A stretch of DNA of 64,000 nt from positions 2,170,001 through 2,234,000 of the forward strand of contig NZ_JANHDH010000001.1 of assembly GCF_026616195.1 (NCBI RefSeq), read 5' to 3'. A model generated the notes under the pieces. It saw only the letters and a program-made list of their open reading frames with translations, ran no database searches and had not been told where the DNA came from. Shown here in pieces: positions 1 through 64,000 of this stretch (position 1 is its first letter; each line of letters opens with the position of its first letter). This DNA comes from Haloarchaeobius amylolyticus. Its GTDB lineage: Archaea; Halobacteriota; Halobacteria; Halobacteriales; Natrialbaceae. The position numbers and the translations under genes are program-made.

Positions 1-397
1 CGGTGGGCACCCCGAGGGTGTCCTCGACGACGGCGACGGCCTCGTCGGAGAGTTCCGGGTGGACGTACGCCCCGGTGTCGTTGGCGAGCACGATGTTGCC
101 GGCGGCGTTGCGCCGCCCGGGGAGTTCGCCGATGGGGAGGTCGACGACCTCGGCGATGCGGTCGCGCTCGCGCTGCGTGACGCGGCTCGACACGACGAGC
201 CCGTTGGAGTTACCGGCGGCTAGCGCGCCGACGGTGGACGAACCGGCGATCGTCGTCGGGATTGCGGGCACCTCGAGTTCGTCGGCCATGGCCTCCTGGA
301 CGGACGATTCGATGTCTGGACGGCAGAGGAGACATTCGTTCGTCGCCCGCGCGAAGACGCCGACGTACGGTGACCCGGCGAACGCGGTACGGAGCAA
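1..397 (-). CDS. eif6: Translation initiation factor aIF6 (N-terminal part, cut by window edge)
   Basis: The visible 132 residues read [20 protein letters not shown] and onward. This is the start of the pentein-fold anti-association factor that binds the large ribosomal subunit at L14e/L24e and keeps the subunits apart. The [12 protein letters not shown] and [15 protein letters not shown] segments are typical of the family. The start is a TTG, two bases after the L31e stop, and no ATG or GTG fits the conserved N-terminus. The gene is translated with L39e and L31e and continues beyond position 1. Identification rests on recalled family motifs; the C-terminal half is not visible. Confidence 0.93.
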
Positions 398-399
398 CG

Positions 400-678
400 T
401 TACTCCGCGTGTTCGGCTTCCACGACGGCCTCGCCTTCCTCGTCGAAGCGGGCGGCACGGACGCGGAGCTTGCTCGGGGGCTTCTTCCGGCCGCGCGACC
501 AGACCGCTTCGTTGATGGAGGGGTCGAGTCGGACCGCGTCCTCGTCGACCTTGAAGTGCTGTGCGAGGTGCTCGCGGATGAGCGTCATCGCCTTGTCTGC
601 ACGCTTGTGCTTCGCTTCTGCGTTCACGTCGCGGAGCGGGACGGTGACGACGCGCTCCTCGAAATCACTGGAACTCAT
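400..678 (-). CDS. rpl31e: Large subunit ribosomal protein eL31 (L31e)
   Basis: This 92-residue protein sits near the polypeptide exit tunnel of the 50S subunit. The N-terminus ([12 protein letters not shown]) and the central [25 protein letters not shown] region match the archaeal eL31 family at full length. It lies between eL39 and aIF6, the usual archaeal order. Its ATG overlaps the L39e stop in a TAATG junction, which indicates coupled translation. The acidic C-terminal tail ([13 protein letters not shown]) is a haloarchaeal adaptation. Confidence 0.97.
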
Positions 679-830
679 TATTCGTCGGTGTCGTTACGTC
701 GCCAGTTGCGGCGCTTGTAGTTCCGCTGGACTTCCATGTCGGTCTTGAGCATGACCCACGCCGGCACGCGACTGTTCTGTCGCTCGAGCTTGGCGAGGCG
801 CTTTTTCTTGGCCTTCGATTTCTTACCCAT
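678..830 (-). CDS. rpl39e: Large subunit ribosomal protein eL39 (L39e)
   Basis: A 50-residue, very basic protein beginning [18 protein letters not shown] and ending in [14 protein letters not shown]. It lines the exit tunnel of the 50S subunit. The [21 protein letters not shown] core is diagnostic for eL39. It is the first gene of the operon L39e-L31e-aIF6. An AT-rich TATA element lies 26-32 bases upstream of the ATG, so the message is probably leaderless. Confidence 0.97.
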
Positions 831-854
831 AGTGGCCGGAAGTACCTCTGCCGA

Positions 855-863
855 GTTTAAAAT
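855..863 (-). promoter_or_regulatory. Predicted TATA box of the L39e-L31e-aIF6 operon
   Basis: The minus strand reads TTTTAAA at 856-862, 26-32 bases upstream of the L39e ATG at 830. It is an AT island in a GC-rich intergenic region. The spacing predicts transcription starting at or just before the start codon. Confidence 0.6.
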
Positions 864-946
864 GTTGTTCTTTTCTGTCGCTCGGGGCTGGCACTAGCTG
901 TCTTGGCCAGAGGGTTTCCCGTCTCCTGTTCGTACCGCCGCCCACG

Positions 947-1576
947 ATGACCGAAGCCAGCCGTCACGACCAGCGGACGCGTCGAACCGTCCTGACGAGC
1001 GTGGCCGCGACACTCGGGTCGGCCGCCGTCGGGACCGCCGCCGCGACGGGCGGCAGCGGCGCCGAGACGACCACCACCGGGTCCACGTCCGGTGGCGGGT
1101 CGGGGATCCGTCGCGAGATGGCGTTCGAGGCGCCCGAGGACTTCGAGGGGGACTACGTCGGGAACTACCTCGTGATCGCCGACGAGGTCACGAGCGAGGT
1201 GGACACGAGCGCGGTCGAGCAGTGCGGGCTCACCTCGTGGGACCCGTCGAACACCGTCGTCTACGAGGCGGTGCTCTCGAAGAAACTCGCCACCGACCCG
1301 CCGGGTGCCGAGGTCCGGATTCTCACGAACGGCGAGAAGGACCACCTCGAGGCCGGTTCCGTCTTCATCGTCAGCGACGCCGAGACCTGCGGGAACGGGT
1401 ACGTCGGCGTCGACACCGAGGCCGTCTCCGAGGCGCGCATCCCCGAGGGGACGGAGACGACCGCCCCGCCGTCGGGCGACGAGAGCGGGAGCGCGCTCCC
1501 CGGCTTCGAGACCCCCGGTGCCGTGGCCGGCATCGCGAGCCTGCTCGCCCTCGCCAGGTGGCGGGCCGAGGACTGA
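947..1576 (+). CDS. Tat-exported PGF-CTERM surface protein of unknown function
   Basis: A 209-residue protein. Residues 10-35 form a twin-arginine signal (RTRRTVLTSVAATLGSAAVG), so it is exported folded. A Thr/Gly/Ser-rich linker (about 37-55) leads into a folded domain of about 115 residues with two cysteines (EQCGL and ETCGN). A second Thr/Pro/Ser linker precedes the C-terminal PGF-CTERM tripartite signal: PGF motif, hydrophobic helix and basic end. PGF-CTERM proteins are processed by archaeosortase A and lipid-anchored to the S-layer side of the membrane. I do not recognise the central domain. The gene is convergent with thpR. Confidence 0.85.
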   Translation: MTEASRHDQRTRRTVLTSVAATLGSAAVGTAAATGGSGAETTTTGSTSGGGSGIRREMAFEAPEDFEGDYVGNYLVIADEVTSEVDTSAVEQCGLTSWDPSNTVVYEAVLSKKLATDPPGAEVRILTNGEKDHLEAGSVFIVSDAETCGNGYVGVDTEAVSEARIPEGTETTAPPSGDESGSALPGFETPGAVAGIASLLALARWRAED

Positions 1577-1587
1577 CGCGGGCGTAC

Positions 1588-2142
1588 TCAGAGCCGGAAC
1601 CGCTCGACGGTCCGGTACTCCGGGCCGTCGGGTGTGAGGACGCTCTCGGTCAGGCGGACCTCCTCGACCTGCATCGACCCCGCCTCGGGGTCGTTGTCCC
1701 TGACACACGCCTGGACCGTCTCCTTGCCGCCGGCGTGCTCCATCCGGGCGAGCGTGACGTGGGGGGTGAACTCGTGTGACTCCGGGGAGAACCCGATGGC
1801 GGTCGTCTCGGCCTCGATGCCCTCGTGCAGGGTCGTCATCTCGTCGGCGCCGTCGCGGACGCCGAGCCACAGGACGTTGATGTAATCGAGCGAGGGGAAG
1901 ACGCCGAGGCCGCCGAAGGTCGCCTCGAACGGGGGGACTTCGGCGTCTCGCACGCCCGCCTCGACGGCCTCCTCGACGGCCGGCAGGCGGGCCTTGCTCA
2001 CCTCCCCGAGGAACTTCAGCGTGACGTGGGCCTGCGTCGGGTCGACGAACTTCAGTCCCGTCGCCTCCTCGAAGCAGTCCTGGAGCGCCTCGACGTCCTC
2101 GGCGATGTCGTCGGGGAGGTCGATACTGACAAACAGTCGCAT
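1588..2142 (-). CDS. thpR: RNA 2',3'-cyclic phosphodiesterase (ThpR/LigT, 2H family)
   Basis: A 184-residue protein, full length for the family. The two catalytic histidine motifs are present as HVTLKF near residue 40 and HVTLAR near residue 128, the defining duplicated HxT signature of 2H phosphoesterases. The family opens 2',3'-cyclic phosphate RNA ends and ligates tRNA halves in vitro; its physiological role in archaea is uncertain. The N-terminus (MRLFVSIDLPDDI) is canonical. It is convergent with the PGF-CTERM gene, with 11 bases between stops. Confidence 0.93.
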   Translation of the reverse strand: MRLFVSIDLPDDIAEDVEALQDCFEEATGLKFVDPTQAHVTLKFLGEVSKARLPAVEEAVEAGVRDAEVPPFEATFGGLGVFPSLDYINVLWLGVRDGADEMTTLHEGIEAETTAIGFSPESHEFTPHVTLARMEHAGGKETVQACVRDNDPEAGSMQVEEVRLTESVLTPDGPEYRTVERFRL

Positions 2143-2325
2143 GCTATTGGTGACGGTACTCTGGAACTTGAATGTACCTTCCGTTCAAACCGACAGACAG
2201 CGCAGGGTTCATTGCCTGCTCAGGGACGCGGATGGCACCCCGGCCGGCCCGGGTGCTGGCGGGGGCGGTATATGACGTTTCCGGGTGTCGCAACCCTTAC
2301 CCGTGTTCACGGCCAAGCGCGACCT

Positions 2326-3060
2326 ATGACTGACCGCGAGCGAGACCACAAGTTCTCGGAGGGCCAGGGGTTCTCGGACCCGTACGACGAGTTCGACCTC
2401 GACCCGCCCGAACTCGGCGTCGACCCGACGAAGGTCGACCCCGTCGACTCGCGCGTCCTGACGGACATGCTGGACCAGCGTAACGTCGACGCGGACTCGG
2501 TCGACGCCGACGAACTCATCGACGTCGGCCTGAACTACATGGGTATCAACCGCCACGAACAGGCCGCCGACACCTTCGAGCGTGCCGCCCGGTTCGCCGA
2601 GGACGAGGGCACGAAGCAGGAGGGCTGGGTGAACAAGGGCGTCGCCCACGCCGAGATGGAGGAGTGGGACGAGGCCATCGGCGCCTACCAGGAGGCGCTC
2701 CACATCGACGACGAGGGGCAGTTCGCCGCCGACGCCGAGACGAACCTCGCGTACGCGCTCTGGGAGTCCGGCGACGTCTCCCGGGCGCTCGAACACGCCG
2801 AGCGCGCCGTCGAACTCGACGCACGCTCGGCCCAGGCGTGGTACAACCGCGGGTTCTTCCTGCTCGAACGCGGCCTCGCCGAGGACGCGCTCAACGCGCT
2901 CGACAACGCCATCCGCCTCGGGATGCGCACCGCCGACGTGCTCGGCGAGAAGGCCCGTGCGCTCGAGGAACTCGGGCGTGACGAGGAGGCCGAGGAGGTC
3001 GCCGAGGAGGCCGAGGAGATCCGCAAGCGACGCGAAGAGGAACTGGTCGATGATCGTTAA
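2326..3060 (+). CDS. Tetratricopeptide-repeat protein
   Basis: A 244-residue cytoplasmic protein starting MTDRERDHKFSEGQG. After an acidic, probably disordered 65-residue N-terminus there are about four TPR units (residues ~70-215), for example WVNKGVAHAEMEEWDEAIGAYQEAL and AWYNRGFFLLERGLAEDALNALDNAI. A charged coiled-coil-like tail (EEAEEVAEEAEEIRKRREEE) closes it. TPRs mediate protein-protein contacts; the partner is unknown. The 3' end overlaps the DUF424 start by 11 bases, so the two are translated together and may act together. The upstream in-frame extension was rejected because it enters the thpR promoter region. Confidence 0.88.
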   Translation: MTDRERDHKFSEGQGFSDPYDEFDLDPPELGVDPTKVDPVDSRVLTDMLDQRNVDADSVDADELIDVGLNYMGINRHEQAADTFERAARFAEDEGTKQEGWVNKGVAHAEMEEWDEAIGAYQEALHIDDEGQFAADAETNLAYALWESGDVSRALEHAERAVELDARSAQAWYNRGFFLLERGLAEDALNALDNAIRLGMRTADVLGEKARALEELGRDEEAEEVAEEAEEIRKRREEELVDDR

Positions 3061-3343
3061 CGAGCGACAGACCGAGGAGGGCCTGCTCGTCTCCGTCTGC
3101 GACCCGGACGTCATGGGCGAGACGTTCGAGGAGGGCCCGGTGTCGCTCACGGTCTCCGAGGAGTTCTACGGCGGCGAAGACCGCGACGAGGACGCGGTCC
3201 TCGACAGTCTTCGACGCGCGACCGTCGCGAACATCGTCGGCAAGCGCTCGGTGGACGTGGCCGTCGAGGCGGGTATCATCGACGAGGAGGCCGTCCTCGC
3301 GGTCGAGGACACGCTCCACGCACAGCTCTTGCGACTCGGCTGA
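3050..3343 (+). CDS. DUF424 family protein
   Basis: A 97-residue small archaeal protein with the DUF424 pattern: MIVNERQTEEGLLVSVCDPDVMGETFEEG, then GKRSVDVAVEAGIIDEEAVL. The function of the family is not established. The start codon lies inside the last codons of the TPR gene (ATG at 3050, TPR stop at 3058-3060), so the pair is translationally coupled. The short upstream in-frame extension was rejected because it overlaps the TPR gene further. Confidence 0.85.
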   Translation: MIVNERQTEEGLLVSVCDPDVMGETFEEGPVSLTVSEEFYGGEDRDEDAVLDSLRRATVANIVGKRSVDVAVEAGIIDEEAVLAVEDTLHAQLLRLG

Positions 3344-3357
3344 GCGCACCCGGTCTG

Positions 3358-3573
3358 TTACTGCCGGCGCGGCCGTTTCTCGAACACGTCGTCGGCGGGG
3401 TCCTCCGCCTGCTTGCGGAACACCACCAGGTAGCCGACGGCGAGGCTCAGGAGGAACTCCGACTCGACGAGCAGCGAGTCGGCGGAGTGAGCCGTGGTGA
3501 ACAGCACGGTCGGTGCCACGAGTACCGTGAACACGACGACCGTGACGAGCCACGCGTCGAAGAGTCGGCGCAT
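3358..3573 (-). CDS. Small two-helix membrane protein
   Basis: 71 residues with two hydrophobic segments (about 7-27 and 38-53) and a charged tail (FRKQAEDPADDVFEKRPRRQ) that should lie in the cytoplasm. No known domain is recognised. It is convergent with DUF424 and read in the same direction as the archaemetzincin-like gene upstream, 46 bases away. Codon use resembles neighbouring genes, which supports it being real. Confidence 0.6.
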   Translation of the reverse strand: MRRLFDAWLVTVVVFTVLVAPTVLFTTAHSADSLLVESEFLLSLAVGYLVVFRKQAEDPADDVFEKRPRRQ

Positions 3574-3618
3574 GGGGGGACGTGACTCACCCGGTCGATA
3601 AAAATCCGCCGTCTCTTC

Positions 3619-4296
3619 TCAGCGCACGATAGCTGTCCGACAGGTCCCACACAGTAACGTCCGCTTCCTGTCGATATCGGTCGGGGTGGGAGCTGCGCCC
3701 ATCGGACAGCCGTCGGTCTTGCACCGGTCGAGACCGAACATCCCGCCGACGGCGTGGATGGCCTCTTTCCGGACACGGTCTTCGAAGACTGCCCTGGTCG
3801 CGCCGGGGCCGAGGTCATCGTCGATGTCCTCGCGCAGTCGGTTCGTAGAGAGCACCGAGCCCCCGCCGTCGCTGGCGCTCGCGGTGAAGACGTAGTTCCG
3901 CTGTCGGAGGTACAGGTCCACGTCGGTCAGCGCGAGGTTCTTGCTGCCGGGGCCGACCGTCCACGCGAGGTGCACCAGTTCCTCGGCCTCGTACTGGTCG
4001 CGTTCCGGGTCGTACCCGTCCTCGGGGAGCGGCCGCGGTTCGGTGACGCCCACGTCGCAGTCGTAGACCGCCTGGATCACCTCGACTGCTCCCCGTCTGG
4101 CCCGGGTCGACACGTCACCGAGGGGGACGATGGCGACCTGGGGCTCCCGGACCCGGGAGTTCTCCGTCGTCGTCTCTGCTCTGCGGTCGGGCCGCGCCGT
4201 CTCGGGCGCTGGGCTCTCACCTCCCGTGAGCGCCCCAAGCACCCGTCCCAACACGCCGTCGCGGCCACCGCCTGTGAACTCGTACACTCCGACCAT
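3619..4296 (-). CDS. Archaemetzincin-like protein with a destroyed catalytic zinc motif
   Basis: 225 residues from MVGVYEFTGGG. The C-terminus aligns with the archaemetzincin signature HExxHxxGxxHCx4CxMx17CxxC but reads HAVGGMFGLDRCKTDGCPM, then LLCGTC. His181 remains. The catalytic Glu is Ala182, and the second and third zinc histidines are Gly185 and Arg191. All four cysteines of the structural zinc site (192, 197, 216, 219) and Met199 are intact. It is therefore probably a non-proteolytic relative that keeps the fold. Residues 25-50 are disordered. An alternative start nine codons upstream (MSPCDNRSV) is possible. It is divergent from sufS. Confidence 0.7.
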   Translation of the reverse strand: MVGVYEFTGGGRDGVLGRVLGALTGGESPAPETARPDRRAETTTENSRVREPQVAIVPLGDVSTRARRGAVEVIQAVYDCDVGVTEPRPLPEDGYDPERDQYEAEELVHLAWTVGPGSKNLALTDVDLYLRQRNYVFTASASDGGGSVLSTNRLREDIDDDLGPGATRAVFEDRVRKEAIHAVGGMFGLDRCKTDGCPMGAAPTPTDIDRKRTLLCGTCRTAIVR

Positions 4297-4460
4297 CACC
4301 GACCTGTTGTCGCACGGAGACATTAACCGTGGTCCGTTCCGGGGGCCGCGGCACCCGGCCGTGCCCGGTTCCTCGACCACCGCCGACCCTCCTGTGATAC
4401 CACCGACAGGCACGTCCTGTACCGAAGGACAGTTGGGGCTCTGGCCCCGAGGGACCAGCA

Positions 4461-5708
4461 ATGAGTACACAGACGACCGACCCCCTCGACGTCGAGCGCA
4501 TCCGGCAGGACTTCCCCATCCTCCAGCGGGAGTTCGACGGGACGGACCTCGTCTACCTCGACAACGCGGCGACGACCCAGACCCCCGAGCCGGTCGTCGA
4601 CACCATCGTCGACTACTACCACGGCTACAACGCGAACGTCCACCGCGGCATCCACACCCTGAGCCAGGAGGCCTCCATCGCCTACGAGGACGCCCACGAC
4701 CGCGTCGCCGAGTTCATCGGTGCCTCCGGCGAGCGCGAGGAGGTCGTCTTCACGAAGAACACGACCGAGAGCATGAACCTCGTCGCCTACGCCTGGGGCC
4801 TGAACGAACTCGGTCCCGGCGACGAGGTCGTGCTGACCGAGATGGAACACCACGCCTCGCTGGTCACCTGGCAGCAGGTCGCGAAGAAGACCGGCGCCGA
4901 GGTGAAGTACATCCCCATCGACGAGTCCGGCCAGCTCGACATGGACGCGGCGGCCGACCTCATCACCGACGACACCGAGATGGTCTCGGTCGTCCACGTC
5001 TCGAACACGCTCGGGACCGTCAACCCCGTCGCCGACCTCGCCGACCTCGCCCACGACCACGACGCCCTCGCGTTCATCGACGGTGCACAGGCCGTCCCGA
5101 CGCGCCCGGTCGACGTCGAGGCCATCGACGCCGACTTCTACGCCTTCTCCGGCCACAAGATGTGCGGCCCGACCGGCATCGGCGTCCTCTACGGCAAGAA
5201 GCACCTCCTCGAGGAGATGGAGCCGTACCTCTACGGCGGCGAGATGATCAAGAAGGTCACCTACGAGGAGTCGAAGTGGAACGACCTGCCCTGGAAGTTC
5301 GAGGCCGGCACGCCCAACATCTCGCAGGGCATCGCCCTCCACGCCGCCATCGACTACCTCGACGACATCGGGATGGAGCGCGTGCAGGCCCACGAGGAGA
5401 TGCTGGCCGAGTACGCCTACGACCGCCTCTCCGAGTACGACGACGTCGAGATCTACGGCCCGACGCCCGAGCAGGGCCGCGGCGGCCTCGTCGCGTTCAA
5501 CCTCGACACGGTCCACGCCCACGACCTCTCCTCCATCGTGAACGACTACGGCGTGGCCATCCGGGCCGGCGACCACTGCACCCAGCCCCTGCACGACAAG
5601 CTCGGCGTCGCCGCCAGCGCCCGCGCCTCGTTCTACATCTACAACACCCGCGAAGAGGTCGACGCGCTGGTCGAGTCCCTCGACGAGGCGCGCCAGCTGT
5701 TCGCCTAG
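4461..5708 (+). CDS. sufS: Cysteine desulfurase SufS (group II)
   Basis: A 415-residue PLP enzyme that removes sulfur from cysteine as an enzyme persulfide for Fe-S assembly. Seen: MYLDNAATTQ-type N-terminus (VYLDNAATTQTP at 31-42), the PLP-stacking EHHAS at 129-133, the PLP lysine in SGHKM (Lys233), and the persulfide cysteine in AGDHCTQP (Cys373) near the C-terminus. The length is normal for SufS. The scaffold gene sufU lies 3 kb downstream on the same strand; sufBCD are not in the window. A small hairpin-forming GGGGCTCTGGCCCC segment sits just upstream of the start. Confidence 0.96.
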   Translation: MSTQTTDPLDVERIRQDFPILQREFDGTDLVYLDNAATTQTPEPVVDTIVDYYHGYNANVHRGIHTLSQEASIAYEDAHDRVAEFIGASGEREEVVFTKNTTESMNLVAYAWGLNELGPGDEVVLTEMEHHASLVTWQQVAKKTGAEVKYIPIDESGQLDMDAAADLITDDTEMVSVVHVSNTLGTVNPVADLADLAHDHDALAFIDGAQAVPTRPVDVEAIDADFYAFSGHKMCGPTGIGVLYGKKHLLEEMEPYLYGGEMIKKVTYEESKWNDLPWKFEAGTPNISQGIALHAAIDYLDDIGMERVQAHEEMLAEYAYDRLSEYDDVEIYGPTPEQGRGGLVAFNLDTVHAHDLSSIVNDYGVAIRAGDHCTQPLHDKLGVAASARASFYIYNTREEVDALVESLDEARQLFA

Positions 5709-5751
5709 GGACACCACAACCGTTTTTCCGGTCGGTCGTACTCGACACCAC

Positions 5752-6387
5752 ATGGACCAGACCGCCCTCCGCGACCGCGCCCGCACCTACTTCGGCGGGC
5801 TCTCGCCGACCCACGACTGGCACCACGTCCAGCGCGTCGTCGCCAACGCCGAGCGACTCGCCGAAGACGCCGAGCAGCCGGTGGACGAGGACGTGCTTCT
5901 GGCAGCCGCCTGGCTCCACGACATCGGCCGCAAGCGCGAGGCACAGGGGGATATCGACTGTCACGCCGAGTGGGGTGCCGCGGAAGCACGCGACATCCTC
6001 GCCGAGTTCGAGGTTCCCGAGGCGACCCGGGACGCCGTCGCCCACTGCATCCGCGCCCACCGGTTCTCGAACGACGTCGAACCAGCGAGTCTCGAGGCCA
6101 GACTCCTCTCCGACGCCGACAACCTCGACGCCATCGGCGCGGTCGGGCTCGCCCGGACCTTCGCCCACACCGGCGAACTCGCCCAGCCCATCCACGACCC
6201 GGACCTATCACCAGAACAGGACGATTCCGCGGCCGGCCAGACGGCCCTCAACCACGTCCACAAGAAGCTCCTCGAACTCGAATCGCGGATGTACACGGAC
6301 GCCGGGAAGACGGCCGCTGCAGACCGTCACGACTTCCTGGAGACCTTCGTCGACCGCTTCGAGGCCGAGGTCGCTGGCGAGCGCTGA
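5752..6387 (+). CDS. HD-domain metal-dependent phosphohydrolase (YedJ-like)
   Basis: 211 residues. The HD metal-binding pattern is complete: HDWHHVQRV (residues ~21-29), WLHDIGR (~53-59), a later HCIRAH and the DADNLDAIGA aspartates. Proteins of this kind hydrolyse nucleotide or other phosphate esters; the substrate is unknown. It starts 43 bases after sufS on the same strand and may be co-transcribed, but it is not a known Fe-S assembly factor. Confidence 0.87.
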   Translation: MDQTALRDRARTYFGGLSPTHDWHHVQRVVANAERLAEDAEQPVDEDVLLAAAWLHDIGRKREAQGDIDCHAEWGAAEARDILAEFEVPEATRDAVAHCIRAHRFSNDVEPASLEARLLSDADNLDAIGAVGLARTFAHTGELAQPIHDPDLSPEQDDSAAGQTALNHVHKKLLELESRMYTDAGKTAAADRHDFLETFVDRFEAEVAGER

Positions 6388-6436
6388 TACCTCAGCGCTG
6401 CGAAAGCAATACCCGTTTGCATCACTTCTCTAGGGT

Positions 6437-7021
6437 ATGGACGACACGCTCGAACGACACCTCATGGCGGTGCAGTTCCTGCTGCTGGGACTGCTCGTCA
6501 TCACGTTCGCCCGGTTCGTCGAGGGCCTGTCGACCGCGGGGTTCGGGGCGGTCGACGCGCTCGCGTTCATCGGGGCGGTCGTCGGGGTGGCCGGCATGCT
6601 GGGGGCGCACTGGCGAGGGGAGGAAGACCAAGAAGACGCGGAGCCTGCAGGGGAGACCGTGCAGGGTGACGGCGGGTCGGATATCGAAACAGGCGACGCG
6701 GCCGACGTGACAGGCACACCGGACCCGGAGGCCGGGACAGCGGCGGCGGAGCCGCGGGCCGAGCAGGTCGGCGAACCGGCGACTGCGGAGCCGACGGCTG
6801 CGGAGCCAGCGACGGCCGACCGGACGCCGGTCCGGTCGCGGCGGGAACCACTGGCAGAGCCCGGTATCCGGCCCCGCCGACGGGCCGACGACGCGGAGCG
6901 ACAGACGAAGTCGGAGCTGATTCCGACCACCGAGATCGACCCGGCGGCGACCTCACAGTACGACCCGGTCGGGCGAGCGACCATCGACCCGGCGACGCGG
7001 CCCGACGAGGACCCGGTCTGA
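6437..7021 (+). CDS. Membrane protein with long disordered cytoplasmic tail
   Basis: 194 residues. Two transmembrane helices occupy residues ~8-28 and ~35-55. The remaining ~135 residues are a low-complexity, Ala/Glu/Pro/Asp/Thr-rich tail with repeats such as ATAEPTAAEPATAD and an arginine-rich patch (GIRPRRRADDAERQ). No catalytic domain is visible. The tail could act as a flexible tether or docking region. It is separated by 49 bases from the HD gene and convergent with the LVIVD protein. Confidence 0.65.
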   Translation: MDDTLERHLMAVQFLLLGLLVITFARFVEGLSTAGFGAVDALAFIGAVVGVAGMLGAHWRGEEDQEDAEPAGETVQGDGGSDIETGDAADVTGTPDPEAGTAAAEPRAEQVGEPATAEPTAAEPATADRTPVRSRREPLAEPGIRPRRRADDAERQTKSELIPTTEIDPAATSQYDPVGRATIDPATRPDEDPV

Positions 7022-7032
7022 GCCGCCCCGGA

Positions 7033-8586
7033 CTACTCCTGCTGGCGACCGAACAACCGCGCCAGCCCCAGCGACGCGCCGACGGCCGTGACCGCCGCGC
7101 CGACGCCGAAGCCGGGGACGGCGCTCTCGCCGTCGGTCGAGTCGTCGGGACCGGTCGTCGTTTCGCCGCCGGCACTGACGGTCGTCCCGGCGCCTGACCC
7201 GCCGGACTGGTCGGTCCCGCCGCCGCCAGGGTCTCCGTCCCCGTCTTCGCCAGTCGCCTTCGTGGCGGGACTCGGCCGTGGCTCCATGAGGGGCGCGGGC
7301 TCGCCGCCGCTTTCGGGCTCGGGGAAGAGATACAGGGCCGCCCCCTCCCCGGTTCGGCGGGCCTCCTGGTCGTTGCTGGGGTTCGCGTGACTCGCCCCGA
7401 GGAACCCCTCGTGGAGCGGTTTCGCGGTCCAGAACGACGCCGCGGTGTCGTCGCGCCACGCGCCGAGCACCTGCGGGGCGGCCCGGTCGGACACGTCGTA
7501 CACCGCGACCCCGCCCGCGTACCACGAGGCGTAGAGGCGGTCGTTCCGGAGGCCGAAGTTGTGCGAGGTGGCGTTCGAGTCCGGCCCGGCGGGGCTCTGG
7601 ATGATGCTCTCTCTGGTCGGCTCCTCGCCCATCGACCAGCACTCGATACCGCCCGGGCCGCCGTCGAGGTCGGTGTCCGGGCGGTCCCAGGCCTCCTTGC
7701 CGACGAAGACCGCGTCCGAATCGGCGTTCGGCTGGACGTAGTGGCTGTTCCCGGGGAGTTCGATGAACTCCGCGATGGAGCCACGGTCCAGCTCGGCGAG
7801 GTAGTTCGGGTCGAGCCCGCCCAGCCGGGCCAGCGCGGTCGGGGTCGCGGGGTCGCTCACGTCGACGACCCACGTCCCGGCGTCCCAGTACGCGACGTAG
7901 AGGGTGTCGCCCCGGGCGTAGAGGTCGTGACAGGAGAGGTAGTTCGAGCCGACGCGGGTCCAGATGTCCGCCTCCTGCGTCGCGGACCACGCTCCGACCT
8001 TCTCGGGGTCGTCGCCGGCGATGTCGTAGATGACCGCCGGCGAGCCCGGGGTGGTCCCGCCGGTGAGGTACACCCGGTCGCCATCGAGATGGCAGTTGTG
8101 GATGGCGTGGCTCGTCCCCTGGAAGGCGAGGCGCTCCGGCGTCGCGGGGTCCGACACGTCGTAGAGGAAGAACCCGACGAGGTCGTCGCTCCCGCCGGCG
8201 TTCGGCCCGGCGACGACGAGCCGGTCGTCGTCGTACTTCACGTCGTAGATCCGCTGCATCGGCCCCGCGTCCTCGTGGGTGAGGTCGCGTTCCTCGGCGA
8301 GCAGTTCGGGGTTCGCGGGGTCGCTCACGTCGACGATGGCGAAGCCGTCGCGGACGGCACAGAAGACGGTCTCGCCCGCCTCGTCGGTGACGGCCTCGGC
8401 GAGGCCGGGGAGGTCGAGGGTCGCGGTCGGTTCGAGCGTGGGCGGGTCGGTCGGGCCGGACCGGGTGCTCGCCGCGGGGCTCGCGGCGGCCGGGTTCCCG
8501 GCGATGGCGGTCGCTGCGGTGCCGACGACGCCGGTGAGGAGGGTGCGGCGGTCCAGGGCGGGACCGCCCGGGTTGTGGAGGACCAT
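7033..8586 (-). CDS. LVIVD-repeat beta-propeller protein, Tat-exported, PGF-CTERM anchored
   Basis: A 517-residue surface protein. The N-terminus MVLHNPGGPALDRRTLLTGVVG is a twin-arginine signal. At least six propeller blades carry the motif [IV]xDVSDPAxPxxLA, for example FAIVDVSDPANPELLAE, FFLYDVSDPATPERLAF and WVVDVSDPATPTALARL. A Gly/Ser/Thr/Asp-rich spacer leads to a PGF-CTERM signal (VPGFGVGAAVTAVGASLGLARLFG) for archaeosortase anchoring. LVIVD repeats occur in extracellular propellers with binding or regulatory roles; the ligand is unknown. I chose the internal ATG over one seven codons upstream because it follows a TATA box (8616-8625) at leaderless-like spacing. Confidence 0.88.
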   Translation of the reverse strand: MVLHNPGGPALDRRTLLTGVVGTAATAIAGNPAAASPAASTRSGPTDPPTLEPTATLDLPGLAEAVTDEAGETVFCAVRDGFAIVDVSDPANPELLAEERDLTHEDAGPMQRIYDVKYDDDRLVVAGPNAGGSDDLVGFFLYDVSDPATPERLAFQGTSHAIHNCHLDGDRVYLTGGTTPGSPAVIYDIAGDDPEKVGAWSATQEADIWTRVGSNYLSCHDLYARGDTLYVAYWDAGTWVVDVSDPATPTALARLGGLDPNYLAELDRGSIAEFIELPGNSHYVQPNADSDAVFVGKEAWDRPDTDLDGGPGGIECWSMGEEPTRESIIQSPAGPDSNATSHNFGLRNDRLYASWYAGGVAVYDVSDRAAPQVLGAWRDDTAASFWTAKPLHEGFLGASHANPSNDQEARRTGEGAALYLFPEPESGGEPAPLMEPRPSPATKATGEDGDGDPGGGGTDQSGGSGAGTTVSAGGETTTGPDDSTDGESAVPGFGVGAAVTAVGASLGLARLFGRQQE

Positions 8587-8615
8587 ACCGAAAAGTGACA
8601 GTATCACTCCTCATA

Positions 8616-8625
8616 GGTATTTATC
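8616..8625 (-). promoter_or_regulatory. Predicted TATA box of the LVIVD-repeat gene
   Basis: The minus strand reads GATAAATACC, about 30-39 bases before the ATG at 8586. It lies in a short AT-rich stretch between the divergent LVIVD and sufU genes. Confidence 0.5.
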
Positions 8626-8739
8626 AAAGACCTGTTTTAGTTAGCTCAGCCCCCCGGCCCACCCGACACAGCCGATGCGACGGAGTCTCACACCCCTGCG
8701 GAACGTTTTTCCGGCGGACTACCCTACCAGCCCACAACA

Positions 8740-9168
8740 ATGGGAATGGGCTCGGACATGTACAGACAGCAGATCCTCGACCACTACAAGAACCCGCGCA
8801 ACTACGGGGAACTCGAGGATGCGACGTTCACCCACGTCGGGGAGAACCCGATGTGCGGTGACGAGATCCGGATGGACGTGAAACTCGACGAGGACGAGGA
8901 GACCATCGCCGCGGTGGCGTTCAGGGGCGACGGCTGTGCCATCTCCCAGGCCTCCGCGAGCATGCTCTCGGGCAAGCTCCGCGGGAAGACCCTCGACGAA
9001 CTCGCCGAGATGGACCGCGACGACGTGGTCGACATGCTCGGCGTGGACATCTCGCCGATGCGCATCAAGTGCGCCGTCCTCGCCGAGAAGGTCGCACAGG
9101 ACGGGGCCGAGATCTACCTCGGTGAGAAAGATCTGGACAAGACGACGACCGAAGAAGACGACGACTGA
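8740..9168 (+). CDS. sufU: Fe-S cluster assembly scaffold / sulfur acceptor SufU
   Basis: 142 residues. SufU accepts persulfide sulfur from SufS through a zinc-bound cysteine. The conserved motifs are ILDHYKNPRNYG (12-23), NPMCGDEI with Cys-Asp, FRGDGCAISQAS, and MRIKCAVL. The three cysteines plus the aspartate match the SufU zinc site. The C-terminus is a short acidic extension. It stands alone, 3 kb from sufS, and both read rightwards. A T-rich run follows the stop. Confidence 0.93.
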   Translation: MGMGSDMYRQQILDHYKNPRNYGELEDATFTHVGENPMCGDEIRMDVKLDEDEETIAAVAFRGDGCAISQASASMLSGKLRGKTLDELAEMDRDDVVDMLGVDISPMRIKCAVLAEKVAQDGAEIYLGEKDLDKTTTEEDDD

Positions 9169-9169
9169 G

Positions 9170-9207
9170 CGTCTCTTTCTGTTCTGTTGTTCTGTTCTGC
9201 TGTTGGG
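9170..9207 (+). terminator. T-rich tract after sufU, probable terminator
   Basis: The plus strand after the sufU stop contains repeated T-rich pentamers (CTCTTTCTGTTCTGTTGTTC and similar). Short T-rich runs without strong hairpins are the usual archaeal intrinsic terminator. The convergent DUF1641 gene ends at 9314. Confidence 0.45.
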
Positions 9208-9313
9208 CTCAGGAGCGCTGCCGCGCTTTCGAGAGACGCCGAAGCGATGATTCGCCGTCGAAGCAGGCCCGGCCGTCAGCCGCGCAGAAGAGGGGGGTCC
9301 GTGGCGTGGGCCG

Positions 9314-9949
9314 TCATTCGTGGACGGCGTTCTCGTGGCCGCTCCCGCGGCCGAGTGCCTTCGCCAGGGCGAGCAGGTAGCCCAGGCCCTGCTTGACCTC
9401 GGGGTCCCTGGTGGCCTTCGCGAGGCCGATGACCCCCACGGGCTCTGACTCCTCGACGCTGGCGTCACCGACCGCGTCGAGCATGCGTTCCAGCCCGCGG
9501 ACCGTGTCGGGCTCGGCGGCGGTGTCGGCGAGTTCGCCGAGGCTGCTGCCGGTCTTCGCGAGGCGCATGACCATGTCGTCGTCGACTGCGCCGTTCATGA
9601 GCGCGAGCAGGTCGGCCATCGCCGCGAGGTCGTCGAGGGTGCCGTTGCGCTGGAGTTCGGAGATGGTCTCGACGGCGGCGGCGAGGTCCTCGCCGTCGCG
9701 GCCGACCGCCTCGGCGAGCCGGACCGTCTCCGGGGTCGCCACCGCGTCGGCCGACTCCGCCAGCGTGGAGCCGGTCTTCGCGAGGCGCATCACCATCTCG
9801 TCGTCCATCGCGCTCGTGCCGAGTTCGAGCACGTCGAGCAACTCGTTCACCGCGTCGAGCCGCGAGACGAACTCGGCGACGGCCTCGGGGTTCTCCTCGA
9901 TGGCCGCCGTGAGTTCCTCGGGTTCGATCTGCTGGGGTGCTTCCGCCAT
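9314..9949 (-). CDS. DUF1641 protein with an internal duplication
   Basis: 211 residues of mainly helical sequence. DUF1641 proteins accompany sulfide:quinone-reductase-like and formate-dehydrogenase-like flavoproteins; their exact role is unknown. Two near-identical blocks, DDEMVMRLAKTGSTLAESAD and DDDMVMRLAKTGSSLGELAD, show an internal repeat. It is the last gene of dsrE-tusA-SQR-DUF1641. I favour the ATG at 9949 over a GTG at 9958 because GAGGTGA lies five bases upstream of the ATG, a good ribosome binding site overlapping the end of the preceding gene. Confidence 0.88.
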   Translation of the reverse strand: MAEAPQQIEPEELTAAIEENPEAVAEFVSRLDAVNELLDVLELGTSAMDDEMVMRLAKTGSTLAESADAVATPETVRLAEAVGRDGEDLAAAVETISELQRNGTLDDLAAMADLLALMNGAVDDDMVMRLAKTGSSLGELADTAAEPDTVRGLERMLDAVGDASVEESEPVGVIGLAKATRDPEVKQGLGYLLALAKALGRGSGHENAVHE

Positions 9950-9954
9950 CTCGC

Positions 9955-9961
9955 TCACCTC
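9955..9961 (-). promoter_or_regulatory. Shine-Dalgarno site that decides the DUF1641 start
   Basis: The minus strand reads GAGGTGA, five bases before ATG 9949 and overlapping the stop of the upstream flavoprotein gene. This supports internal translation initiation within the operon and the ATG start rather than the GTG that lies inside the site. Confidence 0.6.
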
Positions 9962-11102
9962 AGAGCAGCCCCCTGGCGGTGAGCCAGTAGGACTCGTTGT
10001 ACGCGAGCTTCGCCCAGTGGACGGGGCGCGATTCGTCGCGGAGTTCCGGCGGGTGCTCGTAGTCGAACTCGACGAACGTCGCCTCGTTCATGCCTGCCTC
10101 GATGAAGCAGACGGTCTTCCCGTCGAACGTCGCGGTCGGGAGCTGGCCCCGCACCTTGCTGGTGATGCGGTCCGCGATGACGTCGGCCTCGTAGTGGGCG
10201 ACGGAGCCGGCCTTGCTGGTCGGCACGTCCGCGGCGTCGCCCATGGCGAAGACGTCCTCGGCGTGGTCGGCCTCGAGGGTGTGCTTGTCCACCTCGACCC
10301 AGCCGTCGTCGCCGAGGCCCGAGCCCGCGATGAGGTCGTCGCCGTCGTGGGGCGGGATGGCCACGAGCAGGTCGTAGTCCAGCTCCTCGCCCTCCATCGA
10401 CCGGAGGACCTTCGCCTCGGGGTCGACCTCCTCCGCGTTGAAGAAGGTCATCGCGTCGATGTCGCGCTCGGCGAACCGGGGCTCCATCCAGTTCGACACG
10501 GATTCGAGGCCGTGCAGGCGCTGGATGGGGTAGGTGTACGTGATGTCCACCTGGTCGCGGATACCGCGCTCCCTGAACCACTCGTCGGCCATGAGCACGA
10601 ACTCGACCGGCGCGGCCGGGCACATGTGCGGGACGCCGACGACGCTCAGCACGAGGTGGCCCTCCTCGAAGTCCGCGAGCGCGTCGCGGAGCCGCTCTGC
10701 GCCCTCGCCGCCGTAGAAGTGGTGGCCGCCCTCCACGAGGCCGGGCACCTCCTCGGGAACCAGTTTCGCGCCGGTCGCGACGACGAGGTAGTCGTAGGAC
10801 AGCGTGCCGGCGCCGTCCTGCAGGTCGAGGGTCTTCGCGTCGGTGTCGATACCGACGACGCGGTTGATCTCCAGGTTGACCCGCCGGTCGACGAGGTCGG
10901 CCAGGGGCCGGACCGCGTCGTCGGCGGTCTTCTTGCCGAACGGGACGTACAGGAACGTCGGCTTGTAGACGTGGTCGGGGGAGTCGTTGACGAGCGTCAC
11001 CTCGACCTCGCCGGCCGCGACCTCGCGCTCGAGGTCCTCGACGAGCCGGTTGGCGAGGACGGTGCCGCCGGTGCCTCCCCCGACGATGACGATGTCGGTC
11101 AT
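9960..11102 (-). CDS. FAD/NAD(P)-dependent oxidoreductase, sulfide:quinone oxidoreductase family
   Basis: 380 residues. The N-terminal dinucleotide fold is IVIVGGGTGGTVLANRL (residues 4-20), and the second FAD motif appears as DVFAMGDAADVPTSKAG. The segment VYKPTFLYVPFGKKT and the cysteine in MCPAAPVEF fit the SQR-like group, where cysteines carry the polysulfide chain; another cysteine is in KTVCFIEAG. SQR-type enzymes oxidise sulfide at the membrane and pass electrons to quinone. The tusA and dsrE neighbours support a sulfur role. It starts three bases after tusA. True SQR activity versus a related sulfur oxidoreductase cannot be settled here. Confidence 0.87.
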   Translation of the reverse strand: MTDIVIVGGGTGGTVLANRLVEDLEREVAAGEVEVTLVNDSPDHVYKPTFLYVPFGKKTADDAVRPLADLVDRRVNLEINRVVGIDTDAKTLDLQDGAGTLSYDYLVVATGAKLVPEEVPGLVEGGHHFYGGEGAERLRDALADFEEGHLVLSVVGVPHMCPAAPVEFVLMADEWFRERGIRDQVDITYTYPIQRLHGLESVSNWMEPRFAERDIDAMTFFNAEEVDPEAKVLRSMEGEELDYDLLVAIPPHDGDDLIAGSGLGDDGWVEVDKHTLEADHAEDVFAMGDAADVPTSKAGSVAHYEADVIADRITSKVRGQLPTATFDGKTVCFIEAGMNEATFVEFDYEHPPELRDESRPVHWAKLAYNESYWLTARGLL

Positions 11103-11105
11103 GGT

Positions 11106-11345
11106 TCAGGCCTTCTCGACGTACATGCTCCAGTAGTCGTCGTGCTCGACGGTCTCCAGCAGGTCGTGGCCGGCCTTCTCGACCCACTCGGGGACGTCCG
11201 AGACCGAGCCGCGGTCGGACGTCTGGAGTTCGATGACCGTGCCGGGGTCGACCTTCTTTATCTTCCCGATGAGGTCCATCAGGGGGCCGGGGCAGCCGGA
11301 GCCGCGTGCGTCGATCGTTACGTCAGCAGTGAGTTGTTCGGACAT
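11106..11345 (-). CDS. TusA-family sulfur carrier protein
   Basis: 79 residues. The TusA signature CPGP (ARGSGCPGPLMDLIGKIKKV, residues ~14-33) supplies the cysteine that carries persulfide sulfur. The rest follows the two-layer alpha/beta TusA pattern (GTVIELQTSDRGSVSDVPEWVEKAGH). It lies between dsrE and the SQR-like gene, a combination found in sulfur-trafficking operons. TusA would relay sulfane sulfur between DsrE and an oxidoreductase or biosynthetic acceptor. Confidence 0.92.
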   Translation of the reverse strand: MSEQLTADVTIDARGSGCPGPLMDLIGKIKKVDPGTVIELQTSDRGSVSDVPEWVEKAGHDLLETVEHDDYWSMYVEKA

Positions 11346-11412
11346 GGGTGGATTGCTCGTGATTGGGGTGTCGTTGGTGGTCGGTGGGCGGTGCGGTGGC
11401 GGGCCGGCAGGC

Positions 11413-11811
11413 TCAGATGAAGATGACCTGCTTGTCGGCGGCCTTGCTCAGGAAGCCGGAGACGCCGAGTTCCCCGTCGAAGATGTCGACGTAGTCGGAG
11501 AGCTCGCGGCCCCACATCTCCATCGCCATCGTGCAGGCGTAGAGGTTCATCGGGCCCATCTCCTTGGCGTCACGGAACTGCTCCGTGAACAGGGGGATCT
11601 CGGTCTCCTCGCTGGTCAGCATGGCCTCCCCGAGGGGGCCGACGTTGAAGTCCTGCGTCTCGACGACCTCGTGTTCGAACGGGCGGAGCCCGTTCATCGT
11701 CACGAAGATGTCGACCGGGATGTCCGAGGCTGCCGCGATGGAGCTGATGATGCTCGCCGCCGTGATCTTCTCGAATTCGTCCGTCGCGATGACGATTGCA
11801 TAGCCGTTCAT
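11413..11811 (-). CDS. DsrE/DsrF/DrsH-like sulfurtransferase
   Basis: 132 residues, first gene of the sulfur operon. The sequence has the Rossmann-like DsrE pattern: AIVIATDEFEKITAASIIS, DIFVTMNGLRPF, then GPMNLYACTMAMEMWGRE with a cysteine at the position used for persulfide transfer in DsrE2-type proteins. The C-terminal VSGFLSKAADKQVIFI is a conserved hydrophobic strand. It probably exchanges sulfur with the TusA protein encoded 67 bases downstream. A TATA-like element lies 34-42 bases upstream. Confidence 0.9.
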   Translation of the reverse strand: MNGYAIVIATDEFEKITAASIISSIAAASDIPVDIFVTMNGLRPFEHEVVETQDFNVGPLGEAMLTSEETEIPLFTEQFRDAKEMGPMNLYACTMAMEMWGRELSDYVDIFDGELGVSGFLSKAADKQVIFI

Positions 11812-11844
11812 GGTGAGTTCACAGATGGTAGTTGGTGCGAGACG

Positions 11845-11853
11845 GATATAGTC
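11845..11853 (-). promoter_or_regulatory. Predicted promoter of the dsrE-tusA-SQR-DUF1641 operon
   Basis: The minus strand reads AGACTATATCC around 11845-11855, 34-44 bases upstream of the dsrE ATG. This is the only AT-rich TATA candidate before the operon and predicts a short leader. Confidence 0.5.
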
Positions 11854-12021
11854 TTGTACTCAATTTCCAAGATTATGGGAACATACCTCTGTGCTATCTC
11901 GCCTCACTGTTCGACGGTAGGGGCCAAAAAAGCCGGGCTTGATTGCTTTGGCACCGTGAATGTCTGAACAAACGAGTCGATACGAAGGCGACAAGATTGT
12001 AGACTGGGCACAATAAAATGG

Positions 12022-12399
12022 TTACTGTCCCGTCTCCCGTCGTCTCCCCACCCAGTCGCCCAGTGCGACCAGTACCGCGATAGCCACGCTGAGGACGACC
12101 TGCAGCGAGACGTCGACCGACGACCGGAGGCCGGCGACGTGGGCGTACCGCAGGAACCAGATGGCGAGGAAGGCGTAGCCGAAGACCGCGTAGGCCGTCA
12201 CGAGCCGGGTGAGCGTGCTGCTGGCGCTTCCGAGCACGACCCAGACGCCGACGACCGCGAGGAGGCCGGCGAACAGGCCGCCGAAGAAGCCGATGATGCC
12301 GCCCGGGATGTCGGGAATCTGTGACGCGAGGAGCGCGCCGACGAGCAGGAACGTGGTCGCGCCGGAGCCGAGGGCCAGCAGGAGGCGTCGGATGTCCAT
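12022..12399 (-). CDS. Four-helix membrane protein, unknown function
   Basis: 125 residues from MDIRRLLLALGSGATTF. Four hydrophobic segments are visible (about 5-25, 33-57, 68-86 and 98-115), with glycine-rich turns such as PGGIIGFFGGLFAGLL. The short arginine-rich C-terminus (GRRRETGQ) should be cytoplasmic. No family is recognised. It is divergent from the Nudix gene, with about 108 bases between starts. A longer upstream reading frame was rejected because it overlaps the Nudix gene. Confidence 0.7.
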   Translation of the reverse strand: MDIRRLLLALGSGATTFLLVGALLASQIPDIPGGIIGFFGGLFAGLLAVVGVWVVLGSASSTLTRLVTAYAVFGYAFLAIWFLRYAHVAGLRSSVDVSLQVVLSVAIAVLVALGDWVGRRRETGQ

Positions 12400-12507
12400 G
12401 CCAGATAGTACGCGCTCGCCGGAGAAGATATTTGTCCAGTGATACGAGGTAGCGCGGTCGTCCCGCCCGACGGAACGCTCTTCCGGGCGGTGTGCGAATC
12501 TGGCGCG

Positions 12508-13029
12508 ATGGCTGACGCAGACGACATCGACGCCCGGATAGACGCACTCGCGGCCGAGTACGGCGACGTCCCGGTCGAGACGGCGGTCACCGACCTGTCG
12601 GACTCGCAGTACCAGCGGGCGCGGCGCCTCCACGACCGGGGTGTCCCGGGTGCCGCCCGGGTCTGGGTCGAGCGCGACGACGAGGCGCTTCTGGTGCGCG
12701 AGCAGTCCCGCCCCGACTCGTGGGGCGTCCCCGGTGGCCTCATCGACCCCGGCGAGTCGGCGCCGGCGGCGGGTGAACGCGAGGTCCGCGAGGAGACGGG
12801 CGTCGAGTGCACCATCGTCGACGTGTCCTACGTCTACCGGGTCACCAGACGACACGCCGAGGGCGAGGCACCCTCATTCGAGGAGTTCGCGGTCGCGTTC
12901 GTCGCCGAGTACGTCCGCGGTGAGCCAACCCGGCAACCGGAGGAGATCTCCGAGGTGGCGTGGTGGGACACGCTGCCGGCGTCAGTCCACTCGCCGGCCG
13001 ACCGGCTCTGGAACGAGCGATTCGGGTAG
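12508..13029 (+). CDS. Nudix hydrolase with N-terminal extension
   Basis: 173 residues from MADADDIDARIDALAAEYG. The Nudix box is complete: GGLIDPGESAPAAGEREVREETG (residues ~76-98), matching Gx5Ex7REUxEExGU. The ~45-residue helical N-terminal extension (AEYGDVPVETAVTDLSDSQY) is typical of a haloarchaeal subgroup. Members hydrolyse nucleoside diphosphates linked to another moiety; the substrate cannot be predicted. A degenerate copy of the radA 3' end begins seven bases after the stop. Confidence 0.9.
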   Translation: MADADDIDARIDALAAEYGDVPVETAVTDLSDSQYQRARRLHDRGVPGAARVWVERDDEALLVREQSRPDSWGVPGGLIDPGESAPAAGEREVREETGVECTIVDVSYVYRVTRRHAEGEAPSFEEFAVAFVAEYVRGEPTRQPEEISEVAWWDTLPASVHSPADRLWNERFG

Positions 13030-13035
13030 AGACGA

Positions 13036-13091
13036 GAGAAAACGGAACTGGATCGACCGCCTATTCGGGCTTCAGGCCGCCGTCCTGTACC
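13036..13091 (-). pseudogene. Detached copy of the radA 3' end
   Basis: These 56 bases match 13204-13259 at 51 of 56 positions in direct orientation, 168 bases apart. On the minus strand they spell [10 protein letters not shown]-stop, the exact RadA C-terminus. The coding differences are synonymous (CGC/CGG, GTG/GTA). The match continues about 24 bases beyond the stop. It looks like the remnant of another radA allele left after gene replacement or unequal recombination. Confidence 0.8.
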
Positions 13092-13098
13092 CGCCCAC

Positions 13099-13143
13099 CT
13101 TTTGCGCTGCGCTCGGCCACTGCGTGGCCTCGCTCGGCAAAAG
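13099..13143. other. Long imperfect stem-loop between radA and its tail copy
   Basis: CTTTTGC (13099-13105) pairs with GCAAAAG (13137-13143), and the inner GGCCAC (13115-13120) pairs with GTGGCC (13124-13129). It is flanked by GC-rich, coding-like intergenic sequence. It could form in RNA from either strand. No gene is seen in 13092-13203. Confidence 0.5.
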
Positions 13144-13228
13144 CTGGACCAAAAGCCTCCTCGCTTCGCTCGTCGGCCCGTTCGGTCGCAGGCTCCCTCA
13201 CGGGAGAAAACGGAACCGGATAGCCCGC

Positions 13229-14260
13229 CTATTCGGGCTTCAGGCCGCCGTCCTGCACGCGCATCACGGCCTCACCGTCGGCGAGGTTCGGCGCGTCCAC
13301 GAGGCGGACGATACGCTTGTCGCCCTTGGACTTGCGGAGGTAGATGCGGAACGTCGACTTGTGCCCGAGGATGTTCCCACCGATGGGCTGGGTCGGGTCG
13401 CCGAAGAACGAGTCGGGGTTCGAGGCGACCTGGTTCGTGACGAGCACGGCGCAGTTGAACAGGTTCCCGACCTTGTCGAGGTCGTGGAGGTGCTTGTTGA
13501 GCTTCTGCTGGCGCTCGGCGAGTTCACCACGACCGACGTACTCGGCGCGGAAGTGGGCCGTCAGCGAGTCGACACAGAGCAGGCGGACGGGCCACTCGGA
13601 GTCCTCGTGCTCGCTGGCGAGTTCCTTCGCCTTCTCGGCCAGGAGCATCTGGTGGTTGGAGTTGAAGCCCTTCGCGACGTGGGTCTTGTCGAGGAAGTCG
13701 TCGACGAGTTCCTTCATCGTCTCGTCGTCGTCGATGTCGCCCTCGATGCCGCGGTCCTCGAGGGTCGCCTCGAGCGCCTCGTCCGGGAGGCCACGGACCA
13801 TGTCGTCGATACGCTCCGGGCGGAAGGTGTCCTCGGAGTCGATGAAGATGACGGAGCCACGCAGGCCGCCGACCTCCTTGGGGAGCTGGACGTTGACGGC
13901 GAGCTGGTGGGTCACCTGGGACTTGCCGGCCCCGAACTCACCGTACACCTCGGTGATGGACTGTGTCTCGACGCCCCCGCCGAGGAGGTCGTCGACCTCG
14001 TCGATCTGCCAGCTGAGCTTGCCGATCTGGTTGCGTCGTTCGAGCACCTGCGCGCCGGTCTCGAAGCCGCCGATGTCGGCGTGCTCCCGGGCCGCCTGCA
14101 CGATGTCGGCCGCGCTCGACTCGCCGACGTCGGCCGTGTTGGAGAGTTCGGAGGGAGAGGCCACGGCGATGCCTTCGAACGAGTCGAAGCCTGCGTCCTT
14201 GAGCTTGTCTGCGGTTGCGGGACCGACACCGGGGAGCTTCTCGAGGTCTACGTCTGCCAT
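13229..14260 (-). CDS. radA: DNA repair and recombination protein RadA
   Basis: 343 residues, the archaeal RecA/Rad51 recombinase that forms filaments on ssDNA for homologous recombination. Seen: N-terminal helix-hairpin-helix ([20 protein letters not shown]), the polymerisation region ([11 protein letters not shown]), Walker [10 protein letters not shown], Walker [14 protein letters not shown], loop 1 region [14 protein letters not shown], and loop 2 [15 protein letters not shown]. The archaeal C-terminus [11 protein letters not shown] is present. No intein is inserted. I chose [11 protein letters not shown]; the ATG nine codons upstream is less conserved. A TATA-like GGGTTTATGG lies about 25-30 bases upstream. 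Confidence 0.97.
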
Positions 14261-14381
14261 ATCTATGGCTGGGGCGGGTTCCCCCATAAACCCTCGTTAA
14301 CAGGAGAGTGAAAGTGAAAGTGATGGGCGTGGCGGGGATGCAGTCGGTCGGTTTGCGAGGGTTGAAGTGGGAACGAGAGGG

Positions 14382-14405
14382 GCGCCGCGCTGTATTCCGC
14401 GGCGC
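14382..14405 (-). terminator. GC hairpin after the DppB-like permease gene
   Basis: GCGCCGCG (14382-14389) and CGCGGCGC (14398-14405) form a perfect 8-bp stem with an 8-base loop, 12 bases beyond the permease stop on the minus strand. A further GGCGCCGCGCT copy abuts the stop codon. It is the most likely transcript end. Confidence 0.45.
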
Positions 14406-14416
14406 GTGGCGCCGCG

Positions 14417-15487
14417 CTATTCGTACCCGACCCGCGGATCGATGACGGTGTAGAGGAAGTCCTGGAAGATGTTCATGAAGACGATGATGAGGATGAAGAT
14501 GTACATCAGCGACCCGACGAGGGGCATGTCGCCCTGCACGGCCGCCTGGAAGAACAGGTAGCCGATGCCGTTGATGCTGAAGATGGTCTCCATGATGACC
14601 GAGCCGCCGATGAGCAGGAACGCCTCGTTCAGGATGATAGGGACGAGGGGGATGAGCGCGTTCCGGAAGACGTGCTTCCAGACGATGACCCGGCGCGGGA
14701 GCCCCTTCATCCGGGCGGTGTCGACGTACTTCGAGTTGATGGTCTCCAGCACCGCGGTCCGGCCGAGGCGCATCTCGTTGCCCATCGACGCCGACCCCAT
14801 GACGACGGCCGGGGCGACGACCATCTTGACGGCCTCGAGGAAGGTGGTCACGTCGAACCCGAACGGGAGGCGGAACAGGGTGCGGCCGCCGACGGCGACC
14901 GGGAACGCCCCGTCGTGGTCGTAGAACCCGAGCGGGGGCGGCCCGATGACGTTCGCGTCCACGATGAACGTGGTCCACTCGAAGCCGAAGAACAGGCGGT
15001 CGGACTGGCTCAGGGCGGCCATGAGCATGATGCCGAGCCAGAAGTTCGGCATCGCCCGCCAGATGATGCCGCCGAAGGAGGCGACGTAGTCGGCGTAGGT
15101 GTTCGGGTGGAGGCCGGCGTAGAAGCCGAGAGGGATGCCGACGAACAGCGGGATGAGGACCGACCAGAAGCCGAGCCAGAGCGACCGCGGGGTGAGCAGG
15201 ACGATGAGGTCCATCGCGCTCGCGCCCTCCTTGACGACGTAGGACTCGCCGAGGTTGAACCGGAGGAGCCCGACGAGGTAGTCGAGGTACTGCTCCCACA
15301 GGGGGCGGGTGAGCCCGAGCTGGCGCTCGATCTTCTCGTACTGCGAGGGCGGGACCTGCGGGCCGAGGATGGCGGCGACGGGGTCGAGTGGCCCCATCCG
15401 GATGGTGACGAACGTCACCGTCACGCCGAACCAGACGACGGGCACCATCAACAGCACGCGCTTCGCGAAGTAGTTCCAGCGACTCAT
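14417..15487 (-). CDS. ABC transporter permease, DppB/OppB type, without partner genes
   Basis: 356 residues with six hydrophobic segments. The N-terminus MSRWNYFAKRVLLMVPVVWFGVTVTF and QLGLTRPLWEQYLDYL are classic for peptide/nickel ABC permeases. The EAA loop is near VDTARMKGLPRRVIVWKHVFRNALIPL, and the C-terminus VIDPRVGYE is conserved. Such permeases normally work with a DppC-type permease, two ATPases and a binding protein, but neither flank (radA, pspAB) encodes one and none occur elsewhere in the window. The ~90-residue periplasmic-side insertion after LMAALSQSDRLF is unusually long. Confidence 0.9.
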   Translation of the reverse strand: MSRWNYFAKRVLLMVPVVWFGVTVTFVTIRMGPLDPVAAILGPQVPPSQYEKIERQLGLTRPLWEQYLDYLVGLLRFNLGESYVVKEGASAMDLIVLLTPRSLWLGFWSVLIPLFVGIPLGFYAGLHPNTYADYVASFGGIIWRAMPNFWLGIMLMAALSQSDRLFFGFEWTTFIVDANVIGPPPLGFYDHDGAFPVAVGGRTLFRLPFGFDVTTFLEAVKMVVAPAVVMGSASMGNEMRLGRTAVLETINSKYVDTARMKGLPRRVIVWKHVFRNALIPLVPIILNEAFLLIGGSVIMETIFSINGIGYLFFQAAVQGDMPLVGSLMYIFILIIVFMNIFQDFLYTVIDPRVGYE

Positions 15488-15585
15488 CGTCGCGTGTGGA
15501 CACCCCTCATTGCCGTCTGTGAGGTGTGACCCACCGTATTAAAAACGCGGCGGAATCTAGGACGGTCGTTCGTGTTATACCGGCC

Positions 15586-16194
15586 TCACTCCCACGGGTG
15601 GGTCCCCGAACTGCTCGGGTACATCGGGTACCAGTACTCCTTGTCCGCCTCGAGGTCGAGTTCGCCGTCCAGGTTGCTCTCGAGTTTGAACTCCGTGCCG
15701 CTGTCGCGGTCCTTCTCGCCGCGCTTCGGGACGAAGGGGTAGTACGCGCCCCGGCGGAAGGAGTACACCCAGTAGGCGAGGCGGTCGTCCTTCTCGAAGG
15801 CGAAGAAGGCGTTGAGCAGGCGCGAGCCGTAGTCGCGCTCGATGAACGTGTCCGCGGCGAAGTGCAGGCTCGTGATGAGGTCCTCAGGGTCGTCGTCGTG
15901 GAGCACGACCCAGTGGTAGCCGTGGTCGTCCTCGCGCACCTCGAAGGCGGTGCCCGTCTCGGACTCGCCGGCGGTGAGGATGTCCTCGACCTCGCGGACG
16001 GTGTCCTCGAAGTCGGTGCTGTCGACGCTGGAGAAACAGAGCGCGCCGTCGCCCGTGCTGGCGAAACCGAGTTCGGCCTCCATGGTGATGTAGGCCGTAC
16101 TCATCCCGAAGAGGTCGTCGGGGTCGGCGTCGCGGGCAGCGTCGGCCTCGGCCCGGAGGCCGAGCACTTCGCGTATCGAATCCAGCAGGCCCAT
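15586..16194 (-). CDS. pspAB: PspA-associated protein PspAB
   Basis: 202 residues from MGLLDSIREVLGLRAEAD. The conserved stretches DPDDLFGMSTAYITMEAELGFAS, CFSSVDSTDF, YHWVVLHDDDPEDLITSLHFAADT and YWVYSFRRGAYYPF match the haloarchaeal PspAB family, which co-occurs with PspA/IM30-type membrane-stress proteins. The mechanism is unknown. It is the third gene of htpX-membrane protein-pspAB, but it has its own TATA box inside an inverted-repeat element (16222-16301), so separate regulation is likely. Confidence 0.82.
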   Translation of the reverse strand: MGLLDSIREVLGLRAEADAARDADPDDLFGMSTAYITMEAELGFASTGDGALCFSSVDSTDFEDTVREVEDILTAGESETGTAFEVREDDHGYHWVVLHDDDPEDLITSLHFAADTFIERDYGSRLLNAFFAFEKDDRLAYWVYSFRRGAYYPFVPKRGEKDRDSGTEFKLESNLDGELDLEADKEYWYPMYPSSSGTHPWE

Positions 16195-16218
16195 GGGAGG
16201 AACGTGGGACGGGGGTGT

Positions 16219-16224
16219 CTTATA
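16219..16224 (-). promoter_or_regulatory. Predicted TATA box of pspAB, at the left inverted repeat
   Basis: The minus strand reads TATAAG 25-30 bases upstream of the pspAB ATG (16194), predicting a leaderless transcript. It overlaps the outer edge of the left 16-bp arm, so a protein bound to the repeat could block TBP. Confidence 0.55.
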
Positions 16225-16301
16225 CTGTCGGACGTAAGCCGACGAAGGAATTCGACACCCCCCGGTGTCGAATATCTTCACAAAGTTACGTCCGACAGTA
16301 T
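16222..16301. repeat. 80-bp element with perfect 16-bp inverted repeats and nested palindrome
   Basis: ATACTGTCGGACGTAA (16222-16237) is repeated inverted as TTACGTCCGACAGTAT (16286-16301). Inside, ATTCGACACC and GGTGTCGAAT form a second hairpin with a short C-rich loop. A third copy of the 11-base core CTGTCGGACGT lies at 16316-16326, inside the end of the upstream gene. The layout fits either an operator pair or a tiny MITE-like insertion. Confidence 0.75.
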
Positions 16302-16738
16302 CAATCGCGGCCCTTCTGTCGGACGTCCCAGAGCGTCCGCACGCTGATGACGGCCAGCAGCACGCCGACGAGCGACACCAGCGGTGAGACGACGGTGTCG
16401 ACCCGGTCGAACAGCCCCTCGCGCGGGACGACCCGCACCCGGTAGAGGTCGCCCTCCCACCGGAGGTAGTCGTGGACTGCCAGCGGTTCGATGGCGTCTG
16501 CTTCGCTCCCGATCCAGAGGGTCGCCTCGCCGCCGGTGCCCGCCTGCTCGACGGCTGCCTGCGCCCGCGGCGGCAGGTCGGTGAAGTTCACCACCTCGTC
16601 GGCGGGCGGGGTCTGTTCGGTCGGGTCGACCTCCACGAGGACCTTCGACTCGCCGGGGTGGACGTCGAGGTAGACCGGGTGGGCGGCGGCGAGCAGGCCG
16701 AGGACGAGCGCGAGGAGGGCGACGTCGCGGCGGTTCAT
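16301..16738 (-). CDS. Membrane-anchored protein between htpX and pspAB
   Basis: 145 residues from MNRRDVALLALVLGLLAAAHP. There is one N-terminal helix (~7-23) and one near the C-terminus (VVSPLVSLVGVLLAVISVRTL), with ~85 residues between them, presumably outside the membrane. The outer part contains VVNFTDLPPRAQAAVEQA, which resembles a small domain seen in other haloarchaeal membrane proteins. The short basic tail (WDVRQKGRD) is cytoplasmic. It follows htpX after 25 bases, so it is likely co-transcribed and may be a substrate or partner. A GTG start four codons upstream is possible. Confidence 0.72.
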   Translation of the reverse strand: MNRRDVALLALVLGLLAAAHPVYLDVHPGESKVLVEVDPTEQTPPADEVVNFTDLPPRAQAAVEQAGTGGEATLWIGSEADAIEPLAVHDYLRWEGDLYRVRVVPREGLFDRVDTVVSPLVSLVGVLLAVISVRTLWDVRQKGRD

Positions 16739-16763
16739 GCTCCACACCAACCAGGCGCGCCCA

Positions 16764-17639
16764 TCAGAAGCTTTCCATCTCGCGTTCGAGTTGCTGGAGT
16801 CGTTCGATGCGGCGCTCGGTCGAGGGATGGGTGCTGAACAGGCGCGTGATGGCGCTGCCCGAGATGGGGATGATGAAGAACGCGTTCATCTCCGCCTGCT
16901 CGCGGATGTCCTCCTTGGGCACCCGGTGCATGTCCCCAGAGATGGTCTGCAGGGCGGACGCCAGCGCCCGGGGTTTGCCCGTGATGACGGCGGCTCCGCG
17001 GTCGGCGGCGAACTCGCGGTAGCGCGAGAGCGCCCGGATGAGCAGGTACGAGACGATCCACACCACCAGCGAGACGAGGATGGCGACGATGACGCCCCCG
17101 TTGTTGCGGTTGCGCCCGCCCCCGAAGAACGCGCCCCACCGGACGATGAGGAACGCGATGGTCGAGAGGAACGACGCGATGGTCATGACCATCACGTCGC
17201 GGTTCTTCACGTGGGCGAGCTCGTGCGCGATGACGCCCTCTAACTCCTCGTCGTCGAGGATGCGCAGCAGCTCGGTCGTCACCGCGACGGCGGCGTGTTT
17301 CTGCGAGCGCCCGGTCGCGAACGCGTTGGGGTTGCGCGAGTCCACGACGGCGATCTTCGGCTTGGGCACGTCGGCCTGCTGGGAGAGGCGCTGGACCATC
17401 GCGTGGAGCTTCGGCTCCTCCTCTTCGCTGACCTCTCTCGCGCCCATGCTCCACAGCGTGAGCTTGTCGCTGAAGTACCACTGCCCGAGGCTGAACATGC
17501 CGAACATGAGGGCGATGGCGAGGAGCGACCCGCCCGAGTACAGCCAGAGCGCGGCGATGAACACGATGTAGAGCCCCGCGAGGAGGAACATCGTGAGGAA
17601 CATCCGGAACTGGAGTCCCCTGTCCGCTTTCCATTGCAT
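16764..17639 (-). CDS. htpX: Membrane zinc metalloprotease HtpX (M48B)
   Basis: 291 residues, full length. Two N-terminal helices (12-50) are followed by the zinc motif HELAH in EGVIAHELAHVKNRDV (~residues 136-151), then two further helices and the third ligand Glu in RYREFAADRGAA. The FATGRSQKHAAVAVT region is typical of HtpX. HtpX degrades misfolded or damaged membrane proteins. Being first in an operon-like run with a small membrane protein and pspAB suggests a membrane-stress module. Confidence 0.95.
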   Translation of the reverse strand: MQWKADRGLQFRMFLTMFLLAGLYIVFIAALWLYSGGSLLAIALMFGMFSLGQWYFSDKLTLWSMGAREVSEEEEPKLHAMVQRLSQQADVPKPKIAVVDSRNPNAFATGRSQKHAAVAVTTELLRILDDEELEGVIAHELAHVKNRDVMVMTIASFLSTIAFLIVRWGAFFGGGRNRNNGGVIVAILVSLVVWIVSYLLIRALSRYREFAADRGAAVITGKPRALASALQTISGDMHRVPKEDIREQAEMNAFFIIPISGSAITRLFSTHPSTERRIERLQQLEREMESF

Positions 17640-17658
17640 GGTATCAGTGAGGTAACGC

Positions 17659-17689
17659 GTGGGCTAAAGCCCACCGCCATGCGGCGGTG
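17659..17689. repeat. Two abutting perfect hairpins upstream of htpX
   Basis: GTGGGCT-AA-AGCCCAC (17659-17674) and CACCGCC-ATGC-GGCGGTG (17672-17689) are consecutive perfect stems overlapping by three bases. They lie between the divergent htpX and 17735 genes. Tandem short palindromes of this kind occur at ends of IS200/IS605-type elements, so a mobile-element scar is possible, but no transposase or TnpB fragment is seen. Confidence 0.5.
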
Positions 17690-17704
17690 TGTCAGCCGAA
17701 GGGC

Positions 17705-17712
17705 TTGTATAC
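17705..17712 (+). promoter_or_regulatory. Predicted TATA box for the gene at 17735
   Basis: TTGTATAC lies 23-30 bases before the ATG at 17735, suggesting a leaderless message. Confidence 0.5.
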
Positions 17713-17734
17713 CCGTTCCGTGAGTTACAGACGA

Positions 17735-18214
17735 ATGTCGGCCGCGGACTCGCCGCTGGTCACGACCGGGTTCACCGTCGTCCTCGCCTGTCTCGTCGGG
17801 ACGGTGAGCGGCATCACCGTCGTCCTCGGCCCACCCATCCTCACCGCGGTCATCGTCGCCGTCAGCGACGTGGCCGGGAACTTCTACGCCGGCGTCTTCC
17901 TCGGCGTGTTCATCGGCGTGCTCGTCAGCGCCTTCACCGCCTTCCTCGTCTACCGCGTCTACCGGCTCCAGCAGACCCACCGCCCGCAGACGCAGAGTGG
18001 CGTGATGTACGCACCGTCGGGAGGCGGTGGCGGCTACCAGCAGCCGGGGTCGTACCAGCAGCAGGTCACCGGCGGCGACCCGCCGCTGTTCGACATGTAC
18101 CTCGTCGGGACCGTCGCGGCGCTACTGGTGTCGCTGGTGCTGGGGCCGGTCCTGACGGTCGCGGCGGGTATCGGCGGGGCGCTGTTGAGTGCCCGGTTGT
18201 TCGCTGGGGTGTGA
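17735..18214 (+). CDS. Polytopic membrane protein, unknown function
   Basis: 159 residues from MSAADSPLVTTGF. Hydrophobic segments occur at ~8-30, ~45-75 and ~118-155. A central soluble Gly/Gln/Pro/Tyr-rich loop (QSGVMYAPSGGGGGYQQPGS) divides it. Such loops often sit in haloarchaeal four-helix membrane proteins of unknown role. It is convergent with the MOT1-like transporter and divergent from htpX. The start was chosen from the TATA box spacing; the upstream in-frame Met is within the hairpin region. Confidence 0.7.
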   Translation: MSAADSPLVTTGFTVVLACLVGTVSGITVVLGPPILTAVIVAVSDVAGNFYAGVFLGVFIGVLVSAFTAFLVYRVYRLQQTHRPQTQSGVMYAPSGGGGGYQQPGSYQQQVTGGDPPLFDMYLVGTVAALLVSLVLGPVLTVAAGIGGALLSARLFAGV

Positions 18215-18268
18215 GTTCCTCGTGCCCGGGACCAACCGCCCCCGGGCCCTGCAGTTCCTCGCTGGAGC

Positions 18269-19363
18269 CTAGCCCCACCGTTCTATCGCCAGATAGACGA
18301 CCGCACCGCCGAGGAAAGCCACGCCGAGATCGACTGCCACCCCGACGACGCCGATGCCGATGGTGAGAGGGTAGAACCCCGTCTGTTCGAGGCTCGTGCG
18401 GGCCAGCTGGAGCGCGACGAGGGCCAGCACGACCCCGAGCATGGCGACCGGGTAGACCGCGAGGAAGCCGACGCCGACCAGCGCGAGGCCGACGTAGCCG
18501 GCCCCGAGGACGAGGTTCGCGCCGGCGGTCCGCGCGCCGAAGGCGTACTTCCCGGCGATGCCGCCGCTCCCGTGGCACATCGGGATGCCGCCGAGGGGGA
18601 CCGACACGAGGTTCATCACGCCCATGCTGGTCGAGAGGTCGTCGGCCGAGACGTCGCGGTCGAAGTAGTCGGCCATGAGCACCGAGGCCGCCAGCGCCGC
18701 GTTCCCGACGGTCATCGCGAGCTGGGCGAGCATGGCTTCGGCCGTCGCGCCCGTGAGACCGACGCTGGCGACCGCGAACAGCCCGTCGAACGAGGGCATC
18801 GCCAGCGCGGGAGTGGCCCCGGAGGCCACGGCGACGACCCCACCGCCGAGCAGGACCACCATGCCGGAGAGGTTCCAGTAGCCCAGCGCGATGGGGACGA
18901 CGGCGAGAGCGGCGGCGACGGCGGCCAGTCGCGGGTCGCCGACGCCGAGGCCGACCCCCGTCTCCAGGAGGACGAGTGCGACCCCGAACTGGACGCCGCG
19001 GACGACGGGGGCACCGATGTACTGCCCGAGTCGGTCGAGCGTCCCGGTCGTGCCGACGACCAGCAACACGCCGCCGAGGAGGAGTCCCGCGAGCAGGAAC
19101 TCGCCGGTGGTGACGGTCCCGGCGAGCAGTAGCGCCGCCAGCGCCTTCATCGGCTCGACCGAGATGGGCGCGCCGTAGTAGAGCCCCCAGACCGCCTGTG
19201 CGAGGCCGAACCAGACGAGCATCAGCGCCAGCGAGAGGTCGGTCAGCACCGCGATGGCGACGACCAGCGGCAGCACCGTAACCGAATCCCCTATCGCCCC
19301 CGTGACCTCGTGCCACGCGAAATCGACACGAGAACCGTCGAGAGTGACCCCTTCGTAACCCAT
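18269..19363 (-). CDS. Putative molybdate/sulfate transporter (MOT1-like, SulP-related)
   Basis: 364 residues with about ten hydrophobic segments. Family-typical motifs are GAIGDSVTVLPLVVAIAVLTDLSL near the N-terminus, YYGAPISVEPMKALAA, and GGIPMCHGSGGIAGKYAFGARTAGANL, the signature of MOT1-type and related SLC26-like transporters. MOT1 proteins import molybdate with high affinity; some haloarchaeal members may carry sulfate. It is divergent from nmd3. The longer open frame running upstream across nmd3 is an antisense shadow and was rejected. Confidence 0.85.
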   Translation of the reverse strand: MGYEGVTLDGSRVDFAWHEVTGAIGDSVTVLPLVVAIAVLTDLSLALMLVWFGLAQAVWGLYYGAPISVEPMKALAALLLAGTVTTGEFLLAGLLLGGVLLVVGTTGTLDRLGQYIGAPVVRGVQFGVALVLLETGVGLGVGDPRLAAVAAALAVVPIALGYWNLSGMVVLLGGGVVAVASGATPALAMPSFDGLFAVASVGLTGATAEAMLAQLAMTVGNAALAASVLMADYFDRDVSADDLSTSMGVMNLVSVPLGGIPMCHGSGGIAGKYAFGARTAGANLVLGAGYVGLALVGVGFLAVYPVAMLGVVLALVALQLARTSLEQTGFYPLTIGIGVVGVAVDLGVAFLGGAVVYLAIERWG

Positions 19364-19505
19364 TATCCGCAGTAACGAGTCATCACAGAAGTACGTTTCC
19401 AGTAACTGGATTTGGGCACGTTCGCCGTGAACGTAATCGATTGTGGGCCCATCCTGGACCGCTCCATCGAAACGGCCGGCTCGCGCCCGACCCCGGACCC
19501 GCGTT

Positions 19506-19512
19506 CCTTTTA
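19506..19512 (+). promoter_or_regulatory. Predicted TATA box of nmd3-taw2
   Basis: CCTTTTA lies 26-32 bases before the nmd3 ATG, in an otherwise GC-rich divergent intergenic region. Confidence 0.45.
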
Positions 19513-19537
19513 CGCGTGAACGGCGAACACCCGTCAA

Positions 19538-20647
19538 ATGAGCGACCAGCGAACGTTCTGTCCACGCTGTGGCGACCCGATGTCCGACGTCGCCGCGAAC
19601 GACCCGCTGGGCAAGTCCGACGTGGGCGTCTGCGACGACTGCTACTTCGAGCAGTTCGAACTCGTCGACGCGCCCGACCGCATCGAGGTGATGGTCTGTG
19701 CGACCTGCGGCGCGGTCCACCGGGGCAACCGGTGGGTCGACGTGGGCGCGAAGGACTACACCGACGTGGCCATCGACGAGGTGGCCGAGGCGCTGGCGGT
19801 ACACGTCGACGCCGAGGACGTGTCCTGGCAGGTCGACCCCGAGCAGGTAGACCAGAACACCATCCGGATGCACTGTTTCTTCTCCGGCATCGTCCGCGGG
19901 CAGTTCCGCGAGGCCGAGGCGACCGTCCCGGTCCTCATCTCCCGGCAGACCTGCACCCGGTGTGGGCGCATCTCCGGCGACTACTACGCCTCCATCGTGC
20001 AGGTCCGGGCGGCGGACCGCAAGCCCACCAGCGAGGAGATAGAGCGCTCGAAGGAGATCGCCAACAAGATCGTCGCGGACATGGAGGCGACGGGCGACCG
20101 CAACGCCTTCATCACGGAGATGGGCGAGGAGAAGGACGGCCTCGACATCAAGGTCTCGACGAACAACATCGGGAAGAAGATCGCCAACAAGGTCACCGAG
20201 GAGTTCGGCGGCTCGTGGGAGGACCACGAGACCCTCGTCACCGAGGACGAGGACGGCAACGAGGTCTACCGCGTCACCTACGCGGTCCGGCTCCCGCCGT
20301 TCATCCCCGGCGACATCATCGAGTTGCGCGACGACGACGACACCGACGGCCCCATCCTCGTCCGGAGCGCCCACGGGAACCTCAAGGGCGTCCGGCTCAC
20401 CACCGGCGAGCGCTACGAGGCCAGTTACTCGGAGGGCGACGCGCCAAACGCCCGCAAGCTCGGCAGCATCGAGGACGGCGTCGAGACCTCGCTCGTGACG
20501 GTCGAGGACGAGCACGCGGTACAGGTGCTCGACCCGGAGACCTACGAGGCGAAGACCATCTCGCGCCCGGACTACTTCGACCCCGACGGGGAGTCGGTCC
20601 GGGTGTTCAAGAGCCGCGCCGGCCTCCACGTCCTGCCCGATGAGTGA
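19538..20647 (+). CDS. nmd3: Archaeal NMD3 family protein
   Basis: 369 residues. The N-terminus has the NMD3 zinc-binding cysteine pairs: CPRCGDPM (8-15), CDDCYFEQF, CATCGAVH and later CTRCGRISGDYY. In eukaryotes NMD3 is the 60S export adaptor; in archaea, which lack a nucleus, it is thought to act in late large-subunit assembly with aIF6. Its C-terminal domains (residues ~160-369) follow the family. The last eight bases overlap the start of the taw2 gene, so the two are co-translated. Confidence 0.94.
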   Translation: MSDQRTFCPRCGDPMSDVAANDPLGKSDVGVCDDCYFEQFELVDAPDRIEVMVCATCGAVHRGNRWVDVGAKDYTDVAIDEVAEALAVHVDAEDVSWQVDPEQVDQNTIRMHCFFSGIVRGQFREAEATVPVLISRQTCTRCGRISGDYYASIVQVRAADRKPTSEEIERSKEIANKIVADMEATGDRNAFITEMGEEKDGLDIKVSTNNIGKKIANKVTEEFGGSWEDHETLVTEDEDGNEVYRVTYAVRLPPFIPGDIIELRDDDDTDGPILVRSAHGNLKGVRLTTGERYEASYSEGDAPNARKLGSIEDGVETSLVTVEDEHAVQVLDPETYEAKTISRPDYFDPDGESVRVFKSRAGLHVLPDE

Positions 20648-21710
20648 GGAACCGTCGGACGCGGACGGGGACCTGCCGGTCGCCACCGGCGACCCGGCCG
20701 AGGACGCCGACGACCTCGCCGCCATCGTCCCCAAGCCCGGCACCGAGGTCGCCATCGCGAGCCTCCGCGATGAGGGCATATACGACGACGAGCGCCGGGT
20801 GCAGGCGTACGGCGCGGAGACGGTGGCACTTCCCGTCACCGACCCGCCGCAGTCGACCGACGTGCTAGACGTGGTGCGCCAGACCGACCCCGAGGCGCGG
20901 GCGCCCGACCTCGAGACCTTGCTTCGAGAGAAGGGATGGGACGACGAGGCGGTCGCGGCCGCCCCGGCGTCGTGGGCGGTCGTCGGCTCCGTCATCCTGG
21001 TCTCGCTCGACGACTGGACCGACGAGCAAGAGCAGGACATCGGCGAGGCCCTGCTGGAACTCCACGGCGAGGCCGACACCGTCTGTGCCCACGGCGGCGT
21101 CTCGGGCGAACTCCGCCAGCCAGACACCCGGGTCGTGGCTGGCCTGGGCGACACCGAGACGGTCCACACCGAACACGGGACGAGGTACTCGCTCGACCTC
21201 GCGAAGGTCATGTTCTCGCCCGGCAATCAGGCCGAGCGCGCCCGGATGGGCGACGTCGTGGCGGAGGACGAGGAAGTGCTGGACATGTTCGCCGGCATCG
21301 GCTACTTCACGCTCCCGATGGCCCGCGCCGGCGCGCAGGTCACGGCCGTCGAGAAGAACCCCGAGTCGTTCCGGTTCCTCGGCGAGAACGCGAACCTCAA
21401 CGGGGTCCTCGACCGCGTCTCGCTGGTCCTCGGCGACTGCCGGGAGGTCGAGGCCACCGCGGACCGGGTCGTGATGGGCTACTACGACGCCCACGAGTAC
21501 CTCGACGCGGCCCTGGACGCGCTCGAACCGGGCGGTATCCTGCACCTGCACGAGGCCACGCCCGAGGACCGGCTCTGGGACCGCCCCGTCTCGCGCATCC
21601 GCGAGGCCGCGGCCGCCCGCGGGCGCACGGTCGAGATACTCGACAGACGGCGCGTCAAGAGCCACAGCGAGGGCGTCTGGCACGTCGTCGTCGACGCGCG
21701 AATCGATTGA
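20640..21710 (+). CDS. taw2: Trm5/TYW2-family tRNA methyltransferase-fold enzyme, probably Taw2
   Basis: 356 residues. Motif I is VLDMFAGIGYFTLPMARAG (residues ~220-238), and the AdoMet-binding acidic end is AVEKNPESFRFL. The motif IV position reads MGYYDAHEYLD. Trm5 (m1G37) normally has NLP there, whereas TYW2/Taw2, which transfers the aminocarboxypropyl group to make wybutosine intermediates at tRNA-Phe G37, has a GY..HxFL-like motif. I therefore favour Taw2, with Trm5 as the alternative. The N-terminal 50 residues are a haloarchaeal acidic extension. The start overlaps nmd3. Confidence 0.75.
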   Translation: MSEEPSDADGDLPVATGDPAEDADDLAAIVPKPGTEVAIASLRDEGIYDDERRVQAYGAETVALPVTDPPQSTDVLDVVRQTDPEARAPDLETLLREKGWDDEAVAAAPASWAVVGSVILVSLDDWTDEQEQDIGEALLELHGEADTVCAHGGVSGELRQPDTRVVAGLGDTETVHTEHGTRYSLDLAKVMFSPGNQAERARMGDVVAEDEEVLDMFAGIGYFTLPMARAGAQVTAVEKNPESFRFLGENANLNGVLDRVSLVLGDCREVEATADRVVMGYYDAHEYLDAALDALEPGGILHLHEATPEDRLWDRPVSRIREAAAARGRTVEILDRRRVKSHSEGVWHVVVDARID

Positions 21711-21793
21711 ACGACGGCTGAACGGTCCTGAACCGTCGGGACGCAACTGAACGAGAGGCGGGGTTTTTGCTGGCGTCGACCGCAGGGAGCGAT

Positions 21794-22090
21794 ATGTCCC
21801 TCCCGCAAGACGACATCGACTGGGTCCGTGCGGAGATTCCCCGTATGCTCGTGGGCGTGCTACTGGTGCTGTTCGCGTCGTGGCTCGTCCACTTCGCGCT
21901 CGACCTCGTGTTCGTCGACCTGTTCCTGCGCCCCCTCGGGCACACACTCGATGGGGGCTCCATCTTCGCGCTCGCCGACGAGGTGTCCGCGTTCGCGGAC
22001 TTCCTCGGGACGGTCGTGAAGTGGACCGGGCTGCTGGCCGTGCTGGGCTACGTGGTCCGCCGGGCGGCCCGGTCGGGGTCGCAGGACTGA
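21794..22090 (+). CDS. Small membrane protein
   Basis: 98 residues from MSLPQDDIDWVRAEIPRML. Two hydrophobic stretches (~18-45 and ~73-90) flank a short loop with GGSIFALADEVSAFAD. The C-terminal tail (RRAARSGSQD) is basic then acidic. No family is recognised. It lies 83 bases after taw2 on the same strand and converges with the next small gene. Confidence 0.65.
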   Translation: MSLPQDDIDWVRAEIPRMLVGVLLVLFASWLVHFALDLVFVDLFLRPLGHTLDGGSIFALADEVSAFADFLGTVVKWTGLLAVLGYVVRRAARSGSQD

Positions 22091-22106
22091 ATTCGAGCGA
22101 CGCGGC

Positions 22107-22370
22107 TCAGTCCCTGCTCGGCAGCACGCCGCCGTAGTACAGCAGGTGTGCACCGGCTGCAACGAAGAACAGACCGAGCAGTCGAACACGGTTCGTCGCC
22201 CCGTCGCGGGGCTCGAACTCCACGTCCAGTAGCAGGTCGTAGCTCCGGCTGGCGAGCGAGAGCAGGGTGTCAGCCTTCACCAGATGGGCGACCCCGGCCA
22301 GCGTGAGCACCGCCCCGAGCGGGCGGGCCAGGCTGGACCAGATCTCGAGTACAGACGGGCGGTCTGTCAT
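22107..22370 (-). CDS. Small two-helix membrane protein
   Basis: 87 residues from MTDRPSVLEIWSSLARPLG. Two hydrophobic helices (~15-35 and ~62-80) flank a charged loop containing DVEFEPRDGATNRVR. The function is unknown. It is convergent with the previous gene, with 16 bases between stops. The in-frame extension upstream reaches into the divergent 30-residue gene and the helicase and was rejected. Confidence 0.65.
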   Translation of the reverse strand: MTDRPSVLEIWSSLARPLGAVLTLAGVAHLVKADTLLSLASRSYDLLLDVEFEPRDGATNRVRLLGLFFVAAGAHLLYYGGVLPSRD

Positions 22371-22481
22371 GCTCGCGGCTTCGGGTCGCCGGCGCAAAAA
22401 CGGTCGGAAACCGGTCGCCGGGTGCGCCCACCGGCGCACAGCCGAGGGGTTGAAGCCCTCGGAGGCGAAAGAGAGAATCGA

Positions 22482-22574
22482 ATGTTCGGACTCACCCGCC
22501 AGCAGATCATCGCCATCGTCTTCGTCGGCCTGATGATCCTCTCCTCGGCCGTGGGCGTCATCGGCGCGTTCTGA
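22482..22574 (+). CDS. 30-residue single-helix membrane miniprotein
   Basis: Only 30 residues: MFGLTRQQIIAIVFVGLMIL followed by SSAVGVIGAF. It is one transmembrane helix with a short MFGLTRQQ head. I recall similar very short MFGL..RQQ proteins in other haloarchaea, but this is from memory. It ends seven bases before the helicase gene ends on the other strand. Its function is unknown. Confidence 0.6.
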   Translation: MFGLTRQQIIAIVFVGLMILSSAVGVIGAF

Positions 22575-22581
22575 CCGCCGG

Positions 22582-24501
22582 TCAGCCGTCGGTGTCCCAC
22601 ACGTCGGCCATCGGCGACCGCTTCGAGCGACGCCGGCGCGACCGCCGCGAGGAGCCGCCACTGCTGTCACCGCCGTCTCCATCACCGCCCGCGCTGGCAC
22701 TCGCGCCACTGCTGCTGCCGCCGCTACTACTCGTACTGCTGCTACTGTTCCCGCTCCCGCCGCCAGCCCCGCTCTCGCGCCACGTCTCCTGGCGGCGACT
22801 CCCGCGGATGGAGCCGCCGTCGAACGCCGTGAGCGCCTCCGTCGGCTGGAACTCCGGGAGGTCCGGCTCCGAGAGCCGGGTGACCTGCTCGGCGAACCAC
22901 GGCGGCGTGTCGGTCTTCGCGCGCTCGAACAGGTCGAGCAGGCTGGTGTCGGCGAGGTAGGTGTCGCCGTAGTCGTCGGGGGCGCGGATGACCCGCCCGC
23001 AGGCCTGGATGACGGTCCGGAGCGCGGAGCGGTAGTACCACGCCCACTGGCCCTGCTCCAGTCGGTGGGCGACCCGCGAATCCCCGGTGTTCAGGAACGG
23101 CGCCTTACAGAGCACCTGCCAGCGACAGAGGTCGCCCTCGAGGTCGAGTGCCTCCTCCATCTTCACCGAGAGGAACACCTCCGGGTCGTCACAGGCCTTC
23201 CACGACTCCAGTTCGGCGTCGCGATTCTCCCGGCCGTGGATGCGCAGGCGCTCGCCGACGCCGAAGTCACGGAGGAGGTCGGCGAGGCGCTCCTGGATAC
23301 CGTACGAATGGCAGTGGATGAGCCCCTTCTCGTCGGGATGCTGCTGCATGATGCGCGTCGTGACCCGGGCGATCTTCGGCAGGGTCTCGTCGCGGTGCTC
23401 GTAGGTCATCTTCCCCTGGGTCACGTCGTACAGCGGCCGGTTCTCGACGGGGAAGGTGTGTTCGACGTCGACCAGGGCGGTCTGCTCGGGCGGGAGGCCG
23501 ACCTGCCGGCAGAAGGCGTCCTTGTTGAGGATGGTCGCCGACAGCAGGACGAACTTGTTCCCGCGGTCGTAGACCGTGTGCTGGAGGTACTTCTCGGGGT
23601 TCATCGGCTTGATGGTGACCGCCCCGCCCTCGCCGTCGGGCTGGTCGACCAGCCACTCCGTCGCCGACCCGGGGTCGCGGTAGTCCGAGACGAACCAGTC
23701 CAGCTCACCGATGCGCTCTTGCAGCCGGTCCCGGACGTGCACCTCCTCGGCGGTGAGCGCCTGCTTCGTGAGCAGTTCGTCCTTCCGGCGGACCAGCGCC
23801 TGCATCACGTTCTCGGCGTACTTGGCGGTGCGCTCGACCGAATCGAGGTCGGGCACCTGCAGGTCGTCCCACACCGGGACGGTTCTCGGGCCCAGCTCGA
23901 TGGTCGCGTACATCTCCGCCCACTCCGCCAGCCCGTGGGCCTCGTCGATGACGACCACGTCCCGCTTGCGGAACACCTCGCTCCCGGCGGTCTGCATGAA
24001 GTACGCGAGCGTCATCGCCGCGATGTTCCGGTTGGAGGCGATGGCCCGGTCGGAGAAGTACGGACACCGGTGCTGCACCGAGCAGTCGTACCCCTTCTCG
24101 CGTACGCACGGCGCCCGGTTCACGGGGGTATCGCGCTCGCCCGGCAGGATGCACTTGTAGTTCGACTTCCCGCGGATGATGTTCAGGTCGTCCAGCAACG
24201 CGTCGCCCGCCACGTCGTCGAGCTGTGAGACCTGCGGCGTCGTGTAGTAGGCGCCGCTGGCCTCGCTCGGGGCGACCGCGTCCGCCTTCGCGGCACAGCC
24301 GGCGACCGCCCGCGCGAGGAGGGACTTGCCGCTGCCGGTCGGCGCGCGCACGAGCACCACGTCGTTCCCCGCCTCGAAGGCGTCACGGATGTCGCCGAGC
24401 GCCTGCTCCTGGTTGCCGCGGTAGGAGGGTGCGGGGAACTCCTCGAAGATACGGGACGGGTCCACTGTCCTGTGGAAGCCGTGGGACGGGTGTAAAATCA
24501 T
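22582..24501 (-). CDS. Superfamily 2 DNA helicase, Rad3/XPD/DinG type with Fe-S cysteines
   Basis: 639 residues. Walker A is APTGSGKSLLA (~53-63) and the DEAH box is VVIDEAHGLAEW. Between them, four cysteines (CILPGERDTPVNRAPCVREKGYDCSVQHRC as spaced positions) fit the XPD-type 4Fe-4S domain. Motif VI appears as QACGRVIRAPDDYGDTYLAD. XPD-like enzymes unwind DNA 5'-3' in repair. A ~60-residue Gly/Ser-only linker precedes an arginine-rich patch and a conserved-looking terminus SPMADVWDTDG, perhaps a docking peptide. I chose the MILHPSHGFHRTVDPSRIF start. Confidence 0.92.
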   Translation of the reverse strand: MILHPSHGFHRTVDPSRIFEEFPAPSYRGNQEQALGDIRDAFEAGNDVVLVRAPTGSGKSLLARAVAGCAAKADAVAPSEASGAYYTTPQVSQLDDVAGDALLDDLNIIRGKSNYKCILPGERDTPVNRAPCVREKGYDCSVQHRCPYFSDRAIASNRNIAAMTLAYFMQTAGSEVFRKRDVVVIDEAHGLAEWAEMYATIELGPRTVPVWDDLQVPDLDSVERTAKYAENVMQALVRRKDELLTKQALTAEEVHVRDRLQERIGELDWFVSDYRDPGSATEWLVDQPDGEGGAVTIKPMNPEKYLQHTVYDRGNKFVLLSATILNKDAFCRQVGLPPEQTALVDVEHTFPVENRPLYDVTQGKMTYEHRDETLPKIARVTTRIMQQHPDEKGLIHCHSYGIQERLADLLRDFGVGERLRIHGRENRDAELESWKACDDPEVFLSVKMEEALDLEGDLCRWQVLCKAPFLNTGDSRVAHRLEQGQWAWYYRSALRTVIQACGRVIRAPDDYGDTYLADTSLLDLFERAKTDTPPWFAEQVTRLSEPDLPEFQPTEALTAFDGGSIRGSRRQETWRESGAGGGSGNSSSSTSSSGGSSSGASASAGGDGDGGDSSGGSSRRSRRRRSKRSPMADVWDTDG

Positions 24502-24880
24502 CGGTCGGTCGTGGAATCTGCTGGATGGGTGCAGTGGGCGTGGCTGGTGGACGTCGCGGGCTGTGGCTGGTGAGTTGGTTGACTTTGCGTTTCGGTGGTC
24601 TGTGCCGACGAGCAGTTCACTCGCGCTGGCGGCAAGGAGACCGCCCCGCACAGCACCCCGCCCAGGACCGCCCGCACCTCACCCTCCCCAGCCGACTCCC
24701 CTCGTTCCACTTCACCTCGTTCCGTTTCACTCCGGTCGTCCACCGTGAGAGCAAGCTCTCACGAGCCAGCACTCGCAGGCTCGTGCGGGCCTCGCGCGAC
24801 GCTGACTCGTGGCCTAACATTGCGAGGCGACTCCGTCGCCTCGTGCTCGGCACACTCGCCAGCACGCGCCATCCCGAAAA
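24502..24880. other. Gene-free interval with three successive hairpins
   Basis: No convincing gene is seen in these 379 bases. Three stem-loops occur within 100 bases: GTGAGAGC-AA-GCTCTCAC (24745-24762), ACGAGCC with GGCTCGT (24761-24784), and CGAGGCGA with TCGCCTCG (24823-24843). Near 24712-24735 there is an approximate tandem repeat of CTCGTTCCACTTCAC. It may be an untranslated RNA, a terminator array for the small zinc-protein gene, or an old insertion scar. Confidence 0.5.
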
Positions 24881-25108
24881 TCAGTCGTCGTCGCGGGCCT
24901 CGGCCTCGGACAGCGCCGCCACGTCCGCGGCGCTCGGGTCGTCGGGCAGGCGTTCGATGCAGTCGAAACAGAGGAAGTGCTCGGAGCCGTCGCTGTCGAA
25001 CTCGAGGGTCATGCCGCCGGCCTCGTCGCCGGAGAAACTCCAGAGGTTGGCGATACCGCCGCTTATCGGGACGGGCTTGCCACACCCGTCGCAGGGGTCT
25101 CTGCTCAC
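24881..25108 (-). CDS. Small zinc-ribbon-like protein
   Basis: 75 residues with a GTG start. Two cysteine pairs, CDGCGKPV at residues 6-13 and CFDCIERLPDD at ~47-57, would bind one zinc ion. Between them is GGIANLWSFSGDEAGGMTLEF. The acidic C-terminus is haloarchaeal. I recall this pattern as a conserved haloarchaeal family but cannot give a function. It follows the next membrane-protein gene (25134-25415) by 25 bases and could be co-transcribed with it. Confidence 0.75.
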   Translation of the reverse strand: MSRDPCDGCGKPVPISGGIANLWSFSGDEAGGMTLEFDSDGSEHFLCFDCIERLPDDPSAADVAALSEAEARDDD

Positions 25109-25133
25109 GCCCGAATCGAGGTGCCCGACCCGG

Positions 25134-25415
25134 TTAGGCCTTCTGACCGGCCCGGCGGACGCACCAGGCGAGCCCCACCGCGAGCGCGTACAGGTAGGTC
25201 ACGAACAGCAGTGCGACCGTGACCGTCGCGTACTCGAACGTCGGCAATGCCTGTTGCAGCAGTTCCCAGCCACCCATGAGCAGGGAACCCGGAACCTGGA
25301 GTGCCTGGACGGTGGTGAGCTGTGCCAAGGCGATGAGTGACACCAGCAGCGCGAAGCTCACCACCGTCTCCCGGCTGAACAGGGGGTCCACCGTCCGTGG
25401 TCGTGCCGCCACCAT
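25134..25415 (-). CDS. Two-helix membrane protein
   Basis: 93 residues with hydrophobic helices at ~17-38 and ~61-85. The N-terminus MVAARPRTVDPLFSRETVV is basic and probably cytoplasmic. Nothing identifies its function. It is divergent from the YkgJ gene and upstream of the zinc-ribbon gene in the same direction. Confidence 0.65.
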   Translation of the reverse strand: MVAARPRTVDPLFSRETVVSFALLVSLIALAQLTTVQALQVPGSLLMGGWELLQQALPTFEYATVTVALLFVTYLYALAVGLAWCVRRAGQKA

Positions 25416-25480
25416 ACCACCCCCTTATTCCACAACTGAGTAATGTCTTTGGGTCGAAAACGTAGGGCTATTGAAATCTA

Positions 25481-25489
25481 TTTATATAC
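25481..25489 (+). promoter_or_regulatory. Strong TATA box followed by the 20-bp palindrome
   Basis: TTTATATAC is the strongest TATA-like element in the window. A transcript would start near 25508-25515, inside the perfect palindrome at 25501-25520, and run about 110 bases before the YkgJ start. Confidence 0.6.
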
Positions 25490-25500
25490 GATTCGCCCAT

Positions 25501-25520
25501 CGTCTGACGGCCGTCAGACG
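25501..25520. promoter_or_regulatory. Perfect 20-bp palindrome at the predicted transcription start
   Basis: CGTCTGACGGCCGTCAGACG is its own reverse complement without mismatch. Its centre lies about 26 bases after the TATA box, so a dimeric repressor bound here would cover the start site. Function is inferred only from position and symmetry. Confidence 0.65.
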
Positions 25521-25622
25521 GGCTGAGACGGCAGAATGACCACGGACCATTCGAATCGGTGAGTCGAGCCACCCCCCGGTCAGGGTCGAGACTTTTGCCC
25601 CGGCGGCCCGAACCGACGGGGT

Positions 25623-26507
25623 ATGGAGGTGAACTGCGAGGGGTGTGCCGGATGCTGCATCGACTGGCGACCGCTCGCGGCCGCACCCGACCGGCAGGAC
25701 CACGAGCGACGCGGGCCACACCGGCCGCTCGACGACACGTACAACCTGGTCCCGCTGACCCGCGAGACGGTGCGCCGGTACTGCGAGGAGGGGCTCGGCG
25801 ACGCGCTCGTCCCTCGCCTGTGGCTCGCCGAGGACGACCACGCCGTGACCATCGACGGGCACCAGGTCGCTGCGGTCGGCGGGAAGCCGGCGTTCTTCGT
25901 CGGCCTGCGCAAGCCGCCGAAACCCGTCGCGCCCTTCGGTATCGACGGGGCGCGCTGGCTGCGCACCTGCGTCTTCCTCGACCCGGCGACCCTGCAGTGT
26001 CGCGTCCACGGCTCGGAGCTGTACCCGACCGAGTGCGCCGAGTACCCGGGGCACAACCTCGTGCTGGATCGGGAGACCGAGTGCGAGCGCGTCGAGGCCG
26101 CCTACGGTGGCGACCGCCTCGTCGACGACGAACCACCCGGATCGACCGCGGGCCTGCTGCTCGGGCCGCAGGCACTCGGGGAGAAGGTGTTCGTCCACCC
26201 CGACCCCGACTCCCTCGACGGAGTCGTCCAGCGGGCCGTCACCCGGGGCCTGACCCGGGCCGACCGCGCCGAGTTCGTGGCGACGGCCGCCGCATCCGCC
26301 CCGGGGACCACCGAGCGCAGCGAGTCGCACTACGAACGCTACCGCGACCTCGCCCTCGGCGCGGACTCCTGGGTCGGACAGGCCAGCCGGGACTGGGAGG
26401 CACTCGCCGGCGGCGTCGGCACGCCCGTCTCGACCAGCGTCCTCGGGACCACCGTCGAGGAGGACCGCGGCGCGCCGGCGACCCCCGGCTGGGACGCGGT
26501 CGAGTGA
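25623..26507 (+). CDS. YkgJ-family cysteine-cluster protein
   Basis: 294 residues. The N-terminal cluster CEGCAGCCIDW (Cys5, 8, 11, 12) and later cysteines in RTCVFLDPATLQCRVHGSELYPTECAEYPG form the YkgJ-type zinc/iron-chelating pattern. Family members are poorly characterised metal-binding proteins. The C-terminal ~130 residues are acidic and specific to haloarchaea. The long untranslated leader contains the palindrome at 25501-25520. Confidence 0.88.
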   Translation: MEVNCEGCAGCCIDWRPLAAAPDRQDHERRGPHRPLDDTYNLVPLTRETVRRYCEEGLGDALVPRLWLAEDDHAVTIDGHQVAAVGGKPAFFVGLRKPPKPVAPFGIDGARWLRTCVFLDPATLQCRVHGSELYPTECAEYPGHNLVLDRETECERVEAAYGGDRLVDDEPPGSTAGLLLGPQALGEKVFVHPDPDSLDGVVQRAVTRGLTRADRAEFVATAAASAPGTTERSESHYERYRDLALGADSWVGQASRDWEALAGGVGTPVSTSVLGTTVEEDRGAPATPGWDAVE

Positions 26508-26619
26508 CCAGTCACCCGGCCGCCGGGCGCCCCCGGCCGGGCGAGCGTGGCCGACTGTCATCCCGTCCCGGGTTGCCGACCGTGGCTCTCACCGACCCTC
26601 CGTCCAGTTGGGGGTGACT

Positions 26620-26627
26620 GTTATACC
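26620..26627 (+). promoter_or_regulatory. Predicted TATA box of the NDUFA9-like gene
   Basis: GTTATACC lies 23-30 bases before the ATG at 26650, in otherwise GC-rich sequence; leaderless spacing. Confidence 0.5.
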
Positions 26628-26649
26628 ACCCGGTGAACTTTGCTAGCAC

Positions 26650-27570
26650 ATGCGTGTGCTCGTCACCGGTGCGACCGGGTTCGTCGGCAGCCGCCTGGTC
26701 CCCGAACTCGTCGCCGCCGGCCACGACGTGGTCGTCCTCGTGCGTGACGCCGACCGATACGATGGGCCATCGGACGTCGAGGTGGTCGTCGGCGACCTGC
26801 TCGACTACGAGACGTTGCCTCCCGCGTTCGAGGGCGTCGAGGCGGCGTACTACCTCGTCCACTCGATGCGCTCGGGCGAGGACTTCGAGGAGCGCGACCG
26901 GCGGGCGGCCAGGAACTTCGTCGACGCCGCCAGCGGCGCGGACGTCGAGCGCGTCGTCTACCTCGGCGGACTGGGCGAGGAGCGCGACCACCTCTCGAAG
27001 CACCTGCGGTCGCGTCGCGAGGTCGAACACGTCTTGGAGAGCGGGGCGTACGCCCTGACGACCCTGCGGGCGGCCATCATCGTCGGGGCCGGGAGCGCCA
27101 GTTTCGACATGATCCGCCAGCTGGTGAGCCGGCTCCCCGTGATGATAACGCCCCGGTGGGTCCGCACCCCCTGCCAGCCCATCGCCATCGACGACGTGGT
27201 GGCGTACCTCGTGGGCGTCCTGGACGCCGAGGAGACGAAGGGTCGGACCTTCGAGATCGGCGGCCCGGACATCCTCACCTACCAGGAGATGCTGGAGCAG
27301 ACCGCACGGGTGATGGGCCGGCGTCTCCGGGTCGTCCCCATCCCGGTGCTCTCGCCGGAGCTCTCGGCGTACTGGGTCAACCTCGTCACCGACGTCCCGA
27401 AGAGCGTGGCGCGGCCGCTCATCACCGGCCTGCGCAACCCGGTCGTCTGCTCGGAGAACCGCATCCACGAGTTCGTCGACGTAGAGCTGACGCCCTTCGA
27501 GGCGGCGGTCGCACAGGCACTCGGCGAGGACGCGGCGGCCCGGAAGGCCGCGGCGCCAGAGGCGAACTGA
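26650..27570 (+). CDS. NAD(P)-binding SDR protein, NDUFA9/atypical SDR-like
   Basis: 306 residues. The Rossmann motif is VTGATGFVGSRLVPELVAAGH (residues 5-25). The YYLVHSMRSGEDFEERDRRAARNF segment, where the catalytic Tyr-Lys of classical SDRs is absent, marks the complex-I NDUFA9-like or nucleotide-sugar-epimerase-like atypical SDR group. Members bind NAD(P)H, sometimes structurally. The stop overlaps the next gene's start in a TGATGG junction, linking it to the membrane protein that follows. Confidence 0.88.
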   Translation: MRVLVTGATGFVGSRLVPELVAAGHDVVVLVRDADRYDGPSDVEVVVGDLLDYETLPPAFEGVEAAYYLVHSMRSGEDFEERDRRAARNFVDAASGADVERVVYLGGLGEERDHLSKHLRSRREVEHVLESGAYALTTLRAAIIVGAGSASFDMIRQLVSRLPVMITPRWVRTPCQPIAIDDVVAYLVGVLDAEETKGRTFEIGGPDILTYQEMLEQTARVMGRRLRVVPIPVLSPELSAYWVNLVTDVPKSVARPLITGLRNPVVCSENRIHEFVDVELTPFEAAVAQALGEDAAARKAAAPEAN

Positions 27571-28271
27571 TGGCGGAGGAGTTCGGCGAGACGTGGGTCT
27601 ACGAGAGCATCGTCGGGGCGCTGCCGGGCGTCGACATCTCCGAGCGGACCGCGGTCACCATCCAGATACTGGTCTTCGAGGCGTCGCTCCTCTTCATCGC
27701 GTGGCTGTACGACCTCTGGGAGGCCGTCCTGCCGGGCACCGCGGCGGTCGTCGTCGCGGCCATCGGGAGCGCCCTGATGCTGCGCCTCGGCGACTCCATC
27801 CGGCGGCTACCGACCCCGCCGCACTACCAGCGCCTGCTGTTCGGCTCCAGCGTCGAGGTCGTCCTCGGCGTGCTCGCGTTCATCGCGCTCGTCACGCACC
27901 TGTTCGTCTTCGACCCCGCCCGGTCGGCGAACCCCATCCTCACCGACCTGTTCGGCCAGGAGCCGCCGGTGCTGGCGGTGTACCTGATGCTGCTCATCCT
28001 CTGGGACGTGGCCTACCGCATCGGCACCGGCTGGTGGGCCGCCGTCACGGCCATCTGGCGGGCGTACGTCTACGACTTCCCGCACGGGACCGCGTGGGCG
28101 TTCGCCCGGACCGACCTGCTGAACCTCGGGTTCGCGGTCGCACAGCTGGTGCTCGTCCCGTTCGTCTGGGACCGGCCGGTGCTGGCCGCAGTACTGGTCG
28201 GACACGTCTGTGCCGTCACGGCCGCGACGTCGCTCTCGGTAGGACTGAGTCTGCGCGGAAGGTTCGCCTAA
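27570..28271 (+). CDS. Polytopic membrane protein coupled to the SDR gene
   Basis: 233 residues from MAEEFGETWVYESIVGALPG. Six hydrophobic segments are visible: ~28-48, ~52-70, ~93-112, ~130-152, ~157-170 and ~190-225. The loop GDSIRRLPTPPHYQRLLFGSS is conserved-looking. No family is recognised. The ATG overlaps the upstream stop, so translation is coupled with the NDUFA9-like protein, suggesting the soluble protein acts at the membrane with this one. It is convergent with the DUF5786-type gene. Confidence 0.72.
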   Translation: MAEEFGETWVYESIVGALPGVDISERTAVTIQILVFEASLLFIAWLYDLWEAVLPGTAAVVVAAIGSALMLRLGDSIRRLPTPPHYQRLLFGSSVEVVLGVLAFIALVTHLFVFDPARSANPILTDLFGQEPPVLAVYLMLLILWDVAYRIGTGWWAAVTAIWRAYVYDFPHGTAWAFARTDLLNLGFAVAQLVLVPFVWDRPVLAAVLVGHVCAVTAATSLSVGLSLRGRFA

Positions 28272-28444
28272 TCGTCGCCCTTGATCTCCTTGAACTGCGC
28301 GAGCAGGTCGTCGGTGGAGTCGCCGGCGTCGTACTCTACCTTGCCGTGGTAGACTGTCCGTTCGTCGTCGAAGTCGGTGTCCACCTGCGTGGACTTCTGC
28401 TCGCGCCGCTCGTGCTCGTCGTCGTCATAGGCACCCATTGACAT
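28268..28444 (-). CDS. Small acidic haloarchaeal protein, DUF5786 type
   Basis: 58 residues: MSMGAYDDDEHERREQKST, then DFDDERTVYHGKVEYDAGDS and DDLLAQFKEIKGDD. The MGAYD.DEHERRE start and the DLL.QFKEIK end fit a conserved haloarchaeal family I recall as DUF5786; its function is unknown. Extremely acidic and hydrophilic, it is likely a soluble regulator or binding peptide. The start is at ATG 28444, with a second ATG two codons in. The stop overlaps the upstream convergent gene by four bases. Confidence 0.75.
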   Translation of the reverse strand: MSMGAYDDDEHERREQKSTQVDTDFDDERTVYHGKVEYDAGDSTDDLLAQFKEIKGDD

Positions 28445-28456
28445 GGTACTCGAAAC

Positions 28457-28480
28457 CACAATTTGTGATTGACATATATG
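28457..28480 (-). promoter_or_regulatory. TATA box and palindromic site before the DUF5786-type gene
   Basis: The minus strand reads CATATATG at 28473-28480, 29-36 bases before the ATG. Between it and the start codon lies CACAATTTGTG (28457-28467), an 11-base palindrome with one central base, positioned like an operator at the start site. Confidence 0.5.
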
Positions 28481-28708
28481 AAGGTATCGCCGATTCGATG
28501 GTTACTGGACGAACGTCTCGACTCGATAGTTGATACTGTGGGCATGTCTGTGATTCTGGCGCAGAAAACGACACTTACCGATAGATACGGTAGTTTCCGT
28601 AACACGCTCTGCGAGATGAACCACGAAACGAGGCCCGAACGCCCGGACCTGTCAGGTGTCGGTTGAAATGAGAGGGGAGGTGGACCGCGGTCTGGCGACC
28701 CGAACGAG

Positions 28709-28715
28709 GTTTAAG
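28709..28715 (+). promoter_or_regulatory. Predicted TATA box of the DUF5784-type gene
   Basis: GTTTAAG lies 23-29 bases before the GTG start at 28738, supporting that start and a leaderless transcript. The rest of 28481-28708 shows no gene. Confidence 0.5.
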
Positions 28716-28737
28716 AAACGACCTCGTAGCCGACGCC

Positions 28738-29745
28738 GTGGCACGACCCCTCCGTTTCCGTCGCTCCCCCGAACGCTGGCATCGCGACCGCGTTCGCCAG
28801 CAGTTGCTCTCGTCGCTCGACCAGAACATCGGGGCCGAGATGGGAACACCGCACTACAGACCCCCGAACGGCTGGGAGGGCGTCAGGTTCGAGATGGACA
28901 ACGGCGACTTCGCGCTGTTCGTCTGGAACGACGACGAGGCCTACTGGCTCGGCAACACCGAGACGCCGAGTGCGCTCTGGCGGACGAACAAGTACGACTG
29001 GGAGGAGGTCCCCTACCTCATCGCCCGGTGGGCCCAGCGCGAGCTGCTGGCCGACCTCCGCGTCGAGGAGCCGTGGCTCGCCGACTACCCTCACGTGGCC
29101 TGGTACTTCCTGCCCGTGCTCATGTCAAAGGACGGCCGCGAGAGCACCCGCGAGTTCCTCCGCGAGTACGCGTGTGGCTTCCCCGACGCGGACCCCGACG
29201 AGGCGCTGTCGTACCTCGAATCGGTCCTGCACCCGGGGGACCTCGACGACTACCGCCACGAGATGGCGGGCAAACTCGGGACGAGCCAGCACGTCGACCG
29301 GACCCGGATGGCCTCGGCCATCTCGGAGTTCGCCGCGGCGAAGATACTCACCGACGCCGGCTACGACATCACCCCCGAGATCGAGGTGACGACCGGGCAC
29401 TTCCTCGACTACCGGGCGAAGGGCCCCGACGGGACGAACGTCCTCGTCGAGGTGACCCGCCCCCGCTCGCCCTCGCGACGGAGCGCGAACACGCCGGTCG
29501 CGGCGGTCCGGGACACGGCGCAGGTGAAGACGAGCGGCCAGCTCGCGAACCACGGCGGCGGCGTCGTCATGTTCGTCGACTGCTCGAACTTCCGCGACGA
29601 CCAGTGGGCGGCGGTCCGCGGCGAGCAGCCGGACGTCCGGCACAAGCCCGCGGTCGTCTACCGCGTCCGGCCCAGCGGGCACGTCGAGGGCTATCGGAAA
29701 GGCGACGTTCCACTCGACCTCGGCGACGCTATCGAGTGGGTGTAA
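28738..29745 (+). CDS. DUF5784-type protein with a PD-(D/E)XK-like C-terminal region
   Basis: 335 residues with a GTG start (MARPLRFRRSPERWHRDRV). Residues 45-180 form the haloarchaeal-specific part with many tryptophans (WLADYPHVAWYFLPVLM). From ~190 the pattern SEFAAAKILTDAGYDITPE, then FLDYRAKGPDGTNVLVEVTRP resembles a PD-(D/E)XK nuclease core: Glu197, Asp224, Glu238-x-Thr240, with Thr in place of the usual Lys. It could be a nuclease-like fold in DNA metabolism, possibly inactive. The family name is recalled; the fold is my inference. Confidence 0.75.
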   Translation: MARPLRFRRSPERWHRDRVRQQLLSSLDQNIGAEMGTPHYRPPNGWEGVRFEMDNGDFALFVWNDDEAYWLGNTETPSALWRTNKYDWEEVPYLIARWAQRELLADLRVEEPWLADYPHVAWYFLPVLMSKDGRESTREFLREYACGFPDADPDEALSYLESVLHPGDLDDYRHEMAGKLGTSQHVDRTRMASAISEFAAAKILTDAGYDITPEIEVTTGHFLDYRAKGPDGTNVLVEVTRPRSPSRRSANTPVAAVRDTAQVKTSGQLANHGGGVVMFVDCSNFRDDQWAAVRGEQPDVRHKPAVVYRVRPSGHVEGYRKGDVPLDLGDAIEWV

Positions 29746-29801
29746 GCAGACCTCCCGGCGCGAGTGAGAACCCCGAGACGAGTGAGTGAGCCGCGGCGAG
29801 T

Positions 29802-30092
29802 TCAGAAGGAGAGCGTGTCCGGCGCGTGCGGGCTGCCGGTCGGCGTCGGGTCGCGGTCGGAGTAGCCCTTGCGGCCGATGGCACGCTCGGAGACGCCGCC
29901 GTACAGCGTGAAGCGAACGTCCTCCGGCGTCTCGAACGTCTCGTCGCACTGCAGGCGGTCCAGGATCTCCTCGACGGTCTCGGTCCCCTCACACAGCTCC
30001 AGCTCCTCCGTGCCGAGTCGCTCGCGGAGTTCGCCGGCTGTCATCGGGTAGGTCTGGGCGTCGATGCGGTCGTCGGTCCCGTTCTGGAACAT
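29802..30092 (-). CDS. DUF5789-type small haloarchaeal protein
   Basis: 96 residues: MFQNGTDDRIDAQTYPMTAG, then ELRERLGTEELELCEGTETVEEIL and TPEDVRFTLYGGVSERAIGRKGYSDRDP. The YP.T..EL...G..E...GTETVEE.L....ETFE...DVR......AIGRKGYSDRDP pattern is a conserved haloarchaeal family (recalled as DUF5789). A paralogue lies at 60635-60976. Its function is unknown; the fold resembles short alpha/beta DNA-binding-like domains. A TATA box lies 24-30 bases upstream of the start. Confidence 0.78.
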   Translation of the reverse strand: MFQNGTDDRIDAQTYPMTAGELRERLGTEELELCEGTETVEEILDRLQCDETFETPEDVRFTLYGGVSERAIGRKGYSDRDPTPTGSPHAPDTLSF

Positions 30093-30115
30093 GGGCGTAC
30101 ATGGATGAAAGATAA

Positions 30116-30122
30116 TTATAAA
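30116..30122 (-). promoter_or_regulatory. Predicted TATA box of the DUF5789-type gene
   Basis: The minus strand reads TTTATAA, 24-30 bases before ATG 30092, in an AT-rich pocket (GATAATTATAAAC on the plus strand). Confidence 0.55.
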
Positions 30123-30228
30123 CATTGTCCATAATCGACCTTGGTGTCTCGGAGGGACCTTTGACTCATTAATGGTGATAAAACACCGTGTCGAAGAGGT
30201 TTCGGTCCCCCCTCTCGAAGCCCCGCGC

Positions 30229-31008
30229 ATGGTGTATGCGGACCTCCACGTCCACACGACGAACTCCGACGGGCAGCTGGAACTCGACGAGGTGCCGGCC
30301 GCCGCCCGCGAGGCGGGCGTCTCGGTCGTCGCCATCACGGACCACGACCGGATCAGCCCCGCCCTCGACGCGCCGGTCACGGAGCGCGACGGCGTGACCC
30401 TCCTCCACGGCATCGAACTCCGGGTCGACGCGGGCGACCAGCGCGTCGACCTGCTCGGCTACGGCGTCCGCGAGACGCACGCGCTGACGGGGCTCGTCGA
30501 GCACATCCAGCAGGACCGCATCGAGCGCGGGCAGGCCATCATCGACTGCGTGGAGGACCGCCTCGACGTCTCGCTCGGCATCGAGGGCCGTGAGGGCCTC
30601 GGCCGGCCGCACATCGCCCGCGCCGTCGCGGACCACCCCGACGCCGACTACGACTACGCCGCGACCTTCGACCACCTCATCGGCGACGACTGCCCGTGCT
30701 ACGTCGCCCGCGACGTGCCGACGTTCGAGCGCGGCCGCGAGGCGCTGCTCGACGCCTGCGGCCTCGTCTCGCTCGCGCACCCGCTCCGGTACCCCGACCC
30801 CGGCGCCGCCCTCGAACTCTGTGCGCACCTCCCGGCGGTCGAGCGCTACTACCACTACGGCCGCGAGGTCGACACGACCCCGGTCGAGCGCGCCGTCAGG
30901 GAGTACGACCTGCTCGTCACGGGCGGCAGCGACGCCCACGACTACGACCTCGGACTCGCCGGGCTCTCCGCGGACCAGTACGAGCCGGTGGCCGCGGCCG
31001 TCGAGTGA
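30229..31008 (+). CDS. PHP-domain phosphoesterase (TrpH-like)
   Basis: 259 residues. The PHP motifs are present: DLHVHTTNSDG (4-14), AITDHDRIS, GIELRVD, SLAHPLRYPD and GGSDAHDYDLG. The trinuclear metal site of this family acts in nucleotide or oligonucleotide phosphate hydrolysis; TrpH/RNase AM is the nearest named relative. I chose MVYADLHVHTT because it sits at the family-typical distance from the first metal motif; the ATG 19 codons upstream (MVIKHRVEE) is not in the family pattern. Confidence 0.88.
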   Translation: MVYADLHVHTTNSDGQLELDEVPAAAREAGVSVVAITDHDRISPALDAPVTERDGVTLLHGIELRVDAGDQRVDLLGYGVRETHALTGLVEHIQQDRIERGQAIIDCVEDRLDVSLGIEGREGLGRPHIARAVADHPDADYDYAATFDHLIGDDCPCYVARDVPTFERGREALLDACGLVSLAHPLRYPDPGAALELCAHLPAVERYYHYGREVDTTPVERAVREYDLLVTGGSDAHDYDLGLAGLSADQYEPVAAAVE

Positions 31009-31091
31009 CCGAAACCGGGGCGCGAGCCGGAACGTGTCGGTGAACACCCTCGAACGCAGGGTTAAACTCACTTGACGACCAAAGGACGGGT

Positions 31092-31253
31092 ATGAAGTGC
31101 CACTACTGCGACCGGACTGCCGCCTTTGCCGCTGAAACCGACGGCATCAAGGTCGGGCTCTGCGAGGAGCACTTCCGCGAGCGGCTCGAGGAACTCGCGG
31201 AGGCCGACGAGCTGAAGCGGCTGAAAGAACAGGTCGACGTGGACCGGACCTGA
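31092..31253 (+). CDS. 53-residue zinc-finger-like protein, DUF6757 type
   Basis: Only 53 residues: MKCHYCDRTAAFAAETDGIK, then VGLCEEHFRERLEELAEADELK and ends QVDVDRT. CHYC plus CEEH gives a CxxC...CxxH zinc knuckle, and the rest is a charged helix. I recall similar 50-60-residue haloarchaeal proteins under DUF6757; function is unknown. A GGGTTAAAC element lies about 26-34 bases upstream, and codon use is typical. Confidence 0.75.
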   Translation: MKCHYCDRTAAFAAETDGIKVGLCEEHFRERLEELAEADELKRLKEQVDVDRT

Positions 31254-31284
31254 GCCGGTCGTCGTCTTCGTCTCGTCTCTCGTT

Positions 31285-31920
31285 CTACTGCTGTCGGTGC
31301 GCCAGGAGCGCCACGCTCGCGAGCGCGACGACCGCGACGCCGATGCCGAAGCCGGGGATTCCGCCTTCGTCGCCGTCGCCGTCACCGCCGCCACCCGCGG
31401 TGGTCGTGGTGGTCGGTGGCGCCGTGGTGGTCGGCGGTTGGGTCGTCGTGGTCGGCGGTTGCGTCGTCGTCGCCGGTTCGTCGACCTGCAGCGTCGCGGT
31501 GTCCGTCTCGGTCCCGTTCACGGCCAGGCTGAGCCCGTAGCTCCCGGGGTCGATGGCCGCGCCGAGGGTGTCGCCACCGGCCGAGACGATGGTGTCGTTC
31601 CCGGCCACGGCGACGCTCTTCGCCGGGGCCCGGATACCGAGTCGCTGTGTGTATATCGTGAGCTGGACCTGGCCGTCGGTGTCGTTGTCGTGGACGGTGA
31701 CGTTCATCTGGTAGCCGGCGTCCTCGCTCCCGAGCGTGACCGTCGCGTTCTCGGCGTCGGTCAGCGAGAGCGTGAGCGTCACCTCCTCGTCGATCGTGGT
31801 TTCGTAGGTGTCACTGTCGAACGATGCGTCCTGCGTGTCTGCTGTCACGGCCGGGGCACCCGCCGCCGCGACGACGACGAGTGCGAGACAGCAGAGGCTC
31901 TGGAGGGCTAGGCGGTTCAT
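31285..31920 (-). CDS. Secreted PGF-CTERM surface protein
   Basis: 211 residues. A Sec-type signal peptide (LCCLALVVVAAAGAPAVTA) precedes a beta-rich domain (YETTIDEEVTLTLSLTDAEN and onward). A Thr/Pro linker with TTTTQPP repeats (~155-175) leads to a Gly/Asp segment and the PGF-CTERM signal (IPGFGIGVAVVALASVALLAHRQQ). It would be anchored by archaeosortase A and probably glycosylated on the Thr linker. No enzymatic signature is visible. Confidence 0.85.
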   Translation of the reverse strand: MNRLALQSLCCLALVVVAAAGAPAVTADTQDASFDSDTYETTIDEEVTLTLSLTDAENATVTLGSEDAGYQMNVTVHDNDTDGQVQLTIYTQRLGIRAPAKSVAVAGNDTIVSAGGDTLGAAIDPGSYGLSLAVNGTETDTATLQVDEPATTTQPPTTTTQPPTTTAPPTTTTTAGGGGDGDGDEGGIPGFGIGVAVVALASVALLAHRQQ

Positions 31921-31971
31921 GGACCGTTCTGACCGACGGCCGGGAGCAATAAAGTACCTCTATCTGATATA

Positions 31972-32694
<723 letters not shown>

Positions 32695-32741
32695 CTAAAT
32701 CGTCGCCCGGGTTTTTGTCGTCGCCCGTCGTCGCCTCCGCC

Positions 32742-33209
32742 ATGGAGAAGGTCACCATTGCAGACGTGAACTCGCGCATGGGTCCCGCGGCGGTCAAGCG
32801 CCGGCTGACCGACGCCCTCGGCGCGACCGACATGGCGCTGAACTACTACGAACTCGCACCCGGCGACAGTCTGGGCTTCGGCTACCACAGCCACGGCGCC
32901 CAGGAGGAGGTGTTCTACGTCCAGACCGGGACGGTCACCTTCGAGACCGAGGACGGTGACGTGGCGGTCGACGCCGGCGAGGTCATCCGCTTCGGGCCGG
33001 GCGAGCACCAGCTCGGCACGAACGAGGGCGACGAGCGCGCGACCGTCCTCGCCATGGGTGCGCCACAGGACGCGGGCGAGCTGCACATGGTCCGGGAGTG
33101 CCCCGACTGCGGCGAGCGCACCGAACAGGACATCGAGTTGACCGAGGCCCGGGACGCCATCGTCACGCGCTGTGTCGACTGCGGCGCGGAGACGGGCCGG
33201 TTCGACTGA
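32742..33209 (+). CDS. Cupin protein with C-terminal zinc ribbon
   Basis: 155 residues. The cupin barrel shows GDSLGFGYHSHGAQEEVFYVQTGTV (metal histidines and Glu) and FGPGEHQLGTNEG. The last 45 residues carry two cysteine pairs, ECPDCGERT and RCVDCGAETG, a zinc ribbon rarely fused to cupins elsewhere. It may bind metal and a small ligand while the ribbon mediates protein or nucleic-acid contact. The substrate is unknown. The start was chosen at MEKVTIADVN. Confidence 0.87.
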   Translation: MEKVTIADVNSRMGPAAVKRRLTDALGATDMALNYYELAPGDSLGFGYHSHGAQEEVFYVQTGTVTFETEDGDVAVDAGEVIRFGPGEHQLGTNEGDERATVLAMGAPQDAGELHMVRECPDCGERTEQDIELTEARDAIVTRCVDCGAETGRFD

Positions 33210-33302
33210 CGGGAGCCTGGGGGTACGCGACCGGCTCCGACCGGGACTCACTGTCACACCCACTGTCACCTATTTATCTCGCCATCCCGTCACTAGTCCT
33301 CG

Positions 33303-34064
33303 ATGACCAGTCCCCACGCCACCGCGGTCGACACCAACATGGTGGCCGCCTTCGTCGCCCTCTCGGACCACACCGGGTCTGGCACGTCCCGGTCGTTCGG
33401 CGACCTGACGGCCGTCGCGACCGACGTCCCGGTCGCCTTCTTCAACCCGGTGTTCGTCTTCGAGCCGCCGACCCGGGACGACCTGTCCCGCGCGGTCGCG
33501 TGGCTGACCGACCAGGGCGTCCCACTCCGCGTGGTGGTCGCCGACTCCGCGCTGGGCGCGACGGAACCGGTGGCGAGCGACCTGGGGCTCGAGCGAGCCG
33601 ACAGCCCGCAACCGGGGATGGTGCTGCCGTCGCTCGATGACGTCCCCCGGCCCGGGTCCGCGCTCGACATCGAGGTGGTGACGGACACCGGCGGAATCGA
33701 CGGGTTCGTGACGGTCACCGCGGCGGCCTTCGGGATGCCGGTCGACGTCGCCCGGCAGGTCGCCCCGGCGTCGATGCTGTCCGACGAGCAGGTGCAACTC
33801 CTGCTCGGCCGGCTCGACGGCGAGCCCGTCGCCTGCGGGCTCCTCGTCCGGAGCGACGACGTGGCGGGCGTCTACAACGTCGGCGTGACCGAGCCGTACC
33901 GGCGCCGGGGGTTCGGCGAGGCGATGACCCGGGCCGTGCTCCGGGCCGGCCGCGAGGACGGCGCCGAGGTCGGCGTGTTGCAGGCGTCGGAGATGGGGTA
34001 CCCGGTCTACGAGGCGATGGGGTTCGAGACCGTCGTGGAGTACCACCAGTTCCATCCCGCCTGA
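33303..34064 (+). CDS. GNAT-family N-acetyltransferase
   Basis: 253 residues. The acetyl-CoA motif A is VYNVGVTEPYRRRGFGEAMTRAVL (~residues 195-218), with RRRGFGEA for pyrophosphate binding. The C-terminal QASEMGYPVYEAMGFETV is the usual GNAT end. The first ~120 residues are a second, degenerate GNAT-like or substrate-selecting domain. The acceptor is unknown. It lies in a short accessory run with UspA and an APH-like kinase. Confidence 0.87.
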   Translation: MTSPHATAVDTNMVAAFVALSDHTGSGTSRSFGDLTAVATDVPVAFFNPVFVFEPPTRDDLSRAVAWLTDQGVPLRVVVADSALGATEPVASDLGLERADSPQPGMVLPSLDDVPRPGSALDIEVVTDTGGIDGFVTVTAAAFGMPVDVARQVAPASMLSDEQVQLLLGRLDGEPVACGLLVRSDDVAGVYNVGVTEPYRRRGFGEAMTRAVLRAGREDGAEVGVLQASEMGYPVYEAMGFETVVEYHQFHPA

Positions 34065-34165
34065 GCGCTCGCCGACCCGTGAGTCTCTACCTGTCTGCAT
34101 CCCGGCCTCGACCGGCCCCGACCGGCGAACCACGCGGTTATCCTCTCTCGGGTCCTACATCTCGC

Positions 34166-34579
34166 ATGTACCAGCGAATCCTCGTCCCCACCGACGGCAG
34201 TGCCGGCGCGGAACGCGCCACCGAGTACGCGCTCGAGCTCGCCGAGCGCTACGACTCGGCGGTCCACGCCCTGTTCGTCGTCGACACCGCCGTCTACGAC
34301 GAACCGGCACTCTCCAGTACGGAACTCGTCATCGACGACCTCGAGGACTGGGGGGCGGAGCTGTTGAACGAGATGGCCAGCAGGGCCCACGAGGCCGGCC
34401 TCGACTTCGAGTGCAAGCTCTGTCACGGCCGCCCGCACGAGGAGATCCTCTCCTACGCCGACGTGGTCGACGCCGACCTCGTCGTGATGGGCTACCAGGG
34501 CCAGAGCCACCGGAAGCGCATCGGGAGCGTCGCGGACCGCGTCGTCACCGAGGCCGACCGGCCGGTGCTGACGGTCTGA
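34166..34579 (+). CDS. Universal stress protein, UspA family
   Basis: 137 residues: MYQRILVPTDGSAGAERATE, then DLVVMGYQGQSHRKRIGSVADRVVTEADRPVLTV. The G-x2-G-x7-GS ATP-binding motif is present as GYQGQSHRKRIGS. The protein is dimeric and nucleotide-binding in the family, with stress-linked but undefined functions. It is divergent from no gene nearby and convergent with the APH-like kinase (stops four bases apart). Confidence 0.92.
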   Translation: MYQRILVPTDGSAGAERATEYALELAERYDSAVHALFVVDTAVYDEPALSSTELVIDDLEDWGAELLNEMASRAHEAGLDFECKLCHGRPHEEILSYADVVDADLVVMGYQGQSHRKRIGSVADRVVTEADRPVLTV

Positions 34580-34582
34580 GCG

Positions 34583-35530
34583 TCACCGCCGCGTCTCGCC
34601 GCCGGTGAGGTCGTCCAGTCCGTCGAGGACGAACTCGCGCAGCCACGTGGCTCGCTCGCTGGTCGTCTCGGCGTCGTGCTGGTTCTGGAGGTAGAGCGCC
34701 TGCAGGTACGAGACAGAGATGAGGACCTCGTAGCAGCGGCGCCGGTCGTCGACCCCCGGCGGGAGCGCCCGGACCGACTCGTAGCCCTCGCGGAACGCGG
34801 CGAACAGCTGGTCGTCCTCGTGCGAGAGCAGGGGCAGCGCGGTCCGCCAGAGGTCGTACTCGCCGGGGCCGACCAGCGCGTGCTCGAAGTCGACGACGCA
34901 GGTGACCTCCCCGTCGCGGGTCGCCACGTGGTCCGGCAGGTAGTTCCCGTGACAGAGGACGGGCTCGCCACAGCCCGAGAGCGCGTCGGGGTGTTCGCGG
35001 AGGAACGCGATGGCCGCGTCGGCCACGTCGACGTGCTGGCAGGCGTCCTCGTGGTCGGCGAGGTACTCGCGGATCGACTCGAGGTGGCGTCGGAGGGTCC
35101 CGCCCCACGTCGCGTACGCGTCGACTTCGAGGCCGTCGGCGGTCGCTCTGGGGTGGCCGGGTCGCTCGAAGTGCCCGGCCGTCTCCGCGTGCAGGGTCGC
35201 CAGCCCGGCGCCCATGGTTCGCGCCTTCTCGACGTCACAGTCCGGCCCCGGCGAGGCGTCCTCGTGCCAGGCCGCGACGAAGTGGTCGGCGCCGACCGCG
35301 AGGATCTCGGGGACGGGAACGGTCGTCGCCTCGGCGACGAACTCGTACACGCGTGCCTCGGTCTCGGGGTCGCCCTGCGGCCCGGTCGCCAGTTTGCAGA
35401 CCGCGCGCTGGCCGTCGACCGTGACCGCGTCGGTCTGGTGGGGCGGCACCTCGTGGAGGCGGTCGCCGACGTGGAACTGGTCGAAGTGCTGTGCGAGTGC
35501 AGACTCGATGGTGGGTTCGCTGGCTGTCAT
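34583..35530 (-). CDS. Phosphotransferase of the APH/choline-kinase family
   Basis: 315 residues. The Brenner motif is LCHGNYLPDHVATRDGEV, with the catalytic Asp-like position in HGNYLPDH, and the metal motif is CVVDFEHALVGPGEYDLWR. The N-lobe includes VCKLATGPQGDPETEARVYEFVAE. The family phosphorylates small hydroxylated substrates (aminoglycosides, choline, homoserine). Nothing here selects among them, and resistance should not be assumed. The usual HxDxxxxN motif reads H-G-N, so the catalytic Asp is displaced and activity is uncertain. It is convergent with uspA; a strong hairpin lies 29 bases upstream. Confidence 0.85.
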   Translation of the reverse strand: MTASEPTIESALAQHFDQFHVGDRLHEVPPHQTDAVTVDGQRAVCKLATGPQGDPETEARVYEFVAEATTVPVPEILAVGADHFVAAWHEDASPGPDCDVEKARTMGAGLATLHAETAGHFERPGHPRATADGLEVDAYATWGGTLRRHLESIREYLADHEDACQHVDVADAAIAFLREHPDALSGCGEPVLCHGNYLPDHVATRDGEVTCVVDFEHALVGPGEYDLWRTALPLLSHEDDQLFAAFREGYESVRALPPGVDDRRRCYEVLISVSYLQALYLQNQHDAETTSERATWLREFVLDGLDDLTGGETRR

Positions 35531-35558
35531 GGGTTCCACCGCGTGACGGGCGGCGGCC

Positions 35559-35593
35559 GGCCATAGCGGCGAGCCGGTGCTGCTGCTATGGCC
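35559..35593 (-). terminator. Strong stem-loop between the MFS and APH-like genes
   Basis: GGCCATAGC (35559-35567) and GCTATGGCC (35585-35593) are perfect 9-base arms, extendable to 12 with one G-U pair. It lies 48 bases after the MFS stop and 29 bases before the APH-like start, both on the minus strand. It could terminate the MFS transcript or lie in the leader of the downstream gene. Confidence 0.45.
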
Positions 35594-35640
35594 ACAGAAG
35601 ACGACCAGACGTTTCGCGGGCGGCGACTTGAATATTGTCC

Positions 35641-36819
35641 TCAGTAGCCCAGGCCGAACACCCTGTTCACCACCAGCGCGAGGAACACCAGCGAGAGCAG
35701 CGCGATGAGCATCCCCATCGCGGCCGCCCAGCCGAACCCGTCGGCGACCGCCCCGGTCGCGACCGAGCCGACCGACCCGAGGACGCCGTAGACCGTCCGG
35801 ACGAGGCCGAACCCGGCGCCCTGCTCCGCGTCGTCGAGGTGGTCCATGAACCGCGGGAGGAGCGCCCCTCCCCAGCCGAGGCCGGTCCCGATGAGGAGGA
35901 GCGCGGCCACGAGCGCCACCACGCCGGGGACCCCCACGAGGAGGGCGAACCCGACCGCGGCCAGCAGCAGACAGGCCGCCGTCGAGACCTCGCGTCCGAA
36001 GCGGTCGGAGGCCGCCCCGACGCCGACCGAGGTCACCGCCTGGACGACGAAGTACGCCGAGAAGACCGCCCCGGCGGTGGTCTCGGACTGGCCGCGGTAC
36101 TCGACGAGGAACGTCGGCAGGAACGAGGCGGTCGCCTGCCAGACGAACGCGCCCCCGACGGCGACCGCCACGGTGAAGGCGATCTTCCGGCGCGAGAGCA
36201 GTTCGAGCATGGGTTCGAGTTCGAACCGGTCGCGAACCGGCTGGTCGGGACGGCGCGGCGCCGTGGGCTGGACCCGCCACGCGAACAGCAGGAAGATGGG
36301 GAGCGCGGCGGCCGCCCCGAGCGCGACGGCGGGCCGCCAGCCGTACCGGACCCCGACCCAGGCGGCGGCGACCGGCGCGACCAGCCCGGCCGCCGGCCCG
36401 CCCGCGTTGTGGAACCCCAGTGCGAAGCCGGTCTCGTCGTAGGTCCGGGTCAGCAGCGTCGCGGCGACGCTGTAGTGGAGCCCGGCCACGGCGCCGAGCA
36501 GCACCGTCGCGAGGACGAAGACGGCGAACAGCGGCGAGAGCGCGAGCAGGACGCTCGCGACCGCGGTCCCGCCGACCGCGACGAGGATGATGGGGCGTTC
36601 GCTGTAGCGGTCGGCGAGCACCCCGCTGGGGAACTGGGCGGCGAAGTAGGCCATCCACAGCCCGGTGAGCGCGAGGCCGACCAGCGACTTCGAGACGTGG
36701 AACTGGTCGGTGATGGCCGGGACGACGGGACTGATGACCAGGCGGCCGGCCATCGTCGCGAAGAACGCGAGCGTGCTGAGGACGAGGACGGTCCGACGGT
36801 AGGGCCAGGTGACGGTCAT
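35641..36819 (-). CDS. Major facilitator superfamily transporter
   Basis: 392 residues with 12 hydrophobic segments. The MFS motif A is FPSGVLADRYSERPIILV (~residues 61-78) and its second copy is VGAASDRFGREVSTAACLLL. The GFHNAGGPAAGLVAPVAAAWVG segment fits motif C of drug/proton antiporter-like members, so efflux is plausible; the substrate is unknown. I chose MTVTWPYRRTVLVLS, because upstream codons lack membrane-protein character. It is divergent from a uspA gene. Confidence 0.88.
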   Translation of the reverse strand: MTVTWPYRRTVLVLSTLAFFATMAGRLVISPVVPAITDQFHVSKSLVGLALTGLWMAYFAAQFPSGVLADRYSERPIILVAVGGTAVASVLLALSPLFAVFVLATVLLGAVAGLHYSVAATLLTRTYDETGFALGFHNAGGPAAGLVAPVAAAWVGVRYGWRPAVALGAAAALPIFLLFAWRVQPTAPRRPDQPVRDRFELEPMLELLSRRKIAFTVAVAVGGAFVWQATASFLPTFLVEYRGQSETTAGAVFSAYFVVQAVTSVGVGAASDRFGREVSTAACLLLAAVGFALLVGVPGVVALVAALLLIGTGLGWGGALLPRFMDHLDDAEQGAGFGLVRTVYGVLGSVGSVATGAVADGFGWAAAMGMLIALLSLVFLALVVNRVFGLGY

Positions 36820-36930
36820 CGAGTGCAGTGAGTAGCTACTCGTCACAGATGTCGACCCAAGAGGCCGTCGGTTCCGGAGTGTGAGAGACTCTCTGGCCCG
36901 CCGGACCGACATGAACTTTCGATACAAATT

Positions 36931-36950
36931 TTTACTCGGAACTGAGTAAA
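36931..36950. promoter_or_regulatory. Inverted repeat just upstream of the uspA TATA box
   Basis: TTTACTC (36931-36937) and GAGTAAA (36944-36950) are perfect 7-base inverted arms around a 6-base spacer. The site lies 11 bases upstream of the predicted TATA box of the uspA gene, the usual place for an activator or BRE-competing factor. Confidence 0.5.
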
Positions 36951-36960
36951 TAGTTCGGAA

Positions 36961-36968
36961 TCTTTATG
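36961..36968 (+). promoter_or_regulatory. Predicted TATA box of the uspA gene at 36993
   Basis: TCTTTATG lies 25-32 bases before the ATG, giving a leaderless transcript and supporting the start at MQTSTASKQ over the upstream ATG at 36966, which falls in the TATA element itself. Confidence 0.55.
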
Positions 36969-36992
36969 TCGCTCGGGGAACTACGGACGTGT

Positions 36993-37481
36993 ATGCAGAC
37001 CAGTACCGCTTCCAAGCAAGCACAGGCAGGTTTCGAGACAATCTTCGTCGCACTCGGCCCCAGCGACCACGACCGCGTCGAGCGACTCGCCGAGGAGGTC
37101 GTCGACCTCGCCGGCCCCTCCGACGCCCGCGTCGTCCTCGGCCACGTCTTCACGAAGGAGGAGTACGAGGAGCGCCGCGAGCTGCTCAACTACGACCCCG
37201 ACGCGGAGGTCACCCCCGACGTCGTCGCCGAGCGGTTCGACGTCGCCCGCGACCTCGGCGACCGACTGGACGCCGCCGGCATCGACCACGTCGTGCGTGG
37301 CGGCCTCGGTGAGTACAGCGACGGTATCGCCGAGCTGGCCGAGGAGGAGGGCGCCGACCTCGTCGTCGTCGGTGGCCGCAAGCGCTCCCCGACGGGCAAG
37401 GCCGTCTTCGGCAGCACCGCCCAGGAGGTCATGCTCTCGGCACACTGCCCGGTCACCTTCGTCCGCGCCGACGCGGCATAG
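36993..37481 (+). CDS. Universal stress protein, UspA family (second copy)
   Basis: 162 residues from MQTSTASKQAQAGFETIFVALG. The UspA nucleotide-binding end is DLVVVGGRKRSPTGKAVFGSTAQEVMLSAHCPVTFV, with the G-x-GS pattern. It has ~15 residues before the first strand, longer than the copy at 34166. An inverted repeat upstream of the TATA box suggests that expression is controlled by a dimeric regulator. Confidence 0.9.
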   Translation: MQTSTASKQAQAGFETIFVALGPSDHDRVERLAEEVVDLAGPSDARVVLGHVFTKEEYEERRELLNYDPDAEVTPDVVAERFDVARDLGDRLDAAGIDHVVRGGLGEYSDGIAELAEEEGADLVVVGGRKRSPTGKAVFGSTAQEVMLSAHCPVTFVRADAA

Positions 37482-37593
37482 ACGACTGCCTCGTCATCCC
37501 ACCTGCTGGCCCCGTTTTTCGACCAGCGCTCCAGGTGAGACACCGCCGTGGTCGAGCAGAACTGATTTCTGACAGCGTGCTTCCCACGAACCT

Positions 37594-38043
37594 ATGGACC
37601 GACGCACGCTCGTCGAAGGCCTCGGCTGTGTCTTCTGTGGCCTCACCGCGGGGTGTCTCACTGCGGACGACTCCGGGTCGACCGCGGAGATCGCGCTCCT
37701 GGAACTCGAGAACCATCGACGGGACGAGAGCCAGGAGTTCTCGGTCGAGATAGCGGCCGACGAGGTCGTCTTCGAGCGGTCCCCTCGCCTCGGCCCCGCA
37801 GGTTCGGGAACCGCTGCGGTAGCGTACGAGAATCCGGTCGAACCGGGGACCTACACCGTGAACGTGGCCGCAGCCGGCCGTTCCGTGACGGCGGAGACGA
37901 GCGACCTCCGGACAGCCGAGCACTCGTGTCTCCGCCTCCAGTGCTACCTCGGCGAGACGACACTCCACCTGGAGCATGGAACGTACGAGCGGTGTGACCG
38001 ACCACGGACGGAGAACACTGTCCGGTACCAGGAGAGCCGTTGA
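37594..38043 (+). CDS. Small putative lipoprotein with Tat-like signal
   Basis: 149 residues. MDRRTLVEGLGCVFCGLTAG followed by Cys21 gives RR plus a lipobox (LTAGC), the arrangement of Tat-exported haloarchaeal lipoproteins. The remaining ~125 residues are a small beta-sandwich-like domain (AEIALLELENHRRDESQEFSVEI, then VEPGTYTVNVAAAGRSVTAE) with three cysteines, two of which (CLRLQC) may form a disulfide. No known family is recognised. Its stop is followed by the tail-copy region of the acyl-CoA dehydrogenase gene. Confidence 0.75.
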   Translation: MDRRTLVEGLGCVFCGLTAGCLTADDSGSTAEIALLELENHRRDESQEFSVEIAADEVVFERSPRLGPAGSGTAAVAYENPVEPGTYTVNVAAAGRSVTAETSDLRTAEHSCLRLQCYLGETTLHLEHGTYERCDRPRTENTVRYQESR

Positions 38044-38071
38044 GGACCGGGACTGCGGGTCCTTCTCGGAC

Positions 38072-38112
38072 TTACTCGAACGCCGCGATGCCGGTCGGCT
38101 CACCGGCATCGC
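38072..38112 (-). pseudogene. Short copy of the acyl-CoA dehydrogenase gene end, folded in a hairpin
   Basis: On the minus strand, 38072-38095 spells TGIAAFE-stop, the C-terminus of the dehydrogenase ending at 38135, with synonymous changes only (GCG for GCC twice, TAA for TAG). An inverted copy follows: GCGATGCCGGT (38085-38095) pairs with ACCGGCATCGC (38102-38112) in an 11-bp stem with a 6-base loop. It is either a gene-replacement scar or a terminator built from repeated sequence. Confidence 0.55.
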
Positions 38113-38134
38113 CACATCTCTCGTAGCCCTGTGG

Positions 38135-39298
38135 CTACTCGAAGGCGGCGATGCCGGTGAGGTCCTGCCCGAGAATCAGCGTGTGGATGTCGTGGGTACC
38201 CTCGTAGGTGTACACCGTCTCCATGTTCGCCATGTGGCGCATCGGCGAGTAGTCCGACGTGATGCCGTTGCCGCCGAGCATCTCGCGGGCCACGCGGGCC
38301 TGGTCGCGGGCCATGCGGACGTTGTTGCGCTTGGCCATCGAGACGTGCTGCGGGCGGAGGTCGCCGCGTTCCTTGAGGTCGGCGAGGCGGTGGGCCAGCA
38401 GCTGGGCCGTGGTGATCTGGGTCGCCATCTCGGCCAGTTTCTCCTGCTGGAGCTGGAAGCTCGCGATGGGCCTGTCGAACTGCTCGCGGTCGGTGGCGTA
38501 CTCGCGGGCGACCTCGAAGCAGTCGCGGGCCGCGCCGACCGCGCCCCAGGCGATGCCGTAGCGCGCCTGCGTGAGACACGAGAGCGGGCCCTTCATGCCC
38601 GCCACGCCGGGGAGGACGTTCTCCTCGGGGACGAACACGTCGTTGAGGCCGAACTCGCCCGTGATGGAGGCGCGAAGCGAGAGCTTCTCGGTGATCTTGT
38701 TGACGGAGAAGCCGTCGCGGTCGGTCTCGACGAGGAACCCGCGCACCGGGTCGTCCTCGCTGGACCTGTCGCGCGCCCAGACGACCGCCACGTCGGCGAT
38801 GGGTGCGTTCGTGATCCACGTCTTCGAGCCGTTGAGGACGTAGCCGCCGTCGGCTGCCTCGGCGCGGGTCTCCATGCCCGAGGGGTTCGAGCCGTGCTGG
38901 GGTTCGGTGAGGCCGAAGCAGCCGATCTTCTCGCCGCGACCCATCGCCGGCAGCCACTCCTCTTTCTGTTCCTCGCTGCCGAAGGCGTGGATGGGGTACA
39001 TGACGAGTGCCCCCTGCACGCTGGCCATCGAGCGCAGGCCGGAGTCACACGCCTCCAGCTCCTGCATGAGCAGGCCGTAGGCGGTCTCGGAGACGTTCGG
39101 GAGGTCGTACCCGTCGAGGTTCGGGGCGTAGAAGCCCATCTCGCCCATCTCGGTGATGATCTCGGTCGGGAAGGTGCCCTCCTCGAAGTGCTGTGCGATG
39201 TCGGGTTGCACCCGGTTCTCGACGAACTCACGGGCGGAGTCGCGGATCATCCGCTCCTCCTCGCCGAGGTCCGCCTCCAGGCCGACGTAATCGAGCAT
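38135..39298 (-). CDS. acd: Acyl-CoA dehydrogenase (glutaryl-CoA dehydrogenase-like)
   Basis: 387 residues, standard length. FAD-binding motifs include CFGLTEPQHGSNPSGMETRA and WITNAPIADVAVVWAR; the catalytic-base motif appears as TVYTYEGTHDIHTLILGQ. The MLGGNGITSDYSPMRHMANMETVYTYEGT end is closest to glutaryl-CoA dehydrogenases, but the true acyl substrate is not certain. It oxidises acyl-CoA in fatty- or amino-acid breakdown and feeds electrons to ETF. No other beta-oxidation genes are adjacent. I chose the ATG at MLDYVGLEADLG. Confidence 0.9.
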   Translation of the reverse strand: MLDYVGLEADLGEEERMIRDSAREFVENRVQPDIAQHFEEGTFPTEIITEMGEMGFYAPNLDGYDLPNVSETAYGLLMQELEACDSGLRSMASVQGALVMYPIHAFGSEEQKEEWLPAMGRGEKIGCFGLTEPQHGSNPSGMETRAEAADGGYVLNGSKTWITNAPIADVAVVWARDRSSEDDPVRGFLVETDRDGFSVNKITEKLSLRASITGEFGLNDVFVPEENVLPGVAGMKGPLSCLTQARYGIAWGAVGAARDCFEVAREYATDREQFDRPIASFQLQQEKLAEMATQITTAQLLAHRLADLKERGDLRPQHVSMAKRNNVRMARDQARVAREMLGGNGITSDYSPMRHMANMETVYTYEGTHDIHTLILGQDLTGIAAFE

Positions 39299-39383
39299 AC
39301 GTCGGCTGGGTAGCGCGCGCAGAAAAGTACTCCTAATTCGTCGCAAGTGTTGCCGGATGCGCCGGGACGCCCGACTTCCGCGT

Positions 39384-40220
39384 TCAGCTCACGCGCTGTT
39401 CGAGCACGCGGTCGCCCGACTCCGCACAGATGAGCGCGACGACCTCGTAGGAGTTACAGCACGACTCGACGGTCTCCTCTTTCATCTCGACGGGACCGCC
39501 GCCGGGGCACTCCTCGAGGAAGATGCGCAGGCCGTTCAGCACCGCGCCGCGGGCGACGGGGTCGAGTTCGGCCCACTGGTCGGTCGCGGTCCGGGCGAGC
39601 ACGCGCGCGCCCGCCACGTCCACGCGCAGCGCCGTCTGGGAGGGCCACTCGCCGACGCGCTGGGCGCCGCGCTGGAGGACGACGCCCTCGCCGTAGCGCT
39701 CGATGTCGTACTCGCCGTCGCCGTCGAGGCCGAAGACGGTCCGGACCTCCTCGGGGTCGACCTCGTCGGGCGTCTCGGCGAGGACGGCGTCCCACTCCTC
39801 GGCGAAGTCGGCGTTCAGGCAGAGGTCGTCGATGTCCTCGCAGGGTTCGATGGCGCCGGCCGCCGAGAGGAACGTCTCGGGTTCGACCTCGCGCACGTCA
39901 CCGGCCTTCGGGAGCGGGTGTTCGGGTTCCTTGCCGAACCACGCCAGCAGCCACTCCGGCATGTAGCGTTTCGTCAGCTCGGGTGTGCCCGGCACCAGGT
40001 AGCCCCGGAGCCAGATGGCGGCGAGGCTCAGCAGGAAGACGACGAGGCCGAGCCCCGCCGCGGTGCTCGTGGCGAGTGCGGTGCTCGCGGCCGCCGCGAC
40101 GACGACGCTCAGGACGACGGCGATGAGCGTGTTGACCGTCGTGCAGGGCCAGCAGCGGTTCTCACCCGTGTACTCGGGCTGTCGCAGGGCGTCGAGCCCG
40201 GCGGAGTGTGAATCGACCAT
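39384..40220 (-). CDS. Conserved haloarchaeal membrane-anchored protein with CWPC motif
   Basis: 278 residues from MVDSHSAGLDALRQPEYTGENRCWPCTTVN. Two adjacent hydrophobic helices (~32-56 and ~58-78) follow a CWPC motif (near residue 24). The C-terminal ~180 residues are soluble and acidic, with further cysteines, including CCNSYEVVALIC near the end. CWPC could bind metal or form a redox pair, but no known enzyme family is recognised. The sequence has the look of a conserved haloarchaeal unknown. Confidence 0.75.
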   Translation of the reverse strand: MVDSHSAGLDALRQPEYTGENRCWPCTTVNTLIAVVLSVVVAAAASTALATSTAAGLGLVVFLLSLAAIWLRGYLVPGTPELTKRYMPEWLLAWFGKEPEHPLPKAGDVREVEPETFLSAAGAIEPCEDIDDLCLNADFAEEWDAVLAETPDEVDPEEVRTVFGLDGDGEYDIERYGEGVVLQRGAQRVGEWPSQTALRVDVAGARVLARTATDQWAELDPVARGAVLNGLRIFLEECPGGGPVEMKEETVESCCNSYEVVALICAESGDRVLEQRVS

Positions 40221-40293
40221 ACTCCAGAAAGTGGCCCGGACGAAAATAGGTCTTACTTTCAACACCTTGAAACGTCGAACGACCCGGCGCCGG

Positions 40294-41013
40294 TCAGTCC
40301 GACGCGGCCGTGGCGGTCGCGTCGTCCTCGACGCGGTCGACGTGTCGGACGTACGAGGTGAAGTTCTCGAACAGGCGCTTGGGCTCGCAGGCCTTCGCGT
40401 AGTTCTTCTCGGTGATGCCGTCGACGACCGCCTGCTTGCGCTCGTCGGACAGTTCGTCCTTGCCGAGCGTCACCTCGCGGGCGGTCTTCGTGTCGTACTC
40501 GGGGTGGAACTGCACGCCGAAGACGTGACCCTTGCGGAAGCCGTGGTTGCCGTAGTCGTTGCGGGCGATCTCGACCGCGCCGGGCGGCAGTTCGACGACC
40601 GAATCCGAGTGCGTCGTGAAGACGGTGTACTCGCCGTCGAGTCCGTCGAACAGCGGGTTGTCGCCGGAGAGCTGGACGGTACGGTACCCGATCTCGTACT
40701 CGCCCATGTCGGCGACCCGGCCACCGAGGGCGTCGGCGAGGAGCTGGTGCCCCCAACACACGCCGAGACAGGGCAGCCCTTCGTCCGCGGCGTCGCGAAC
40801 CCACCGCCTGGTGGGCTGAATCCATGCTTCGTCCCAGTAGACGGACGAGCGTGACCCTGTGACGACGACGCCGTCCCAGTCGTAGTGGTCCGGCAGGTGG
40901 CCGTCTGTCGCGCTGAACTCCACGAGGTCGGCGTCGAGCTCCCGCCGGAAGTTGCGGCGGGTGTTCTCGTCGCCATGCGCGGCGTTCAGCAGTGCGATAC
41001 GAACTCGACTCAT
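40294..41013 (-). CDS. Class I glutamine amidotransferase-like protein
   Basis: 239 residues from MSRVRIALLNAAHGDENTRRNF. The nucleophile elbow is LGVCWGHQLLADAL (Cys near residue 86), and the His-Glu dyad is FGVQFHPEYDTKTA, as in GuaA-type GATase domains. The YEIGYRTVQLSGDNPLFDGL and FTTHSDSVVELPPGA segments fit stand-alone GMP-synthase-like amidotransferases. The acceptor is unknown; such proteins may hydrolyse glutamine or related gamma-glutamyl compounds. No synthase partner is adjacent. Confidence 0.9.
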   Translation of the reverse strand: MSRVRIALLNAAHGDENTRRNFRRELDADLVEFSATDGHLPDHYDWDGVVVTGSRSSVYWDEAWIQPTRRWVRDAADEGLPCLGVCWGHQLLADALGGRVADMGEYEIGYRTVQLSGDNPLFDGLDGEYTVFTTHSDSVVELPPGAVEIARNDYGNHGFRKGHVFGVQFHPEYDTKTAREVTLGKDELSDERKQAVVDGITEKNYAKACEPKRLFENFTSYVRHVDRVEDDATATAASD

Positions 41014-41129
41014 CACGTATAGAAGGGTCACTTACCAATTAGTCAGTTACGCCTCGGCGAGCGTTTGCCGCCACCTCCGACCTAGGGCTGTAGGCACGAG
41101 GTGTAGGTGGCTGGCCCGGCTAGTATCCG

Positions 41130-41150
41130 CTGCCGTCGAGCAGACGGCAG
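41130..41150. other. 8-bp perfect hairpin in intergenic region
   Basis: CTGCCGTC and GACGGCAG form a perfect stem around GAGCA. It lies between the amidotransferase (minus, upstream of its start) and the hydrolase. Its role is unknown; it could be in either gene's untranslated RNA. Confidence 0.4.
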
Positions 41151-41183
41151 AAGGCACTCCCCTCACCTGACAGCGTGTGCACC

Positions 41184-41208
41184 CCGCGGATTCTCCCCCC
41201 ATCCGCGG
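41184..41208 (-). terminator. Stem-loop downstream of the alpha/beta hydrolase gene
   Basis: CCGCGGAT (41184-41191) and ATCCGCGG (41201-41208) pair perfectly around a nine-base loop, with a further GCACCC/GGGTGC pairing outside a small bulge. It lies 21 bases beyond the hydrolase stop on the minus strand. Confidence 0.45.
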
Positions 41209-41228
41209 TTTCGGGTGCGACTGTTCCG

Positions 41229-42005
41229 CTAGGCGTCGACCGCCTCGTCGAGGAACCCGACGATGCCGTCGTTGACCGGTCGGGACCGCTCGACGTGGAC
41301 GAAGTGGCCTGCGTCGGGGTAGTGCTCCCGCTGCCCCCGCGGGAGGCCCTCGGCGAGGCGGTCGGCGGCTCCCGCCGACACGAGGCCGTCGGACCCGCCG
41401 TCGACCACCAGCGCCGGGACGGGTATCTCGTACAGCGGCGCCGCGTCGTAGTCCGCGAGCGCGGCTCGCTGGTGCTGCCATGCCGCCCGTCCCGTGTCTT
41501 CTGCACTCCGCCACGACGCGATACCGTCGAGGACCTCGGGCATCTCCTCACAGAACTCGGCAGAAAGTACCGCCGACAGCGTCTCCCGGCACGCCGACTC
41601 GTCCGCGGGGTCGGCGAAGAACGGCTCGGGGTCGTACTCGTCGCCGGCAGCCGCCGGCCCGACGAGCGTGAGGCTCCGGGCCCGGTCGTGCTTGCGGGCG
41701 TACTCCAGTGCGACCATCGCGCCGAGGCCACACCCCACGAGGTGGACCGTCCTCGCGCCGTGGTCCGAGAGGACCGCGTCGAGGTCGTTCACGAACGTCG
41801 CCATCGTCATGTCGCCACTTGGCGGGTCCGACCGGCCGGTCCCGCGCGTGTTCCACACCAGCGTCTCGTAGGGGCCCGCGAGGCTGTCGTACTGCCAGCC
41901 CCAGAGCCACGCGCCACACCCGATGTCGGGCACGAACGCGACCGTCTCCCCCTCGCCGTCGGTCTCGTAGTACAGCGTCGTCCCGTCCCTGTCTACCGTG
42001 GGCAT
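41229..42005 (-). CDS. Alpha/beta-hydrolase fold protein lacking the serine nucleophile
   Basis: 258 residues. The fold is clear: oxyanion-loop segment VPDIGCGAWLWGWQYDSLAG, WNTRGTGRSDPP, and the C-terminal AGHFVHVERSRPVNDGIVGFL with the catalytic His. The nucleophile elbow, normally GxSxG, reads VGCGLGA, so the Ser position is Gly93 and the preceding residue is Cys92. The Asp region DGGSDGLVSA is present. It may be inactive as an esterase or act non-canonically. It is divergent from the HD-phosphohydrolase. A longer N-terminus is possible but adds only unconserved residues. Confidence 0.8.
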   Translation of the reverse strand: MPTVDRDGTTLYYETDGEGETVAFVPDIGCGAWLWGWQYDSLAGPYETLVWNTRGTGRSDPPSGDMTMATFVNDLDAVLSDHGARTVHLVGCGLGAMVALEYARKHDRARSLTLVGPAAAGDEYDPEPFFADPADESACRETLSAVLSAEFCEEMPEVLDGIASWRSAEDTGRAAWQHQRAALADYDAAPLYEIPVPALVVDGGSDGLVSAGAADRLAEGLPRGQREHYPDAGHFVHVERSRPVNDGIVGFLDEAVDA

Positions 42006-42096
42006 GGTTCGTCGGAGGCGGGCCGACGACAAACCACTCACGGAGTCGCCCGACGCTTCGGGTTCCTTTTGAGTCGCCGACGTGTTCACTCGGCCA

Positions 42097-43299
42097 ATGC
42101 ACGCCATCAAGGACAGCGTCCACGACTACATCGAGGTGTCCGGCGTCGTCGCCGACCTGCTCGATACCCCCCAGATGCAGCGACTGCGCCACGTCAAGCA
42201 GCTCTCGACGGTGCGGCTCGTCTACCCCTCCGCGAACCACACCCGCTTCGAGCACTCCCTCGGCGTCTACCACCTCGCCCGCCGCGCCTGCCGCCACCTC
42301 GGCATCGACGGCTCGCGCGCCGAGGCGGTCCAGGCCGCCGCGCTCCTCCACGACGTGGGCCACGGCCCCTACGGCCACCAGACCGAGGGCATCATCCTCC
42401 GGCGGCTCGGCCGCCACCACGACGAGGTCCACGACCTGCTCGGGCAGGGCGAACTCGCACGCGTCCTCGAATCCCACGGCCTCCACACCGACACCATCGC
42501 CGACCTCATCGACGGCCAGGGGAAGTACGGCCAGCTGGTCTCGGGCGAACTCGACGTGGACCGGATGGACTACCTCGTCCGGGACGCCCACCACTCCGGC
42601 GTGCCCTACGGGACCATCGACCAGGGCCGGCTGCTCCGCGCGCTGACCTTCATCGACGACGACCTCGCGCTCTCGGCGGGGAACCTCGCCACCGCCGAGT
42701 CCATGCTGGTCGCCCGGGCCCTGATGAACGCGACCGTCTACCGCCACCACGTCTCCCGCATCGCCGGCGCCATGCTCGAACAGGTCTGCGAGCGCCTCCT
42801 CGACGAGACGCCGGTCTCCGCCGAGGAGTTCGCCCGGATGAGCGACGACGAACTGCTCGCGGCCCTGCGCCAGCACGAGGCGACCAGCGACGTGGCCGCC
42901 CGCCTCGCCACCCGCGACCTCTACAAGCGGGCGGTCTGGGCGGAACTCGACGACGTGCCGGACCGGGTGGTCGACGCCGACCACGAGACCCGGCGCGACC
43001 TGGAGGCGGAGATCGCCGCGGCGGCCGACGTCCCGGCCGAGACCGTCCTCCTCGACGTCCCGGGCCGCCCCTCGATGCCCGAGTCCTCCACCCGCGTCGT
43101 CGTCAACGGCGAGGTCCGCCGGCTCCACGAGGAGTCCCCGCTGGTCCAGGGCCTGCAGGCCGCCCAGTCCGTCCAGTGGCGGCTCGGGCTCTTCACGCCC
43201 GAAGAGTCCGTCGAGACGGTCCGCGACGTGGCCCTGTCCGTGCTCGACCTGCCCGACGCCGGCACCCGCCCGTCCGGGTCGCGGTCGTGGCCGGCCTGA
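42097..43299 (+). CDS. HD-superfamily phosphohydrolase (dNTPase/SAMHD1-like)
   Basis: 400 residues from MHAIKDSVHDYIEVSG. The HD motifs are FEHSLGVYHLARRACRHL (~residues 57-74) and LLHDVGHGPYGHQTEG (~88-103), followed by DVDRMDYLVRDAHHSG, the pattern of the SAMHD1/dGTPase group. These enzymes remove triphosphate from dNTPs or act on related nucleotides. It is the only gene of this kind in the window. The start matches the conserved I.D..H..I opening. Confidence 0.92.
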   Translation: MHAIKDSVHDYIEVSGVVADLLDTPQMQRLRHVKQLSTVRLVYPSANHTRFEHSLGVYHLARRACRHLGIDGSRAEAVQAAALLHDVGHGPYGHQTEGIILRRLGRHHDEVHDLLGQGELARVLESHGLHTDTIADLIDGQGKYGQLVSGELDVDRMDYLVRDAHHSGVPYGTIDQGRLLRALTFIDDDLALSAGNLATAESMLVARALMNATVYRHHVSRIAGAMLEQVCERLLDETPVSAEEFARMSDDELLAALRQHEATSDVAARLATRDLYKRAVWAELDDVPDRVVDADHETRRDLEAEIAAAADVPAETVLLDVPGRPSMPESSTRVVVNGEVRRLHEESPLVQGLQAAQSVQWRLGLFTPEESVETVRDVALSVLDLPDAGTRPSGSRSWPA

Positions 43300-43568
43300 G
43301 TTCGGTCCGCTCTTTCAGAAATTCGGGTCTGAACCCGCCGTACCTTCGTGTTAACCGACCTACACAGCCGATACGTTTACAATACTCCATCTCGCACTAC
43401 TCGATGGGGTACGACACCCTGTATCGGATCAGTCGTTGCCTCCTGACCGATGTCCTGCTCGGCCGGGACCGAGTGGGAACTGGGATACGCCACTATCATT
43501 TCCTTTCCCTTTCACGACCCACGAGCCAGCGGCTCGCGTAACGTGACCCTCGAAGAGACAGCCCCGCC

Positions 43569-44189
43569 TCAGGCCGGCTCGACGATGCCGGCCGCGGCCG
43601 CCCGTTCGTACACCCGACCCCAGTAGGCCGCCTGGGCGTAGGCGGCGAAGGCACTCGCGAACAGTATCCCGACGCCGAGCGCCAGGACGGACACCATCGA
43701 GACCACCGCGAGCAGGATGGCCAGCGGAATGTACATCGCGACGTGCTTCGCGTAGAAGCCGGTGAAGGCGAACTCGGGGACGCGACTCGACGTGTACGTC
43801 TCGCCGATGTCCTCGGTGACGCAGTACACCGTGATGATGGCCGGCCCGACGTAGATGGCGACCAGCACCACCAGCACGTACACCGCCGGGTGGATGTACT
43901 GGATACTGACGACGCCGAGGATGCTCACCACCGCGACGAAGGGGAGCTGGGCGACGAACAGCCAGACCCCCTCCTTCAGCAGCTCGACGTAGTCGGTGTA
44001 CTCGGGCTGTGGTTCGTCGCGGGCCGCGCTCCGGTACACCCGGAACACGTACCCGAACAGCACGAAGTACGGCACGACGAGGAAACTGACCAGCAGCGTC
44101 AGGCCACCCTTGAGGATGGCGCCCCACCCGTTCTCGCGGGGGTACGAGAGCGCGTACTCGAAGGGGTTCTGCTTGGCGTCGAGGCTCAT
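43569..44189 (-). CDS. DUF4013 membrane protein
   Basis: 206 residues from MSLDAKQNPFEYALSYPREN. The opening FEYALSYPRENGWGAILKGGLTLLVSF and the ~4-5 hydrophobic segments are typical of DUF4013, a family of archaeal multi-pass proteins without known function. The loop PEYTDYVELLKEGVWLFVAQ is conserved. An alternative upstream start adds a non-hydrophobic 26 residues and was rejected. Confidence 0.85.
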   Translation of the reverse strand: MSLDAKQNPFEYALSYPRENGWGAILKGGLTLLVSFLVVPYFVLFGYVFRVYRSAARDEPQPEYTDYVELLKEGVWLFVAQLPFVAVVSILGVVSIQYIHPAVYVLVVLVAIYVGPAIITVYCVTEDIGETYTSSRVPEFAFTGFYAKHVAMYIPLAILLAVVSMVSVLALGVGILFASAFAAYAQAAYWGRVYERAAAAGIVEPA

Positions 44190-44318
44190 GTGTCGCCCCC
44201 TGCCCGTGTCGGTGCCATCGCCGTCGTGTCGTCGGTCCGAAGCATCAGGCCGAGAATACCCGACCACCCTCTTAAACGTTCACGCCGGGTCCGGGACGGA
44301 CGGAGAGAAGAGCCCGGT

Positions 44319-47090
44319 TCAGGCGTTCAGCACGGTCCGGAGCACGTCCGGAGCGTCCTCCAGCGCCGCGTCGAGGTCGTCGGCGTTCGGGCCGCCGCCC
44401 TGGGCGAAGTCCGGCGGGCCGCCGCCGCCACCGCCGACCTTCGCGGCCAGCTGGCTGACGACCTGCCCGGCGTTCACGTCGGAGCCGTCCGGAACCGCCA
44501 CGACGAACTGGGCGCCGTCGAGACCGGAGCCGATGACGGCGATCTTGCCCTCCTCGACCAGCGCGTTCGCGGTCGCCCGGAGTTCGTCCATGTCGGCGTC
44601 GATGCGCTGGACGACGGCGGGCGTCCCGCCGACGTCGACCTCCTCGGTCCCGCCGGCACCCGAGGCGCGGACCTCGGCGAGCTGTTCCTTGAGGTCCTCG
44701 ATGGTCTTCCCGCGGGCCTTCCACTCCTCGAAGAAGCGCTCGGCCGTCTCGGGCACCTCCTGCGGGCCCACGTCGAGGACCTCGGCGGCCTCGTAGAGGG
44801 CGTCCTCGGTCTCCTGGGTCGCCTGGATGGCGGCGTCGCCGGCGGCGAACGTGATGCGCTCGACCCCGTCCTGCACGCGCTCGGTGTTGCGGATCTTGAT
44901 GGCGCCGATGTCGCCGGTGCGGGCGACGTGGGTGCCACCGCAGGCCTGGACGTCCTCGGCGACGTGGATGAGCCGGATGTTCGTGCCCGGCGGGATACCA
45001 CCCTGGTAGAGGTCGAAGCCGTGTTCCTCCTCGGCCTCGTGGCGGTGGGGCCACTCCTGCTTGACCGGCGAGTTCTCCATCACGAGTTCGTTCGCGAAGC
45101 GCTCGATCTCCTTGACCTCCTCGCGGGAGATGCGCTCGTAGTGGTGGACGTCGATGCGGGAGGTCTCGACGCCCTTCTGGGCACCGGCCTGCCGGATGTG
45201 CTCGCCGAGCACCTGCCGGGCCGCGTGGATGACCACGTGGGTGGCGGTGTGGTTGCGCATCAGCTGGCGGCGGCGGTAGGTGTCGAGCTGGCCGCGGACG
45301 AACTCGCCCTTGCCGGGGTTCTCGTCGGTCCGGTGGAGGATGACGCCGTCCTGTCGCTGGACGTCGGTCACCTCGACGGTCACGTCGTCGGTGCTGAGCG
45401 TCCCGGTGTCGGCGGGCTGGCCACCGCCCTCGGGGTAGAACATCGTCTGGTCGAGCACCACGTCGTAGCCGTCCTCGCGCTCGAACACGTCGAGGACGAC
45501 GGCCTCGAACTCGGTGCGCTGCTGGTCCTCGTAGTAGAGGCGGTCGGTCTCGGGGAGGTCCGACAGGCGCTCGTCGTCGTCGTCATCTTCCTCCTCGAAC
45601 GCCTGGCCGCCGTCGTGGCGCTCGGCGACGAGCGAGAAGAAGTCGTCCGGGACGTTCACCCGGGCGCCCTCCTCGCTGGCGATCTCCTCGACCATGTCCG
45701 GCTGGAGGCCGTGGCTGTCGTACAGCTCGATGAGCTCGGTCGTCGGGATGGGCTCTCCCTTGCGAGCGTACTCCTCGGCGAGCTGGCGCACCTTCCGGCT
45801 GCCGCGGTCGAGCGTCTCGTGGTACTTCTCGACCTCGTTGCGGACGATCTCGCGGATGGTGTCGCGGTTCCTGTAGCCCAGGCGCTTGGCCTGCATGTCG
45901 ACGAGTTCGTCGAGGGGGGCGTCCACGCCGACGTTGTCACAGAGGCGCTTCGTGCGCCGGAGGACCATCCGGGAGAGGTAGCCCGTCGAGACGTTGCTCG
46001 GGACGATGCCGTCGCCGAACATGTATGCCAGCGTCCGGCAGTGGTCCGTGATGGCGTAGATGTCTTCGAGGGGTTCGACGAGTTCCTCGAGTTCGGCCTT
46101 CGAGACGTCGAGCTTGTCCGCGATGGTGCCGCGGGCGGTCTCCATGTCCTCGGCCTCGTCGATGTCCATGTGGCCGGCGAGCTTGGCCGAGCGGTGGATG
46201 AGCTGCTCCTCGTCCTCGGTGTGCTCGATGCCGGCGTTGTCCTTCAGGAACTCGATCATGTCGGGGTAGACCGCCTCGTAGACGGTCGGGGTCCCCTGGG
46301 ACATCCACGTCCATCGCTCCAGCCCGTAGCCGGTGTCGACGATGTACGTGTCCATCGGCGAGTAGCGGTTCCCGTCCTTCATCTCGTACTCGCCCTCGGG
46401 GTCCTGCTCCATCGACATGAAGACGAGCGTGGCGAGTTCGGCGCCGCGGTAGATGACCTCGATGGCGGGCCCGGCGTTACCGCCGCCGACCCAGGGGTCC
46501 TCGATGTAGACGATCTCGTCCAGGTTCGCGCCCATCGACTCGAACAGCTCGTCGCAGTACCGGACGGTGTCGTCCTTCCAGTAGACCTCACCCTCGTAGG
46601 CGTACTCCTCTTCGGCGTCCTCGCGGACGTTGAAGGCGTGATGCGCCATCATCTCGAAGGCCATGGTGTGTCGACCCGTCTTGCCGACGTTGTCGATGTC
46701 CTGCATCCGGATGCAGGGCTGGCTGATGGTCAGCGGATTCGCCGGCGGGGGCGTCTGGCCCGAGGTGACGAGCGGCTGGAAGTCGTAGATAGACGCCTGC
46801 GTCAGCAGCACGTCGTCGCGCCAGCGGTTCGCGGCCACCGGATACGGGTCGATGCGTTCGTGGCCGTTCTCCTCGAAGAAGGAGAGGAACGCCTCGCGCA
46901 TCTCCTCGAGGGTGTACGCCTCGTCGAACCCGGGGTTGTCGATGAAACTGTAGTCCTCGCAGGGTGGCTCCCCGCACGTCTCCCGGTCGTGGTCGCGCGT
47001 CCAGAAGTGGGCACCGCAGTCCACACACTCCCGGCGCACGAAGTCTTCCTCCTCGAAATACTCGAGGCGGTACTCCTCCTCTAGAGTCAT
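44319..47090 (-). CDS. alaS: Alanyl-tRNA synthetase
   Basis: 923 residues, full length. The N-terminus [22 protein letters not shown] carries the archaeal zinc-knuckle-like C..C motif (CVDCGAHFW). Class II motifs 2 and 3 lie in the aminoacylation domain ([15 protein letters not shown], then [14 protein letters not shown]). The editing domain has HTATH, with the second zinc pair in [10 protein letters not shown]. The C-Ala region ends in a glycine-rich linker ([19 protein letters not shown]). It charges tRNA-Ala and hydrolyses mischarged Ser/Gly-tRNA. The ATG at MTLEEEY was chosen over upstream codons for family fit. Confidence 0.97.
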
Positions 47091-47343
47091 TCTTGTGCCA
47101 CAGTGGCCTTTCGGTGAGTAAAACAGTTCCGCAACGGTGCAGGCCCCCATTCGGTCCGTTTGTTCGAGACGACGACGGTGTGAGACGAACACGGGACAGC
47201 GAGCCGACCGGCGGCGGGGTCGAGACGGTCGCGGGACGGCGCGCCCTCTCGCTGCCGACCACCACAGTATACCAATCGAGACTGAATTTACCCAAAAATG
47301 ATATTACAGGGTAGTGCACACGTTTGTCGCATGGTGATGGCCA

Positions 47344-50300
47344 GTGACCAACGATAATGGTGATAGTACCGGGGCCGGCGGCTTCGACCGCCGACGCTTC
47401 CTGCAGTCGCTCGCGGTGTCCTCGCTGGGACCCGCGGCGTTCTCCGCGGGGGCCGCTGCTGACGGATCGACCGGGGACGGGTCCCTGCCGTTGCTGGCGG
47501 AACAGGGCGACGACCAGTGGGAGCTGACACCGCTCTCGACCGGCGAATCGGTCGTCGAGTTCTACGGCTGGGGCGGCGACGGCGACCAGACGGCCAGACC
47601 GAGCCTCGACATCACACGCTCGAACGTCAGCAACGTCTTCCTGTTCGACGGGCCGGAGGGGACGAGCCTCGGGGTACTCCACGACGCCCCCGACGACGGG
47701 AGCGACGGTCGCGCGACCATCTCGTTCGACGGCCTCCCGGTCGGCGAGGCCGGCGAGACGGTGTTCACCGACGACTTCGACACGCTCGACGCCTGGGACA
47801 CCTCGACCACGTCGAACGCCGGCGTTTCGACCGACGACGGGCGCATGCGCTTTCGCGTCTACAGGTGCAACACGGCGACGGCGGTCCACGACCTCGGCGA
47901 GCAGTCCGGGACCCTGGAGGTCTCGTTCTCGTGGGAGACCGCGGCCGACGAGTGGTACGAGATCCCCGACTGGGAACTCCGTGACGCAGACGGCAACGCC
48001 ATCGAGTACGAGGTCGTCTCTGGCACGGACGTCCAGGGTGCGGGCAGCCCAGGCGGTCGGCGCGGCGGGTCGGTGACGGTGCAGGCGGCCGTCGACGGCC
48101 CGGTCTCGCTCTGGTTCGCGCTCGAACCGTCGCGGTACTGCAGCAACTTCGACCACGCGGACACGTACTTCTGGGTCGACGACCTGACAGTCGAGACGGT
48201 CGCCTCGGGCGGCAGCTGGGTCGTCCAGGACGATCCCGAGGACTTCGACGGCGACGAGCCGACCCTCGACACCGAGGTGGACTGGTACTGGCTCGCGAAG
48301 AACACCGACGGCGGGGCGTTCCGTGGCGGCCTCGACGACGAGTTCGCTGTGACGCTCACGCCGGACTTCAAGAGCGGTATCGACGAGTGGCACCTGCTCC
48401 GGCAGGGGGAGGCCGAGACGACCGAGTCGCTGCGGGCGTTCGACCTCCAGAACGACTACAGCAGCGAGTCGCGCACGACCGACTGGCAGGAGGTCTCCCT
48501 CGACCTGTCGGCGTACGCCGGCCAGCGCGTCCGCGTCCGCCTCCAGGCCGACGGTCGCCACACCTACACCTACGAGAACACGAAGTCCTGGGTCCAGGCC
48601 GACTACGTCCGACTGCCCGGCGCGCTCGACGAGTCCTTCGACAGCCTCGACGGCTGGACCTGCGAGAACCAGCCGCGGGGTGACGGGTACAGCGACACCC
48701 CGACCGTCGGGACCTGCGAGGTCCGCGACGGGACGGCCTACGTCGAGGAGCACACGAACCGGATGCGCTCGCTCTCGCGGACCGTCCAGGTGCCCGAATC
48801 GGGCGACCAGACGCTGACGGCGCGGGTGCGCGGGCACGTCTCGGCGGCGTGGTCCAACGCCCGCCTCGCCGTCGAGGTGACGGAGCCGACCGTCGAGCGC
48901 ATCCCACTCGACACCGACGACCCCGTGACCATCCGCCGCGGCGAGGCCGAGACCACGCCCGCCAGCGTGGTGGACGTGTCGCCCCCGCCGACGGCGGTCG
49001 AGCGCGACGAGGCCCCCGACCTGTCGGTCGAACTCGACCCCGGCTCCGCCGACCCGGCCGACCTGACCGCGGTGGCGACCGTCTTCGGCGCCTGGCGCGG
49101 CGACTCGCTCGACATCGCCGACGGGCGGGCCACGACCTACACGCAGGTCCTCTCGAAGACGACGACCGACGACGGGACGGTCCTGTTCGACGACGCGTTG
49201 CCGGCCGCGGCCGAACTCCCGCTCATCGACTCGCTCGAACGTGGGTTCGAGTACGAGGTCTCGGTCCGCGTCATCGACGAGAGCGTCGGCGAGACCGTCG
49301 CGACCCTCGGGGACTTCCACACCTTCGCGTTCGACCAGGTCGACACGGTCGCCGCGGTCGCGGCACGCGCGTCCGACACGACGCCCCAGCTGGTCGACGC
49401 CGGTTTACGCGCTCACCTCCGGCAGAAGCTCGAGTACCTGAACCGGTACTACGCGAGCGGTCTCGGGAGCATGGGCGCACAGGGCTTCGACGTGGAGTTC
49501 GTGAACTTCACGACGGCGAACACGGGTGCCCTCGACGCCGGGTGGGTCGCGCTCTCCGAAGAGTGGGACCACTACGCCCAGCCCGACACCGACAACGACG
49601 GGGAACACATCGACGAGGTCCCCGGCAGCAACACCTTCGACTTCGTCACGGACGCGCTGTCGGCGGCCGCGACCGACCTCGACGTCGACTTCGACCAGTA
49701 CGACACCGCCCTCGTGACCAACGGGAAGGACACGACGCGGTCGGTCGGGGGCGACGACCAGTGGGGTCTCAGTCGCTCCGTCTGGCGCGGCGAGCCCATG
49801 AAGGAGTTCACCATCCCGGTGCTCAAGGCGACCATCGACCCCGGCGAGATCGTCGGCATGACGCCGTTCGAGACGCCGAGTGGCACCATCGACGCGATGT
49901 ACGCGCCGATGCACGTCGACACGTGGCTCCACGAGTTCGGGCACAGCCTCGGTCCCGACCAGCAGGTCGGCTTCCCGGACCTCTACGACATCCCGACGCC
50001 GTTCCAGAACTTCGGCGTCATCAACGGCTGGGGGCTGATGGGCGGCCGGGACGGGAAGGTCGTCTCCTCGTTCTGTCGCACCCTCGGCAGCGACCCCTAC
50101 AACTACGAGAACGGCTGGCTCGACGCCGACGTCACGCCCCACGTCGTCGAGGACGTCGAGGTCGAGGTCGACCCGCTGACGGAGAAACAGGTCGGCGACG
50201 CCGCGGACTACGTCGTCTCGGCGTGGGCCAACGTCGATATCGAGGTGTCGCTCGACGAGGTCGACGTCGACGCGGACCCCCAGCTCGGGCTCTACATCGT

Positions 50301-51570
50301 CGAAGGGCGCGACGGCGGCCTCGCGCTCACGAGTCCGGACGGGTACGACCTCTGGAAGACCCCCGACAAGGACGCAGAGAGCGGAGTGCAACTCTACCGG
50401 TTCAACGGTATCACCGTCGATGGCTCGGTCTCCGGGCTGGAGGAATTCGTCGCGGACATCCTCGACGGGGAGGTGCCGGACGCGCCGAACTTCACGCTGA
50501 ACGACGCCGACGCCATCTCCATCGAGGCGATGCCGCCGTCGTCGGGCGACATCGACGCGCACACGCTGGCGAACGAGGGCGACACCCTCACCGACCCGGC
50601 ATCCGCCACCACGTTCGAACTCGTCAGCGACGGCGAGGACGGGAGCGGGACCGTGAACCTGCACCGCGACACCGACCTGCTCGGCGACAGCTACCGGCTC
50701 ATCGTCGACGTCCTCGGCGGCCTGCAGGACCTCGCCGACGAGTACAGCAGTGGCTCGCACGAGGAACCCATCCCACCGCTGGACGTGCTGGCGGTGACCG
50801 ACGACGGCCGGCGCGTCGGTGTCGACGAGGAGACCGGCGAGGTGGTGAACGAGGTCGAGGGCGCGTCCGTCTACCAGACGCCGACGACGACCGTCGTCTC
50901 ACTGCCGCGGTCGGTCGAGGCGACGTTCTCCGTCTCGGCACACCGGCTGCGCCACGCGCTCGAGGACCGGCCGGACCTCACGGTCCCGGATGCCATCGAG
51001 TACCGCCGCACCGTCGTCGACGACGGCGACCTCTCCGTCACCGAGCGCGACGGCGTCGCCTTCATCGACGGGCGGCTCACCTACACCACGACCGGGACGG
51101 TCGGGGACGAGGAGACCGACACCGCCCCGGCGGTGGCCACCTGTGACGTGGACCTCTCGCCGGACCGGCTCAACGCGAGGTCGGAAGGCAGGTGGGTGAC
51201 CGCCCAGGTCGGGCTGCCCGAGGGAACGGCGGCGGACGACCTGCGATTCGACTCGGTCGCGTTCGCCGGCGTCCCCGTGGTGTCCGACGAACAGTACGGG
51301 TTCGTGAGGAACCCGCCGACGACGACCCGGGACGGCCGGACCTACGTCGAGGTCAAGTTCCCCCGCGAGGACCTGCTCGACGCGCTCGACACCGGGTCCT
51401 CCGCGCCGCCGCTGTTCGCCGCCCTGTCGGGTGGTGAGACGCTGCTCCGGGGCACCACCGAGGTGACGGTGGTCGACCCGGGCAACGGCGGCGGCAACGG
51501 AAACGGCGGCGGCAACGGAAACGGCGGCGGCAACGGAAACGGCAAGGGCAAGCAGGGCGGTAGTCCCTGA
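47344..51570 (+). CDS. Large secreted M6-like metalloprotease with Gly/Asn repeat tail
   Basis: 1,408 residues with a GTG start. Residues ~14-38 are a Tat signal (FDRRRFLQSLAVSSLG). Roughly 40-650 holds repeated beta-sandwich-like regions, several with FDSLDGWT-type strands. The peptidase core includes WLHEFGHSLG (HEFGH with His863, Glu864, His867), followed by FPDLYD as in M6 (immune-inhibitor-A-like) enzymes, here with a PDQQVGF insertion. Beta-rich domains follow, ending in a Gly/Asn tract encoded by an 18-bp tandem repeat. It is probably extracellular. No PGF-CTERM or TM anchor is seen, so it may be released. Confidence 0.85.
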   Translation: MTNDNGDSTGAGGFDRRRFLQSLAVSSLGPAAFSAGAAADGSTGDGSLPLLAEQGDDQWELTPLSTGESVVEFYGWGGDGDQTARPSLDITRSNVSNVFLFDGPEGTSLGVLHDAPDDGSDGRATISFDGLPVGEAGETVFTDDFDTLDAWDTSTTSNAGVSTDDGRMRFRVYRCNTATAVHDLGEQSGTLEVSFSWETAADEWYEIPDWELRDADGNAIEYEVVSGTDVQGAGSPGGRRGGSVTVQAAVDGPVSLWFALEPSRYCSNFDHADTYFWVDDLTVETVASGGSWVVQDDPEDFDGDEPTLDTEVDWYWLAKNTDGGAFRGGLDDEFAVTLTPDFKSGIDEWHLLRQGEAETTESLRAFDLQNDYSSESRTTDWQEVSLDLSAYAGQRVRVRLQADGRHTYTYENTKSWVQADYVRLPGALDESFDSLDGWTCENQPRGDGYSDTPTVGTCEVRDGTAYVEEHTNRMRSLSRTVQVPESGDQTLTARVRGHVSAAWSNARLAVEVTEPTVERIPLDTDDPVTIRRGEAETTPASVVDVSPPPTAVERDEAPDLSVELDPGSADPADLTAVATVFGAWRGDSLDIADGRATTYTQVLSKTTTDDGTVLFDDALPAAAELPLIDSLERGFEYEVSVRVIDESVGETVATLGDFHTFAFDQVDTVAAVAARASDTTPQLVDAGLRAHLRQKLEYLNRYYASGLGSMGAQGFDVEFVNFTTANTGALDAGWVALSEEWDHYAQPDTDNDGEHIDEVPGSNTFDFVTDALSAAATDLDVDFDQYDTALVTNGKDTTRSVGGDDQWGLSRSVWRGEPMKEFTIPVLKATIDPGEIVGMTPFETPSGTIDAMYAPMHVDTWLHEFGHSLGPDQQVGFPDLYDIPTPFQNFGVINGWGLMGGRDGKVVSSFCRTLGSDPYNYENGWLDADVTPHVVEDVEVEVDPLTEKQVGDAADYVVSAWANVDIEVSLDEVDVDADPQLGLYIVEGRDGGLALTSPDGYDLWKTPDKDAESGVQLYRFNGITVDGSVSGLEEFVADILDGEVPDAPNFTLNDADAISIEAMPPSSGDIDAHTLANEGDTLTDPASATTFELVSDGEDGSGTVNLHRDTDLLGDSYRLIVDVLGGLQDLADEYSSGSHEEPIPPLDVLAVTDDGRRVGVDEETGEVVNEVEGASVYQTPTTTVVSLPRSVEATFSVSAHRLRHALEDRPDLTVPDAIEYRRTVVDDGDLSVTERDGVAFIDGRLTYTTTGTVGDEETDTAPAVATCDVDLSPDRLNARSEGRWVTAQVGLPEGTAADDLRFDSVAFAGVPVVSDEQYGFVRNPPTTTRDGRTYVEVKFPREDLLDALDTGSSAPPLFAALSGGETLLRGTTEVTVVDPGNGGGNGNGGGNGNGGGNGNGKGKQGGSP
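51487..51540 (+). repeat. Tandem repeat, three perfect 18-bp units
   Basis: GGCGGCGGCAACGGAAAC occurs three times back to back at the end of the protease gene and encodes Gly-Gly-Gly-Asn-Gly-Asn units, followed by one partial variant. Perfect conservation at DNA level suggests recent expansion by slippage or recombination. Confidence 0.9.
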
Positions 51571-51574
51571 CACG

Positions 51575-52375
51575 ATGTCCGCCCCCCGTCCGCTCGCCGT
51601 CTGCCTGCTCGCGTGCGTCCTCCTGAGTGCCGTGGCTGGCGCGAGCGCGCCCGGCGCAGGGGCGAGCGGACGTGACCCGGCGCTGGCTACCACCGCGGCT
51701 GTCGCGCCGACGCCCGAGAACGCGACCCACGAACTGTCGGTCCTCGTGGACGCGGACGGCGACGCGACCGTCCGGTTCACGGTACGCTACCCCGCCCGGA
51801 ACCAGAGCGAGGCCGAGGCCGCCAGCGCGGGTGACCTCGCGACGCCCTGGTTCGAGGGCAACGCGACGGTCCGCCGGGTGTTCGAGGCGGCCGCCGACGG
51901 GGACGACTCGCTCGCGGACCCGGCGCGGACCGTCCAGCACACCGACTACTTCCCGGGGCCGGCGACCCGGAACGCGACACACGGCTGGGTGTCGGTCTCT
52001 GCCTACGCCACCTGGGAGGGGTTCCTCGGCGACGGTGACGACCGGCAGGCCGTCGGCGACGCCTTCACCGCCGAACTCGGCTCCGGCGACCGCCTCACCG
52101 TCACGGTCCCGTACTGGTGGGAGCCGTCGTCGGGAGCCGAAGGGTACGTCACCCGCACGCGCGGCGACGAGGTGACGTACGCGACGACGGTCGACTCGGG
52201 GGCGCCCCCGACGCTCGTCTTCGAGCGAGACGCGTTCGCCACCCGGACGACGACCCGCGCCGGGGAGAACTGGAGCATCCCACTGGGACCGGCCGCAGGC
52301 GCGATTCCGGCCGCACTGGCGGTCGTCGTGGTCGCCGGCCTCCTCGCGGCCCGGCGCCGGACGGACGACGGCTGA
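51575..52375 (+). CDS. Secreted, membrane-anchored protein downstream of the protease
   Basis: 266 residues. A Sec signal peptide (PRPLAVCLLACVLLSAVAGASA) and a C-terminal helix with a short positive tail (IPAALAVVVVAGLLAARRRTDDG) place most of it outside the cell. The ectodomain is acidic with many N-x-S/T sequons (NQSEAE, NATVRR, NATHGW, NWSIPL), so N-glycosylation is likely. No enzymatic motif is seen. It starts four bases after the protease gene; the pair is surely co-transcribed, so an anchor, inhibitor or activator role for the protease is plausible. Confidence 0.78.
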   Translation: MSAPRPLAVCLLACVLLSAVAGASAPGAGASGRDPALATTAAVAPTPENATHELSVLVDADGDATVRFTVRYPARNQSEAEAASAGDLATPWFEGNATVRRVFEAAADGDDSLADPARTVQHTDYFPGPATRNATHGWVSVSAYATWEGFLGDGDDRQAVGDAFTAELGSGDRLTVTVPYWWEPSSGAEGYVTRTRGDEVTYATTVDSGAPPTLVFERDAFATRTTTRAGENWSIPLGPAAGAIPAALAVVVVAGLLAARRRTDDG

Positions 52376-52464
52376 CGCCGTCCGGTCCACGATTCGACGC
52401 GTCCCACCGTGAACCAAACCAGTTCGACCACACCGCTATCCGGGGTGGTCGCGTACCGTCTCCC

Positions 52465-52974
52465 ATGTCAACCTCCGGTAGCACGCGCTCGGGCCTCGAC
52501 CTGCCCTCGCGCGACGAACTGTTGCGCATCGTCGGCTTCGTCGTCCTCGTCAACCTCGTCGGGGGCGCGGCCGCGGTCATCGGCGGCCCCGGCAGCGAGT
52601 GGTTCCTCGCGCTCGAGAAACCGTGGTTCTACCCGCCGGGCTGGGCGTTCGGCGTGGTCTGGACGCTCCTGTTCTCGCTGCTCGGCGTGGCGCTGTACCG
52701 CGTCTGGCGCGCCGACGAGTCCGGCGAGCGCCGGGTCGCCCTCGGCGCGTTCGCCCTCCAGATGGTGTTCAACGTCGCCTGGACGCCCGCGTTCTTCGGG
52801 GCACAGAACCCCGGCCTCGGGCTGGCCGTCATCGCGGTGCTGTGGGTGCTCGTGGTCGCGACCATCTGGGCGTTCCGCCGGGTCGACCGGCCCGCCGCCG
52901 CGTTGCTGGTGCCCTACCTGCTGTGGGTGAGCTTCGCCGCCGTGTTGAACTACGACATCTGGCGGCTGAACTGA
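52465..52974 (+). CDS. tspO: TspO/MBR family membrane protein
   Basis: 169 residues from MSTSGSTRSGLDLPSRDELL. Five helices follow the TspO layout with its aromatic-rich signature: EWFLALEKPWFYPPGWAFGVVWTLLFSLLGVALY, AFALQMVFNVAWTPAFFGAQNPGLG, and YLLWVSFAAVLNYDIWRLN. TspO proteins bind porphyrins and cholesterol-like ligands and take part in stress responses. The ~20-residue N-terminal extension before the first helix is acidic. Confidence 0.93.
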   Translation: MSTSGSTRSGLDLPSRDELLRIVGFVVLVNLVGGAAAVIGGPGSEWFLALEKPWFYPPGWAFGVVWTLLFSLLGVALYRVWRADESGERRVALGAFALQMVFNVAWTPAFFGAQNPGLGLAVIAVLWVLVVATIWAFRRVDRPAAALLVPYLLWVSFAAVLNYDIWRLN

Positions 52975-53063
52975 CGTTCGGGCGGCAACATTAACCGTCT
53001 CCCCCGTATAGTGGCCGCGTATCGAACCCGACTCCACCCCGGTGGACCGGATGTGATGCTCGA

Positions 53064-54959
53064 ATGCCCGACGCTCCCCCCGTCGTCGTGACCGCCAGGA
53101 CGGCCGAGAGACGGTCGGCCGTAGCGACCGCCCTCGACGTGCGGCCGACGGAGACGGTCGCCCCCGAGGCACTCGGCGAGTGGCTCGCGACGACCGCGGC
53201 CGCCTGCCTCGTCGTCGCCGACGACCCGGCCGACCCGGTGGTCCGGGACGCCTGCGAGGCCGGTACCGGCGTCCCGACCGTCGTCTTCGCCGCCGTCGAG
53301 CCCGGGTCGGTCCCCTGTCACGCGGACGGGTTCGTCCGCGACGACGGCCGATACGACCGCCTCCGGGACGAGGTGCGCTGGCGGCTGCGGGCCGGCACCG
53401 ACGCCGCCGAGTCCGAACTCGAGGCCAGCCGGGCGAAGATCGAGCGCCTGCACACGGTCGCCGCGGAGATGGTCGCCTGCGACACCGAAGCGGAGGTGTT
53501 CGAGGTGGCCATCCGGGCGGCCGAGCAGATCCTCGACCTCGACATCGTCGGCATCGACACGGTCGAGGACGGCTACTTCGTCCCGCGGGCGGTCTCCGAG
53601 GAGCTGAAGTCGTCGGGCTACGGCACCCTGCCGGCCGACGAGGGCGTCGCCGGGCGCAGCTACCAGGAGGGCGAGTCCATCCTCGTCCCCGACACCGAGG
53701 CGCACCCGGACGCCTCGCCCACGGGCCCGTACCGCTCCGTCCTCTCCGTCCCGATCGGCGACATCGGCATCCTGCAGGCCGGCTCCTGCGAGACCGACGC
53801 GTTCGGCGAGCGCGACCGCGAACTCGCGGAACTGCTGGTGAGCCACGTCGCCGAGACGGTCGAACGCCTGCAGGCCGAGGAGCGGCTCCGACGCGAGCGC
53901 GACCGACTGTCGGCCCTGTTCGAGAACGTCCCCGACCCGGTCGTCCGCTTCGCCTACGAGGACGGTGCGCTGCGCGTCCAGGACGTGAACGCGACGTTCG
54001 AGCGGGTCTTCGGCTGGGCGGCCGACGAGATCCGCGGCGAGGACATCGACGAGTACATCGTCCCCGAGGGGCGCGAGGACGAGGCCAAGCGCCTGAACGA
54101 GAAGCTCATGGCGGGCGAGAGCCTCCACGTGACGACCCAGCGCCGGACCCACGACGAGGTCCGGGACATCCTGCTCCACGTCGTCCCGTTCGAGCGCGGC
54201 GAACGCAGCCTCCAGGGCTTCGCCATCTACACCGACATCACGGAGGAGAAGGCCAGACAGCGCGAACTCGAGCGCCAGAACGAGCGCCTCGACGCCTTCG
54301 CGAGCATCGTCAGCCACGACCTGCGCAACCCCCTCTCCATCGCCCAGGGCTACCTCACACTCGCCCAGGACGTGGGCGACCCCGAACACTTCGAGGAGAT
54401 ACGCCACGCCCACGAGCGCATGAGCAACCTCATCGACGACCTGCTCACGCTCTCCCGACAGGGGGACGTGGTCGGGTCGCTCGACCCGGTCAGCCTCGCC
54501 GAGGTCGCGACGCAGGCGTGGGCCGGCGTCCAGACCGGCGGGGCCGAACTGGCGGTCGTCGAGGACACGACGCTGCTCGCCGACCGTGACCGGCTCGTCG
54601 AGCTGTTCGAGAACCTCTTCCGGAACGCGGTGCTCCACGGCTGTCCGGTCGACGGCGACGCCGGCTACCGCGAGGACGGGTCGTCGCTCACGGTGACAGT
54701 GGGGGTGTTGCCCGGCGAGCCGGCCGAGGACGCGGCGGGCTTCTACGTCGCCGACTCCGGCTGTGGTATCCCGCCGGGGGAACGCGAGACGGTCTTCGAG
54801 TCGGGCTACACGACCAGCGACGAGGGGACGGGCTTCGGCCTCACCATCGTCCAGGAGATCGCCTCGGCCCACGGCTGGGCGGTGTCGGTCGACGAGAGCG
54901 AGGCTGGCGGTGTGCAGTTCGACTTCGAAGGCGTGGAGACGCCGGCCGACGAGACGTGA
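53064..54959 (+). CDS. Sensor histidine kinase with GAF and PAS domains
   Basis: 631 residues with no transmembrane segments, so it is cytoplasmic. Order: a degenerate receiver-like domain (~7-105), a GAF domain (~130-265, with LDIVGIDTVEDGYFVPRAVS), a PAS domain (~280-400, with DVNATFERVFGWAADEIRGED), then the kinase core. The H-box is SIVSHDLRNPLSIAQG, the N-box LFENLFRNAVLHG, G1 ADSGCGIP and G2 GTGFGL. It likely senses an internal redox or small-molecule signal. It is convergent with the HalX response regulator, whose stop is 16 bases away, so they may form a pair. Confidence 0.93.
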   Translation: MPDAPPVVVTARTAERRSAVATALDVRPTETVAPEALGEWLATTAAACLVVADDPADPVVRDACEAGTGVPTVVFAAVEPGSVPCHADGFVRDDGRYDRLRDEVRWRLRAGTDAAESELEASRAKIERLHTVAAEMVACDTEAEVFEVAIRAAEQILDLDIVGIDTVEDGYFVPRAVSEELKSSGYGTLPADEGVAGRSYQEGESILVPDTEAHPDASPTGPYRSVLSVPIGDIGILQAGSCETDAFGERDRELAELLVSHVAETVERLQAEERLRRERDRLSALFENVPDPVVRFAYEDGALRVQDVNATFERVFGWAADEIRGEDIDEYIVPEGREDEAKRLNEKLMAGESLHVTTQRRTHDEVRDILLHVVPFERGERSLQGFAIYTDITEEKARQRELERQNERLDAFASIVSHDLRNPLSIAQGYLTLAQDVGDPEHFEEIRHAHERMSNLIDDLLTLSRQGDVVGSLDPVSLAEVATQAWAGVQTGGAELAVVEDTTLLADRDRLVELFENLFRNAVLHGCPVDGDAGYREDGSSLTVTVGVLPGEPAEDAAGFYVADSGCGIPPGERETVFESGYTTSDEGTGFGLTIVQEIASAHGWAVSVDESEAGGVQFDFEGVETPADET

Positions 54960-54975
54960 CGAGACGCTCCGAATA

Positions 54976-55572
54976 TCAGTTCGACGCCGCACCCGGGTCC
55001 GACTCGAGCAGCCCGTGGAACAGGTGGGCGTGGTCGGCCGTGTCCGTGAGCAACTCGTCGAGCAACTGGTCGGCCCGGTCGGCCTGCGTCTCGACGCGCT
55101 CTCTGAGTTCGGTGTACTCGTCGCTGTCGTCGAGTGCCGCCTCGGACTTGCGCGCCTCGAGGACGGCCTTCTTCGTGACCTGCGAGTAGTACTCCCGGAG
55201 CTCCGCGTCGTAGGCCGACCGACGTTCGAGCCGGCGGATGCACCGGTTGAGCGTCGACGCGTCGACCGGTTTGACGAGGTAGTCGTCGAAGCCCATCTCG
55301 ACGATGTCGAAGTCGGGCTCGACGGCGGTGACGATGACGACCTGGCAGTCGAAGCCTGCCGCCCGGAGCTGCTGGAGCACCTCGTCGCCCGAGATGCCCG
55401 GTAACCGACGGTCGAGGACGACCACGTCCGTCGTCGCTGTGACGGCCTCGATGGCGGACGCCCCGTCGGTCACACTACGTACGTCCCATCGGTCGCCCAG
55501 CCAGGATACGTAGAGGCTCGCCAGCTCCGTGTTGTCCTCGACGATGAGGACCTCTGTGGTGTCGTCGGTCAT
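54976..55572 (-). CDS. HalX-domain response regulator
   Basis: 198 residues. The receiver domain has the acidic pocket VLIVEDNTELA and the phosphoacceptor Asp54 in VVVLDRRLPGISGDEVL, with the conserved Lys in DDYLVKPVD. The remaining ~70 residues (EYYSQVTKKAVLEARKSEAALDDSDEYTELRERVE) are the HalX helical domain found only in haloarchaea, usually next to a kinase. HalX regulators lack a DNA-binding domain, so the output may be protein contact. A TATA box and a Shine-Dalgarno-like GGGAGG lie upstream of the ATG. Confidence 0.92.
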   Translation of the reverse strand: MTDDTTEVLIVEDNTELASLYVSWLGDRWDVRSVTDGASAIEAVTATTDVVVLDRRLPGISGDEVLQQLRAAGFDCQVVIVTAVEPDFDIVEMGFDDYLVKPVDASTLNRCIRRLERRSAYDAELREYYSQVTKKAVLEARKSEAALDDSDEYTELRERVETQADRADQLLDELLTDTADHAHLFHGLLESDPGAASN

Positions 55573-55573
55573 G

Positions 55574-55620
55574 CTACCCTCCCGAAACAGTACCAATCGA
55601 TGCTGTTCTCTGGTATAAAT
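55574..55620 (-). promoter_or_regulatory. TATA box and ribosome binding site of the HalX gene
   Basis: The minus strand reads ATTTATACCA at 55611-55620 and GGGAGGGTAGC just before the ATG at 55572. The TATA element is 40-48 bases upstream, so this transcript has a short leader with a usable Shine-Dalgarno, unlike most neighbours. Confidence 0.55.
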
Positions 55621-55701
55621 GTCGCGGCCGTTGATACGACCTGTCGGTTGATATATCGGAAAACCGGCCTCGAAAATACGTCTTCCGGGTGGTCCGGGGA
55701 G

Positions 55702-58641
55702 TCAGTCGAGCGCGAGCGACGCCAGCAGCGCCTCGAGCTGGACGCGCTCGCTCGCACCCTGGGTGATGCGGAAGTCGGCCTCGCCGACGCGGTCCATCAG
55801 GCGGACCGCGGCTTCCTCGGAGAGGTCGAACTCCCACGCCGAGCGGTGGAGCTGGTCGATGATGTCGCCGCCGGCCAGCCCGCGTTCGGTCAGGAGTTCG
55901 TCGAGTTTCGCGCGGGCCGCGATGAAGTCGCCCTCGATGGCGTCGGTGACCATCGCCTCGACCTCCTCGGGGCGCGCCGTGGCGGTGATGGCGTAGACGG
56001 TCTCCTCGGTCACCTCGTCGCCCATGACGGAGGCGGCCTGGAGCGCGTTGATGGCCTTGCGCATGTCGCCGTCGGCCGCGTAGACGAGCGCGTCGACGCC
56101 CTCGTCGGTGAGGGGGATGCCCTCCTCGCCGGCGATGTAGCGGACCTGCTCGCCGACCGCCTCGTCCGAGAGCTGGGTGAACCGGAAGACGGCACACCGC
56201 GACTGGATGGGGTCGATGATCTGGCTGGAGTAGTTACACGAGAGGATGAAGCGCGTGTTGTTCGAGAACTGCTCCATCGTCCGGCGCAGGGCGGACTGCG
56301 CGTCGGAGGTCAGCGCGTCGGCCTCGTCGAGGAAGATGATGCGGTAGTCGTAGCCACCGAAGGACGTGCGCGCGAAGTTCTTGATGCGGTCGCGGACCAC
56401 GTCGATGCCGCGCTGGTCCGAGGCGTTGAGTTCGAGGAAGTTCTCGCGCCACTCGTCGCCGTAGATCTCCTTGGCGATGGACACGGCCGAAGCGGTGTTG
56501 TGCATCACGGTGGGGACCGCACCTGCGACGTAGTTGTGGCTCTCCGGGACCGTCAGGTCGTACACGCGAGTTTCCTCGTCGACCGGGTCGACGGATTCGA
56601 CCTCGTCGTAGTACAGGTCGGCACTGACGAGTGCCTCCAGTTTCTGAATCGAGTCGAGTACGTCGACCGAGAGCATATCGTTCGCGATGGATTCGATAGC
56701 CTCGGTGACCGTCTCGAACCGGGTGAGAGAAGCGATGTCGTGGTCCTCTGTCCGGACGAGATTCGCCACATCTGCCCCACGAATACCTGCCTCGTCGCCG
56801 ACTCTATTGAACGAGACGCCGAGCGCGTCGATGGCCGAAGCCAGTTCGTTCTGAACCGTTCGGACCGGCGGTGTCCCCTCCGACTCACCGAGCGTCACCA
56901 GTATCTCTTCCGCCCGTCTCGCGGTCGGTGCCCGACGGCCATCCGAGTATTCGAGTAGCCGGTCGGTTCGGACGCCGGTCTCCGCTGCGACCTCCTTGCG
57001 CGTCGTGAGTGGTCCGAGCTGTTCACGGGACCTCACCCACGTTGCTGGTGTCTTCGAGACGGCCTCGATGTCGGCTCGAATCTCGGCCATCGCCTCGTGG
57101 ACGACCTGTGCCGTCTCGAGTCGTTCGTTCGCCTCGTCAAGAAGCGTTCTGAGGGCGGTCTCGTAGTTCTCTCTGCCGGGCGTCTCCGGGTTCAGGCTCT
57201 CGGGGACGACGCTGTTCTTGTCGATGTGTAGTCGCTGACAGACGTCGTCGACCGCCGACTGCACCGGTATCGTGTCGTGGTTCGGGTTCGAGTCTTTCTC
57301 GGTGTGCTTCGCGAGTGCCTCGGCTTTGTAGTCGATGGTGAAGCCGATGGCATCCTCGAACCGTCGAACGTTCGGCGCACCTGATATCGAGAGGACGTGA
57401 TACTCCCGCTTCTTGCCACTCCCGTTCGTTGCGGCCTTTCGCTTCACCGTCCGTCTGGACGGGATACCGAAACTGGAGAGCAGATACGAGAGGAGTGTGA
57501 TGTGGCCGCCGTTCTTCTGCGTAAGTTCCAGAATACCGTTGTCCGCGACGTACCCCTCTGCGTCGAACATCGCCCGGCAGAATGCGGCCCGTGATTCGTC
57601 GTCGGCACGGACGAGTGTGGAGCCGATACCGTCGCCAGTCGTGGCCCCATCGAACACGTCGAAGCAGGACTCGAGGAAGTGCGTGAGCGTCTGAGAGATG
57701 ACCCGAACGAAGGGGGTTCCGCCCTGTTCACCCCGAGTCGGTTCGAGTCCGAACAGGTCGACGACGGTCTGCTCGAACTCGTCGAGAAGTGCGTCGTCGG
57801 TGTTGTAGAACCGGATTCGGCCGTTGTCGATTCGTGCTTCGCTCACCGCGAGTCCGAGGAACGATGCGAGCCGGGGCGTCACCTCGTTCGTGACCTCGAT
57901 CGGCGTCGAAGCGTACCCGTTGGCGTTGACGTACTCGATTCGGTCTATCTCGGTGTAAAGTCGGTCACGCGAAGTGTCGAGGTCAAGGAGGGTCGACAGC
58001 GGCACGCGGTCGGTGGTCTCTTGATAAGTCAGGTTGTGTTCCGCCGCGAAGCCCGCCGAGACATCGGCGTGGATTCGGTTGGGGTCGACCTGGTCGAGCC
58101 AGTCGAGTTCCGCCTCTCCCTCTGGAACCGGCGTGTTACGCGGTCGAACGACCCTGTCACCTGCTTCTACGTCTTGGGCCTGCCGCCATTCGAGGCCGTC
58201 AGCAGAGAGGACGAGCAGTCGGTGTTCCGGCGTGACCGTCACCTGATTCCCATCGCGGGTGGCCACTTCGACTACGTTGTCGGCCTGCTTCCCGAACACC
58301 TTCGACGGCGTCACGTACTCGAAGTTCCCCTGCGCGTCGAAGGTGACTACCTGAAGGTCGTCGTCTGGTTCCGCGAACCCATCTGCGTCGCCGACGACAT
58401 CCTCGATACGCTCGACACCGCGATTCGTCAGAACTGGGGTCTCCCCAGTTACACATTTACCGACGCCGGCCGGCCCCGCGAACATGAGGTGGGGCAGTTC
58501 GTCCTTCGAGATGTAGCTCTGCAGGCGTCCGATGATGTCCTCGTGCCCGACAACGTCGTCTAGGGAGTCCGGCCGGTACTTCTCGATCCAGACCTCGTTG
58601 CGCCCCCCGGGTCGTGCGCCGGTCTCGTCGGCCTCGCTCAT
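55702..58641 (-). CDS. rfcS: Replication factor C small subunit (RfcS), interrupted by an intein
   Basis: A 979-codon frame encoding a 326-residue clamp-loader subunit plus a 653-residue intein. The N-extein (62 residues) has [20 protein letters not shown] and the P-loop GPAGVGK. The C-extein (264 residues) resumes [20 protein letters not shown], with Walker [12 protein letters not shown] and the SRC motif QSRCAVFRF. RfcS with RfcL loads PCNA onto primed DNA using ATP. The intein splits GK from the Thr of the Walker A motif, so the enzyme is inactive until splicing. It is full length after splicing. An alternative ATG nine codons upstream (MNGPAFRSP) is possible. Confidence 0.95.
56497..58455 (-). 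mobile_element. Intein in RfcS with DOD homing-endonuclease motifs and two HTH-like modules
   Basis: 653 residues from Cys ([20 protein letters not shown], block A) to HN followed by extein Thr (block [11 protein letters not shown]). Block B is [15 protein letters not shown]. Endonuclease-like blocks are [15 protein letters not shown] (block C, Asp replaced by Glu) and [12 protein letters not shown] (block E). Between the endonuclease and block F lie two XRE-like helix-turn-helix segments, [20 protein letters not shown] with [14 protein letters not shown], and [16 protein letters not shown]. Base composition is visibly lower in GC than rfcS and neighbours, consistent with transfer. Confidence 0.93.
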
Positions 58642-58734
58642 GGGCGAACGGAAGGCTGGCCCGTTCATAAAGCCCCCGAGACGAGCCGTGCGGGGCCGTG
58701 ACATCCTTCTCAGTTTTTGTAAATCAGCATATGT

Positions 58735-58741
58735 GTATATC
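58735..58741 (+). promoter_or_regulatory. Predicted TATA box of the bactofilin-like gene
   Basis: TGTATATC lies 25-31 bases before the ATG at 58766, giving a leaderless transcript. It decides that start over upstream in-frame codons, which lie inside the divergent rfcS gene. Confidence 0.55.
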
Positions 58742-58765
58742 TCCTCGTCGGGTGAATTTCTACAC

Positions 58766-59884
58766 ATGAGAGTAATCAGTTCCAGAAAGAGATTTGTCGT
58801 ACTGCTCGTCACCTTGCTGGTCGTCCTCGGGTCCGTCCCGGGAGCGGTCGGTGCGGAGTCGGTCGTCGCCGGCACCTTCGTCGTCGACGAGGGCGAGACG
58901 GTCCGGGGTCTCGACGTGGTCGGGGCGACCGTCGTCGTCCGCGGGACCGTCCAGGGTGACCTGAACGGGGCGGCCGCCGACGTCCGCATCGAGGACACCG
59001 GCGTCGTCACGGGTGACGTGAACGTCGCCGCGGCCAGCATCGACATCGCCGGCCGCGTCGGCGGTGACGTGAACGCCGGGACCGCCACCCTCCGCGTGCA
59101 GGAGGGTGCCGTCATCGCCGGGAAACTGAGCGCCGGTGCGGCCGACGCGACCATCGCCGGCGAGATCCAGGGCGACGTCTCGCTCGGCGCGGACGTCATC
59201 CGCCTGACCGACACCGCGGTCGTCGGCGGTGAGTTCCGCTACGACGCCGACGAACTGGTCGGCGTCGACCGGGCCAGCATCGCCGGGCCCGTCGTCAGGG
59301 ACGAGTCCATCGGGAGCTCCGACTTCGGCGTCTCGGTCGCCGAGGACTTCGCCGAGGGCGTGTTCGCCGTCTACGGGTTCCTCGTGAACCTCGCCGTCGG
59401 TGCCATCCTCCTGCTCGTCCTGCCCGGCTTCTCGCGCCGGGTGGCCGAGACGGCCATCGGTGAGCCGGCCAAGAGCGGTGGCGTGGGCCTGCTGGCGCTG
59501 ATCGCGGTGCCCGTCGCGCTCGTGGTCATCGCGCTGACCATCATCGGCATCCCCATCACCCTCATCGGGGCGGGGCTGTTCGCGCTGGTCGCGTGGGTCG
59601 CCGTCATCTACGGCCGCTTCGCGGTCGGCACCTGGCTGGTCGGCAAGGCCGGCGGCGACAACCGCTGGCTGGCGCTGGTCGTCGGGCTGCTGTTCGGCGC
59701 CCTGTTCAACATGCTGAGCTGGGTCGGCGACATCGTCAACTTCGCCGTCTTCCTGCTCGGCCTCGGCGCCCTCGCGCTGGTGCTGTACGACCGGTACGGC
59801 TCCGGCCGGGACCGCGCCGCACCCGCGACCGAGGACGAATCGACCGTGGCTGGTGAGGACACGGGCGGCGTCCCGCCGGCCTGA
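58766..59884 (+). CDS. Bactofilin-like (polymer-forming) membrane protein with signal peptide
   Basis: 372 residues from [21 protein letters not shown] signal peptide (cleavage near GAVGAES) precedes a repetitive beta-helix of the bactofilin type (~35-180): repeats of VxxGxVxGD such as [31 protein letters not shown]. Then come at least four transmembrane helices (~215-345). The acidic tail ends it. Bactofilins polymerise without nucleotides; here the helix would lie on the outer side of the membrane. Its role, perhaps surface or shape related, is unknown. Confidence 0.85.
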
Positions 59885-59931
59885 CCACCGGCAACGACAC
59901 GCTTAGGCCCGCGGGCCGGCAAGGGCCGGCC

Positions 59932-60129
59932 ATGCAGGTCACCGTGGACGTCAAGGGCGAGGGGACCCACGAACTGGACCTCCCCGACCCGACCTACGCC
60001 GACCTCCTGCGCGAGCTCGACCTGAGCCCGCACGAGGTGAGCGTCCTCGTGGACGGCCGGCCCGTCCCGGAGGACCAGCCCGTCGCGTCGGCCGAGGTAA
60101 CCGTACTGCGGCTCATCAAGGGTGGGTAG
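59932..60129 (+). CDS. samp2: Small archaeal modifier protein, SAMP2 type
   Basis: 65 residues ending in Gly-Gly: MQVTVDVKGEGTHELDLPDP, YADLLRELDLSPHEVSVLVDG, RPVPEDQPVASAEVTVLRLIKGG. It matches haloarchaeal SAMP2, a beta-grasp protein that is both attached to lysines of target proteins through its GG end and used as a sulfur carrier for tRNA 2-thiolation. The E1-like activator UbaA is not in the window. The stop is followed at once by the ATG of the redoxin gene. Confidence 0.92.
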   Translation: MQVTVDVKGEGTHELDLPDPTYADLLRELDLSPHEVSVLVDGRPVPEDQPVASAEVTVLRLIKGG

Positions 60130-60627
60130 ATGCCCGAGTCCTTCTCGCTGGCGAACGTCGGGCCGGGGCCGGACCCCTGCTCGCTCGCCGACCTCGCGGC
60201 CGACCACGACTTCGTCCTCCTGCTGTTCCAGCGCGACTACCACTGCGTCAACTGCCGCAAGCAGGTCCAGCAGGTGAAATCGCGGTACGACGAGTTCGAG
60301 GCCCGGAACACCGAGGTCGCCTCCATCGTCCCCGAACCGGCCGAGAAGGTCCGGGACTGGCAGGACAGCTACGACCTGCCGTATCCCCTGCTCGCGGACC
60401 CCGACGCCGCCACGGGCGACGCCTACGACCAGCCGGTCCGCTACGGCATCCTGGGCAGATTCAGCGACTTCTTCGGGCGGATGCCGGAGGCGGTGCTGCT
60501 CGACACCCGCGGCGAGGAGCCCGCACTCGTCTGGAGTCACGCGGGAAAATCGACGTTCGACCGGCCGGAGATAGCCGAGCTGCTCGCCGAGATCGACGAG
60601 CATCGCGACGCGGCGACGGGTACCTGA
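60130..60627 (+). CDS. Redoxin-domain (peroxiredoxin/TlpA-like) protein
   Basis: 165 residues: SLANVGPGPDPCSLADLAAD, LLLFQRDYHCVNCRKQVQQVKSRYDEF. The CVNC motif (residues ~37-40) replaces the single-cysteine TxxC of typical peroxiredoxins and suggests thiol-disulfide exchange. The thioredoxin fold continues with SIVPEPAEKVRDWQDSYDLPYPLLADPDAATG. It directly abuts samp2, with no gap between stop and start, so the two are translated together. A link between the redoxin and SAMP2 thiocarboxylate chemistry is plausible but unproven. Confidence 0.85.
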   Translation: MPESFSLANVGPGPDPCSLADLAADHDFVLLLFQRDYHCVNCRKQVQQVKSRYDEFEARNTEVASIVPEPAEKVRDWQDSYDLPYPLLADPDAATGDAYDQPVRYGILGRFSDFFGRMPEAVLLDTRGEEPALVWSHAGKSTFDRPEIAELLAEIDEHRDAATGT

Positions 60628-60634
60628 GGCCCAC

Positions 60635-60976
60635 TCAGAGCGACTCGGATTCGGCGGCCTCGTCCATCGCGGCCCGTTCGTCCAGTGCCGCGTCGCTCGC
60701 CGTCCCGCGGCCGGTCTGTCCCTTCTCGCCGATGGCGTCCGCGTCGACCATCGTGACGACCATCTCGCGGATGCCCTGTACGTCCTCGAACGTCTCGATG
60801 CCCGCGGGCGAGAGCACGTCGTCGAGGGTCGTGCTCCCGCCGTTGGCGAACGACACCTCGTGGTCGCCGTACTCGTCGAGCAGCCGCGATTTCTCCAGCG
60901 GGAAGGACTCGTCGGCGAGCGTTCCGTCCAGGTCGTGCATGTCGATGCCGGGCGCGTCGCTGGGCGTCTCTGTCAT
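60635..60976 (-). CDS. DUF5789-type small protein, second copy
   Basis: 113 residues from MTETPSDAPGIDMHDLDG. The core SFPLEKSRLLDEYGDHEVSFANGGSTTLDDVL then ETFEDVQGIREMVVTMVDADAIGEKGQTGRG mirrors the protein encoded at 29802-30092, with the AIGRKGYSDR ending changed to AIGEKGQTGRG. An acidic tail (AAMDEAAESESL) follows. Convergent with the redoxin gene by seven bases. Function unknown. Confidence 0.78.
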   Translation of the reverse strand: MTETPSDAPGIDMHDLDGTLADESFPLEKSRLLDEYGDHEVSFANGGSTTLDDVLSPAGIETFEDVQGIREMVVTMVDADAIGEKGQTGRGTASDAALDERAAMDEAAESESL

Positions 60977-61079
60977 GTCAGGGACGACTGTCCCCAGCCG
61001 GCTAACAGGCGTGCCTATGGATTGAGGCCGGGCCGGCGGATTCCGGTAGCTTTCTTCCGGCCACCACGTAGTGGCTCGC

Positions 61080-61445
61080 ATGCGAGTGCGCGAGGCCCGC
61101 CCCGAGGAACGCGAGGCCGTCGAGGCCGTCCTCGACGCCGCGATGCTCCGGACCGACGCGGTCCCGGCGGCCATCGACCGGGGCGACGCGCTGGTCGCGG
61201 TGGCGGACGACCGGGTCCTCGGGGCGGCGGTTCTCGACCCGAAACCGGGGGGTCCCCACCTCGACGCAATCGCGGTCCGGCGGCGGCGACGGGGGCAGGG
61301 CATCGGGTCGGCGCTGGTCGCCGCCGCGAACGCGCGAAAGGGCCGGCTCACCGCCGCCTTCGACCCGGACGTGCGGCCCTTCTACGAGGACCTGGGGTTC
61401 GAGATTCGAGAACGGGACGGGCGGCTCTGGGGCGTACTGGACTGA
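61080..61445 (+). CDS. Small GNAT-family acetyltransferase
   Basis: 121 residues from MRVREARPEEREAVEAVLDAA. The acetyl-CoA loop is AIAVRRRRRGQGIGSALVAAAN (residues ~60-82), followed by FDPDVRPFYEDLGFEIRERDGRLWGVL, the usual GNAT end. It is a minimal single-domain enzyme; the substrate is unknown. It is convergent with the small membrane protein whose stop begins one base later. Confidence 0.87.
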   Translation: MRVREARPEEREAVEAVLDAAMLRTDAVPAAIDRGDALVAVADDRVLGAAVLDPKPGGPHLDAIAVRRRRRGQGIGSALVAAANARKGRLTAAFDPDVRPFYEDLGFEIRERDGRLWGVLD

Positions 61446-61607
61446 CTACTCCCGGAGGTGCGTCTCGATGCGCTCGGCGACGAGCAGGAACCGGAGGGCG
61501 AGGGCGAACACCAGCGCGAAGACGATGGCGTCCTCGACCAGCCCGACGAAGAGGGCGATGGCGATGACGACCAGGTAGGCCGCGTCGACGACGGTCTGTC
61601 TGGGCAT
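61446..61607 (-). CDS. 53-residue membrane protein
   Basis: MPRQTVVDAAYLVVIAIALF then VGLVEDAIVFALVFALALRF, LLVAERIETHLRE. Two hydrophobic stretches (~9-24 and ~28-43) form a helical hairpin, with an amphipathic end. The frame is clean, in haloarchaeal codon use and bounded by convergent and divergent neighbours. Function unknown. Confidence 0.6.
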   Translation of the reverse strand: MPRQTVVDAAYLVVIAIALFVGLVEDAIVFALVFALALRFLLVAERIETHLRE

Positions 61608-61652
61608 GGCTGTCGGTGTTGGCGCTGGCCGGATAAGCTTTCAGTCGGGCGG

Positions 61653-61937
61653 TCAGTCGAACAGTTCCGAGACCTCGCGGTCCTCGTCGTCGTCCTGTCG
61701 CTCGCTCCCGTCGGTCCGGAGTCGGTCCACGTCGCCGGCCTCGACGTTGTCGGCGATGCGTTCGAGGGCGACGACGAGGCGACGCAGCAACTGGAGCATC
61801 ACGTAGCCGAGGTACAGGACACCGGGGACGACCACCGCGACGAGGAGGCCGAGCAGGAGGTTCCGGGTGAGGATGGCGTACCCCATCACGAGGAGGACGA
61901 ACGCACCGTACCCGACTTGCAGGGCTCTGGAGGACAT
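61653..61937 (-). CDS. Small two-helix membrane protein
   Basis: 94 residues: MSSRALQVGYGAFVLLVMGY, helix, then LLLGLLVAVVVPGVLYLGYVMLQLLRRLVVALE. The last ~35 residues (RIADNVEAGDVDRLRTDGSERQDDDEDREVSELFD) are acidic and hydrophilic, probably cytoplasmic. No family is recognised. It lies 45 bases upstream of the 53-residue protein gene, in the same direction. Confidence 0.65.
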   Translation of the reverse strand: MSSRALQVGYGAFVLLVMGYAILTRNLLLGLLVAVVVPGVLYLGYVMLQLLRRLVVALERIADNVEAGDVDRLRTDGSERQDDDEDREVSELFD

Positions 61938-61980
61938 ACCCGTACTTCTGTCGGAAACCCGAAAAAGGTTCAGTCTCGCC

Positions 61981-63357
61981 TCAGACCAGCGACTCGACCA
62001 GGTCCCGGCCGTCGGCCAGCAACTCGGTGACGCGGGTCGCGCTGTCGGCCTCGGCGTAGACCCGCATCTTCGGTTCGGTCCCGCTCGGGCGGACGAGCAC
62101 CCACGAGCCGTCTTCGAGCAGGAGTTTGAAGCCGTCTTTCGTGACCACGTCGGCGACCGCCGCGCCGGCGACGGACTCGGGAATCTCGTCGCTCAGGTCG
62201 TCGACCACCCGCGCCTTCTCGCTGTCGGGGCAGTCCACGCTCACCTTGTTCTGGTGGATCTCGCCGTGTTCGGCCAGCAGGTCGTCCACGCGCTCGTCGT
62301 AGGGCTTCTCGTGGGCGACCGCGGCGGCGAGCAGGGCCATGAACACGCCGTCCTTCTCGGGGATGTGGCCGCGGACGGTGAACCCGCCCGATTCCTCGCC
62401 GGCCATCAGGGCGTCGTGCTCCTGCATGGCCTGGGCGACCCACTTGAAGCCGACCGGGGTCTCGACGACGTCTTGCCCATGGGCCTCGGCGATGCGGTCG
62501 AGCAGGAACGTGGTCGAGACGGTCCGGACCACGGGGCCCGAGTCCGATTCGAGCAGGTAGTCGTAGGTCGCGGCGAAGAAGAGGTTCTCGTCGAGGAAGC
62601 CGCGCTCGGGCGTGACGACCGCGAGGCGGTCGGCGTCGCCGTCGTTGGCGATGCCGAGGTCGGCGTCGGTCTCGCGCACGGTCTCGACCAGCTCTTCGAG
62701 GTTCTCGGCGCTCGGTTCCGGCGGGGTGCCGCCGAACTCGGGGTCGGTCGCACACCGGATGCGCTCGACGGTCGCGCCAGCCTCCTCCAGCAGGCGGTCG
62801 GTGGTGTCGCGGCCGGAGCCGTGCATCGCGTCGTAGACGACGGTCAGGCCGGAGAGGTCGTCCGGGACGAGGTCGCGCGCGTGGTCGAAGTGTGGGGGGA
62901 CGAAGTCGACCTCCTTGACGGTGCCGTGGTCCTCCTCCGGGAGTGGGTCGGGTTCCGCGAGGCGCGCCTCGATGGCGTCGGTGACCTCGGGGAGGGCGGG
63001 GGCGGCGTCGTCGGGGATGAACTTCACGCCGTTGTACTCCGGCGGGTTGTGACTCGCGGTGAGCATCAGGGCGCCCGCGAGGTCGCGGTGGCGGATCTGC
63101 CACGCCGTCAGGGGTGTCGGGCGGTCGCGGTCGGGCAGGACCACGTCGAACCCGTTCGCACAGAGCACCCGGGCCAGTTCCTCGGCGAACCCGGGCGAGG
63201 ACTCGCGGGCGTCGTAGCCGACCGCGACCGTCTCGCCGCCGCGACCCTCGTCGCGGAGGTAGGTGGCGACCGCCTGTCCGACCATCCGGACGCGAGGGGC
63301 GGTGAACTCGTCGAGCGTCGCTCGCCAGCCGTCGGTCCCGAAGGAGATGGCGTCCAT
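61981..63357 (-). CDS. Phosphoglucomutase/phosphomannomutase family protein
   Basis: 458 residues from MDAISFGTDGWRATLDEF. The four family motifs are present: phosphoserine loop LMLTASHNPPEYNGVKF (~95-111), metal loop GIANDGDADRLAVV, sugar loop AGEESGGFTVRG and phosphate-binding RPSGTEPKMRVYAEA. It interconverts hexose 1- and 6-phosphates, but whether it acts on glucose, mannose or glucosamine phosphate (GlmM-like) cannot be told. It is the only sugar-phosphate gene in the region. The N-terminal ATG was chosen at MDAISFGTDGWR. Confidence 0.93.
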   Translation of the reverse strand: MDAISFGTDGWRATLDEFTAPRVRMVGQAVATYLRDEGRGGETVAVGYDARESSPGFAEELARVLCANGFDVVLPDRDRPTPLTAWQIRHRDLAGALMLTASHNPPEYNGVKFIPDDAAPALPEVTDAIEARLAEPDPLPEEDHGTVKEVDFVPPHFDHARDLVPDDLSGLTVVYDAMHGSGRDTTDRLLEEAGATVERIRCATDPEFGGTPPEPSAENLEELVETVRETDADLGIANDGDADRLAVVTPERGFLDENLFFAATYDYLLESDSGPVVRTVSTTFLLDRIAEAHGQDVVETPVGFKWVAQAMQEHDALMAGEESGGFTVRGHIPEKDGVFMALLAAAVAHEKPYDERVDDLLAEHGEIHQNKVSVDCPDSEKARVVDDLSDEIPESVAGAAVADVVTKDGFKLLLEDGSWVLVRPSGTEPKMRVYAEADSATRVTELLADGRDLVESLV

Positions 63358-63864
63358 GTGGGGTCCATCACCTGCCCGGGCGATAAATCCCACCGACGGC
63401 GTTCACTTTCACTCCGGTACGAACAGGACTTTAACCCGCCCGTTCGATATTACCATTAGCGCCCTAGAGCGGCGCGAGTCCCGTCTCGGGGCGACGACGC
63501 ACACCGCTCTGCGTCGTGAAACAACGAATCGGCGGAGGTGAGTGAGAATCGGAAAGGGCCTCCGCGTAACACTCGCATCGGGCGGTGTCACCCTGCTGGC
63601 ACAGGGTCTGGAATCCGGTTGGATTCTGATCGCCGTTGCGGTGTTCGCATCGTCTGACGAGCAGTCCGAGTGACACCGGCGATCGCTGGCACGATCGTCG
63701 GCCCTTCTTCTTGCTTCGGTTTCGCACAGACTACCCGTCTCTGTATCCTACACGTGTCGATTGCGCGCACACGCTCAAATAACTTTACTTCCACCGAGAC
63801 TCTCCAGCCCCCCGCGAGACGGCTTATCGGCTCACGAGGCCTACCTACCGGCACGGAACCCATC
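63358..63864. other. 507-bp interval, mostly without recognisable genes
   Basis: Between the phosphohexomutase and the last gene I see only TATA-like elements (TTTAACCC near 63431, TTATCGG near 63823) and one doubtful small reading frame (63542-63673). No tRNA, hairpin array or insertion sequence is evident. GC content is somewhat lower than in coding neighbours. Confidence 0.5.
63542..63673 (+). CDS. Possible 43-residue membrane miniprotein (doubtful)
   Basis: A GTG-initiated frame reading MRIGKGLRVTLASGGVTLLA then QGLESGWILIAVAVFASS and DEQSE. The second half is hydrophobic enough for one helix, and a GGAGGTGA sits directly before it, too close for normal initiation. No relative is recognised. 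It may be chance. Confidence 0.25.
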   Translation: MRIGKGLRVTLASGGVTLLAQGLESGWILIAVAVFASSDEQSE

Positions 63865-64000
63865 ATGCCAGTCGAGAAGACACAGCGAGTACAGGGTATC
63901 GACCGCGCGGCCCACGACACGTTCGTCGACTGGGTCGCGGAGAACCCGGCCGCGGCCACCATCGAGTTCAGTGCCACGGGCACGACCGAGGACGTGGCGG
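63865..64000 (+). CDS. Start of a probable OsmC-like protein (cut by window edge)
   Basis: 45 residues are visible: MPVEKTQRVQGIDRAAHDTF, VDWVAENPAAATIEFSATGT and onward. The opening resembles haloarchaeal OsmC/Ohr-family proteins, which reduce organic hydroperoxides, but the diagnostic cysteines would lie further downstream. The gene runs off the right end, so this is a tentative call. Confidence 0.45.
   Translation, partial: MPVEKTQRVQGIDRAAHDTFVDWVAENPAAATIEFSATGTTEDVA

Follow-up and report, generated by a model that had tools for sequence, protein, structure and literature searches.

A 78-bp MITE in the stop codon preceding pspAB in Haloarchaeobius amylolyticus and its probable mobilisation by IS630-family transposases that duplicate TNA

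Results

A nested inverted repeat separates pspAB from its upstream gene

The stretch of DNA analysed here (the window) comprises 64,000 nucleotides of the Haloarchaeobius amylolyticus genome. On its minus strand, htpX, which encodes a zinc metalloprotease (16764..17639), is followed by a gene of about 149 codons and then by pspAB (15586..16194; PF22742, E = 2.8e-72). The middle gene, hereafter the upstream gene, spans 16301..16750 (149 codons) from its listed TTG, and a codon-usage caller starts it at 16738. It had no Pfam or NCBIfam match, and by eye its product is conserved in G002, a sister species whose PspAB is 98% identical.

The space between the upstream gene and pspAB is occupied by a nested inverted repeat, which the original prediction had described as an 80-bp element that is either a cooperative operator of a membrane-stress gene or a miniature insertion that donated the pspAB promoter. 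Its perfect 16-bp arms (16222..16237, plus strand, and 16286..16301, minus strand) and inner hairpin (16250..16273; a 10-bp stem formed by 16250-16259 and 16264-16273 around a 4-nt loop) are indeed present. The first base of the left arm and the last base of the right arm belong to a 3-bp target repeat, and the element proper is a 78-bp core, TACTG...CAGTA (16223..16300), with boundaries taken from 129 related copies among the matches listed and from an empty site in G002. Without the target-repeat base the arms are 15 bp long and still perfect, and the element is short and non-coding. The inner hairpin is a feature of the whole family, with some pairs changed on both sides, and the minus-strand RNA of 16195-16303 has a folding energy of -51.3 kcal/mol (z = -5.97 relative to 200 shuffled sequences). 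No known structured RNA matched with E below 0.027, and the match at E = 0.027 falls short of its gathering score and is not within the element. A search for bacterial-type promoters and terminators, whose models are not apt for archaea, found none.

A third half-copy of the arm, which the original prediction had noted 15 bases outside, does exist as an 11-bp stretch (16316..16326, plus strand), but it lies inside the coding DNA of the upstream gene. It is absent from the same locus in G002, where the codons differ, and around 98 other copies half-ends show no enrichment within 60 bp (2 seen versus 1.35 expected). We therefore rejected it as a component of the system; it is probably a coincidence.

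Related copies are dispersed in haloarchaea

The 80-bp sequence matched elsewhere in the same genome far above chance (E = 2.4e-15), at three further, diverged places of 77-83% identity (four places in all). A covariance model built from 16 copies, four of them from this genome, raised the number to seven, two of which are weak (E = 1.6e-4 and 1.7e-3); the row of the NAD kinase copy in the model alignment is one base too long, and the window copy, itself a member of the model, scored 95.8 bits. The 80 bp were searched for in 41 genomes and matched in four: that of H. amylolyticus, G017 (one match), G018 (Natrialbaceae archaeon AArc-T1-2; 17 matches, some of them a single place on both strands) and G020 (Natribaculum breve; 22 of 102 candidates scored). 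A one-end pattern gave 100 matches in each direction in N. breve, which implies about 100 copies, and 46 N. breve copies are identical and must therefore be recent. A pattern requiring both ends returned at least 120 stretches, and the matches listed include N. breve, Halostella pelagica, Halomarina halobia and several haloarchaeal MAGs. Plasmid records with matches belong to Natribaculum (3) and Halobellus limi, and phage records gave no match.

The 80-bp DNA search found no match in five other species of the genus (G001-G005), and none of the five has the element before pspAB. The covariance model found a single match in G002, elsewhere in the genome (L374, C1:1471745-1471822). This copy is diverged, ends in CACTGTCGGCTGTC...GACAGCCGACAGTG, lacks TNA flanks and lies off any stop codon.

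Other short elements were also seen. Some N. breve copies (at L034 and L130) are nested inside other short elements bearing similar ends. In G018, a second type of MITE measures ~170 bp, has ends TACTGTCGGACAGAAG... and is flanked by TNA, mostly TGA; five copies (L244, L248, L250, L252 and L254, from about position 1500) were read, as was a sixth, L246, without its right end. N. breve has a third set of ~80-115 bp with ends TACTGCCGGACAAMA... and TNA flanks, often TGA (L241, L243, L245, L247, L249, L251 and others to L270, at about position 1500). As seen by eye, the outer ends of the G018 and N. breve types are the same as those of the 78-bp element.

The element duplicates a 3-bp TNA target

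The matches listed yielded 129 distinct copies, 66 of them from N. breve, and 103 are exactly 78 bp long. In 113 of the 129, the 3-bp flanks are identical and always TNA (TCA 54, TGA 39, TAA 12, TTA 8), within a loose GAC-TNA-GTC context, and it is these flanks that define the element as TACTG...CAGTA and the duplication as 3 bp. A TA duplication was considered and discarded, since those 113 copies have the same middle base in their two flanks and the empty site has one TAA. That site, in G002, reads GGCCGCGAT-TAA-GACACCCCCGTCC, whereas the window reads GGCCGCGAT-TGA-[78 bp]-TAA-GACACCCCCGTCC. In G002 the upstream gene ends on this single TAA stop. In the window, the repeat on the pspAB side is TAA on the minus strand (16220..16222), and the repeat on the other side is TGA on the minus strand (16301..16303), the upstream gene's stop codon. 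The two repeats now differ through a later change on either line, and TGA is still a stop.

Within the H. amylolyticus genome, three of the seven copies have identical repeats, and the window copy (TAA versus TGA) is among the four that do not. The site of the copy at NAD kinase, at a TGA stop, is empty in G002, G001 and G003. The genes on either side of the copy at bacteriorhodopsin have their matches apart from each other in G002 and are without a match in G001 and G003.

Insertions lie on stop codons more often than expected

The landing of the window copy in the preceding gene's stop codon, a point missing from the original prediction, recurs across the genome. One end lies exactly on a stop codon in six of the seven copies, the exception being C1:757360. 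The stops are those of the window's upstream gene and of the genes for NAD kinase, bacteriorhodopsin, a NUDIX protein, UvrB and a PadR-type regulator. If 7.8% is taken as the background, six or more hits in seven have a probability of 1.5e-6; with 17.4%, the proportion of this window's non-coding TNA sites that are stops, the probability is 1.7e-4.

The same bias is seen in other genomes, where genes were called with a codon-usage script of our own that misses some genes. Insertion sites were counted for 98 of the 129 copies, leaving aside those with unequal repeats or less than 600 bp from the end of the locus. Stops account for 27 of these insertions versus 5.9 expected over all TNA sites weighted by target motif (the copies' own target preference), and coding DNA for 8 versus 47.7 expected. 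For the 90 non-coding insertions, the 27 on stops exceed both the motif-weighted expectation of 10.5 (p = 2.6e-6) and the unweighted one of 5.1. Stops were hit in 13 of 58 classed copies in N. breve and in 19 of 54 in other genomes (112 of the 129 copies; 17 lie too close to the end of the locus).

An IS630 transposon has similar ends and TNA flanks

The N. breve stretches that we read contain 1070-bp elements that start with TACTCACGGACATAAGTACGTAAAG and whose other end, read inward, is TACTGTCAGCCAAAAATATTTC. They encode a transposase in two overlapping frames with helix-turn-helix domains and DDE_3, assigned to the IS630 family by NF033545 (104.2 and 149.3 bits for the two frames; cut-off 100) and PF13358. 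In one copy (L278:1871-2940; G020 C2:141871-142940) the frames overlap at a run of A, as in programmed frameshifting; for relatives on plasmids of Haloarcula, Halorubrum, Natrinema and Halovenus, the annotation gives a single open frame.

Both ends were found for 37 IS630 copies from 12 genomes or plasmid-bearing strains; L389 and L390, which have no full-length left end, and L336, without a right end, are outside this count. Both flanks are TNA in 36 of the 37, rather than the 2-bp TA duplication described for the family, and they are identical in 26, where ~34% identity would be expected if the middle bases were independent. The excess holds in N. breve (13/17, p = 1.5e-4) and elsewhere (13/20, p = 0.0045). 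The flanks are unequal in 11 copies, including three of four in G017, which may reflect recombination between copies, point changes or branches that do not follow a 3-bp rule; the 3-bp rule is thus less secure in the transposon than in the MITE.

The MITE and the transposon have a common end type, TACT..CGGAC. The left end in the window matches the transposon's left end at 13 of 16 bases (background 2e-5), and the right end in the window matches that same end at 19 of 26 bases, a score reached in none of 200,000 samples. The transposon's right end is less MITE-like (10-12 of 16 bases; 11/16 for both window ends), and the interiors of the two elements do not match. The MITE thus has ends in common with an autonomous transposon making the same duplication, with the similarity weaker at the transposon's right end than at its left.

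A transposase at least 84% identical to that of N. breve is carried by G007, G016, G017, G018, G020 and G040, which amounts to three of the four MITE-bearing genomes versus three of the 37 others (p = 0.007, with a cut chosen post hoc). None of eight IS630 copies examined lies on a stop codon. A search of the H. amylolyticus genome with the DDE half of the transposase found no match at E up to 0.001, and its MITE copies are for that reason probably stranded relics. Two other transposase families were considered as helpers and rejected: 30 PF01609 loci, read from 72 matches, lacked such ends, and PF13359 was absent from the three genomes searched.

The insertion changes a TATA-like stretch before pspAB

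The arms had been said to overlap the pspAB TATA box, and this holds: TATAAG (16219..16224, minus strand), at -25 to -30 from the start codon, is a possible TATA box that straddles the end of the element and the target repeat, combining the final TA of the element with the repeated TAA and one G. In G002, TTAAG is found at the corresponding position of the empty site, CCTAAGG occurs nearby in more distant congeners, and the distance from the upstream stop to the pspAB start is 25 nt in G002 versus 106 nt in the window. The claim that an insertion donated the promoter thus survives at most in part. The insertion may have altered the pspAB promoter (TTAAG to TATAAG), but because TTAAG was already there, it would have modified an existing TATA-like stretch and brought no whole promoter; a weak promoter may have been present beforehand and then been strengthened.

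Discussion

Our results support a model in which the inverted repeat before pspAB is a MITE of a haloarchaeal family that was, with high probability, moved in trans by transposases of the IS630 family, from a group whose target duplications are 3-bp TNA. Dispersed copies, target duplications and empty sites mark it as a miniature insertion, and the ends and flanks that it has in common with the 1070-bp transposon make that transposon its likely helper. An IS630-type transposase would have recognised TACT..CGGAC-type ends and cut the target at TNA with a 3-nt stagger, and the hairpin would have been pasted in. The sequence itself shows that the element sits in the upstream gene's stop codon, between TGA and TAA, and that the end of the upstream protein is kept. 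Several points count against the model: three genomes without the MITE carry the transposase, four of the seven copies in the H. amylolyticus genome, including the window copy, have unequal repeats, 11 of the 37 IS630 copies have unequal flanks, the transposon's right end is less similar and its interior unrelated, and none of the eight IS630 copies examined lies on a stop.

A MITE of this kind could later have been put to use at pspAB, either by strengthening its promoter or by insulating the gene behind a hairpin. Haloarchaeal leaderless promoters have their TATA box at -25 to -30, where TATAAG lies, and the spacing from the upstream stop has grown. However, TTAAG at the empty site and CCTAAGG in distant congeners speak against such a role, and a start codon 21-35 bp from the element's end is uncommon, being found in just 5 of 102 other copies having a start. 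We consider such use unlikely, although 81 bp of added spacing, a strong hairpin in read-through mRNA and a changed TATA-like box are possible side effects on pspAB.

Less probable still is a helper from outside the IS630 family, with the likeness to IS630 ends arising by chance. IS5-type elements, for example, are known to make TNA duplications. PMC2170065 describes studied IS630 members as duplicating TA, which would favour such a helper. Against it stand the end sequence common to the MITE and the IS630 transposon, the TNA flanks of the IS630 copies themselves, which are identical above chance both in N. breve and elsewhere, and the outcome of the PF01609 and PF13359 searches.

The operator reading, in which a regulator binds the paired arms and thereby controls pspAB, had in its favour the perfect arms and, next to them, a TATA-like stretch suitably spaced from the start of pspAB. 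It now seems very unlikely, given that the element is missing before pspAB in all five congeners, that copies lie at the ends of genes as unrelated as those for NAD kinase, bacteriorhodopsin, a NUDIX protein, UvrB and a PadR-type regulator, and that the third half-site is coding DNA missing from G002. A REP-like palindrome spread by conversion or recombination would fit a small, palindromic, mostly non-genic sequence, but is least credible of all in view of the exact 3-bp duplications, two empty sites and 46 identical N. breve copies, which are traces of transposition.

Mobilisation of the MITE may account for the stop-codon bias. TAA and TGA are both TNA, and landings on them would be harmless and hence kept; selection against broken genes together with a self-repairing repeat may explain the bias, although steering of the MITE to stop codons is possible. 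More speculatively, and in our view with the odds clearly against it, a branch of IS630/Tc1-mariner shifted from TA to TNA and thereby gained self-repairing stop-codon sites, its MITEs perhaps being steered to gene ends. Possible steering routes may include the GAC-TNA-GTC target taste or the end of translation or transcription itself. If this were true, the 3' ends of many genes would have received one common strong hairpin.

These findings have several implications. A false lead on the control of the archaeal Psp response is removed. The data also point to an IS630 group off the TA rule, which would explain in a simple way how its small derivatives can accumulate in gene-dense genomes and leave proteins intact. 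With a likely helper named, the mechanism is directly testable.

Finally, the element can be set beside known systems, although a literature search that left ISfinder and most subscription journals outside its scope found no recognised description of the element, its ends or TNA duplication by archaeal or bacterial IS630 members. Correia elements of Neisseria and RUP of pneumococcus have inverted-repeat ends in common with an IS630-type element and duplicate TA. They are also short, non-coding and mostly intergenic and may alter the promoters of their neighbours, whereas the present element is archaeal, 78 bp long, almost wholly palindromic and duplicates TNA. For Correia elements, promoter effects are described in PMC10969869. 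The presumed haloarchaeal helper has the same transposase family (NF033545, Pfam DDE_3) as IS630 and the Tc1-mariner relative ISY100. According to PMC2170065, the target of ISY100 and IS630 is TA, which is duplicated on insertion, whereas the haloarchaeal group has TNA on both flanks. This group appears to duplicate TNA, unlike the TA rule, and in doing so restores TAA and TGA stops. A TAA duplication is described for eukaryotic Fot transposons of the pogo branch in PMC7386202. Haloquadratum MITEs and SMRs are likewise haloarchaeal and transposase-free with terminal inverted repeats and, according to PMC3119063, include an SMR of 80 bp (HqIRS41). The same paper describes SMRs as targeting other mobile elements and making no target duplication. 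It is by this description, rather than by sequence, that we set the present MITE, with its 3-bp duplication, apart from them.
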